From NCBI GenBank assembly GCA_014894455.1, contig JADBLN010000091.1, forward strand, positions 75,778 to 112,300: a stretch of DNA of 36,523 nt, read 5' to 3'. Position 1 is the stretch's first letter. The number at the start of each line of letters is the position of its first letter. Made by a program: the position numbers and the translations under genes. The DNA is from Acidobacteriota bacterium. GTDB taxonomy: Bacteria; Acidobacteriota; Aminicenantia; Aminicenantales; Saccharicenantaceae. Below, piece by piece: positions 1 through 36,523 of this stretch. The notes beneath the pieces were generated by a model, which made no database searches, was not told the DNA's origin, and saw only the letters and a list, made by a program, of their open reading frames with translations.

Positions 1-13
1 CCCCTCGGGCGTC

Positions 14-1423
14 GTGTCGGCGCCGCTCGACACTCGTACGCAGGCCCAGGCAAAAGAGACCGGACTCCCGTCGGTGAAAGAAGGGCGCCTCCGGACTTAC
101 GAACCCGGCGACAATGTTCAGAGGTTCCTCGACCTGCTCGGGCGGCGCATCACTAGGTCCCTGGCCGTCTCCATGACCGCCTGCGTACACTGCGGGCTGT
201 GCGCGGAATCCTGCCATTACTTCCTGGCCAGGCCGGACGACCCGACGATGGCGCCCGTCTGGAAGGCCGACCAGATCCGCAAGATCTTCAAGAAGTATAT
301 CGACTGGACGGGCCGGGTCGCCCCGTGGTGGGTCAAGGCCGGTTCGCTCCGCGACGATGAAGACCTCAACCGCCTGAAGAACATCGTCTTCGGCAGCTGC
401 AGCGCCTGCCGCCGCTGCACCTACAACTGTCCGATGGGCGTCGATACGGGCCTGCTCGTGAGGTTCACCCGGGGACTTCTGACCGAACTCGGCATCGTTC
501 CCGAGGGCGTCTTCAACGTCAGCCGGGACCAGTGGGAAACGGGAAACCAGATGGCCGTCACCGAGCAGGACTACCTGGAGACGCTCGAATGGATGCGGGA
601 CGAGGTCCGGACCGAGCTTGGGACGGCGAGCGTTGACATCCCCGTGGACAAGCCGGACTGCGAAGTGCTCTACACGATCAATCCCCGGGAGATCAAGTTC
701 GACCCCCGCTCGATCGCCCACGCCGCCAAGGTCTTCCACGCGGCGGGCGAGTCCTGGACCCTGCCGAAATGGGGCTGGGACCAAACGAATTTCGGGCTTT
801 TTTCCGGAGACGACAAGCTGGGGGCCTACGTCGCCCGCAACGTCTATGAGGCGGCCGAGAGGCTCCGGGCGAAGAGGATCGTCATCTCCGAGTGCGGCCA
901 CGGCTACCGGTCGACCCGCTGGGAAGGATACAACTGGGCCGATTACGACCAGAAGCTCCCGACGGAATCGGTCGTCGTCACTCTCAAGCGCTACCTCGGA
1001 GAGGGCCGGATCGCCGTCGATCCCTCGCGCAATCCCGATGCCGTGACCTTTCACGATTCCTGCAATATCGCCCGCTCCGGCGACCTCGTCGAGGAGCCGC
1101 GCTGGGTCCTGCGCAGGGTCTGCACCGACTTCCGGGAAATGTTCCCCAACAGGAGGGAGAATTTCTGCTGCACGGGGGGCGGCGGACTGCTGTCGATGGC
1201 CGAATATCGGCCTCTGCGCCTCGAGGTGGCGAAAATCAAGGCCGAACAGCTCCGGGCCACGGGGGCCAAGCTCGTCTGTACGATGTGCCATAATTGTGTC
1301 GACGGGCTGAACGACGTCATCAAGCATTACAAGTTGCCCATGCGGGTCGTCCAGGTCCTCGAGCTCGTGTCCAACGCCCTGGTCGTGCCCGGAAGAAACG
1401 AAACAAAGAAAACCGCGCGATAG
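14..1423 (+). CDS. DsrK/HdrD-like iron-sulfur oxidoreductase subunit
   Basis: Cytoplasmic Fe-S protein of the HdrD/DsrK family, the catalytic part of membrane complexes that pass quinol electrons to a disulfide or trisulfide. Two ferredoxin-type cluster sites are visible: C57-x2-C60-x2-C63-x3-C67 and C129-x2-C132-x2-C135-x3-C139. The C-terminal half carries CCG-domain motifs (HDSCN, NFCCTGGGG and CTMCHNC), which in this family bind the noncubane catalytic cluster. The gene is followed 41 bases later by dsrC, whose product is the known partner of DsrK; this makes DsrK/TmcB-like a better guess than a methanogen-type HdrD. The first visible start is GTG at 14, and the frame is open to the window edge, so the true start may lie upstream. 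A membrane cytochrome b subunit (DsrM/NarI type) would be expected upstream but is out of view. Glycolate oxidase or lactate utilisation LutA-type proteins share the CCG domain but fit the context less well. Confidence 0.8.
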   Translation: MSAPLDTRTQAQAKETGLPSVKEGRLRTYEPGDNVQRFLDLLGRRITRSLAVSMTACVHCGLCAESCHYFLARPDDPTMAPVWKADQIRKIFKKYIDWTGRVAPWWVKAGSLRDDEDLNRLKNIVFGSCSACRRCTYNCPMGVDTGLLVRFTRGLLTELGIVPEGVFNVSRDQWETGNQMAVTEQDYLETLEWMRDEVRTELGTASVDIPVDKPDCEVLYTINPREIKFDPRSIAHAAKVFHAAGESWTLPKWGWDQTNFGLFSGDDKLGAYVARNVYEAAERLRAKRIVISECGHGYRSTRWEGYNWADYDQKLPTESVVVTLKRYLGEGRIAVDPSRNPDAVTFHDSCNIARSGDLVEEPRWVLRRVCTDFREMFPNRRENFCCTGGGGLLSMAEYRPLRLEVAKIKAEQLRATGAKLVCTMCHNCVDGLNDVIKHYKLPMRVVQVLELVSNALVVPGRNETKKTAR

Positions 1424-1464
1424 CCTTCCGGTCCACGGGGACGGGGAGGCGAGGAGAGAAGGAG

Positions 1465-1785
1465 ATGCCGCACATCGAAGTCGATGGAAAACGGATCGAA
1501 GTCAACGAAGAGGGCTTTCTGGCCCACCCCGAGGAATGGAACGAGGAGACGGCCAGGCTCCTGGCCAAGGCCGAGGAAGGTCTCGAGGCCCTGACGGCCG
1601 AGCATTGGGCCGTCGTCAGGTTCATCCGCGAATATTATATGGAGAAAAATCTGGCCCCCATGGTCCGGAAAATGTGCCAGGCCACGGGTTTTCCTCTCAT
1701 GAAGATCTACGACCTTTTCCCGTCGGGCCCCGCCAAGGGCGCCTGCAAGGTCGCCGGCCTGCCCAAACCGGACGGCTGCGTTTAG
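1465..1785 (+). CDS. dsrC: DsrC/TusE family sulfur-carrier protein
   Basis: Small (106 aa) cytoplasmic sulfur-trafficking protein. In sulfite reducers and sulfur oxidisers DsrC carries sulfur as a trisulfide between its two C-terminal cysteines, which is then reduced by a DsrMK-type complex. The flexible C-terminal arm ends GACKVAGLPKPDGCV. Both redox cysteines are present, 11 residues apart, with the second as penultimate residue. This distinguishes true DsrC from TusE and RspA-type paralogues that have lost the first cysteine. The ATG at 1465 is chosen because a purine-rich GAGAAGGAG site lies directly upstream and the protein then begins at the usual DsrC N-terminus; the open frame extends further upstream but without homology. 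It lies in an apparent operon with the DsrK-like gene. No dsrAB is visible, so whether it serves sulfite reduction or another thiol relay is unknown. Confidence 0.9.
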   Translation: MPHIEVDGKRIEVNEEGFLAHPEEWNEETARLLAKAEEGLEALTAEHWAVVRFIREYYMEKNLAPMVRKMCQATGFPLMKIYDLFPSGPAKGACKVAGLPKPDGCV

Positions 1786-1836
1786 TGAGGATCGCGCACG
1801 AAGAGGAGAGGGGAGGGATCCCGAGCTGCCGGGGCC

Positions 1837-3000
1837 TCAACGCTTGGGCTTGAACGCGGCGATCTTCCCGACGGCCTGGATGGCCGTCCGGATGTGATCC
1901 TCAGTGTTGAACGGACCGATCCCGAACCTGACGCCGCCGTGGATTTTATCGGTCCCTATCTGTTCGTGGACGAGGGGCGCGCAGTGGAGCCCTGTCCGGC
2001 AGGCGATCCCGAAATCCACGTCCAGTATCGTCCCCACGTCGGCCGCGTCCATGCCCTCGATGTTGAAGGCCAGCACGGCGATGTGGTTTTCAAGGCTGTC
2101 AAGGCAGTACAGTTTGACGCGGGGGATGGCCCGGAGCCCGTCGAGGAGGATTTGGGCGAGCCTCATTTCCTCGGCATGGACGGTCTCGAGTCCCTTGCCC
2201 AGGAGCCAGTTCAACCCGGCTTTGAGGCCGGCGATGCCCATGACGTTGGGAGTCCCGTATTCGAGCCGGTAAGGGTATTCGTCGAGATGGGCCCGGACGG
2301 CGGAGCGCACGCCCGTGCCGCCGGCGCGGGTGTGACGGATCTCGACGCCTTCCCGGACATAGAGCCCCCCGATGCCCGTCGGTCCGAGCAGGGACTTGTG
2401 GCCGGTGAAGGCCACGACGTCGAGGCACTGGGCGTTCATGTCGATCGGGACCTTGCCCGCCGACTGGGAGGCGTCGATGGCGAAGGGGATGCCCGCCTCC
2501 CGGCAGAGCCTGCCGATCTCGGCGACGGGCTGGACGGTGCCGATGACGTTCGAGGCGTGGTTGACGATCACCAGGCGCGTGTTGGGCCTGAACCTCTTGC
2601 GGATTTCTTGGGGATCGACGAAGCCGGCCGCGTCAAAAGGCACGAAGTCGACAGCCACCCCTTCCCGGGAGAGATGGTAAAGAGGCCGGAGGACGGAATT
2701 GTGCTCGAGTGTCGTCGAGATGGCGTGGTCGCCGGGACGGAGCATGCCGAAGATGATCAGGTTCAGGGCGTCGGTCGAGTTGTAGCCGAAGCAAAGCCGG
2801 TTGGGGTCGGTGCCGTTGAAGAATTCAGTCAGCATCTTCCGGGTCTCTTCGACGACCAGCCCGGCCTCCATGCAGAGGTCATAGCCGGAACGGCCGGGGT
2901 TGACGCCGAAATGCCGGTAGAAATGATCCATGTACGTGTAGACTTCTTCGGGCTTGGGGAAAGAAGTCGCCCCGTTGTCGAGGAAGATCAGCTCGCTCAT
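1837..3000 (-). CDS. SufS-like cysteine desulfurase (class V aminotransferase fold)
   Basis: PLP enzyme of 387 aa that likely removes sulfur from cysteine (or selenium from selenocysteine), giving alanine and an enzyme persulfide. The PLP lysine is K202 in a TGHKSLLGPTGIGG motif. The catalytic cysteine is probably C340 in RTGLHCAP, the RxGxHCA pattern of SufS/CsdA (group II) enzymes. N-terminal FLDNGATSFPKP is typical of the family. Start ATG at 3000 has a GGAG-type site just upstream. It runs convergent to dsrC with a 51-base gap and no obvious terminator. Next to dsrC it could load sulfur for thiol transfer, but a Fe-S cluster or generic desulfurase role is equally possible; no scaffold gene (sufU/iscU) is adjacent. 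Confidence 0.85.
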   Translation of the reverse strand: MSELIFLDNGATSFPKPEEVYTYMDHFYRHFGVNPGRSGYDLCMEAGLVVEETRKMLTEFFNGTDPNRLCFGYNSTDALNLIIFGMLRPGDHAISTTLEHNSVLRPLYHLSREGVAVDFVPFDAAGFVDPQEIRKRFRPNTRLVIVNHASNVIGTVQPVAEIGRLCREAGIPFAIDASQSAGKVPIDMNAQCLDVVAFTGHKSLLGPTGIGGLYVREGVEIRHTRAGGTGVRSAVRAHLDEYPYRLEYGTPNVMGIAGLKAGLNWLLGKGLETVHAEEMRLAQILLDGLRAIPRVKLYCLDSLENHIAVLAFNIEGMDAADVGTILDVDFGIACRTGLHCAPLVHEQIGTDKIHGGVRFGIGPFNTEDHIRTAIQAVGKIAAFKPKR

Positions 3001-3048
3001 GCTCTCGCTCCGTCTACGGTATTCCCGGAAACCGCTCCGGGATGGATA

Positions 3049-3101
3049 ATACTAAACAAAGCTATTCCGAATTGCAACCGTGGGCCGCATTTGGTTAAGA
3101 T
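3049..3101. promoter_or_regulatory. possible divergent promoters for cysteine desulfurase and folK
   Basis: The 117-base gap between the divergent genes is AT-richer than its surroundings. A palindromic TTGCAA (3072-3077) could serve as -35 in both directions: rightward TTGCAA, 18 bases, TAAGAT (3096-3101), and leftward TTGCAA, about 17 bases, TAGTAT on the minus strand. The rightward -10 almost touches the folK ribosome-binding site (GGAGGAGAGG, 3102-3111), which weakens that reading. Motif inspection only. Confidence 0.3.
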
Positions 3102-3117
3102 GGAGGAGAGGTGAGGC

Positions 3118-3609
3118 GTGATTTATTTTCTGAGCCTCGGCAGCAACCTAGGAAACAAGACAAGAAACCTGGCCCGGGCCGGGCGGCTCCTCGGCGAGTG
3201 CGGAATGGAAATCCTGACGGCGTCGTCTATCTACCTGACGGAACCCGTCGATAACCGCGACCAGCCCTGGTTCGCGAACCAGGCCCTCGAGGTTCGCTCC
3301 GTCTTCGACCCGCCGGCCTTGCTCCGCCTCGCGAAATCGATCGAAGCCCGGATGAAACGCGTCCCGACCGTGGCCAAGGGTCCCCGGACGATCGACATCG
3401 ACATCCTGCTGGCCGGCGACCTCGTCATCGACACTCCGGAGCTCGTCATTCCTCATCCACGACTGGTCCAAAGGAATTTCGTCCTCGTGCCGCTCGCCGA
3501 GATCGCTCCGGACTTCGTCCATCCGGTCCTGGGCAAGACCATCCGGGAACTAGCCCTGGCATCCGCCGACTCCGCGCGGGTGATCGCGAAGAAACGCCGG
3601 CGCGCTTGA
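3118..3609 (+). CDS. folK: 2-amino-4-hydroxy-6-hydroxymethyldihydropteridine pyrophosphokinase
   Basis: HPPK, 163 aa, transfers pyrophosphate from ATP to 6-hydroxymethyl-7,8-dihydropterin in folate synthesis; cytoplasmic. Family motifs are all present: SLGSNLGNK at the N-terminus, the ATP/Mg signature GPRTIDIDILL with metal-binding D93 and D95, and PHPRLVQRNFVLVPL. Length matches the single-domain enzyme of about 160 aa. The start is GTG at 3118 with a strong GGAGGAGAGG site at 3102-3111. It stands alone: no folP or folB neighbour is seen, the upstream gene is divergent, and a hairpin follows its stop. Confidence 0.93.
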   Translation: MIYFLSLGSNLGNKTRNLARAGRLLGECGMEILTASSIYLTEPVDNRDQPWFANQALEVRSVFDPPALLRLAKSIEARMKRVPTVAKGPRTIDIDILLAGDLVIDTPELVIPHPRLVQRNFVLVPLAEIAPDFVHPVLGKTIRELALASADSARVIAKKRRRA

Positions 3610-3610
3610 C

Positions 3611-3640
3611 GCGAGGAGCCCGCCTCGCCTAATTTGCTTT
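3611..3640 (+). terminator. putative folK terminator
   Basis: GCGAGG (3611-3616) pairs perfectly with CCTCGC (3623-3628) around a 6-base loop, and the stem is followed by the T-rich CTAATTTGCTTT. It sits one base after the folK stop codon. The U-tract is interrupted, so efficiency is uncertain. Confidence 0.5.
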
Positions 3641-3726
3641 AACGCCAGGCCGCCGGGTTAGCGGAGCAAAATCATGGAAGAATCCATCGGCTATGCGCGT
3701 CTAAAATCTATAAAGGAGATTTTTAC

Positions 3727-5922
3727 ATGCATAAGCGGACTTTAACCTCAGTCCTCATATGTGCTTTACTCACTATCGCGGCTCAGGCTATGGAGATTCG
3801 GGGGACCTTGGTCAGCCCCGGCCAGAATCCGGTCGCCGGGGCCGTCGTCCTTCATCGGGAGAGCGGGGCCAAGACCGAAACCGATGCCGAGGGCAAGTTC
3901 GTCCTGGATCTTCCGGAAGCGAACCGCATCCGGCTCGAGGTCGTTCACCCCGATTACTACGAGCGCGAATTCCTGATCGAACGCAAGACCCTCGGCAAGA
4001 AGGTCCTGCTCGTCCTCGTCCCGCTGATCCGGCAGAACGAGGAGGTCCTTGTCACGGCGCTCCGGTATCCCGAGCCGTCGATCAGCGTTCCCGCGGCCAG
4101 CACGGTCGTATCGGGCGAGGCGCTGTCCGAAAAGATGGCGTCCAACATCACCGAGGCCCTGCAGGACGTCCCGGGCGTCGGCGCTCTCGGCTCGGCCGGG
4201 TTCTCGCTCGTCCCTTCGGTGCGGGGCCTGGCCCGCCGCAGAGTCCTCTATCTCATCGACGGCGCCCGGCTCGAAAGCGACCGCCGGACGGGACCCAACG
4301 CCTCGTTCGTCAGCCCTGAGGACATCGAACGGATCGAGGTCCTCAGAAGCTCCTCATCGGTCTTCTACGGCTCCGACGCCATCGGAGGCGTCATTCACCT
4401 CATGACCAGGACGCCCCGCTTCGACGGCGGTATCCACGGCCGCCTGCTGGCGGGATACGGCACGGTCAACGGAGAGACGGGGGTTGGCCTCTCTCTGGAG
4501 GGTTCGGTCAAGTCGTGGGCGTTCTCTCTTTCCTACCAATATGCGGACGCCGACGAATACCGGGCGCCAGGGGGAATGAAAATCCTTCAATCCCAATACA
4601 CGCAGGGAAGCCTTCTAGCCAAGATCGCCCACCGCACGGAGAAAAGGGAAGTCGACATCATCTTCCTCGGGGCCCGGGGAACAGACGTCGGCAAGCCGAA
4701 CACCACGGCTGCGACCAAGCCGACCTGGTACCCCAGGGAAAACCAGAACCTCCTGCAGTTCCATTGGAAGGAAAAAAATGTCGGGAAAGACGGGGAACTC
4801 CTCTTCCACGCCTTCGTCAACCCCAATTTCTTGGAAACCCTGACCGACACCTACGCCGGCTTCCTGACCTTGGAGTCCTTCGCCAAGACCGACAGCACCG
4901 AGTTCGGGTCCCAGTTGTCCTATGCCAAGAAAATCGCGCGCTCCTTCAGGCTCGAGGGCGGCATCGATTATTTCGGGCGGGGCACGGCCGACGCCTATAA
5001 CGAATACACGTCTTACGACGAATTCGGCGCCGTGACCGAGGTCGTCGAGGAATTTCCCTACGTCGACGGCAGCCGGGACGACCTCGGCTTCTTCCTGTCC
5101 GCGGACTATTCGGGGATCGAGCGGTTGGATATCCTGGGTGGCGTGCGCTACGATCTTCTCCGGATGAAGGCCCTGCCCTTGGGAGAAGCGCCTATCGTAA
5201 CCAAGGAAAATCAGGCGACCGGCTTCCTGGCCGTCTCCTACAAGCTCGTGAAAAACGTGACCGCCTTCGTCAACCTGTCCAGGGCCTACCGCCTGGCCAG
5301 CATCAACGAGCGCTTCTACACCGGGATCAGCGGCCGCGGCTTCATCGTCGGAAACCCGGACCTCCGGCCTGAGAGCAGCCTCAACCTCGACGGCGGGCTG
5401 AAGCTCCTCGGCCGGCGTTTTTTCTTGGGGCTCTACGCTTTCCGCTATCAGATCGACGACATGATCGAGCGCTATCGGCTCGACCCTTCGACTTATACCT
5501 ACGGGAACATCGAAAAGGGCCGGCTGCAGGGACTCGAGTTCGAGGCCGAGGCGTTCCTTCTTCCAGGCTGGAAGGTCTTCGGGAACGTCGCCACGATCCG
5601 CGGCAGGAGCCTGGAGACCGGCGTCTCCCTGAACGACATCCCCCCCTTCCAGATCTACACGGGGACGAGGGTTTGGAAGGGGAAGTTGTCGGCGGAGTTC
5701 AACGCGACGTTCCGCCTGGCCAAGGCCTTTCCCGGACCGGCCGAGATCGAAGTGGCCTCATCGGAACTCGTCAACCTCAAGGCGAGCTATCTCTGGCACG
5801 GCTTGAATTTCTATGTCACCCTCGGGAACGTGTTCAACGCGGCCTATATCGCCAGGGCGGATTCCGAGGCCATGGTCGAACCGGGCAGGAACCTCCGCCT
5901 CGGGTTCGTCTACGCGTTCTAG
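3727..5922 (+). CDS. TonB-dependent outer-membrane receptor
   Basis: 731-aa outer-membrane transporter of the TonB-dependent family, which imports a scarce ligand (iron chelate, cobalamin, oligosaccharide or similar) using TonB energy. Residues 1 to about 21 form a signal peptide ending AQA. About 24-95 is a carboxypeptidase-regulatory-like beta domain (GTLVSPGQNPVAGAVV..TDAEGKF), as in SusC-like and acidobacterial receptors. About 118-230 is the plug domain (SNITEALQDVPGV, VRGLARRRVLYLIDGAR, and YGSDAIGGVIHLMT). The rest is a beta-barrel ending in aromatic FVYAF, the usual outer-membrane assembly signal. AAAGGAG at 3712-3718 supports ATG 3727. The size and plug resemble BtuB/CirA-type receptors more than the roughly 1000-aa SusC group. 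No TonB, ABC importer or SusD gene is adjacent, so the ligand is unknown. Confidence 0.9.
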   Translation: MHKRTLTSVLICALLTIAAQAMEIRGTLVSPGQNPVAGAVVLHRESGAKTETDAEGKFVLDLPEANRIRLEVVHPDYYEREFLIERKTLGKKVLLVLVPLIRQNEEVLVTALRYPEPSISVPAASTVVSGEALSEKMASNITEALQDVPGVGALGSAGFSLVPSVRGLARRRVLYLIDGARLESDRRTGPNASFVSPEDIERIEVLRSSSSVFYGSDAIGGVIHLMTRTPRFDGGIHGRLLAGYGTVNGETGVGLSLEGSVKSWAFSLSYQYADADEYRAPGGMKILQSQYTQGSLLAKIAHRTEKREVDIIFLGARGTDVGKPNTTAATKPTWYPRENQNLLQFHWKEKNVGKDGELLFHAFVNPNFLETLTDTYAGFLTLESFAKTDSTEFGSQLSYAKKIARSFRLEGGIDYFGRGTADAYNEYTSYDEFGAVTEVVEEFPYVDGSRDDLGFFLSADYSGIERLDILGGVRYDLLRMKALPLGEAPIVTKENQATGFLAVSYKLVKNVTAFVNLSRAYRLASINERFYTGISGRGFIVGNPDLRPESSLNLDGGLKLLGRRFFLGLYAFRYQIDDMIERYRLDPSTYTYGNIEKGRLQGLEFEAEAFLLPGWKVFGNVATIRGRSLETGVSLNDIPPFQIYTGTRVWKGKLSAEFNATFRLAKAFPGPAEIEVASSELVNLKASYLWHGLNFYVTLGNVFNAAYIARADSEAMVEPGRNLRLGFVYAF

Positions 5923-5939
5923 ACGAGGAGTCGTCGGCC

Positions 5940-6308
5940 TCAGAAAGCGTCGACGAAGTGCTCGAGCCGATAGCCGTCCCCGTCACCGAACAGGATGGAG
6001 ATGACGTCGAAACGGCAGGCGGCGTCGCCGAGGGGGTTCTCCACCAAGTATCCCAGGGCAATTTTCCGGATCTGCCGCTGCTTGCCGGGGGTCACGGATT
6101 CCTCCGGCCGGCCGAAGGATTCGTCGGCCCGGGCCTTGACCTCGACGAAGACGAGCGTCGTTCCATCCCGGGCGACGATGTCGATCTCGCCATGGAACAT
6201 GCGGAAGCGCCGGGTGACGATGGCGTATTTTTTCTTCTCCAGATAGGCGCAGGCGATCTCTTCGCCCCGCAGGCCCAGGGCCTGAGTGCTGCGCTTGCCG
6301 TCGGTCAC
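5940..6308 (-). CDS. yraN: UPF0102 (YraN) family nuclease-like protein
   Basis: 122-aa member of UPF0102/YraN, a widespread family with a restriction-endonuclease-like fold and no firmly established cellular role. The hallmark is HGEIDIVARDGTTLVFVEVK: the E, D and E-x-K residues match the PD-(D/E)XK catalytic pattern. N-terminal LGLRGEEIACAYLEKKKY is also typical. The start is GTG at 6308, 26 bases after the cysS stop, with AGGAG about 13 bases upstream, so it is probably cotranscribed with cysS. It converges on the TonB receptor gene with a 17-base gap and no clear terminator. Confidence 0.88.
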   Translation of the reverse strand: MTDGKRSTQALGLRGEEIACAYLEKKKYAIVTRRFRMFHGEIDIVARDGTTLVFVEVKARADESFGRPEESVTPGKQRQIRKIALGYLVENPLGDAACRFDVISILFGDGDGYRLEHFVDAF

Positions 6309-6334
6309 GGTCCTAGAATGGCTCCTTCGAAAGC

Positions 6335-7831
6335 TCAGGTCCGCGGCAGGACGATTTTTTTCCAGCGGACGCTGTCCTTGGTATCCTCGAGGAGGATGCC
6401 CTCGGCCAGGAGCTCTTTGCGGATCGCGTCGGCCAGGGCGAAGTCCTTGTCCGCCCGAGCCTTCTGCCGGGCCTCGATCCTTTCTTGGATCTCGCTGTCC
6501 AGCCGGTTTGGCATATCCGAAGGCTGTTTTTTGACGACGGTGCCGACCGCTCCTGTCGCCGAAACGCCGGTGAGAGCCGCGATTTTGCCCGATGCCGATC
6601 TGATAGGGGAGGGCTTGATCGCCAGGACTTCGTCGAGCGAAGAGAAAAGATCGAGGACTTTTTGAGCGGCACTCTTAGACACCTCTCCCCGGGAGAGAAG
6701 GGGATTGAGGCTCTTGATGAGGCTGAAAATTACGGCCATGGACTCCGAAATGTTGAGGTCGTCTTCGAGCCCGGTGACGAATCCCTCGCGGGCGGTTTCG
6801 ATGAGCGGCAGTACCTCCGCCGTTTCCGCCGTCCCATTCGTGACGTCCTTGAGCTCGCCGAGGAAGTTCCCGATTCTCTGGCGTGCGGCCTTGGCCTGTT
6901 CCAGAGCCTCAAAGGTGAAGTTGAGCATTTTCCGGTAATGCGTGGAGAGAAGGAGGAATCGGACCTCTCGTGGGTCGTAGCCCTTGGACAGAATGTCCTC
7001 AAGCGTGTAGAAGTTGCCCTTGGACTTGGCCATTTTCTCGCCGTCGACGACGAGATGGTGGCAGTGGAGCCAGAAGTTGACAAACTTGACGCCGCTTGCC
7101 GCCTCGGACTGGGCGATCTCGTTCTCGTGGTGGGGGAAGATGTTGTCCACTCCGCCGCAGTGGATATCGAACGTCCGGCCGAGGTACTTGGAACTCATGG
7201 CCGAGCATTCGATGTGCCAGCCCGGCCGTCCCGGCCCGATTTCCGTCTCCCAGACGGGCTCGCCTTCTTTGGGGGCCTTCCAGAGAGCGAAGTCATGGAC
7301 GCTCTCCTTCTCGTACTCGTCGGCGTCGCCGCGGCTCCCGGGCCTGAGGTCCTCGAGGTTGAACTTGGACAGGCGGCCGTAGGCGGGGAACTTGGCGATG
7401 GCGAAGTAGATCGACCCGTCCTTTTTATAGGCGAAGCCCTTTTCGAGAAGCACCTTGATGATGTCGACCATCTCCTGGATATGCCCGGTCGCCCTGGGAT
7501 AATGGTCCGCCGGCAGGATGTTCAGGGTCTCGAGGTCCTTCTTGAAGGCTTCGATGAACGGCCGGGTGTATTCCTCGAGGCCGACGCCCTTGGCCTTGGC
7601 GCCGCGAATCGTCTTGTCGTCGACGTCGGTCAGGTTCATGACGTGGGTGACCTTGTAACCGGAAAAGATGAGGAAGCGCTTGAGCAGGTCCTCGAAGACG
7701 TAGGCCCGCCAGTTGCCGATGTGGGGGAAGTCGTAAACCGTCGGCCCGCAGGTGTAGAGTTTGACTAAGCCGGGCGCGACCGGCTCGAACGCCTCAACCT
7801 TGCCGCTCAGGGTGTTATGAAACCGGATCAT
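6335..7831 (-). CDS. cysS: cysteinyl-tRNA synthetase
   Basis: 498-aa class I aminoacyl-tRNA synthetase charging tRNA-Cys. The N-terminal YTCGPTVYDFPHIGNWRAYV contains the HIGN (HIGH) ATP motif and the first zinc cysteine. WHIECSAM and HCGGVDNIFPHHENE supply further zinc ligands and substrate contacts, and KMAKSKGNFYTL is the KMSKS signature. The C-terminal segment is slightly longer than the E. coli enzyme (461 aa), with a low-complexity Ser/Ala/Gly linker before the final helix IEARQKARADKDFALADAIR. ATG at 7831 has GAGCGGGAG directly upstream. It is first in a cysS-yraN pair. Confidence 0.97.
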   Translation of the reverse strand: MIRFHNTLSGKVEAFEPVAPGLVKLYTCGPTVYDFPHIGNWRAYVFEDLLKRFLIFSGYKVTHVMNLTDVDDKTIRGAKAKGVGLEEYTRPFIEAFKKDLETLNILPADHYPRATGHIQEMVDIIKVLLEKGFAYKKDGSIYFAIAKFPAYGRLSKFNLEDLRPGSRGDADEYEKESVHDFALWKAPKEGEPVWETEIGPGRPGWHIECSAMSSKYLGRTFDIHCGGVDNIFPHHENEIAQSEAASGVKFVNFWLHCHHLVVDGEKMAKSKGNFYTLEDILSKGYDPREVRFLLLSTHYRKMLNFTFEALEQAKAARQRIGNFLGELKDVTNGTAETAEVLPLIETAREGFVTGLEDDLNISESMAVIFSLIKSLNPLLSRGEVSKSAAQKVLDLFSSLDEVLAIKPSPIRSASGKIAALTGVSATGAVGTVVKKQPSDMPNRLDSEIQERIEARQKARADKDFALADAIRKELLAEGILLEDTKDSVRWKKIVLPRT

Positions 7832-7840
7832 CTCCCGCTC

Positions 7841-7869
7841 ATCTTATTGGTTCGTCCCCCCGCCGTCAA
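7841..7869 (-). promoter_or_regulatory. possible cysS promoter
   Basis: On the minus strand TTGACG (7864-7869) and TAAGAT (7841-7846) are separated by exactly 17 bases. The predicted transcription start would fall only a few bases before the cysS ATG, giving an almost leaderless message. That is unusual next to a fair Shine-Dalgarno site, so the match may be fortuitous. Confidence 0.3.
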
Positions 7870-7884
7870 TCCCCTGGGGCGGGG

Positions 7885-7913
7885 TTGAACCCCTCGGGCG
7901 ATTGTGACATAAT
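7885..7913 (+). promoter_or_regulatory. promoter for the saccharopine genes
   Basis: TTGAAC (7885-7890), 17-base spacer, CATAAT (7908-7913). Predicted start near 7920, about 29 bases before the ATG of the lysine-ketoglutarate reductase, leaving room for its AAAAGG ribosome site (7935-7940). Confidence 0.5.
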
Positions 7914-7948
7914 TCTCCCTGTCATTTCTTCGTGAAAAGGCACTCTTC

Positions 7949-9262
7949 ATGAACATCGAGATTGGCATCCGCAGAGAGGATATCAACAGGTGGGAGAAAC
8001 GGGTCCCGTTGATCCCGGCTCACGCCCGGGAACTCGTCGACAGGCACCCCGTCGACATCAGGATCCAGCCCTCGGAGATCCGGGTCTTCAACGATGCGGA
8101 CTACGGCTTGGCCGGGATCCCGGTCGAGGAACACCTGTCGCCGTGCTCCGTCGTCTTCGCCCTCAAGGAGATCCCCATCGACCTCATCGAGAAAGACAAG
8201 GTCTATGTCTTTTTCTCGCACACCGCCAAGGGCCAGAGGCAGAACATGCCCATGCTCAAGCGGATGATGGACCTCGGCTGTTCCATCATCGACTACGAGA
8301 AGATGGTCGACGAAAAGGGCCGGAGGGTCCTCTATTTCGGCAATTACGCAGGGCATGCCGGGATGGTCGACACCCTCTGGGCGCTCGGCCGCCGCCTCGA
8401 TGTCGAAGGCATGGCCAACCCCTTCACCATCCTCGAGCCGACCCACCATTACAACAACCTGGTCGAGGCCAAAGAGGCCGTCGGGAAGCTGGCCTGGAAG
8501 GTCATCCGAGAAGGTCTGCCTAAGGAGCTCGGCCCCGTCGTCTTCGGATTTTTCGGGTACGGCCACGTTTCCCAGGGCGCCCAGGAGATCTTCGACATCC
8601 TGCCGGTCGAAACGGTCCGGCCGGCCGACATCCCCGAGCTCTTCGAGGGTGAGGGAGAGGCGCCCCGCAACCTCTACAAGGCCGTCTTCAAGGAAGAGGA
8701 CATGGTCAGGCCCGTCGACCCGGCCAAGCCCTTCGACCTCCATGATTATAATGCGAACCCGGAAAATTACACGCCGGTGGTCGAGAAGGTCATCCCTTAT
8801 CTCACGGCCATCGTCAACGGGATCTACTGGACCCCGAAATACCCGAAATTCGTCACCAAGGGTTTCCTGAAGACGCTATACGGTTCCGGCTCGCGGCCAA
8901 GGCTCCGGGTCGTTGGCGACATCACTTGCGACATCAACGGGTCCTTCGAGTGCACCGTCCAGGCGACGGACTCCGAGAACCCCGTCTACGTCTACGACCC
9001 GGCCGCGGACGAGCCCCTCATGGGGTTCGAAGGGAACGGCCCGGCCGTCCTGGCCATCTACAACCTGCCGGCGGAACTCCCCCTCGAATCCTCGACGTAT
9101 TTCAGCGGCAAGCTGAAAGAGTATGTCCCGGCGGTCGCCGCCGCCCATTTCGACAGGTCGTTCTCCGAGTGCGGCCTGCCGGACGTCTTGCGCAGGGCGG
9201 TCATCCTCTACCGGGGCAAACTCACCCCGGATTACGCTTATCTCAGCCGGTCCGTCGGATAG
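7949..9262 (+). CDS. lysine-ketoglutarate reductase (saccharopine-forming)
   Basis: 437-aa stand-alone homologue of the N-terminal half of eukaryotic bifunctional AASS (LKR/SDH). It likely condenses lysine with 2-oxoglutarate to saccharopine using NAD(P)H. The fold is alanine dehydrogenase/transhydrogenase-like. Recognisable family stretches are IGIRREDINRWEKRVPLIP at the N-terminus, VYVFFSHTAKGQRQNMPML, SIIDYEKMVDEKGRRVLYFG, and GFFGYGHVSQGAQEIFDILP with the nucleotide-binding glycines. Length matches the LKR half of AASS. A saccharopine dehydrogenase follows 25 bases later, which strongly supports this over a generic alanine dehydrogenase. The direction in vivo (lysine breakdown rather than synthesis) is inferred from the LKR/SDH pairing. 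ATG 7949 is supported by AAAAGG upstream. Confidence 0.85.
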   Translation: MNIEIGIRREDINRWEKRVPLIPAHARELVDRHPVDIRIQPSEIRVFNDADYGLAGIPVEEHLSPCSVVFALKEIPIDLIEKDKVYVFFSHTAKGQRQNMPMLKRMMDLGCSIIDYEKMVDEKGRRVLYFGNYAGHAGMVDTLWALGRRLDVEGMANPFTILEPTHHYNNLVEAKEAVGKLAWKVIREGLPKELGPVVFGFFGYGHVSQGAQEIFDILPVETVRPADIPELFEGEGEAPRNLYKAVFKEEDMVRPVDPAKPFDLHDYNANPENYTPVVEKVIPYLTAIVNGIYWTPKYPKFVTKGFLKTLYGSGSRPRLRVVGDITCDINGSFECTVQATDSENPVYVYDPAADEPLMGFEGNGPAVLAIYNLPAELPLESSTYFSGKLKEYVPAVAAAHFDRSFSECGLPDVLRRAVILYRGKLTPDYAYLSRSVG

Positions 9263-9287
9263 ACCGCACCGCTCCAGGGAGAAAGCC

Positions 9288-10610
9288 ATGAAGAAGATCC
9301 TCATTCTGGGCGCCGGCCTGGTGGCCGGACCGCTCGTGAAATATCTTCTCGACCAGCCGAATTTTTCGGTCGTCGTCGCCGACGTCGAAGTCGCCAGGGC
9401 CCGGAAACTCGTCGCGGGTCACCCGCGCGGTCAGGCCGAACTCCTGGACATTTCGGACAAGGCGGTGCTCGCGGCCGCGATCGGAAGGGCCGACTTGGTC
9501 GTCAGCATGGTTCCCTACACTTTCCATCCCGTCGTCGCCGCGCTCGCGGTCGAACAGGGGAAGAGCATGGTCACGGCCTCCTACGTCAGCCCGGTCATGA
9601 GGGAGCTGGACTCGCGGGCCCGGGAGAAGGGCGTCGTCCTGCTGAACGAAATGGGGCTCGACCCGGGGATCGACCACATGGAAGCCATGCGCGTCATCCA
9701 CGAGGTCCATGACTCCGGCGGTCAAGTCCTCGCCTTCACCTCGTACTGCGGCGGCCTGCCCGCCCCCGAGGCCAACACCAACCCCTTCGGCTATAAGTTC
9801 TCCTGGAGCCCGCGCGGCGTCCTGCTCGCGTCCAAGAATTCCGCCAGGTTCCTGAAGGACGGCCAGGTCGTCTCCATTCCCGCCGCCGACCTTTTTGCCA
9901 GGCCGGAAATCATCCCCATCCCCGGCCTGGGCGAGTTCGAAGGCTATCCCAACCGGGATTCGGTCCCTTACCGGGAGACCTACGGCATCCCCGAGGCCGG
10001 CACGGTCCTGCGGGGGACGCTCCGCTACCCCGGCTGGTGCGCGATTCTCAAGAAGATGGTCGAATTGGGTCTCCTCGACGAAACCCCGAAGGACCGTACC
10101 GGAGGGACGTTCCGCGGCCTCATGGCGGAGTTGGTCCAGGCGGCGCCGGGAGGCGACGTCCGCGGCGCCGTAGCCGCGCGGCTGGGCCTCGGAAGCGGTT
10201 CGGAGATCCTTTCCGGCCTGGGCTGGCTGGGGCTGTTCGAAGAAAGGAAGCTTCCGGCTGAAAAAGGTTCGGCCCTCGATAGCCTGGCCGCGCTGATGAT
10301 CGAGAAGCTCCAATATGCGGCGGGGGAGAGGGACATGATCGTCCTCCAGCACGAGTTCCTGGCCCGGACCGAATCGGGGCGGAGCGAACGGATCGTTTCG
10401 ACGCTCATCGATTACGGCGTGCCCGGGGGTGATTCGTCGATGTCCCGCACGGTCGGACTGCCGGCGGCCATCGCTGCCCGCCTCGTCCTCGAAGGGAAGA
10501 TTCGGATGGCGGGAGTCCAGGTGCCGGTCCATCCCGAGATCTACGGTCCCGTCCTCGAGGAGTTGGGGACGCTCGGGGTCCGTTTCGAGGAGAAACGCCG
10601 GGTCCTCTGA
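9288..10610 (+). CDS. saccharopine dehydrogenase (glutamate-forming)
   Basis: 440-aa homologue of yeast Lys9 and the C-terminal half of AASS; it likely oxidises saccharopine to glutamate and 2-aminoadipate semialdehyde. The N-terminal Rossmann loop ILGAGLVAGPLVKYLL is the family form. SMVPYTFHPVVAALA, LNEMGLDPGIDHMEAM and SYCGGLPAPEANTNPFGYKF are characteristic of the substrate domain. The open frame extends upstream to 9123, but ATG 9288 follows the LKR stop with AGGGAGAAAG just before it and begins exactly at the Rossmann strand. Together with the preceding gene it forms the two steps of the saccharopine route. No aminoadipate-semialdehyde dehydrogenase lies nearby. Confidence 0.9.
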   Translation: MKKILILGAGLVAGPLVKYLLDQPNFSVVVADVEVARARKLVAGHPRGQAELLDISDKAVLAAAIGRADLVVSMVPYTFHPVVAALAVEQGKSMVTASYVSPVMRELDSRAREKGVVLLNEMGLDPGIDHMEAMRVIHEVHDSGGQVLAFTSYCGGLPAPEANTNPFGYKFSWSPRGVLLASKNSARFLKDGQVVSIPAADLFARPEIIPIPGLGEFEGYPNRDSVPYRETYGIPEAGTVLRGTLRYPGWCAILKKMVELGLLDETPKDRTGGTFRGLMAELVQAAPGGDVRGAVAARLGLGSGSEILSGLGWLGLFEERKLPAEKGSALDSLAALMIEKLQYAAGERDMIVLQHEFLARTESGRSERIVSTLIDYGVPGGDSSMSRTVGLPAAIAARLVLEGKIRMAGVQVPVHPEIYGPVLEELGTLGVRFEEKRRVL

Positions 10611-10617
10611 TCATGTC

Positions 10618-11424
10618 ATGAAAAGAAAAGCCTTCGTCGCGGGCCAGTTCTATCCGGGCGACGAGGCGCGGCTTCGCCGGACGATCGGAGAGGTGTCGGG
10701 GTCTCAGGGGGCCCCGAGAAAGGCCATCGCGATCGTCTCCCCACACGCCGGCTACGTATATTCTGGACCGGTCGCCGGAGCCGTTTATTCGTCGACCGTT
10801 ATCCCCGGGACGGTCGTTATCCTCGGGCCCGGGCACAGGGAGATCGGCTCGCTCTTCGCCATCCAGAGCCGAGGGAGCTGGCTGACGCCCCTCGGCGAAA
10901 GCCCGATCGAAGCGGACCTGGCTTCGCGGATCATGAAGCGATGCGCGCTCGTCGAAGAGGACGAGCAGGCCCATCTCGGGGAGCATTCCCTGGAGGTCCA
11001 GCTGCCGTTCATCCAATACTACCGGAAGGACGCGGCCATCGTGCCTATCTGCGTTTCCCACGAAGCCGGCTACGGCGAGCTCGAGTCTCTCGGCCGGGCC
11101 CTGGCCGAGGCCATCCGCGACTCCGGGAAGGAGACGCTCATCGTGGCCAGCACGGATATGAGCCACTACGTCAGTCAGAAGACGGCCGAGAAGAAGGACA
11201 TGCTGGCCATCCGCAAGGTCCTCGACCTCGACCCGGCCGGTCTCTATGAAACGGTGACGAAGGAACGGATCTCGATGTGTGGCTACCAGCCGACCGCGGC
11301 CGCCCTGGTCGCGGCCATCGGGCTCGGCGCGTCCGGCGCCGAACTCGTCCGCTACCAAACTTCGGGCGAGACGACTGGGGATTACGCCCAAGTTGTTGGC
11401 TATGCTGGAATTATGGTCTTCTGA
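10618..11424 (+). CDS. amrB: AmmeMemoRadiSam system protein B (Memo family)
   Basis: 268-aa Memo-family protein with a fold related to nonheme-iron dioxygenases. In prokaryotes it often occurs with an AMMECR1 protein and a radical SAM enzyme (AmmeMemoRadiSam), of unproven function. Visible motifs: VAGQFYPGD, SPHAGYVYSGPVA, GPGHR, EHSLEVQLPFIQYY, STDMSHY and MCGYQPTAAAL. H43, H73 and C221 correspond to the metal-site positions of human MEMO1 (His49, His81, Cys244). ATG 10618 lies 7 bases after the saccharopine dehydrogenase stop, so it is probably cotranscribed. Neither the AMMECR1 nor the radical SAM partner is in the window, so system membership rests on the family name only. Confidence 0.88.
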   Translation: MKRKAFVAGQFYPGDEARLRRTIGEVSGSQGAPRKAIAIVSPHAGYVYSGPVAGAVYSSTVIPGTVVILGPGHREIGSLFAIQSRGSWLTPLGESPIEADLASRIMKRCALVEEDEQAHLGEHSLEVQLPFIQYYRKDAAIVPICVSHEAGYGELESLGRALAEAIRDSGKETLIVASTDMSHYVSQKTAEKKDMLAIRKVLDLDPAGLYETVTKERISMCGYQPTAAALVAAIGLGASGAELVRYQTSGETTGDYAQVVGYAGIMVF

Positions 11425-11450
11425 GCGGGGGCGCCCTGACTTTCAGTCAT

Positions 11451-11480
11451 TTGACAGCAAATCGCTTTTAATGCTATAAA
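11451..11480 (+). promoter_or_regulatory. sigma70-type promoter of the hrcA-grpE-dnaK-dnaJ operon
   Basis: Perfect TTGACA (11451-11456), 18-base spacer, TATAAA (11475-11480) preceded by TGC, an extended -10. Predicted start near 11487, with the AAGGA ribosome site of hrcA immediately after. No CIRCE inverted repeat (TTAGCACTC-N9-GAGTGCTAA) is visible around it. Confidence 0.75.
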
Positions 11481-11498
11481 AAACCCTTAAGGAATCGG

Positions 11499-12557
11499 AT
11501 GATCAGGTCTGTTTTGCGCGATAAGGATAAGATTGTCCTGACCCTCGTCATCGAGAGCTACGTCCGACACGGGCATCCGGTGAGCTCCGGGTCCATCTCC
11601 AAGACGAGACGGATCTCCGCCTCCCCGGCCACGCTTCGCAACATCATGGCCAAGCTCGAGGAGATGGGTTTCCTGTCCCAGCCGCACACGTCCGCCGGCC
11701 GGGTCCCGACCGACCTGGGCCTGCGACATTACGTCGGCGGTCTCCTGGCCGAGAAGGGCCTGCCGGAGGAGAGGGCCCCCCTTATCCAGGAGGAATTCCC
11801 CAACCGGACGGCCGACTTCGATTCCCTCCTCATCCAGGCCTGCCGGACCCTGGCCGATTACTCGGACAACCTGGGCTTCGTCATCTCCCCGCATATCTTC
11901 CGCCTCCCGTTCGAGCACCTGCGCTTCATCAAGATCTCCGACCGCAGGATTCTGGTCATCCTGGTGACCCCCTTCCACATGGTCCTGACGGAAACCTTGG
12001 AGTCGCTCTTGCCCCTGACGCAGGCCGAGCTCGATCGGGCGGCCCAGCACGTCAACCAGAATTTCCGGGGAAAGACGATCCTCTCCGTCCACGACGCCCT
12101 CCTCCGGGAACTCCCTCGTCACCGGGTCAAGTACGAGGACACGCTGAGCAAGCTCCTCGACCTGCTCAAGACCTCCATTGCCAAGGGGGAGGGAGAGAAC
12201 CGGATCTTCCTCCAGGGCACCTCCCGGCTCCTGGGCAAGGCCGAGCTCTTCGACATGGACAAGCTGCGGTCCCTTTTCGAGAACTTCGAGGAGAAAGCCG
12301 CCCTCGTCAAGCTGCTCTCGGACTTCATCAGCCTCGATCGTGTCAAGGTCCTGATCGGGTCGGAGGTCAACTTTCCGAACGTCCAGGACTGCTCCCTCGT
12401 CCTCTCCCACTACGGCTACAGCAACCAGGTCCTGGGTTCCCTGGGGATCATCGGCCCGAAACGGATCCCCTACGAGAAAATCATCCCCCTCGTCGACCGC
12501 ATGGCCAAGCGCCTGAGCCTGGCCATCACGGCCTTCGGTAGAGAGGTCAGCCTATGA
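11499..12557 (+). CDS. hrcA: heat-inducible transcription repressor HrcA
   Basis: 352-aa repressor of class I heat-shock genes; in other bacteria it binds the CIRCE operator and is kept active by GroEL. The N-terminal winged-helix region holds HPVSSGSISKTRRISASPATLRNIM as the recognition segment, followed by GFLSQPHTSAGRVPTDLGLRHY, a near-invariant HrcA signature. The C-terminal GAF-like and dimerisation parts include HYGYSNQVLGSLGIIGPKRI and KIIPLVDRMAKRLS. Full length for the family. ATG 11499 is preceded by AAGGA. It is the first gene of a compact heat-shock operon and overlaps grpE by four bases (ATGA), implying coupled translation. Confidence 0.95.
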   Translation: MIRSVLRDKDKIVLTLVIESYVRHGHPVSSGSISKTRRISASPATLRNIMAKLEEMGFLSQPHTSAGRVPTDLGLRHYVGGLLAEKGLPEERAPLIQEEFPNRTADFDSLLIQACRTLADYSDNLGFVISPHIFRLPFEHLRFIKISDRRILVILVTPFHMVLTETLESLLPLTQAELDRAAQHVNQNFRGKTILSVHDALLRELPRHRVKYEDTLSKLLDLLKTSIAKGEGENRIFLQGTSRLLGKAELFDMDKLRSLFENFEEKAALVKLLSDFISLDRVKVLIGSEVNFPNVQDCSLVLSHYGYSNQVLGSLGIIGPKRIPYEKIIPLVDRMAKRLSLAITAFGREVSL

Positions 12558-13168
12558 CGGACGAAAAAGACAAGCCCGGCGAAGAGATCGAGTTCATGCC
12601 CGCGACCCCGCCGACCGTGGAGAAGACGGAAAAAAAGGAGCCGGACGACAAGGCCGCCTCGCACGAGGGCTCCCATCACTTCAAGGAAAAGCTGAGGAAA
12701 AAAGAGGCCGAGGCGAAACATCTCAAGAAAGAGCTCGACGAGCTCAAGGAACAGTATCTCCGCAAGCTCGCCGACGCCGAGAATCTGCGCAAGCGCCTCG
12801 AGCGCGAAAAGAGCGATTACTTCCAGTACGCCCTGAGCGAGCTCCTGCTCGAGCTGCTCGCCATCTCGGACAACTTCGAACGGGCCCTCCAGAGCGCCCC
12901 CGCGGAAACGGACGGGAAGACGTTCCGGGACGGCGTCGAGCTCATCCACAGGATGCTCCAGAGCCTCCTCGTCAAGAACGGCGTCCAGCCGATCGTCCTC
13001 AAGGACCGGGCTTTCGATCCGAACCTGCATCACGCCATGACCGTAGAGGAATCCGAGGACGTCCAGGAGCCCGAGGTCGCGGAGGAACTCCAGAAGGGCT
13101 ACATGCATCACACCCGTCTCCTGCGTCCGACGCTGGTCAAGGTCCGCGTTCCGAAGAAAGGGCAATAA
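12554..13168 (+). CDS. grpE: nucleotide exchange factor GrpE
   Basis: 204-aa cochaperone that releases ADP from DnaK. The N-terminal 45 residues are charged and disordered. About 45-95 is the long dimerising coiled coil, including KEQYLRKLADAENLRKRLER, the usual GrpE core. The C-terminal beta wing contains NGVQPIVLKDRAFDPNLHHA and ends KGYMHHTRLLRPTLVKV, matching the family consensus. Start ATG overlaps the hrcA stop; dnaK starts 4 bases after the grpE stop. It is notable here because the DnaK partner lacks its lid, while GrpE contacts mainly the DnaK nucleotide-binding domain, which is intact. Confidence 0.95.
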   Translation: MTDEKDKPGEEIEFMPATPPTVEKTEKKEPDDKAASHEGSHHFKEKLRKKEAEAKHLKKELDELKEQYLRKLADAENLRKRLEREKSDYFQYALSELLLELLAISDNFERALQSAPAETDGKTFRDGVELIHRMLQSLLVKNGVQPIVLKDRAFDPNLHHAMTVEESEDVQEPEVAEELQKGYMHHTRLLRPTLVKVRVPKKGQ

Positions 13169-13172
13169 CGAC

Positions 13173-14756
13173 ATGGGACACGTCATCGGCATCGACCTCG
13201 GCACCACGTATTCCTGCATCGCCTGTCTCGAAGGCGGACGTCCGCTCGTCATCCCCAACGTGGAAGGGCTTCCCACGACGCCTTCCGTGGTTTCCTTCAC
13301 GGGTTCCGGGGAACGCCTCGTCGGGACCCTGGCCATGCGCCAGGCCGCCACCAACTCCGCCAACACCTTCTACGCGGTCAAGCGCCTCATCGGCCAGAAA
13401 TTCAACTCCCCCGAGATCCAGGAAGCTCAGAAAAGACTGCCCTACAAGCTGAAGGAGGCCCCCAACGGCGACGTCCACGTCGTCCTCGGTTCCAAGACCC
13501 TGAGCCCGCCTGAAATCTCCTCGATGGTCCTGGGTTACCTGAAGTCCTGCGCCGAATCCTTTTTCGGCGAACCGGTCTCGGACGCCGTCATCACCGTGCC
13601 GGCCCATTTCAACGACGCCCAGCGGCAGGCGACCAAGGACGCGGCCACGATCTGCGGGCTCGAGGTCCAGCGCGTGATCAACGAGCCGACGGCCGCCGGG
13701 CTCGCCTACGGGCTCGACACCAAGAAGAACGGCCTGGCCGCGGTCTTCGACCTGGGCGGAGGGACGTTCGACATCACCATCCTCGAATTCAGCGACGGCG
13801 TGTTTCATGTCCTGGCCACCAACGGCGATTCCTATCTCGGCGGCGAGGACTTCGACAATCGCATTCTGGAATGGCTCTACGAGGATTTCCTGACCGAAAC
13901 GAAGATCGACCTGAGCGCGGACAAGCTCGCGCTCCAGCGCGTGAAGGAGGCCGCGGAAAAGGCCAAGAGGGAGCTGTCGTTCACCATGGAGACGGAGATC
14001 AACCTGCCTTTCATCTCCTCCGACAAGGCCAGCTCGAAGCACATCCGCAAGGTGCTCAGCCGGCAGACCCTCGAAGCCATGACCGGCGACCTCGTCGAGC
14101 GGACGGTCCCGCGCATCGAGCAGGCGCTCGCGGACGCCCGGCTGAGCCCCGACCGGATCGCCCACGTCATCCTCGTCGGCGGCCAGACCCGGATGCCCCT
14201 GGTCCAGCAGAGGGTTACCGAGTTCTTCGGCAGGAAGCCGGAGGAACACGTCAATCCCGACGAGATCGTGGCCATGGGCGCGGCCATCCAGTCGGGGATC
14301 CTCGACGGCCAGATCCGGGATCTCGTCCTGCTTCTCGACGTCACGCCATTCGCGCTGGGGATCGAGACCGAAGGCGACGGCTACGAGAGGATCATCGAGA
14401 GGAACATGACCCTCCCGACGCACAAGGTCAAGGCCTTCACGACCGTGGAGCACAACCAGAGGCGGGTCCGCATCCATGTCCTGCAGGGCGAAGGCTTCCT
14501 GGCATCCATGAACAAATCGCTGGCCGTCTTCGAGCTCGTCGGGATCGAGCCCGCCCCGGCCGGGGTACCTCAGATCGATGTCACCTTCGAGATCAACGCC
14601 GACGGCCTGGCCCGGGTCTCGGCCAAGGATAAGGAGACCGGCCTCGAGCAGAAGGTCGAAGTCAGGCCATCCTCGGGCCTCTTGCCGACGGAGGTCGAGG
14701 AGATGCGGCGGCGGCAGACCGGCCGGGAAGTCATTAAGCTGGGGCCGAATGGCTAA
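13173..14756 (+). CDS. dnaK: DnaK-type Hsp70 lacking the C-terminal lid
   Basis: 527-aa Hsp70. The ATPase domain is complete: [13 protein letters not shown] phosphate loop, [13 protein letters not shown] and [10 protein letters not shown]. The interdomain linker [10 protein letters not shown] is canonical. The beta-sandwich substrate-binding domain is present through [20 protein letters not shown] and [18 protein letters not shown]. The sequence then diverges and stops about 15 residues later, where the helical lid (about 100 residues in usual DnaK) should begin. This is not a simple frameshift: dnaJ starts at 14749, overlapping the last 8 bases, so there is no room for a lid. A lidless Hsp70 would be expected to bind and release clients fast. 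A full-length DnaK may exist elsewhere in the genome. ATG 13173 is 4 bases after grpE with an AAAGGG site. Confidence 0.93.
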
Positions 14757-15870
14757 GAAGGATTATTACCAGGTCCTCGGCGTCGTCCGGGACGCCTCCG
14801 TCGAAGACATCAAGAAGGCCTACCGCCAACTCGCCCTGAAGCACCACCCGGACCGTAATCCCGGCAGCAAGGAGGCCGAGGAGAGGTTCAAGGAAGCGGC
14901 GGAAGCCTACAGCGTCCTGGCCGACGCCGGGAAAAGGTCCGCCTATGACCGCTTCGGGCAGGACGGCCTGCGCGGCGATGGCTTCTCCGGGTTCGACTCC
15001 TCCGTCTTCGAGGGCTTCGAAGACATCCTTGGGAATTTATTCGGGTTCAGCTTCGGCGATTTCTTCGGCGGGCGGAGCGCCGGCCGAGGCGGCCGGCGGG
15101 GGGGCCGGGACCTGGCCCTGGAGGTCGAGATCGGCCTCGAAGAGGCCGCCGCCGGGGTGGAGAGGGAGATCAAAATGAACCGGGCGGAGACCTGCCCGGC
15201 CTGCCGGGGCTCGAAACGGAAGCCGGGGACCCTGGCGACGTCGTGCCCGACCTGTGGAGGCGCGGGACAGGTCCGTTATCAACAGGGCTTCTTCACCTTG
15301 GCCAGGACCTGCCCGCGGTGCCGGGGCGGGGGAGAAGTCAACGCTTCGCCGTGCGAATCCTGCCAGGGGAAAGGGCACGTCAGGGAGAAACGCTCCCTCA
15401 AGGTCCGTATCCCGGCAGGCGTCGCGGACGGGTCGCGGCTGAGACTCGTCGGCGAGGGCGAGGCCGGAGAGGAAGGCATGCCGGCCGGGGACCTCTATGT
15501 CGTGACCCGGGTCCGCAAGCACCCCTTCTTCGAACGGGAGGCGAACGACCTCGCCTGCGAGATCGCGGTCTCCTTCACCCAGGCCGCCCTCGGCGCGCGG
15601 GTCGAGATCCCCACGCTCGAGGGGAGCGAGATCCTGAAAGTCCCGGCCGGGACCCAGCCGGGCGAGGTCATCCGCCTCAAGGGGAAGGGCATCCAGGACG
15701 TCACCGGGCGGCGGAAGGGCGACCTTTTCGTCAAGGTCCAGGTCAGGACGCCCGCAAACCTTACCAAAGACCAAAAGGTCCTGCTGACGAAACTGGCCGA
15801 AGTCCGGGGCGAGGACATCGAATCGGTCGACAAGAGCGTCATCCACCGGATGAAGAACATATTCCAGTGA
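14749..15870 (+). CDS. dnaJ: chaperone DnaJ (Hsp40, class I)
   Basis: 373-aa cochaperone that stimulates Hsp70 ATPase and delivers clients. J domain at 1-70 has the HPD triad at H33-P34-D35 (KHHPDRNPG). A Gly/Phe-rich stretch follows ([19 protein letters not shown]). The zinc region holds four CxxCxGxG-type repeats: [24 protein letters not shown] and CESCQGKG. The first departs from consensus at the final glycine, but all eight cysteines remain. The C-terminal client domains include [14 protein letters not shown] and [20 protein letters not shown] 14749 overlaps the dnaK stop, so translation is probably coupled; the open frame upstream of it is antisense-free shadow of dnaK. Confidence 0.95.
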
Positions 15871-15959
15871 GCCGTCGACGAGCGTGAGCGCGAACCAGGT
15901 TTACGTCCCCCGCATGGCGCAAGATGCGTCGCGGATCGTCCGTTTCTGGAACGAGTGAC

Positions 15960-16898
15960 ATGTTCCTCCAAGGGCAGAAAGTCGGGAAATACGAGATCAT
16001 CCGGTCCCTCGGCAGCGGCGGTTTCGGCTCCGTCTACCTGGCCAAGGATACCTGGCTCGACATCAAGGTCGCTATCAAGGTCCCCCACAAGCAGTCCGCC
16101 GAGCTCTACAAGCTCCTCAAGGAACCGCGCTTGCAGGCCGCCCTCAGCCATCCGAACATCGTCCGGATGCTGGCCGCGGAGAAGGAGAAGAGCGTCTTTT
16201 TCATGGTCATGGAGTACATCAAGGGGCCGACCTTGGAGAAGATCCTGGAAAAGGAGCGGATCCTGGGGACGGATCAGGCCATCGACTTCATCAAGCAGAT
16301 CTCCTACGGCGTCGACCATGCCCACAAGGCCAAGATCATCCACCGCGACCTCCGGCCCTCGAACATCATCGTCTCCGAGGACGGGACGGCTAAGATCACC
16401 GATTTCGGGACGTCGGCCTGGCTCAACGCGGTGCCCTACGCCTCGACGCGGATCGGCTCGCCGCCCTACATGGCGCCCGAGCAGTTCATGGGCAAGGCCG
16501 GCTACGCCGCCGACCTCTACTCTCTGGGCTGCATCTTCTACGAGATGATCATCGGTCGGCCGCCGATCTTCGACCCGGACCCGTTCAAGATCCTGGAGAT
16601 GGCCCAGCAGGGGAAGATCACCCCGCCGAGGATCAAGAACAACCGCGTCCCCAAGGAGATCGACGCCATCATCATGCGGGCCCTGGCGCCGAAGGTCGAG
16701 GACAGATACCAGAGCGCCTCCGAGATCATCCGCGATCTGTCCCTCTTCAAGGGCAAGACGCCCAAGACCTCGGAAATCGACGACATCATGCTCCGGATCA
16801 AGGCCCGGGAGCAGAAAACGACCGCCCTCTGCCGGAACTGCCGACGGCCCCTGCCCCCCAAGTCCCGCAACTGCTCTCACTGCGGAGAGAACGTCTGA
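15960..16898 (+). CDS. serine/threonine protein kinase with C-terminal zinc ribbon
   Basis: 312-aa Hanks-type kinase without membrane segments, so probably cytosolic. Kinase elements: glycine loop LGSGGFGSVY at 17-26, K40 in VAIK, catalytic loop HRDLRPSN with D130 (the usual lysine of HRDLKPxN is R132), DFG at 148-150, and activation segment GSPPYMAPEQF. After a linker the protein ends with a four-cysteine zinc ribbon, C291-x2-C294 and C305-x2-C308. ATG 15960 is chosen because it begins a few residues before the kinase fold and has GGAACGAG upstream; an in-frame ATG at 15924 lacks a ribosome site. It lies 89 bases after dnaJ in the same direction, so read-through from the heat-shock operon is possible. 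Targets are unknown. Confidence 0.88.
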   Translation: MFLQGQKVGKYEIIRSLGSGGFGSVYLAKDTWLDIKVAIKVPHKQSAELYKLLKEPRLQAALSHPNIVRMLAAEKEKSVFFMVMEYIKGPTLEKILEKERILGTDQAIDFIKQISYGVDHAHKAKIIHRDLRPSNIIVSEDGTAKITDFGTSAWLNAVPYASTRIGSPPYMAPEQFMGKAGYAADLYSLGCIFYEMIIGRPPIFDPDPFKILEMAQQGKITPPRIKNNRVPKEIDAIIMRALAPKVEDRYQSASEIIRDLSLFKGKTPKTSEIDDIMLRIKAREQKTTALCRNCRRPLPPKSRNCSHCGENV

Positions 16899-16913
16899 TA
16901 CGTTCGCAGCACC

Positions 16914-16939
16914 AACGCCGTTTTATAAAAAGCGGCGTT
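16914..16939 (+). terminator. hairpin after the kinase gene, possible terminator
   Basis: AACGCCG (16914-16920) pairs perfectly with CGGCGTT (16933-16939); the loop contains TTTT and AAAA stretches that could extend the stem with one bulged G. There is no long T-run after the stem, so it may be a weak terminator on either strand. Confidence 0.45.
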
Positions 16940-16945
16940 ATTACA

Positions 16946-16988
16946 GCTCAGTATTAACCCTGAGCATACCCCGGGCTTCAGACCGGGG
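16946..16988. repeat. two further hairpins in the ilvE upstream region
   Basis: GCTCAG (16946-16951) pairs with CTGAGC (16960-16965), and CCCCGG (16969-16974) pairs with CCGGGG (16983-16988), each around an 8-base loop. With the preceding stem they form three hairpins in 75 bases between the kinase gene and ilvE. They lie upstream of the predicted ilvE promoter, so they are more likely to be 3' processing or termination structures of the kinase message than an ilvE attenuator. Confidence 0.5.
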
Positions 16989-17020
16989 AATCGGGTGGGT
17001 TGATTCCCCCCTGGAGGCGA

Positions 17021-17050
17021 TTGACTTCGGCCGCGGGGATGAGATAACAT
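17021..17050 (+). promoter_or_regulatory. possible ilvE promoter
   Basis: TTGACT (17021-17026) is followed after 16 bases by GATAAC (17043-17048), or after 18 by TAACAT (17045-17050). Predicted start near 17055, about 34 bases before the ilvE ATG with its GAAGGAG site. Confidence 0.45.
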
Positions 17051-17088
17051 AAAGTTTTCGTGACCAGAGGACGACGAAGGAGCGGCCG

Positions 17089-18012
17089 ATGAGCCCATTC
17101 ACCGAAAACGGCATCGTCTGGATGAACGGCAGACTTGTCGCCTGGAAAGACGCAACGATCCATCTCGCCTCCCATGTCATCCACTACGGGAGCTCGATCT
17201 TCGAAGGCCTGCGGGCCTACGACACCCCCCGCGGGACGGCCCTCTTCCGCCTCCAGGACCACACCCGACGGCTCTACAATTCGTGTAAGATCTACCGGAT
17301 GGAAGTCCCGTATTCCCAGGACGAGTTCAACCGGGCCGTCATCGAGACCGTCCGGGCCAACAATCTGAAATCCTGCTACGTCCGGCCCATCGTCTACCGG
17401 GGGTACAACAGCCTGGGCGTCAATCCCTTTCCCAACCCCGTCGACTGCGCCGTTCTCGTCTGGGAGTGGGGCAAGTACCTCGGCCCTGACGCCATGGAGA
17501 ACGGCGTGGACGTCTGCGTGTCCTCCTGGTGGCGGATCGCCCCGAACACCTTCCCGGCCCTGGCCAAGGCCGGCGCCAACTATATGAACTCCCAGCTCAT
17601 CAAGATGGAGGCCCTGCTCGACGGTTACGAGGAGGGCATCGCCCTGAACATTCGGGGTCACATCAGCGAGGGGAGCGGCGAGAACATCTTTTTGGTCAAG
17701 GACGGGACCGTCCTGACGCCGCCGCTGTCCTCCTCCATTCTGCCGGGGATCACCCGGGACTCGGTCATGACACTGTTCCACGAGATGGGCGTGCGCTGCG
17801 TCGAAGAGACCATTCCCCGCGAGATGCTCTACATCGCCGACGAGGTCTTCTTCACCGGCTCCGCGGCCGAGGTCACGCCCATCCGGTCGATCGACAAGAT
17901 CGTCATCGGGAACGGCAAGCGGGGACCCGTGACCGAGAAGGTCCAGAAGGCCTTCTTCGACGTCATCGACGGCAAGCGGGAAGACGCCCAGCATTGGCTG
18001 ACCTTAGTCTGA
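17089..18012 (+). CDS. ilvE: branched-chain amino acid aminotransferase
   Basis: 307-aa PLP enzyme of fold type IV that interconverts Leu, Ile and Val with their 2-oxo acids using glutamate; cytoplasmic. HLASHVIHYGSSIFEGLRAY and YVRPIVYRGYNSLGVNP are typical IlvE active-site strands, and the PLP lysine is K160 in ALAKAGANYMNS. SEGSGENIFLVKDG, LPGITRDSVM and EVFFTGSAAEVTPIRSID complete the class IV signature. Length matches E. coli IlvE (309). ATG 17089 follows a GAAGGAG site. It begins a compact ilvE-pilT/U-alaS set, with 22 bases before the next gene. Confidence 0.95.
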   Translation: MSPFTENGIVWMNGRLVAWKDATIHLASHVIHYGSSIFEGLRAYDTPRGTALFRLQDHTRRLYNSCKIYRMEVPYSQDEFNRAVIETVRANNLKSCYVRPIVYRGYNSLGVNPFPNPVDCAVLVWEWGKYLGPDAMENGVDVCVSSWWRIAPNTFPALAKAGANYMNSQLIKMEALLDGYEEGIALNIRGHISEGSGENIFLVKDGTVLTPPLSSSILPGITRDSVMTLFHEMGVRCVEETIPREMLYIADEVFFTGSAAEVTPIRSIDKIVIGNGKRGPVTEKVQKAFFDVIDGKREDAQHWLTLV

Positions 18013-18034
18013 CAAAACTTACGAGGAGGCTCTC

Positions 18035-19192
18035 ATGGTCATCGATGAATTCCTGAAGATCGCGATCGAACGGGACGCGTCGGACCTTCACTTCAAGGCC
18101 GGCAACAACCCCATGCTCCGCGTCCACGGGACGCTCACTCCCCTGACCGGGTTCCCCCGGCTGACCCCCCCCGACTGCGAGGAGTTGTCGAACCAGTTGA
18201 TGACCGAATTCCAGAGGAAGAAACTGCAAGAGGACCTCGACATCGACCTCGCCTACAGCCTCCCCGGGTTCGGGCGCTTCCGCGGCAGCATCTACCGCCA
18301 GAGGGGCTCGCTGGCCATTGCCCTGCGCATCATCCCTCTTGAGATCAAGTCGATCCGCCAGCTCCTCCTGCCCGAAGTCCTGGAGAAGATCGCCTTCTAC
18401 CAGCGGGGCCTCGTCCTCGTGACCGGGACGACGGGGAGCGGCAAGACGACCAGCCTGGCGGCCATGGTGGACTACATCAACACCTTCCGCCGGGAGAACA
18501 TCATCACCATCGAGGACCCCATCGAGTACCTCCACAAGGACAAGAAGAGCACGATCAGCCAGCGGGAAGTCGGGATGGACGTCATGAGCTTCGCCCGCGG
18601 GCTGCGCGGCTGCCTCCGCGAGGACCCCGACGTCATCCTCGTCGGGGAAATGCGCGACCTGGACACGATCGAGACGGCGCTCCTCGCCGCGGAAACGGGC
18701 CACCTGGTCCTGAGCACGCTCCACACCCTCGACGCCCCCGAGAGCATCAACCGGATCATCTCCGTCTTCGCCCCCCACCACCAGCGCCAGATCCGGCTCC
18801 AGCTGGCCAGCATCCTCAAGGCCATCATCTCGATGCGCTTGGTCCCGCGGATGGACGGTCAGGGCCGCGTGCCCGCCGTCGAGGCCATGATCGCGACCCC
18901 CTACATCCAGGAGTGCATCGCCGAGAAGGACAGGACCATGATGATCCGCGACGCCATCGCGGCAGGCGTTTCCCAGTACGGCATGCAGACGTTCGACCAG
19001 TCCATCTACCAGCTCTACCGCGACGGCTACATCTCCTTCGAGCAGGGGATGAAGTACTCTTCCAACCCGGATAATTTCAAGCTCCGCATCATGGGCATCC
19101 AGTCGACCATCGACATGGCGACCGAGGAGATGGAGAAGGGGATGAGCAAGATCGACCGGGCCGAGGGGGGGGCGGAAGAAGATCATAAATGA
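18035..19192 (+). CDS. type IV pilus retraction ATPase, PilT/PilU family
   Basis: 385-aa hexameric secretion ATPase that powers pilus retraction at the inner membrane. N-terminal ASDLHFKAGNNPMLRVHG is the PilT/PilU PAS-like domain; GTTGSGKT (131-138) is Walker A; IEDPIEYLH and EDPDVILVGEMRD are the Asp and Walker B boxes; GHLVLSTLHTLDA is the His box. The PilT C-terminal AIRNLIRE signature is absent; the end instead reads GMQTFDQSIYQLYRDGYISF, closer to PilU. A GAGGAGG site (18023-18029) supports ATG 18035. No other pilus genes are adjacent; it overlaps alaS by four bases (ATGA). The pairing with ilvE and alaS seems to be organisational rather than functional. Confidence 0.9.
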   Translation: MVIDEFLKIAIERDASDLHFKAGNNPMLRVHGTLTPLTGFPRLTPPDCEELSNQLMTEFQRKKLQEDLDIDLAYSLPGFGRFRGSIYRQRGSLAIALRIIPLEIKSIRQLLLPEVLEKIAFYQRGLVLVTGTTGSGKTTSLAAMVDYINTFRRENIITIEDPIEYLHKDKKSTISQREVGMDVMSFARGLRGCLREDPDVILVGEMRDLDTIETALLAAETGHLVLSTLHTLDAPESINRIISVFAPHHQRQIRLQLASILKAIISMRLVPRMDGQGRVPAVEAMIATPYIQECIAEKDRTMMIRDAIAAGVSQYGMQTFDQSIYQLYRDGYISFEQGMKYSSNPDNFKLRIMGIQSTIDMATEEMEKGMSKIDRAEGGAEEDHK

Positions 19193-21849
19193 AGGCGCAG
19201 CGCGTCCGCGAAACCTTCCTCCAATATTTCGCCGACCGGGGCCACAAGGTCGTCAGGAGTTCGCCTCTCCTGCCCAAGGACGACCCGACCATCCTGTTCA
19301 CCAACGCCGGGATGAACCAGTTCAAGAGCCTTTTCCTGGGGCTCGAGAAGCGGGGCTACAAGAGGGCGGCCACGGTCCAGAAGTGCATGCGGGTCAGCGG
19401 CAAGCACAACGACCTCGAGACCGTCGGCCGGACGGCCAAGCACCACACCTTCTTCGAGATGCTCGGCAACTTCTCGTTCGGCGATTATTTCAAGCGGGAG
19501 GCCGTCGGCTTCGCCTGGGAGCTCGTCACCGGCGTCTTCGGCCTGCCCGCGGACCGGCTGTACGCGACGGTCTACCTCGACGACGACGAAGCGTTCAGGA
19601 TCTGGGCTGACGAGGTCGGCGTCCCGAAAAAGAGGATCTTCCGCTACGGGAAAAAGGATAATTTCTGGGCCATGGGCGACACCGGCCCGTGCGGCCCGTG
19701 CTCCGAGCTCCACTACGACCTGGGCGAGGATATCGAGCCGGGCGACCCCTTCGCCCTGATCGAGAAGGGGAGCGACCGCTTCCTCGAGCTCTGGAACCTC
19801 GTCTTCATGGAGTTCGACCAGGACGAAAAGGGCGTCCTGCGGCCGCTGCCGTCACCGTCGATCGACACCGGCATGGGCCTCGAACGCATGGCCGCGGTCG
19901 TCCAGGGCAAGCGCAGCAATTTCGACACCGACCTGTTCACGCCCCTCATCGAGAGCGCGAGCGAGCTGGCGAAAAGGGAATACCCGGCCGGGGACGAGGG
20001 AGACGTCTCGGTCAGGATCATCGCCGACCACATCCGGGCCGTCACTTTCCTCATCGGCGACGGCGTCACTCCGGCCAACGACGGGCGGGGCTATGTCCTG
20101 CGCCGCCTCATCCGCAGGGCGTACCGGCAGGGGAACCTCATCGGCATCGACAGGCCTTTCCTCTACGGACTGGTCAGCCGTGTCGGCGACATCATGAAAG
20201 ACGCCTATCCGGAGCTTCTGGCCTCGGTCGAATACATCTCGAAGGTCTGTCTTTCCGAGGAGGAGCGGTTTTCGTTCACCCTCTCGTCGGGCCTGCGCTA
20301 TTTCGACCAGGTCGTCCGGGAGACCCGGGACCAGGGCGGCGCGATCCTCCCCGGGGACAAGATTTTCAAGCTCTACGACACCTTCGGCTTTCCCCTCGAC
20401 CTATCGCAGGAACTGGCCCGGGAGAAGAGCCTGACCGTCGACGAGCCCGGCTTCGGCCGGGAGCTCGAGGAGCAGAAGCAGAGGGCCCGGCTTTCCTGGA
20501 AGGGCGAAGCCAAACGGAAGGAAAAACTGGCCTACGAGGTTTTTAAGGACCTCAAGGTCCGCTCCCGGGTCCATGAGGCCGGGGCACTCACGGACGTCCG
20601 CGTGGCCGGTCTCCTCAAGGATGGCCGCCGGACCGAGGTCCTCCGGGCCGGCGAGACCGGCGAGGTCATCCTCGAGGAAACGCCGTTCTATGCCGAAGCG
20701 GGAGGCCAGGTCGGCGACACCGGGTCGCTCAAAGGGGCGAGGTTCTCGGCCATCGTCGAGAAAGCGTTCTACCTCACTCCCGAGATTATCGCCCACGGCG
20801 TCAAGGTCCTTTCCGGAGAGGCGCGCGAAGACGACCGCGTCGACGCAGCGGCCGATCTCGTCCGCCGGCAGGCGATCTCGAACAACCACACGGCGACGCA
20901 CCTCCTGCACGCGGCCCTCCGGCAGGTCCTGGGCGACCACGTCAAGCAAGCGGGCTCGCTCGTCGCGCCGACGCGCTTGCGCTTCGATTTCACCCACTTC
21001 GCCGCCCTCTCGCGCGAGGAGGTCAGGCGGGTCGAAGAGATCGTCAACGAGAAGGTCCGGGCCGACATTCCCCTCGAGACCCGGACGACCAGCCTCGAGG
21101 AAGGGATCCGCGAAGGGGCCATGGCCATCTTCGAGGAAAAATACGGCGAATCCGTGCGGGTCGTCGGGATCGGCAACTTCAGCAAGGAACTCTGCGGCGG
21201 CGTCCACGTCCACGCCACGGGCGAGATCGGGGTGTTCAAGATCCTGTCCGAGACGAGCGTCGCCTCGGGCATGCGGCGCATCGAGGCCGTCACCGGGGAA
21301 GGGGCCTATCTCTACGTCCGGGAGCTCGAAGACCTCGTCTCCGGCCTCGAGAAGGGGCTGGGCGTTTCGCGAAAAGACCTTCCGACGAGGATCGACAAGC
21401 TCCTGTCCCGGGCCGAGGAGCTCGAACGGGAAAACAAGGCCCTTAATAAGAAAGTGCTGACGGCATCCATTGACGGCACGTTCTCAACGGTAAATCCTGC
21501 CGTCATCACTACGAAGACCGTCAAGGGGATCGCCGTCCACGTCCAGCGCATCGACGGCCTGACCATCGCCGAGCTCCGCGATATGGCCGATTCCCTGAAG
21601 CAGAAGCTGGCGAGCGGCGTCGTTGTTCTGGGCGCTGCCGGCCCGGACAAGGCCTTCGTCGTCGTGTCCGTGACCAAGGACCTGACCGGCCGCATCCAGG
21701 CCGGCGCCCTCATCAAGGAGATCGCCCCGGTCATCGGCGGGGGAGGGGGCGGCCGGCCCGACTTTGCCCAGTCCGGCGGGTCGTGCACCGGAGAGCTCGA
21801 CAAGGCCCTTGCGCTCGTCCCGGCCCTCGTCGAACGCCTGGCCGTCTGA
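19189..21849 (+). CDS. alaS: alanyl-tRNA synthetase
   Basis: 886-aa class II synthetase that charges tRNA-Ala and edits Ser/Gly mischarging. N-terminal SSPLLPKDDPTILFTNAGMN, RVSGKHNDLETVGRTAKHHT and MGDTGPCGPCSE form the aminoacylation core. Editing-domain zinc motifs are intact: NNHTATHLLHAAL and CGGVHVHATGEIG. The C-terminal oligomerisation domain ends with GGGGGGRPDFAQSGG (usually GGKGGGRPDMAQAGG). Length is normal for bacteria (about 875). Its ATG overlaps the stop of the preceding ATPase gene. Confidence 0.97.
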   Translation: MKAQRVRETFLQYFADRGHKVVRSSPLLPKDDPTILFTNAGMNQFKSLFLGLEKRGYKRAATVQKCMRVSGKHNDLETVGRTAKHHTFFEMLGNFSFGDYFKREAVGFAWELVTGVFGLPADRLYATVYLDDDEAFRIWADEVGVPKKRIFRYGKKDNFWAMGDTGPCGPCSELHYDLGEDIEPGDPFALIEKGSDRFLELWNLVFMEFDQDEKGVLRPLPSPSIDTGMGLERMAAVVQGKRSNFDTDLFTPLIESASELAKREYPAGDEGDVSVRIIADHIRAVTFLIGDGVTPANDGRGYVLRRLIRRAYRQGNLIGIDRPFLYGLVSRVGDIMKDAYPELLASVEYISKVCLSEEERFSFTLSSGLRYFDQVVRETRDQGGAILPGDKIFKLYDTFGFPLDLSQELAREKSLTVDEPGFGRELEEQKQRARLSWKGEAKRKEKLAYEVFKDLKVRSRVHEAGALTDVRVAGLLKDGRRTEVLRAGETGEVILEETPFYAEAGGQVGDTGSLKGARFSAIVEKAFYLTPEIIAHGVKVLSGEAREDDRVDAAADLVRRQAISNNHTATHLLHAALRQVLGDHVKQAGSLVAPTRLRFDFTHFAALSREEVRRVEEIVNEKVRADIPLETRTTSLEEGIREGAMAIFEEKYGESVRVVGIGNFSKELCGGVHVHATGEIGVFKILSETSVASGMRRIEAVTGEGAYLYVRELEDLVSGLEKGLGVSRKDLPTRIDKLLSRAEELERENKALNKKVLTASIDGTFSTVNPAVITTKTVKGIAVHVQRIDGLTIAELRDMADSLKQKLASGVVVLGAAGPDKAFVVVSVTKDLTGRIQAGALIKEIAPVIGGGGGGRPDFAQSGGSCTGELDKALALVPALVERLAV

Positions 21850-21918
21850 CCCCCCGAATCACCCTGGGCGGGGATTGCCAAACGGGCCGCTTTTTGCCAA
21901 GATAAGGGCCGACGGGCA

Positions 21919-22473
21919 ATGAAGACCATAAAAAGGGGATTCGCGGCTTTCCTCTTCCTGGCCCTTGCGCCCTGTATCTTTTCGGCCACCGCGGCCGACC
22001 TCCGAAAACTCTACGACCCGGTCATCAAGAAGGTGGCCGGGAAATACCGGATCGATCCGGCGCTCGTCCACGTCATCATCCGGGCCGAATCGAACTACGA
22101 CAGCTTCGCCATTTCGGACAAAGGGGCCATGGGCTTGATGCAGCTGATGCCCGCCACGGCCAAGCAGTACGGGGTGAATAACGTTTTCGACTCGGCCCAG
22201 AATATCGAGGGCGGCGTCCGCTACCTCGGGGATTTGGTCAAACTCTACGAGGGCCAGACCAAGCTCGTCCTCGCGGCCTACAATGCGGGACAGGAGGCGG
22301 TCAGGAAGTACAAGGGCATCCCGCCCTATCCGGAGACAAAAGCCTATATCACCGGGATCATGAAGAACTACAAGAAGCCCTCGATCTTGGCGAAAAACCC
22401 CGTTTTCATGGGCCGGGATGCCTCTGGGCGGATGCTCCTGACGAACGACCCGGAAGCGGTCAGGAAGAAGTAA
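21919..22473 (+). CDS. periplasmic lytic transglycosylase (SLT domain)
   Basis: 184-aa muramidase-like enzyme expected to cleave peptidoglycan glycan strands with formation of 1,6-anhydromuramic acid. Residues 1-26 form a signal peptide (hydrophobic FAAFLFLALAPCIFSATA). The SLT domain spans about 30-155: IIRAESNYD with catalytic E57, GAMGLMQLMPATA, and LAAYNAGQEAV. It lacks the large alpha-solenoid of Slt70 and resembles small MltC/MltE-type enzymes. The C-terminal 30 residues are unrecognised. It is separated from alaS by 69 bases; a weak promoter-like TTGCCA at 21875-21880 may serve it. Confidence 0.9.
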   Translation: MKTIKRGFAAFLFLALAPCIFSATAADLRKLYDPVIKKVAGKYRIDPALVHVIIRAESNYDSFAISDKGAMGLMQLMPATAKQYGVNNVFDSAQNIEGGVRYLGDLVKLYEGQTKLVLAAYNAGQEAVRKYKGIPPYPETKAYITGIMKNYKKPSILAKNPVFMGRDASGRMLLTNDPEAVRKK

Positions 22474-22492
22474 AGCTCGGTTCAGATATTTC

Positions 22493-22531
22493 GCAGAAGT
22501 GCGGCTCCGAGTCGCTCCTCCTCACTTCTGC
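22493..22531. terminator. bidirectional terminator-like hairpin
   Basis: A perfect 9-bp inverted repeat, GCAGAAGTG (22493-22501) and CACTTCTGC (22523-22531), sits between two convergent stop codons (22473 and 22549). The 21-base loop is long and there is no T-run, so it may act as an mRNA end-stabiliser or a Rho-dependent boundary. Confidence 0.5.
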
Positions 22532-22548
22532 CCATAGCTCCCTGCCGG

Positions 22549-23493
22549 TCAGCGGACGGACTGGAGGAAACCCTTGATCAGCAGGTTCCGGGGGAGGATC
22601 TCGAACGTCGCCGGGAGCCGGCCGAGCTGATCCCCGTCGAGTTCGAGCAGGACGTCCTCGTCGTCCTCCGGCCAGGCTTCGACCTTGCTTCCCCGGACGA
22701 CGGTGACCTTTGGATGCGTGATGTGACTGCCGTTCATGAGCTTCCAGCCGTGGCGGCAGAACTCGAGGAACCTGAACCCCCGGACGAGGACGGTGTCGAA
22801 GAGCCCGTCGTCGAGCCGCGCCCCGGGCGCGACCTTCATGCCCTTGCCGAAGATTTTTCCGTTGGCCACGGCCCCGATGAGATACTCGCCTTCCGGCAGG
22901 TCTTTTCCGTCCACCCGGATCCTGACTCGCTTGTTCTTGTATTGGACCATCGTCGTGACCAGGCAGCGGACATACGACGAGGCCTTACGCTGGAGCCGCC
23001 GCTCGGTGACCCGGCGGACGACCTCTCCGCCCAGCCCGAAATCGGCGACGTTGAGGAAGAAGCGGTCTTCTTCCCCGCCGGCGTTCGAGCGGAAACGGAC
23101 CTTTCCGACGTCCATGCGCACGGAAGGGGCTTCCGTGATGACCTTCAAGGCGTCTTTCAAGCCGGCCGGGATGTTCAAGCTCTTGATGAGGTCGCATCCG
23201 GTCCCCGACGGGACGACGCCCAGTGTGGCCTCCGGGTTGATGATCCTTCGGTCCTCGAAAAAGCCGTTAGCGATCTCGTTCATCGTCCCGTCGCCGCCCA
23301 CGCCGATGACAAGCTCGGTCCCGTCCTTGATGGCCTGCCGGGCCAGGTCGGTGGCGTGCAGCGGCTTTTCCGTGAACTCGAACTTGAACTCCCGGATGAA
23401 GCTCTTCAGTCCATCGCGGATCTCCCCCCAGCGTTTCCGCGTCCGGCCCCGGTTCGATTCGGGGTTGACGATGACCTGCGTTTTAAACCGCAT
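22549..23493 (-). CDS. YegS/DagK-family lipid kinase
   Basis: 314-aa soluble lipid kinase of the diacylglycerol-kinase catalytic superfamily (YegS/BmrU/DgkB), likely phosphorylating diacylglycerol or a related lipid at the inner membrane. N-terminal VIVNPESNRGR and the nucleotide loop GVGGDGTMNEIANG (GGDGT at 66-70) define the family; VPSGTGCDLIKSLNIP is the second conserved block (the usual GTGNDFA with C for N), and ELDGDQLGRLPATFEILP is the C-terminal strand pair. Start ATG at 23493 overlaps the end of the upstream membrane gene by 11 bases. It is last in a three-gene minus-strand unit. The exact substrate cannot be read from sequence. Confidence 0.88.
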   Translation of the reverse strand: MRFKTQVIVNPESNRGRTRKRWGEIRDGLKSFIREFKFEFTEKPLHATDLARQAIKDGTELVIGVGGDGTMNEIANGFFEDRRIINPEATLGVVPSGTGCDLIKSLNIPAGLKDALKVITEAPSVRMDVGKVRFRSNAGGEEDRFFLNVADFGLGGEVVRRVTERRLQRKASSYVRCLVTTMVQYKNKRVRIRVDGKDLPEGEYLIGAVANGKIFGKGMKVAPGARLDDGLFDTVLVRGFRFLEFCRHGWKLMNGSHITHPKVTVVRGSKVEAWPEDDEDVLLELDGDQLGRLPATFEILPRNLLIKGFLQSVR

Positions 23494-24016
23494 CGCCGGA
23501 TCCCGGAGGAGACGGTAATGGCGCCGCGGGAGGAGAGGCCTGGGGCTTCTTGCGTCCGAAGAGGGAAACGCCGATGATCCCGCCGAGGACGCCCATGAGG
23601 GTGAAAACCGCGGCCGAGAGAAACAAGCTCAGAAGGAACCAACCCGGCGACAGGAGGCCCGAGCCGCCGTCGAGGAAACCGTCCAGGTTCGAAGGCATGT
23701 CGGGGCTGAGCTCGGAGACCTTGCCCATCACCCGGCGGGCCAGCTCCATATTGAAGGGCCGGAGGGGGATAGCCATGAGGGCGCTGACGACGGCGGCCAC
23801 GATCCCGGTCAGGGCGCCGACGATAGCCCCGTCGCCGGAGGTCAGGACGCCGCCCGCGTTCTTCGCCAGGAGGTTCACGGCCAGCGCGGCGCCGCCGACG
23901 ATCCAGAGACAGCAGAGGCAGTTGCCGGCGCTGACGAAGGGGAGGCCCGACAGGACGCCGGCAATGGCGCCGGCTATGAGGGCGGGACGGAGGTACTCGG
24001 GCTTCTGCTGGTTCAT
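23483..24016 (-). CDS. conserved membrane protein, unknown function
   Basis: 177 aa. I do not recognise a named family. Hydropathy suggests four membrane helices: about 11-29, 35-50, 61-82 and 122-148. A cysteine cluster GNCLCCLW (C33, C35, C36) lies between the first two. Glycine-rich loops recall small inner-membrane DUFs of Acidobacteriota-like genomes. The C-terminal tail is Pro/Ala-rich and cytosolic-looking (SPPAAPLPSPPGSG). Start ATG at 24016 has AAAGGAGG close upstream. It is translationally overlapped with the lipid kinase, suggesting a membrane-lipid setting. Confidence 0.75.
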   Translation of the reverse strand: MNQQKPEYLRPALIAGAIAGVLSGLPFVSAGNCLCCLWIVGGAALAVNLLAKNAGGVLTSGDGAIVGALTGIVAAVVSALMAIPLRPFNMELARRVMGKVSELSPDMPSNLDGFLDGGSGLLSPGWFLLSLFLSAAVFTLMGVLGGIIGVSLFGRKKPQASPPAAPLPSPPGSGDAV

Positions 24017-24040
24017 GGCGCCTCCTTTAGCGGCTGGGCC

Positions 24041-24571
24041 CTATTCTACGTTGTTTACCCGGATTTTTTCAAGTGCCCGGGCGGCGGCCCTTCTCCGCTT
24101 CGCGAGGAGGAGGTCGGCGAGGCCGGTCACGAAAAAGAAGGGCAGGACCGTCCCCCAGACGACTCCGGTGACGAAACGGACTTTAATAGGGCTCGCCCAG
24201 ATCCCCAAGATGCTCGCCGCCCCGTCGACAGCCATCGGCAGGGTCAGCAGCAGGAAAACGCGGGCGGAAGGGAGCTCGAGCTTCGAGAAGCCGCGGACAA
24301 AAGGATAGAGAACGAGTCCGGCCGCGAATCCCGCGTAGATCCCCAGGCAACGTCCGCAGACGGCGAGCGGATGGCCATGGAAGGTGAAACACCTCCCCGG
24401 GACCTGGTGGCAGATAGGCGAAAACGCGGCATAAATGAGGCGGGCGGCCCCGGCCGATCCCCGGCTGGCGAGGACGGGGGCCAGGAAAATGGCCGAGAGC
24501 CAGATCGCGGTGCCGGCTACGGTCAGGAGATATACGGCGAGGACTGTCCGGGATATTCCAGGGGGCGACAT
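24041..24571 (-). CDS. DUF2085 family membrane protein
   Basis: 176-aa integral membrane protein with about four helices. The conserved DUF2085 motifs are CHQVPGRCF (C54) and VCGRCLGIYAG (C72-x2-C75), probably a metal or redox site near the membrane face; the function of the family is unknown. The open frame reaches 24676, but ATG 24571 is preferred: the longer version would run through the promoter of the divergent gene, and an extended -10 (TGCTACAAT) lies just before 24571. There is no Shine-Dalgarno site there, which hints at a leaderless message. First gene of the minus-strand unit with the small membrane protein and lipid kinase. Confidence 0.8.
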   Translation of the reverse strand: MSPPGISRTVLAVYLLTVAGTAIWLSAIFLAPVLASRGSAGAARLIYAAFSPICHQVPGRCFTFHGHPLAVCGRCLGIYAGFAAGLVLYPFVRGFSKLELPSARVFLLLTLPMAVDGAASILGIWASPIKVRFVTGVVWGTVLPFFFVTGLADLLLAKRRRAAARALEKIRVNNVE

Positions 24572-24578
24572 GCGCCGT

Positions 24579-24587
24579 ATTGTAGCA
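24579..24587 (-). promoter_or_regulatory. extended -10 promoter for the DUF2085 gene
   Basis: On the minus strand TGC precedes TACAAT (24584-24579). No clear -35 is present. Predicted start is at about 24572, directly before the ATG, consistent with leaderless translation and with the missing ribosome site. Confidence 0.45.
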
Positions 24588-24625
24588 CGGAACCCAGGAC
24601 CCGGCGATGCCGGGGAGTCTAGGGA

Positions 24626-24655
24626 TTGACAGGAGAGGACGTCCTTGGGTAAATT
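24626..24655 (+). promoter_or_regulatory. promoter for the protease-like/TPR gene
   Basis: Perfect TTGACA (24626-24631), 18-base spacer, TAAATT (24650-24655). Predicted start near 24662, 38 bases before ATG 24700, with TAGGAGGA (24688-24695) as ribosome site. Confidence 0.6.
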
Positions 24656-24699
24656 AGGGCTATCCGAGCTACGCAATTTCCGTTGGTTAGGAGGACGCG

Positions 24700-26544
24700 A
24701 TGACCGGATTCCGGAAGGGTACCCTGGTTTTGATCTGCTCGATCATCTTAGCCTCGTCCTGGGCCTTCTCCCAGACCGAGGAGGCGAACAACATCCTCGG
24801 GCAGGCCGGCGGAGGCGTGCTGACGATCATCGGCTACGGTGCCGATAAGGCGGAGATCGCCAACTCCCGCGGGTCGGCTTTAGCCCTGGCTGAGGACGTC
24901 GTCGTTACGGCCTATCATGTCATCTCCCAGGCGTTCGATGTCGAGGCCGTCAACTTCAAGGGGAAGAAGGTCAAGATCGAGGGCGTTCTCGGTGTCGATA
25001 AGGCCAATGACATCGTGCTCCTCAAGCTGAAAGGCAAGGCCCAGCCCCTGCCCATCGGCACCACCGACAACTTGGCCGTGGGCGCGCGTCTCTTCGCCTT
25101 GGGCTCCAATAACCTGGCCAAGATCATCATCTCCGAAGGCACCTTGCGCCGGGTCGTTGACATGGGAGCTGGAGTCAAGATCCTCGATGTCGCCATGGCC
25201 TCCGCTCCGGACGAGTTCCGCGGCGGGCCGCTCCTCGACGTCAACGGCCAGCTCGTGGGAATGCTCCTTGTCCTGGGAGACCGGGGCTTCAAGTTCGGGC
25301 TTCCCATCGGGGCCCTGGTGAGCGTCCCCCGGACGGGGAAGGTCGTCGAATTCAAGTCCTGGACCCGGGAGAATTATTTTGAGACGGTCGAAGGGAACGT
25401 CTTCGCGGGGCGGGCGGCGGCGGCCCTCAACGAACAGATGACGGCCCGGCTCTACCTGGAGAAGGCGGTCAAGCTCAACCCCTCCTATATCGATGGATAT
25501 GTGAAACTCGCCGATATCTACGCCAATCAGCGCGACTACACCGCGGCCGCCGCGGCCTACAAGAAAGTGACCGAGCTCGACGCCTCGCGGGCCGACGCCT
25601 TTTTCGGGATGGGCTCCGTCCTGATGAGACAGACGAAGTACAAGGAAGCGGTCGAAGCCTTGGAAAAAGCCATCGGCCTCAACGTCGCCGACAAGGAGGT
25701 CCAGTTCGTCCTCGGGACGGCCTATGAGGAGCTCCAGGAGTTCGACAAGGCCGCTGGGGCCTACGAGAAGTTCATCGCCCTCGCCCCGGCCGTCACATGG
25801 AGCGCCTACCTGCGCCTGGGGATCTGTCGGACGAAGCTCGGGCAGTTCGACGCGGCCATCGCCGCCTTCCTCGAGGCCCAGAAAGCCCAGCCCAAGGACC
25901 TCAAGGTCAATTTCAGCCTGGCCGAGGCCTACGAGAAGGCCGGCCAGCTCGAGAAGGCCGAGGCCGTTTACAATATCCTGGCCGAGATCAACCCGGCCGA
26001 GGCCAAGACTTACCACCGCCAGTCCTTCCGGATTTACGACGTCGCCGGGAATTACGAGCGAGCCATCACGCCGGCCAAAAAAGTCATCGACCTCGAACCG
26101 AGGAACGAGACGAACTATTACTACCTCGGGCTGACGTATTTCAAGCTCCAGAAGTACGACGAGGCCGTCGCCGCTTTTCAGCAGGGCCTGGCCGTCAAGC
26201 CCGATTTCGCCCACGCCTGGTTCCAGATCGGTTCCGCCTATTTCAACCAGAAAAAATTCAAGGAGGCCGCGGCGGCCTACAAGAAATACGCCGAGTTCAG
26301 TCCGGACGACCCGTTGGGCTGGCTAAGCATCGGCGTGTGCTACATGCAGCTCAAGGACCACGAGTCCGCCCTGGAGCCGATGAAGAAAAGCGTTGAGCTG
26401 AAGCCTGACAACGCGGTCGCCCAATTCAACTTGGCCATCGTCTACATCAACCTCAAGGACAACTTCAGCGCCAAGGAGATCTACAACAAGCTCGTCACCC
26501 TGGACCCGACCCTCGCGGAAAAGCTGAAAAAGTACCTCCGCTGA
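24700..26544 (+). CDS. exported trypsin-like pseudoprotease with TPR repeats
   Basis: 614-aa secreted protein. Residues 1-24 form a signal peptide ending AFS. About 33-220 resembles a DegP/trypsin-like domain: VVVTAYHVI with H73 and DKANDIVLLKL with D104 sit where the catalytic His and Asp belong, and DNLAVGARLFALGS matches the third conserved strand. At the nucleophile, however, the expected GNSGGPL reads EFRGGPLLD, so Ser is replaced by R174. A proteolytic function is therefore unlikely and a binding role is inferred. About 240-610 contains roughly ten TPR repeats (YLRLGICRTKLGQFDAAIAAF, shortened here in kind; NYYYLGLTYFKLQKYDEAVA; AWFQIGSAYFNQKKFKEAAA), forming a protein-binding solenoid. 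It has its own promoter, and the next gene is tRNA-Leu. The partners are unknown. Confidence 0.85.
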   Translation: MTGFRKGTLVLICSIILASSWAFSQTEEANNILGQAGGGVLTIIGYGADKAEIANSRGSALALAEDVVVTAYHVISQAFDVEAVNFKGKKVKIEGVLGVDKANDIVLLKLKGKAQPLPIGTTDNLAVGARLFALGSNNLAKIIISEGTLRRVVDMGAGVKILDVAMASAPDEFRGGPLLDVNGQLVGMLLVLGDRGFKFGLPIGALVSVPRTGKVVEFKSWTRENYFETVEGNVFAGRAAAALNEQMTARLYLEKAVKLNPSYIDGYVKLADIYANQRDYTAAAAAYKKVTELDASRADAFFGMGSVLMRQTKYKEAVEALEKAIGLNVADKEVQFVLGTAYEELQEFDKAAGAYEKFIALAPAVTWSAYLRLGICRTKLGQFDAAIAAFLEAQKAQPKDLKVNFSLAEAYEKAGQLEKAEAVYNILAEINPAEAKTYHRQSFRIYDVAGNYERAITPAKKVIDLEPRNETNYYYLGLTYFKLQKYDEAVAAFQQGLAVKPDFAHAWFQIGSAYFNQKKFKEAAAAYKKYAEFSPDDPLGWLSIGVCYMQLKDHESALEPMKKSVELKPDNAVAQFNLAIVYINLKDNFSAKEIYNKLVTLDPTLAEKLKKYLR

Positions 26545-26562
26545 GGGGCGCCCGTCCGGAAA

Positions 26563-26591
26563 TTGACAGGGCCGGGCTTCGGGCCTAGAAT
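26563..26591 (+). promoter_or_regulatory. sigma70-type promoter for tRNA-Leu and tig
   Basis: TTGACA (26563-26568), exactly 17 bases, TAGAAT (26586-26591). Predicted start near 26598, giving a leader of about 95 bases before the tRNA. Confidence 0.75.
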
Positions 26592-26693
26592 AGACGTTCG
26601 GCCGGCGGCTCCGCGATTCCCGCATGCGAGGGAAGACCTTGGCGTTTCGCCCTCGTAGCGTGTTCATTCGACGAGAGATGGGCCGAGAAGAAA

Positions 26694-26778
26694 GGGCAGA
26701 TGGCGGAATTGGCAGACGCGCTAGGCTTAGGACCTAGTTCCTGATGAAGGAGTGCGGGTTCGAGTCCCGCTCTGCCTA
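26694..26778 (+). tRNA. tRNA-Leu (anticodon UAG)
   Basis: Complete class II cloverleaf of 85 bases. Acceptor GGGCAGA (26694-26700) pairs with TCTGCCT (26771-26777), the first pair being G-U, with discriminator A at 26778. D stem GCG/CGC; anticodon stem CTAGG/CCTAG with loop CTTAGGA and anticodon TAG at 26728-26730; a long variable arm with CCT/AGG stem; T arm GCGGG-TTCGAGT-CCCGC. CCA is not encoded. No terminator separates it from trigger factor 44 bases downstream, so it is probably cut from a tRNA-tig transcript. Confidence 0.96.
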
Positions 26779-26822
26779 CTGATGTCCGGCGCCAAGATCC
26801 ACGGAGAGGAAGAGAAGAAGAG

Positions 26823-28097
26823 ATGAACGCACCAGGAAGAGAGAGCCGCCTCACGGATGTCAGCCCGAGCCGCAAGGAGATCGAGCTCGAGATCCCCCCC
26901 GACGAGGTCCGGAAGGAATACGAGAAGATCCTCGGCGAATACGCCGGCAAGGTCAAGCTTTCCGGTTTCCGCAAGGGTCACGCGCCCCGGGACATGGTCC
27001 GCAGCCTCTTCGAACACGACATCAAGCACGACGTCTACGATTCCCTCATCCCCCGTGTCCTCGAAGAGGAACTGCGGGGACTCCGGCTGAACCCCGTCAA
27101 CGTACCGGTCCTGCGGGACCTGAAGCACGAGGAGGGACAGCCCCTGCGATGCACGGCCGCCTTCGAGATCCTCCCGGAATTCGAGCTTCCCGATTACCGG
27201 ACGATCCAGGTCCCCGGGCAGACATCCGAGGTCGGCGAAGAGGACGTCGACAAGGTCCTCGAGGACATCCGGGTAAGGGCCGCCGAGTACGTGCCCGTCG
27301 AGGGCAGGGGAGTGGGGGACCGGGACTATGCCGTGGTCGAGATGCAGGGTCGGGACCGGCGGACGAATCGCTTCCTGCCCGTCGAGAAGGCCGTCGTTTT
27401 GGCCGGCCACGCCGAGAACGAGCCCGCCCTGAACGAGAAAATCAAGGGCATGAAGGCGGGCGAGGAGGGCGCCTTCGAGGTCTCGTATCCGAAGGACCAC
27501 CCCAACCGGCGCGTGGCCGGGAAGGACATCGCCTACAGCCTCAAGGTCCGGGAGGTCAAGGAGAAAAAGGTCCCCGAACTCAACGATGAGTTCGCCCGGA
27601 CGGTCGGGTCCCCCGAGGGCCTCAAGGACCTCCGCGAGAAAGTCCGCAAGGAGCTCGTGGAGGCCCGGGAGAAGGCCGGGCGGAACGAAACGGCCTCCGC
27701 GGTCCTGGCCGAGGTCGCCAAACGGGTTTCCCTGGAATTGCCCGAATCCGTGGTCGAGCAGGAATCCCTGGCCGTCCTGAAGCGGTTCCTTTCCGCCTCC
27801 CGGGACCGGCGGATCGCCCCGGAAGCCCTCGAGGAGCTGAAGGCCCAAGCCCGGCGCCAGGCAGAAGATCACCTGAAAAACCATCTGATCCTAGAGAAAA
27901 TCGCCAAAAAGGAAGGTTTCGGGGTCACCGAGGAGGAGATCCACGCGGAAATCCGGGACCTGGCCCAGGCTAATCACGTCTCTGAGGCCTACCTGGCGGA
28001 CATGCTCAAACGGGAGGACCGGCGGGAGGAACTCGTCGAGACCCTCCTCTTCCGGAAGACGGTTGACTTTCTGGTGAAAACGGCTATAATTAATTGA
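26823..28097 (+). CDS. tig: trigger factor (ribosome-associated chaperone, PPIase)
   Basis: 424-aa chaperone that docks at ribosomal protein L23 and shields nascent chains. The N-terminal ribosome-binding signature GFRKGHAP is at 48-55. The middle FKBP-like PPIase domain lies at about 150-235 (GDRDYAVVEMQGRD, EKIKGMKAGEEGAFEVSYP). The C-terminal helical chaperone arms include VPELNDEFARTVG and LPESVVEQESLAVLKRF. Length is normal (432 in E. coli). ATG 26823 follows a purine-rich GAGAGGAAGAGAAGAAG tract. In many bacteria tig is followed by clpP-clpX-lon; here clpP and clpX are absent and lon comes directly next. Confidence 0.95.
   Translation: MNAPGRESRLTDVSPSRKEIELEIPPDEVRKEYEKILGEYAGKVKLSGFRKGHAPRDMVRSLFEHDIKHDVYDSLIPRVLEEELRGLRLNPVNVPVLRDLKHEEGQPLRCTAAFEILPEFELPDYRTIQVPGQTSEVGEEDVDKVLEDIRVRAAEYVPVEGRGVGDRDYAVVEMQGRDRRTNRFLPVEKAVVLAGHAENEPALNEKIKGMKAGEEGAFEVSYPKDHPNRRVAGKDIAYSLKVREVKEKKVPELNDEFARTVGSPEGLKDLREKVRKELVEAREKAGRNETASAVLAEVAKRVSLELPESVVEQESLAVLKRFLSASRDRRIAPEALEELKAQARRQAEDHLKNHLILEKIAKKEGFGVTEEEIHAEIRDLAQANHVSEAYLADMLKREDRREELVETLLFRKTVDFLVKTAIIN
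28063..28090 (+). promoter_or_regulatory. lon promoter inside the 3' end of tig
   Basis: TTGACT (28063-28068), 16-base spacer, perfect TATAAT (28085-28090). It lies within the last codons of tig; predicted start near 28097, so lon can be transcribed apart from tig, with a leader of about 129 bases. Confidence 0.65.
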
Positions 28098-28225
28098 CCA
28101 AGGTCACATGCTCACGGCTCCCGAGAGCGCGTCAGATCACCGATAAAACGGTTCAATTCTCGATGCCGCGTGAGCCGCGCACGGCTAAGCCGGCCGGGGG
28201 CCCCAGCGGGCCCGGAGTGTAAACC
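28098..28225 (+). other. lon 5' leader with GC-rich inverted repeats
   Basis: No gene seen. GCTCACG (28110-28116) can pair with CGTGAGC (28169-28175). CCGGG (28194-28198) can pair with CCCGG (28211-28215), whose last bases overlap the GGAG ribosome site of lon (28214-28217), so folding could limit lon translation. Pairing is judged by eye; energies were not calculated. Confidence 0.35.
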
Positions 28226-30676
28226 ATGCAGGATTCCAACGAGCACACCGAGGTCCTGAGGAACATCCCCCTCATCCCGTTGAGGGATCTCGTCGTCTTC
28301 CCCGCGACCCTCGTCCCGTTCATCGTCGGGCGCTCGTCCAGTATCCAGGCGCTGGAGAAGGCCGCCGAGAAGGACAAGATGATCTTCCTGGCCGCCCAGA
28401 TGGATGCTTCGATCGACAATCCGACGCCCAAGGACATCTACTCGGTCGGCGTCACGGCCAAGATCATCCGGACCATCAAGAGCGACGAGCGCAACATGAA
28501 GGTCATCGTCGAGGGGAAAAGCCGGGCCCGGATCGTCGAGTACCTCAGCACTTTCCCCTACTACCAGATCCTGGCCAAGGTCGTCAAAGAGGTCGAGGAC
28601 CGCGTCCCCGAATCCCGGGAGCTGCTGAAGCGGGTCCTGGCCCTGTTCGAGGATTACCTCAAGCTCAATCAGAACACCAACTTGGATTCGATCATCCCCG
28701 CTCTGAGGGAGAACACCCCGGAGCGGATCACCGACATCATCGCCTCCCACGTCTACATGCCTATCGAGGAGAAACAGAACCTGCTCGAGACGGTCAACAG
28801 CTTCGAAAGGCTGAGGCGGCTCAACTACGTCCTGGAGAACGAGATCCTGAAGATCCACGCCTCCTACCAAAAGGACCCCCAGCGGGCCGCCCGGCGCCGG
28901 ACGGGATTCAAGGACCAGCAGCCCGGTCAGAAGGGCGGATTCCCGCCCGGGTCGCCGAATTCGCGCAAGGAAGACCAACCCAACGAGATCGAGGAGCTGC
29001 GCCAGAAAGTGGCCAAGGCCAAGATGCCCCCGGACGCCGAGGAAAAAGCCTACAAGGAGATCGAGCGCCTGGAATCCATGCCGCCGATGTCGGCCGAGGC
29101 CACGGTCAGCCGGAACTATCTGGATTGGCTCCTCTCCCTGCCCTGGAACAAGAAATCGAGAGAAAAACGGGAGCTCAAGGAAGCCGAGCGGATCCTCAAC
29201 GAGGACCACCACGGTCTGGAGAAGGTCAAGGAGCGTATCACCGAGTACCTGTCCATCCGCCAGTTGGTGAAGAACCCGAGGGGGATCATCTTAGGGCTCG
29301 TCGGGCCGCCCGGCGTCGGCAAGAGCTCGCTCGGAAAGTCCATCGCCCGGGCCATGGGCCGGAAATTCGTCCGCCTGTCCCTGGGCGGCGTCCGCGACGA
29401 AGCGGAGATCCGGGGACACCGGCGGACCTACATCGGCGCTTACCCCGGGCGCATCATCCAGATGATCAAGCGCAGCGGGACGAAGAACCCCGTTTTCCTC
29501 TTGGACGAAGTCGACAAGATGAGCATGGATTTCCGGGGCGATCCGGCCTCGGCCCTGATGGAGGTCCTCGACCCGGAGCAGAACAGCACCTTCCTCGACC
29601 ATTACATCGACACCGATTTCGACCTGTCCCATGTCATGTTCATCGTCACGGCCAACATGGTCGACCCCATCCCCAAGCCCCTGATCGACCGGATGGAGAT
29701 CATCCGCATCCCGGGCTACATGGAGGACGAGAAGGTCGAGATAGCCAAGCGCTTCCTCCTGCCCAAACAGAGGACCGCCCATGGGCTGACCGAGGAGAAC
29801 ATCAAGATCACCGACCAGGCCCTGCTCAAGCTCATCCGCGGCTACACCCGCGAGGCCGGCGTCCGGAACCTCGAGCGGGAGCTCACGACGATCTGCCGCA
29901 AGATCGTCAAGCGGGTCGTCGAGCAGGGCAAGGACCACAAGGAGAAGATCACGCCCAAGAACCTCGAGGGATACCTGGGCGTTCCCAAGTTCCGCCGGTC
30001 CGAGTTCGACAAGAACGACGAGGTCGGGGTCGGCACGGGCATGGCCTGGACGGAATTCGGCGGGGAACTCCTGAGGTTCGAGGCGACGAAGATCCACGGC
30101 AAGGGAAATTTCACCCTGACCGGCCAGCTCGGCGAGATCATGCAGGAGTCCGCCCAGACGGCTTTCTCCTTCGTCCGGGGGAAGATCTACGAGCTCGACA
30201 TCGCCCGGGACCTCCACCGGAATTACGACATCCACATCCACGTGCCCGAGGGTGCGACGCCCAAGGAAGGCCCCTCGGCGGGGATCACCATCGCCACTGC
30301 CATCATCTCCCTCCTGACCGACATCCCGGTGAGCAAGAAAGTGGCCATGAGCGGCGAGATCACGCTGAAGGGCAAGGTCCTGCCCGTGGGCGGGATCAAG
30401 GAAAAGCTCCTGGCGGCCTACCGGGAAGGCATCCGCGAGGCCATCCTTCCCCTCGACAACCGGCCCGACCTGAAGGACCTCCCCAAGGCCATCAAGACGG
30501 GAATGATTATCCATCTCGTCGAGACGATGGACGACGTCCTGAAGGTCGCCCTGACCCGCGAACTGCCGAAGAAACCCGCCGAGGCCCGGGACAAGAAGGC
30601 GCCCGCCGCCGAGGCGGAACGGCTGGCCCGCAAGGCGGAGGACGAAGCGGCCAAGGAGCCGCCCCTGACCAACTGA
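28226..30676 (+). CDS. lon: ATP-dependent protease Lon (LonA)
   Basis: 816-aa cytosolic AAA+ serine protease that degrades damaged and regulatory proteins. The N-terminal LON domain starts [20 protein letters not shown]. The AAA+ module has [15 protein letters not shown] (Walker A), [11 protein letters not shown] (Walker B) and [13 protein letters not shown] (sensor 2). The protease dyad is S684 (PKEGPSAG) with K727 (GGIKEKL). It is odd at residues about 217-250: the almost invariant long-helix motif REYYLxEQxKAIQKELG is missing, replaced by a Gly/Pro/Gln-rich stretch ([20 protein letters not shown]). Neither alternative reading frame restores the motif. The C-terminus has an Ala/Lys/Glu-rich tail. 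It has its own promoter and follows tig. Confidence 0.95.
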
Positions 30677-30732
30677 AGCCGTTTTGACCGATTAACCTAT
30701 ATCGACAATCCATCTTGGGAGAAAAGCCACAC

Positions 30733-32049
30733 ATGGTGACTAAAAAGAACGATACCGAACCGAACCCCAACAAGGAGTATAACCTTGTCGACCTCGAGGG
30801 GAAGGATGTCGCCGGCCTGAAGAAGCTCGCTTCGGGCATGGGCATGGAGGATCAGGAGGTCGAAGATACCAACAAGCACCACCTGATCTTCAAGATCCTG
30901 GAGGCCCAGGCCAAGAAACAGGGCATGCTGTTCTCGGAAGGCGTCCTCGAATGCCTGGAGGACGGCTTCGGCTTCCTGCGGGCCCCCGAATTCAGCTACC
31001 TGCCCAGCCAGGACGACATCTACGTCTCGCCGTCGCAGATCCGGAAGTTCCAGCTCCGGACCGGCGATACGATCTCGGGTGTCGTCCGGGCCCCTAAGAA
31101 CGGCGAGAAGTACTTCGCCCTGATCAGGATCGAGGCCGTCAACTTCATGCACCCCGACGTCATCATCGAGGAACGGCGGAACGTCCACTTCGAGAGCCTG
31201 ACGCCGCTTTACCCCTTCGAAATGATCAAGCTCCAGGACGGCAACCCAAAGAACATGAACGCCCGGGTCATGGAGCTTCTGACCCCCATCGGCAAGGGCC
31301 AGCGCGGCCTGATCGTCTCGCCGCCGCGGGCCGGCAAGACGACCATCCTCAAGACGATCGCCAAGTCCATCGAAAAGAACCACCCGGAGATCTTCCTCAT
31401 CGTCCTGCTCATCGCCGAACGGCCCGAGGAAGTCACGGATTTCAAGCGCAGCGTCAACGCCGAGGTCGTCGCCTCGACCTTCGACGAGCCACCGACGCGC
31501 AACGCCCAGGTCGCCAACATCGTCCTGGAGAAGGCCAAGCGCCTCGTCGAGATCAAGCGGGACGTCGTCATCCTCCTCGACTCGATCACCCGCCTGGCCC
31601 GGGCCCACAACGCCATCGTCCCGCCCTCGGGCAAGGTCCTCTCGGGCGGCATCGACGCCAACGCCCTGCACAAGCCCAAGAAGTTCTTCGGGTCGGCCCG
31701 CAAGATCGAGGAGGGCGGCAGCCTGACCATCCTGGCCACGGCCCTGGTCGACACGGGCAGCCGGATGGACGAGGTCATCTTCGAGGAGTTCAAGGGCACG
31801 GGCAACATGGAGATCAACCTCGACCGTCGGCTCGTCGACAAGCGGATATTTCCGGCCATCGACATCAGCCGCTCCGGAACACGGAAGGAGGAGCTCCTCA
31901 TCGAGGAACTCGACCTCAACCGGATCTGGATCCTGCGCAAGGTCCTCAGCCAGATGAACGAGGTCGAGGCCGTAGAGCTCCTCATCGACAAGCTCAGCAA
32001 GACCAAGGTCAACCAGGACTTCCTCAACGCCATGAGCAAGGGCATGTAA
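30733..32049 (+). CDS. rho: transcription termination factor Rho
   Basis: 438-aa hexameric RNA helicase that ends transcription. The primary RNA-binding (cold-shock-like) domain includes [17 protein letters not shown] and [19 protein letters not shown]. The ATPase P-loop is SPPRAGKTT (196-204), with [14 protein letters not shown] and [17 protein letters not shown] (Walker B), and the Q/R-loop region [24 protein letters not shown] at 30715 is in frame, but it forms part of the TTGGGAGAA ribosome site for ATG 30733, which is chosen. It lies 56 bases after lon. Length is standard (419 in E. coli), with a short charged N-terminus in place of the full Rho_N helix bundle. Confidence 0.95.
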
Positions 32050-32061
32050 GGGGCCCGCGCC

Positions 32062-32769
32062 GTGAGAACCCTAGGCCTCATCGGAGGCATGACTTGGCAT
32101 TCGACCGTCGACTACTATCGGCTCATCAACACGGGCGTCCAGGAGAAGTTGGGGGGCTCCCACTCGGCCGACCTGGTCATGGTTTCTGTCGATTTCGGAC
32201 CTATCGAAGACATGCAGGGGAGGGGTGACTGGGAAGCCATGGGCCGGCTCATGGCCGGCGCCGCCCGCACTTTGGAATCGGCCGGGGCGGAGGGCCTCAT
32301 CATCTGCGCGAACACCATGCACCGGCTGGCCGACGATGTCCTCGCGGCCGTCCGTATCCCCCTCATCCACATCGCCGACGCGACCGCCGGCGCGGTCACG
32401 AAAAAAGGGCTGGCGACGGTCGGCCTGCTGGGCACCAGATACACTATGGAATTGGACTTCTACCGCGGCCGGCTCGAAAAAGCGCACGGCTTGAAGGTCA
32501 TCATCCCCGAAGAGCCCGGCCGGACGGCGGTCCACGACATCATCTACAAGGAACTCGCTCAAGGGATCGTCCGCGAGGAATCGCGGCGGGCCTACGCCGC
32601 GGTCATCCGGGAGCTCGAGCGCCGAGGGGCGCAGGGTGTCATCCTTGGCTGCACCGAGATTCCGTTGTTGATCAAGGCCGCGGACAGCCCCATCCCGGTT
32701 TTCGATACGACCGCCCTGCACGCCGCCGCCGCGGTCGAGTTCGCCCTGTGCTGCTCACTTTCGTCATAG
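32062..32769 (+). CDS. aspartate/glutamate racemase family protein
   Basis: 235-aa PLP-independent amino acid racemase of the YgeA/RacX/aspartate racemase group. The two catalytic cysteines are C82 in [10 protein letters not shown] and C197 in [30 protein letters not shown] is the family N-terminus. The product could supply D-Asp/D-Glu or broad-spectrum D-amino acids; specificity cannot be read. The start is GTG at 32062, 12 bases after the rho stop, so it is probably cotranscribed with rho. It is the last gene with the high-GC composition of the housekeeping part. Confidence 0.88.
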
Positions 32770-33066
32770 TCATCGTTCGTTGACAGGCCGGGGGGGGGGG
32801 TTGGTCTCAGCATCTCCTCTAACAAGCTTCCTAGCCGGCGATTGGGAGAGGGGAGTGGCCTGCCTTCTCTTGGCCGCTTCCCTGGCCGACCCGCCCGAAA
32901 ATCCGCCGCCGGCAACCAGGTCGGCTCGATTTCGAGATGTTGACATCCGCTCGGGGCCGGGATATTCTCCTTTCCGTGATGGGAAGGGTTGATCCCGAGG
33001 TCGCGGCTGGCGCTTCCAGGCCGACCGCAAAAAGGAAATTCCTATCTAGAATAAAGGAGAGTGGCA
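32770..33066 (+). other. 297-base intergenic region at the composition boundary
   Basis: No convincing gene. It holds an 11-base G run (32790-32800), a high-GC stretch to about 33020, a sigma70-like promoter (32940-32968), and an imperfect palindrome AGGAA-A-TTCCT (33033-33043) just before the low-GC cluster begins. An open frame at 32780-32992 has proline/arginine-rich content and no ribosome site; it was not called. Confidence 0.6.
32940..32968 (+). promoter_or_regulatory. promoter facing into the HEPN cluster
   Basis: Perfect TTGACA (32940-32945), exactly 17 bases, TATTCT (32963-32968). Predicted start near 32975, about 92 bases before the first gene of the accessory cluster. All cluster genes on this strand have only short gaps, so they may form one transcript. 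Confidence 0.65.
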
Positions 33067-33261
33067 ATGTCCCGAAACTTGATCGTTTTTTTTATCGCCT
33101 GGGTCATCACTCGACTTTTCTACTGGATGAGCGGCTTTAGTCCCATACGAGATCTTCCGGCAGTGCTCGGATACTCGATCGATTTGGGAATTTGGCTGCT
33201 GGTTTCCATGATATCATATTGGTTCCTCCGCGTTTTGGGGATTGGAAGGAAGGCACGGTGA
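33067..33261 (+). CDS. small membrane protein, unknown function
   Basis: 64 aa with two predicted membrane helices, about 4-22 (LIVFFIAWVITRLFYWMSG) and 36-58 (YSIDLGIWLLVSMISYWFL), joined by a short loop FSPIRDLPAV, and a basic C-terminus GIGRKAR. AAAGGAG (33053-33059) places the start at ATG 33067 rather than the nearby GTG 33061. It is the first gene after the accessory promoter. I do not recognise the family. A membrane anchor or effector role next to HEPN genes is only a guess. Confidence 0.6.
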   Translation: MSRNLIVFFIAWVITRLFYWMSGFSPIRDLPAVLGYSIDLGIWLLVSMISYWFLRVLGIGRKAR

Positions 33262-33385
33262 TAATCGGTGTCCCAAGCCATTGCTCAACGCGCATCTACG
33301 CCGGCTAGGGCGGAAGGTCGCGCCTCATAGAGATAGACGCTCGGGGAGGCGTGGGGATCTCAGTAATGAGGAAGGAGACGAAGAA

Positions 33386-33493
33386 GTGTTGAAGTCTCGG
33401 GATGAGATTTACAAATTGGGAAAGTTCTCCGAGCTTGTTGTGGACAAACTCGTGAAGTCCATGAAAGGGAATCCCGACAAAGACCTGGGCTAG
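33386..33493 (+). CDS. very small ORF upstream of the first HEPN-like gene
   Basis: 35 aa (MLKSRDEIYKLGKFSELVVD at the N-terminus), predicted helical and charged. GTG 33386 has GAAGGAGA about 8 bases upstream, and the stop is 6 bases before the next gene, so it could be a real coupled peptide, perhaps a small antitoxin, or simply a leader peptide. The 124 bases between it and the membrane gene hold nothing recognised. Low confidence. Confidence 0.35.
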   Translation: MLKSRDEIYKLGKFSELVVDKLVKSMKGNPDKDLG

Positions 33494-33499
33494 CGTATT

Positions 33500-34114
33500 A
33501 TGAACTTGCTCCGTGGAGAGGGGGATGAACCGCCCCGCCCGACTGCGGACCCAAAAATCAGATATTTGTATGATAACTTTTACTACTATTTGGAGATCAT
33601 CCATTCCTTCGAAAGGTTGTACCAGGTCTATGGCTATCTCCAAAAGTTCCCGGGACTTCGTTATTACAATTTTTATCACATTGACGAACTCAACTGGATA
33701 CGCTATCACATCGAATTCTTTTTTCAACAAAACTACATCATGCACCAGCGCACCGTAAAGTGGATTCGTTATTTGTTGAATCGTGCGAAACATAAGCCTG
33801 ACAAAAAAGCAACTGAAGTGCGTTTAGTGGAGCTCAAGAACGCAGTGGACAAGGGTTTTGCTGAAATCAATAAGATCAGGGGACAACACGTGCACGAGTT
33901 TACTTTTGAGGAAAGGGCTTTCGACCGAGCCGAGACGGCGGCACATCTCGCCTCCGTGATGAAGGAGAAAGTACTAGTAGCTGTAAAAAACCTCACTCTG
34001 TTCGAGATAGCCATGGAGTGGAGGAAGAAAGTCCAAGCCAACATAAAATCCATGATCGAGAGCTATGACTTGATACTCGGCGTGCTGGTCAAGATTATCA
34101 ATGAACTTGAATAA
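33500..34114 (+). CDS. HEPN-like protein 1 (R-x4-H), unknown function
   Basis: 204 aa, all-helical in appearance and rich in aromatic residues at the N-terminal half (YLYDNFYYYLEII, YYNFYHIDELNWIRYHIEFF). A candidate HEPN ribonuclease motif is R127-GQHV-H132 in KIRGQHVHEFTFEERAF; the residue after Arg is Gly instead of the commoner N/D/H, so activity is less certain than in the two genes downstream. The C-terminus is amphipathic helix (SMIESYDLILGVLVKIINEL). ATG 33500 has only a poor ribosome site; coupling to the preceding small ORF is possible. A minus-strand open frame overlaps but is its antisense shadow. I cannot assign a named family. Confidence 0.65.
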   Translation: MNLLRGEGDEPPRPTADPKIRYLYDNFYYYLEIIHSFERLYQVYGYLQKFPGLRYYNFYHIDELNWIRYHIEFFFQQNYIMHQRTVKWIRYLLNRAKHKPDKKATEVRLVELKNAVDKGFAEINKIRGQHVHEFTFEERAFDRAETAAHLASVMKEKVLVAVKNLTLFEIAMEWRKKVQANIKSMIESYDLILGVLVKIINELE

Positions 34115-34175
34115 TGGGGTCGTTAAGAAGACAGGAATTTCAGGCCGGGGATTCTCACATAAGAGTGAATGATCA

Positions 34176-34736
34176 ATGACTATGTCGATGGCGACGTTCT
34201 TTTTCATCCACGACCTCGCCGAACAATGCATGTTCGTCAGGATGGCGAAGATTGATCTCAAGAAGTGTCTAACGAGCGACAACTATGGTTTAGATCGGCC
34301 ATATTATTTTCTGCAGAGTCTTGTGATTGCCCTGGGAAACATCTCCAAGATACTCTGGCCCAAAAAAAGGTTTGAAAGAAGGGGCATCGAACTTCGAACC
34401 TTTCTAGAGGTCAAAAACGATTCTGCTCTCAGGAATAGAGATCTCCGAAACTTATTTGAGCACTTCGATGAGAAAGCCGACGATTGGTTCGCAGAGGAGG
34501 AGCGAAATAGATTCTCGGACAGAGGCGTTGGTTCAATAGAAGGAATGATCATACCCACGGCTAAAGAACGACTGCGGGTCTTTAATCCCGAGACTTGGAC
34601 AATGACTTGTATGGGGCAAGAGTATAGGCTTGGTCCGGCCATTCAGGCGGCATATGAGCTTTATGAGATGATACAAGAAAAGACTGGTCAACCCGGCAAG
34701 AAGGTTCAGCCGTTGCCAGGGGAATTCGATGAATAA
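34176..34736 (+). CDS. HEPN-like protein 2 (R-x4-H), unknown function
   Basis: 186 aa. The HEPN motif R91-NLFE-H96 lies in ALRNRDLRNLFEHFDEKADD, a form (RN..EHFDE) typical of catalytic HEPN domains in toxin and defence proteins that cut RNA. N-terminal helices include DRPYYFLQSLVIALGNISKI. The tail is Pro/Lys/Gln-rich (GQPGKKVQPLPGEF). ATG 34176 is chosen from three nearby in-frame ATGs; the ribosome site is weak. Its 3' end overlaps the next gene by 8 bases, implying translational coupling. A HEPN assignment rests on the motif and the helical context, not on a search. Confidence 0.7.
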   Translation: MTMSMATFFFIHDLAEQCMFVRMAKIDLKKCLTSDNYGLDRPYYFLQSLVIALGNISKILWPKKRFERRGIELRTFLEVKNDSALRNRDLRNLFEHFDEKADDWFAEEERNRFSDRGVGSIEGMIIPTAKERLRVFNPETWTMTCMGQEYRLGPAIQAAYELYEMIQEKTGQPGKKVQPLPGEFDE

Positions 34737-35190
34737 CAAAACACGGAAATTGGGTGAGGCCAAGTACTTTTATGATCGGATGGTCGAAGTCCAGAAGACC
34801 GAGATACAACATAATCGAGAGTACTTCACCTATAACTTCAGCGCGTTTCTTTCGGCATCACGCTCGGTTCTCCAATATATGTGCGACGAGATAAAGCGCA
34901 AGATGGAGCCAACTGCGAAACAAGAAGCAAAGACATGGTATGAAGAAAAAATGGTGGCTAGTCCTGTGCTCCGATTTTTTAAAGGCAATCGGGATATCAA
35001 TATCCATTCAACCCCAATTATGCCGATCGGTCACATTGTTGCAATTGGATCAAGTTCAGTATCTTTTCGATACTCGTTTAGTGCTCGGCCAGAACCTGAT
35101 AAGGAAGTTCTCCATCTATGCGAGATCTACCTGGACGAATTAGAGAAGTTTATTAACGAAGGGCTCTCGAAGGGACATATTACAAAATAG
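34729..35190 (+). CDS. HEPN-like protein 3 (R-x4-H), unknown function
   Basis: 153 aa. R88-DINI-H93 in KGNRDINIHSTPI matches the catalytic HEPN pattern (R-[ND]-x3-H). The preceding YFTYNFSAFLSASRSVLQYM and WYEEKM...LRFFK layout is common to a family of small helical HEPN-type proteins with a long first helix pair. The C-terminal part is beta-prone (SSSVSFRYSFSARPE) and then helical (LHLCEIYLDELEKFINEGL). The ATG at 34729 overlaps the stop of the second HEPN gene. No antitoxin of the MNT (minimal nucleotidyltransferase) type is seen next to it. Confidence 0.7.
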   Translation: MNNKTRKLGEAKYFYDRMVEVQKTEIQHNREYFTYNFSAFLSASRSVLQYMCDEIKRKMEPTAKQEAKTWYEEKMVASPVLRFFKGNRDINIHSTPIMPIGHIVAIGSSSVSFRYSFSARPEPDKEVLHLCEIYLDELEKFINEGLSKGHITK

Positions 35191-35210
35191 GCAGAGGAAG
35201 GAGATCAACA

Positions 35211-35459
35211 ATGACGCTAGCTGAGTGGATTTCTGGGGCTGTGTCCCTCGTGGCTATTGTGTTGCTCTTCATCCCAAACAAAATCCAATTTGGGACGGTC
35301 ATGGATCATCTTGGGGAACTTGATCAGGCGGGGAAGCCAATACCAAATCAATGGATGGTGCGTCAGGCGAGAAGAGACCGGACGCTTCGGTGGGCACTGG
35401 TGGCGGTTGCTTCAGGCGGATTGATCAACGCCATTTTGAAAATGCTGGGACGGGATTAG
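35211..35459 (+). CDS. small membrane protein, unknown function
   Basis: 82 aa with two predicted membrane helices, about 5-24 (EWISGAVSLVAIVLLFIPN) and 60-78 (RWALVAVASGGLINAILKM), and a basic stretch between (MVRQARRDRTLR). AGGAAGGAG (35195-35203) gives one of the best ribosome sites of the cluster. It follows the third HEPN-like gene by 20 bases and ends interlocked with the convergent nuclease-like gene: the two stop codons share TTAG at 35456-35459. Holin-like or anchor roles are possible but unsupported. Confidence 0.6.
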   Translation: MTLAEWISGAVSLVAIVLLFIPNKIQFGTVMDHLGELDQAGKPIPNQWMVRQARRDRTLRWALVAVASGGLINAILKMLGRD

Positions 35460-36463
35460 TCCCTCGTCTTCTTGGCCAACTGCTTGAACCACTTTTGCAC
35501 ATTGGGGAGTTCATCTTCGGTAATAAAAGACTGAACCGGAAATGTCAGCAATTCTCCGTGTCTGGCATAATAGACCCCCACGTGGTTGATCATGTGAGGG
35601 CGTGGCGGTTCACCGACCCCGCCAATACTCGACAGAATATAGTACCCCAAGAGCTGGTGAAACACCCCGCCAAAGAACTCCCGGTGTTTGGCGCATTTAA
35701 TATCCACCAACACATCGTCTAGGACAAGATCGGCATCTGCATTGCCTACCAGTGCTGACCCCTTGCCGAAGGTCGGATTCAGGAAGATACGTTTCTTGCC
35801 CCTCAGCCATTTCTGCTTCTCGAAGAGGTGGAACAGAGCAATCAAGTCCTCAACGTCTTTGGGGTCAGTTATGCCCAACCATGGGTCCGGGCGGCTGGCT
35901 CTGTAAATGGGATCAATCTGAGCGAGTTTAAGGCATTGTTCGGCTAGTTTCTTGGTGGGGACCCTCGCGCCCGAAACGTAGCGCTCCCTTGTATCCTTTG
36001 CTTCATTAACGATATCTTGGACTTCAGCGGCATAGGCCGACGCAATGGTTCTGATCAACCAGACGTCTCTATGCAGTAAGAACGGATAGGTACAAGGCTC
36101 GTCCGCCGAGGTTTGGGTGTTTTGCAGAGCGGCCAGTAGGGGGAAGTCCAAAAGCCCTTGAACGATGTCGAAGGACATACCAAATACAATGCCAGCCCAG
36201 GCATTGAATTCATCACTCCAAGCGTTGGGTTTGTTCAATTGCTTGGCAGTCATTTCGGCCACGGTCTGCTGGCGCTTAGCTTTTGGATACATTCTCAGCA
36301 GATAGAGGCGCGCCATGTAATCGAATGCCGTGCCGACCAATATGTAGTGCTTGGTTAGGGCCTTGCACATAGGTTCAGGGTGGCCGAGGACTTTGGGTTT
36401 TGTGAACTCAGTATAGAACTTTTCCCGGACGGCCCTATCATGTAGAAAAGTGGTTAGATTCAT
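35456..36463 (-). CDS. PD-(D/E)XK nuclease-like protein with RecB-type signature
   Basis: 335 aa, cytosolic. The C-terminal third carries a RecB/Cas4-like nuclease pattern: GNADADLVLDDVLVDIK with D245 and D254-x-K256, then HQLLGYY giving Q270-x3-Y274 (QxxxY motif). The N-terminal two thirds are helical and unrecognised (HDRAVREKFYTEF, HYILVGTAFDYMARLYLLRM). ATG 36463 is chosen for its GGGGGT site; a TTG at 36508 would extend it but overlaps a likely TTGACT promoter element (36503-36508) with GATATT 17 bases on. The 5' end is near the window edge but complete under this start. GC is lower than the housekeeping part. It could be a restriction or defence nuclease; substrate unknown. Confidence 0.65.
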   Translation of the reverse strand: MNLTTFLHDRAVREKFYTEFTKPKVLGHPEPMCKALTKHYILVGTAFDYMARLYLLRMYPKAKRQQTVAEMTAKQLNKPNAWSDEFNAWAGIVFGMSFDIVQGLLDFPLLAALQNTQTSADEPCTYPFLLHRDVWLIRTIASAYAAEVQDIVNEAKDTRERYVSGARVPTKKLAEQCLKLAQIDPIYRASRPDPWLGITDPKDVEDLIALFHLFEKQKWLRGKKRIFLNPTFGKGSALVGNADADLVLDDVLVDIKCAKHREFFGGVFHQLLGYYILSSIGGVGEPPRPHMINHVGVYYARHGELLTFPVQSFITEDELPNVQKWFKQLAKKTRD

Positions 36464-36523
36464 TACTACCCCCGGAAACAATATCCTCTGTTGTTCGTCA
36501 CAAGTCAAGCTCCCAGTTGATCA

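Follow-up and report, generated by a model that had tools for sequence, protein, structure and literature searches.

The gene at positions 24700-26544 (+) of the window (the whole stretch of 36,523 nucleotides of Acidobacteriota DNA that was analysed here) codes for a protease domain of the S1C (HtrA/DegP) type that has lost its nucleophilic serine and is fused to a TPR array. In our preferred reading, which we hold with moderate confidence, the product is a former HtrA-type protease that now serves as a core, probably exported, non-catalytic S1C-TPR scaffold or adaptor.

Architecture and fold

The open reading frame is exact at these borders, intact, starts with ATG and encodes 614 amino acids (aa). 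The N-terminus (aa 1-24; 24700..24771, +) has a basic start followed by a hydrophobic run and looks like a type I signal peptide, with putative cleavage before Gln25; this residue was kept in 60 of the 63 aligned rows, and the N-terminal pattern was conserved across the rows (in this first alignment, the window and its own copy, L001, were both counted). The protein is probably exported, as the first-pass annotation, a note made earlier on this DNA, had proposed. The signal-like sequence is followed by the S1C domain with the trypsin fold (aa 26-215; 24775..25344, +), which was delimited with Pfam, profile search, AlphaFold2 and VIA, by a linker with the conserved residues K219, E224 and Y226 (aa 216-229; 25345..25386, +), and by the TPR superhelix (aa 230-613; 25387..26538, +), which was delimited with the Pfam TPR families, the AlphaFold2 helices and Foldseek. 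Pfam matched Trypsin_2 at aa 58-188 (E 5.9e-15, above its cut-off) and TPR families in the C-terminal part (TPR_2, E 1.4e-52, nine stretches). The NCBIfam search gave 40 matches, none of which reached its cut-off among the 25 of 40 listed; the DegP model scored 35 bits (cut-off, 416). No PDZ family was present among the 25 of 37 Pfam matches listed, and the AlphaFold2 model contains only helices after aa 230, with TPRs in place of a C-terminal PDZ domain.

The full-length AlphaFold2 model was built on 58 family sequences (mean pLDDT 93.8). In it, a beta-rich domain at about aa 40-207 precedes 11 helix pairs and a last helix, so that the earlier description of a TPR fusion stands and its count of about ten repeats was slightly low; the tandem 34-residue helix pairs that characterize TPRs were recovered with Pfam, AlphaFold2 and Foldseek. 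Because the Foldseek listing for the full model gave TPR-type matches (50 rows listed; best match, the OGT TPR domain 1w3b_A, E 2.4e-17), the S1C head was modelled alone (pLDDT 92.7) and searched separately. This model was matched to RsgI9, DegP, DegS and HtrA1 with both Foldseek and VIA. With VIA, the Z score was 24.6 for RsgI9 7sjy_A (190 residues, 2.8 A, 24% identity) and 24.1 for DegP 3otp_F, with DegS and HtrA1 close behind; as Z differences below 1 are ties, RsgI9 stood first in the list but tied with the others. In the profile search with the S1C part, RsgI9 (7sjy) was the nearest (E 3.7e-35) and HTRA1 was next (E 3.1e-17). Pfam, profile search, AlphaFold2 and structure comparison thus agree on an S1C, trypsin-like fold (chymotrypsin double beta-barrel), and the protease fold claimed at first, now aligned to S1C proteases and modelled, is predicted with confidence.

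Across the order, the S1C part was less conserved than the TPR part (mean share of the commonest residue, 0.51 vs 0.57). In the comparison with a near relative (L003), dN was 0.110 for the window S1C part (24775-25344) and 0.021 for the TPR part; the head's higher divergence may come from local recombination or from a faster rate of change.

Catalytic site in the window, the genus and the order

In the alignments, His73 (TAYHVI; 24916..24918, +) and Asp104 (ANDIVLL; 25009..25011, +) occupy the catalytic positions, and the nucleophile loop reads E172-F173-R174-G175-G176-P177-L178. The altered oxyanion and nucleophile positions E172-F173-R174 (chymotrypsin 193-195) are encoded at 25213..25221 (+), and G175-G176, which follow the lost serine, at 25222..25227 (+); G175 was present in 63 of 63 aligned rows and underwent 0 changes over the 95-row tree. 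His and Asp in place with Arg174 at the serine position is exactly what had been reported; what the first-pass annotation did not contain is that the oxyanion Gly (chymotrypsin 193) is also lost, being Glu172 in the window protein. The His-Asp-Ser triad and the Gly193 of active S1C proteases are therefore both broken, and the protein has the trypsin fold, degenerate catalytic site and non-Gly residue at 193 of an S1C pseudoprotease. With Arg in place of the nucleophile and Glu in place of the oxyanion Gly, the window protein is very unlikely to act by classical serine proteolysis, and we judge an absence of serine-protease catalysis to be very probable. MamO has Thr in place of Ser, together with Glu at 193; its crystal structure led the authors to argue that any residue other than Gly at 193 keeps the oxyanion hole out of its active conformation, and they judge MamO to be incapable of forming this hole (PMC4794232); by homology, the same argument would apply to the window protein.

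All 13 species of the window's genus carry Arg174, against 0 of the 72 other order rows; this is the outcome of the check on orthologues that had been called for. The 13 rows were monophyletic (SH-aLRT, 100 in the tree of 64 proteins and 99 in the 95-row tree), and within the genus Arg persisted even in a protein 60% identical to that of the window. As it is confined to one genus-level clade, it most simply arose once at the base of that clade. Both H73 and D104 were present in 11 of the 13 genus rows; in L013, both His and Asp were lost and Arg174 was retained. Residue 172 in these rows was Q in nine, E in two, P in one, M in one and G in none.

Over the 85 distinct order rows (7 duplicates were dropped, and the second copy L229 was counted apart; L049 and L062 share one genome, G013), position 174 was S in 30, N in 16, C in 16, R in 13, T in 4, D in 3, A in 2 and Q in 1. 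The catalytic His was present in 66/85 and Asp in 54/85, Gly193 was missing from 80/85 and present in 5/85, and H-D-S was retained in 14/85; judging by their residues, these 14 orthologues might still be active. Only one of them (L035, GLSGGP) also has Gly193 and thus a complete H-D-G-S site, and it branches first among the orthologues of the order. An orthologue with an intact GNSGG motif had been named earlier as a sign of recent mutation; none was found among the 85, but the 14 H-D-S rows, including L035 with Gly193, bear on the same point. H-D-C was read in 15 order rows, mainly from another genus, and 12 of the 15 have Pro at the oxyanion position; these forms may be either thiol variants or another dead form. 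The rows of genus g4 were mostly H-D-C (L047, L050, L051, L053, L055, L057, L061, L063, L065 and others).

In the phylum search with the full-length profile, hits beyond the class fell mainly in the TPR part, and the search was repeated with the S1C profile; of its many matches outside the order, L166-L174, L230 and the class rows L115, L116 and L233 were examined. Seven of the eight examined S1C proteins with TPRs outside the orthologue group read H-D-G-S, six elsewhere in the phylum (L169, L170, L172, L173, L174 and L230) and one in the window's own family (L228, genome G020); the eighth, L166, read H-D-D-S. The S1C proteins without TPR matches (L167, L168 and L171) were all H-D-G-S. In nearer rows that do not belong to the core group, the residues were H-D-N-A (L115), H-D-E-S (L116), H-D-T-S (L233) and H-D-H-S (L229). 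As a control, GNSGGP was found in 20 of 22 HtrA-like paralogue loci of this genome group, which were chosen by open-frame length and not at random; the exceptions, L032 and L141, are divergent copies. The window's own genome has an HtrA with GNSGGP, L031. L032 lies in the same genome (G000:C62:42099-42446) within an open frame of 590 aa that has Trypsin_2 and two PDZ domains; by eye it is without the catalytic His and Asp (TTALIS, TQLAL) and retains GSSGGP, and it is a probable second pseudo-HtrA of this genome.

The first tree comprised the window together with 61 order rows and 2 class rows (64 different proteins in all), and the 95-row tree leaves out L167, L168 and L171 (no TPR match) and L226 and L227 (partial). 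On trees built with a quick method without bootstraps and with some long branches, parsimony placed Ser at the nucleophile position and G or T at 193 at the tree base as written; Gly193 in L035, L052 and L015-L017 was either kept or regained. The simplest reading of these residues is that an active ancestor would have lost the oxyanion Gly early and that the nucleophile then changed repeatedly. Since 14/85 order rows retain H-D-S and 7/8 of the TPR-fused relatives retain H-D-G-S, the Arg form is one genus-level end-point of repeated loss, and it is not a feature of the whole S1C-TPR family.

Distribution and gene neighbourhood

Orthologues (match at E <=1e-25; the count assumes that the genome table is sorted by kinship) were found in 84 of 94 genomes of one Candidatus Aminicenantes order, and the 10 genomes without one are at most 89% complete. 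A full orthologue (E <=7.5e-31) was present in 56 of the first 60 genomes, the window's own included; the remaining four (G028, G031, G045 and G047) are at most 82% complete. At E <=1e-25, 81 of the 84 genomes had a single match and three had two (G013, G020 and G356). In the class search, 36 further genomes of the class, outside the listing, were without a match. The named relatives are Candidatus Aminicenantes MAGs, one of them titled just 'Bacterium'; other phyla gave two weak matches, to the TPR part. Second copies of the S1C-TPR type were seen at L049 (G013:C1), L116 (G119:C29) and L229 (G356:C62).

The gene order around the locus was counted over 53 of the 54 listed loci (L040 was too short), with second copies and class rows included. 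Downstream and on the same strand, tRNA-Leu (26694..26779, + in the window) was found within 1.2 kb in 38 of the 47 loci with at least 1.2 kb of downstream sequence, and tig (trigger factor; 26823..28097, +; Pfam) in 43 of the 47 loci with enough sequence; the lon protease gene (28226..30676, +) follows by Pfam and the map of loci. Upstream, among the 42 loci with at least 3.5 kb, a divergent gene for a DUF2085 protein (24041..24676, -; Pfam E 1.1e-22) was found in 40 and a transglycosylase SLT-domain gene on the same strand (21919..22473, +; Pfam) in 38. This gene arrangement recurs at locus L115 of G119, the one genome from another order in which it was seen. It was not found around the second copy L049 or in G176 (L117), and for the second copy L116 it was absent downstream, the upstream side being cut off. 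From this conserved neighbourhood and the presence in 84/94 genomes, we conclude that the S1C-TPR gene is a core gene of the order. A functional tie to the adjoining tig-lon genes is unlikely, the neighbourhood alone being no demonstration of it.

Between the DUF2085 and S1C-TPR genes, an open reading frame of about 390 aa was seen in six loci examined (L035:4501-5661, L045:4085-5269, L046:6901-8076, L052:6339-7493, L077:9264-10445 and L078:6707-7861); the L078 copy matches glycosyltransferase family 87 (GT87; 6.6e-22), and the window has no such frame at this place. At the contig end, 33300-36523 of the window, the GC content goes from about 0.62 through 0.56 to 0.48, six open reading frames are without Pfam matches, and one of 350 aa (35459-36508, -) weakly matches RTasPDDEXK of DRT systems in PADLOC (4.7e-9); this region is possibly a mobile or defence island. 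For the S1C-TPR protein itself, PADLOC gave six weak matches at domain level (best, RT-Protease_XI, 2.3e-7), which stem from common trypsin or TPR folds; given its export-like appearance and its conserved locus, we set aside a role in defence.

Proposed role, alternatives and meaning

The S1C fold, the linker and the TPR array were all kept across the order. In the proposed scaffold or adaptor reading, the ancestor would have been an active exported S1C-TPR protease, and erosion would have struck its oxyanion hole and its nucleophile. By analogy, the TPR superhelix would hold one or more protein partners of the envelope, the S1C domain, whose dead active-site region contains Arg174, would be a non-catalytic head for peptide or protein contact or for structure, and the whole protein would be a periplasmic scaffold or chaperone-like adaptor. 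Since the Arg form is unlikely to be catalytic, the explanation with the fewest assumptions is a protein that binds through its TPRs and has a non-catalytic S1C head; in our judgement, the protein probably works through TPR-mediated protein binding, and the S1C cleft itself may bind a ligand, which we suggest only tentatively. A protease fold reused as a binding module in a scaffold was the idea of the first-pass annotation. The S1C fold, the missing Ser nucleophile and the TPR fusion agree with it and the change is long-standing, but it is not family-wide; 'binding module' and 'scaffold' are arguments by analogy, with drift as their main rival.

Three proteins offer such analogies. PflC of the Campylobacter jejuni flagellar motor is described as a periplasmic HtrA-like protein without the triad that forms a structural lattice or scaffold and was recovered together with PflA; it differs from the window protein in its two PDZ-like domains instead of TPRs, its 364 residues and its flagellar location (PMC12222027). 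MamO of magnetotactic Alphaproteobacteria is also a trypsin-fold pseudoprotease with the Ser replaced and has Glu at 193 as in the window, but the replacement is Thr and not Arg, and the available part of the paper mentions no TPR fusion; there it is a metal-binding magnetosome protein that activates MamE-dependent proteolysis, and several independent origins are stated for pseudoproteases (PMC4794232). The third, the S1C domain of RsgI9 from Clostridium thermocellum (7sjy), keeps His and Asp and reads E-S-T-G-G-P, with neither Ser nor Gly193; unlike the window protein, RsgI9 is a membrane anti-sigma factor, was solved with an NTF2 domain and has Thr where the window has Arg. Note that the roles of PflC, MamO and RsgI9 are not transferable to the window protein without experiment. 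HtrA, DegP and DegQ share the fold (Z about 22-24) with His and Asp in register, whereas the window protein is without PDZ and without GNSGG; the other S1C-TPR proteins named above likewise have Trypsin_2 and then TPRs by Pfam but, apart from L166, an intact H-D-G-S. BepA, which combines a protease and TPRs in the periplasm, was considered as an analogue. No literature on this S1C-TPR family was found in a search outside which most subscription journals lay; two of the papers listed concern conflict systems that have trypsin and TPR parts (PMC10907252, PMC7159879).

The main rival is relaxed decay, in which the S1C domain would be a folded cap for the TPRs and Arg174 would be tolerated, roleless and spread with the genus; we regard it as unlikely but as a serious candidate. 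Position 174 changes at an ordinary pace (15 changes over the family, rank 88 of 190 S1C columns; 21 parsimony changes on the 95-row tree, outgroup rows included). The rate outside the genus predicts 1.55 changes inside it, and zero were observed (P ~0.21, a parsimony estimate), so that no selection for Arg is claimed; the constancy of Arg174 is not striking statistically and no proof of a role. Also in favour of drift, His and Asp were themselves lost piecemeal, as in L013. However, the S1C domain is under purifying selection (dN/dS 0.18-0.56 across six pairs) and is therefore maintained; G58 and G175 were invariant and Y72, K89, G147 and P202 nearly so in 48 rows, and H73 and D104 underwent 6 and 8 changes, below the S1C column median of 16.5. 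From the retained fold, this dN/dS range, the near-universality and the stable locus, we conclude that the protein matters.

An S1C head that binds polysaccharide as a sensor of glycan or cell-wall ligands, in the manner of RsgI9, is improbable. RsgI9 was the best profile match and first by structure though tied in Z, it has E-S-T-G-G-P at the same loop, and a transglycosylase-domain gene lies nearby; its protease-like domain is reported to bind cellulose and to autocleave (PMC12203970). However, similarity of fold reveals no ligand, and RsgI9 is a membrane anti-sigma factor, which no listed Pfam match or predicted element of the window protein suggests. Still less probable is an enzyme that works with another nucleophile or by non-classical proteolysis: H73 and D104 are retained together in most genus rows and some relatives retain Ser or Cys alongside His and Asp, but in all 13 genus rows position 195 is Arg and position 193 is not Gly, and no Ser or Cys occurs among the 55 of 190 S1C columns that are invariant in the genus, which speaks against the other active-site serine that had been envisaged. 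An error of sequencing or assembly, or a mutation of very recent date, has next to no probability and is refuted by the orthologues, since Arg occurs in all 13 species of one supported clade, in separate genomes and with two codons (CGC in 10/13 and CGG in 3/13).

With the scaffold or adaptor reading preferred, the protein is most likely a case of pseudoprotease reuse, a known evolutionary theme, in a new family; the HtrA-type pseudoproteases with studied roles (MamO and PflC) and the RsgI9 domain indicate that this fold is readily reused, and the single protein alone would be of little surprise to a specialist. Most interesting is the series of different nucleophile replacements, more so than Arg alone: one mostly syntenic orthologue starts with an intact H-D-G-S site, loses the oxyanion Gly and ends in varied replacements of the nucleophile, with Arg fixed genus-wide. 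As this path lies on one orthologous gene, the order of events in the loss of an enzyme becomes testable. Should the Arg form and the Cys form each have acquired a new chemistry or ligand, this would be a natural mutational series on one scaffold. It is a rather long shot that a core envelope S1C-TPR protein repeatedly left serine proteolysis, in Arg, Cys and Asn/Asp forms with one early branch at H-D-G-S; if true, the series would show a quality-control protease becoming a dedicated envelope adaptor. The gene also codes for a component, probably of the envelope, that is nearly universal in a lineage whose named relatives here are MAGs.
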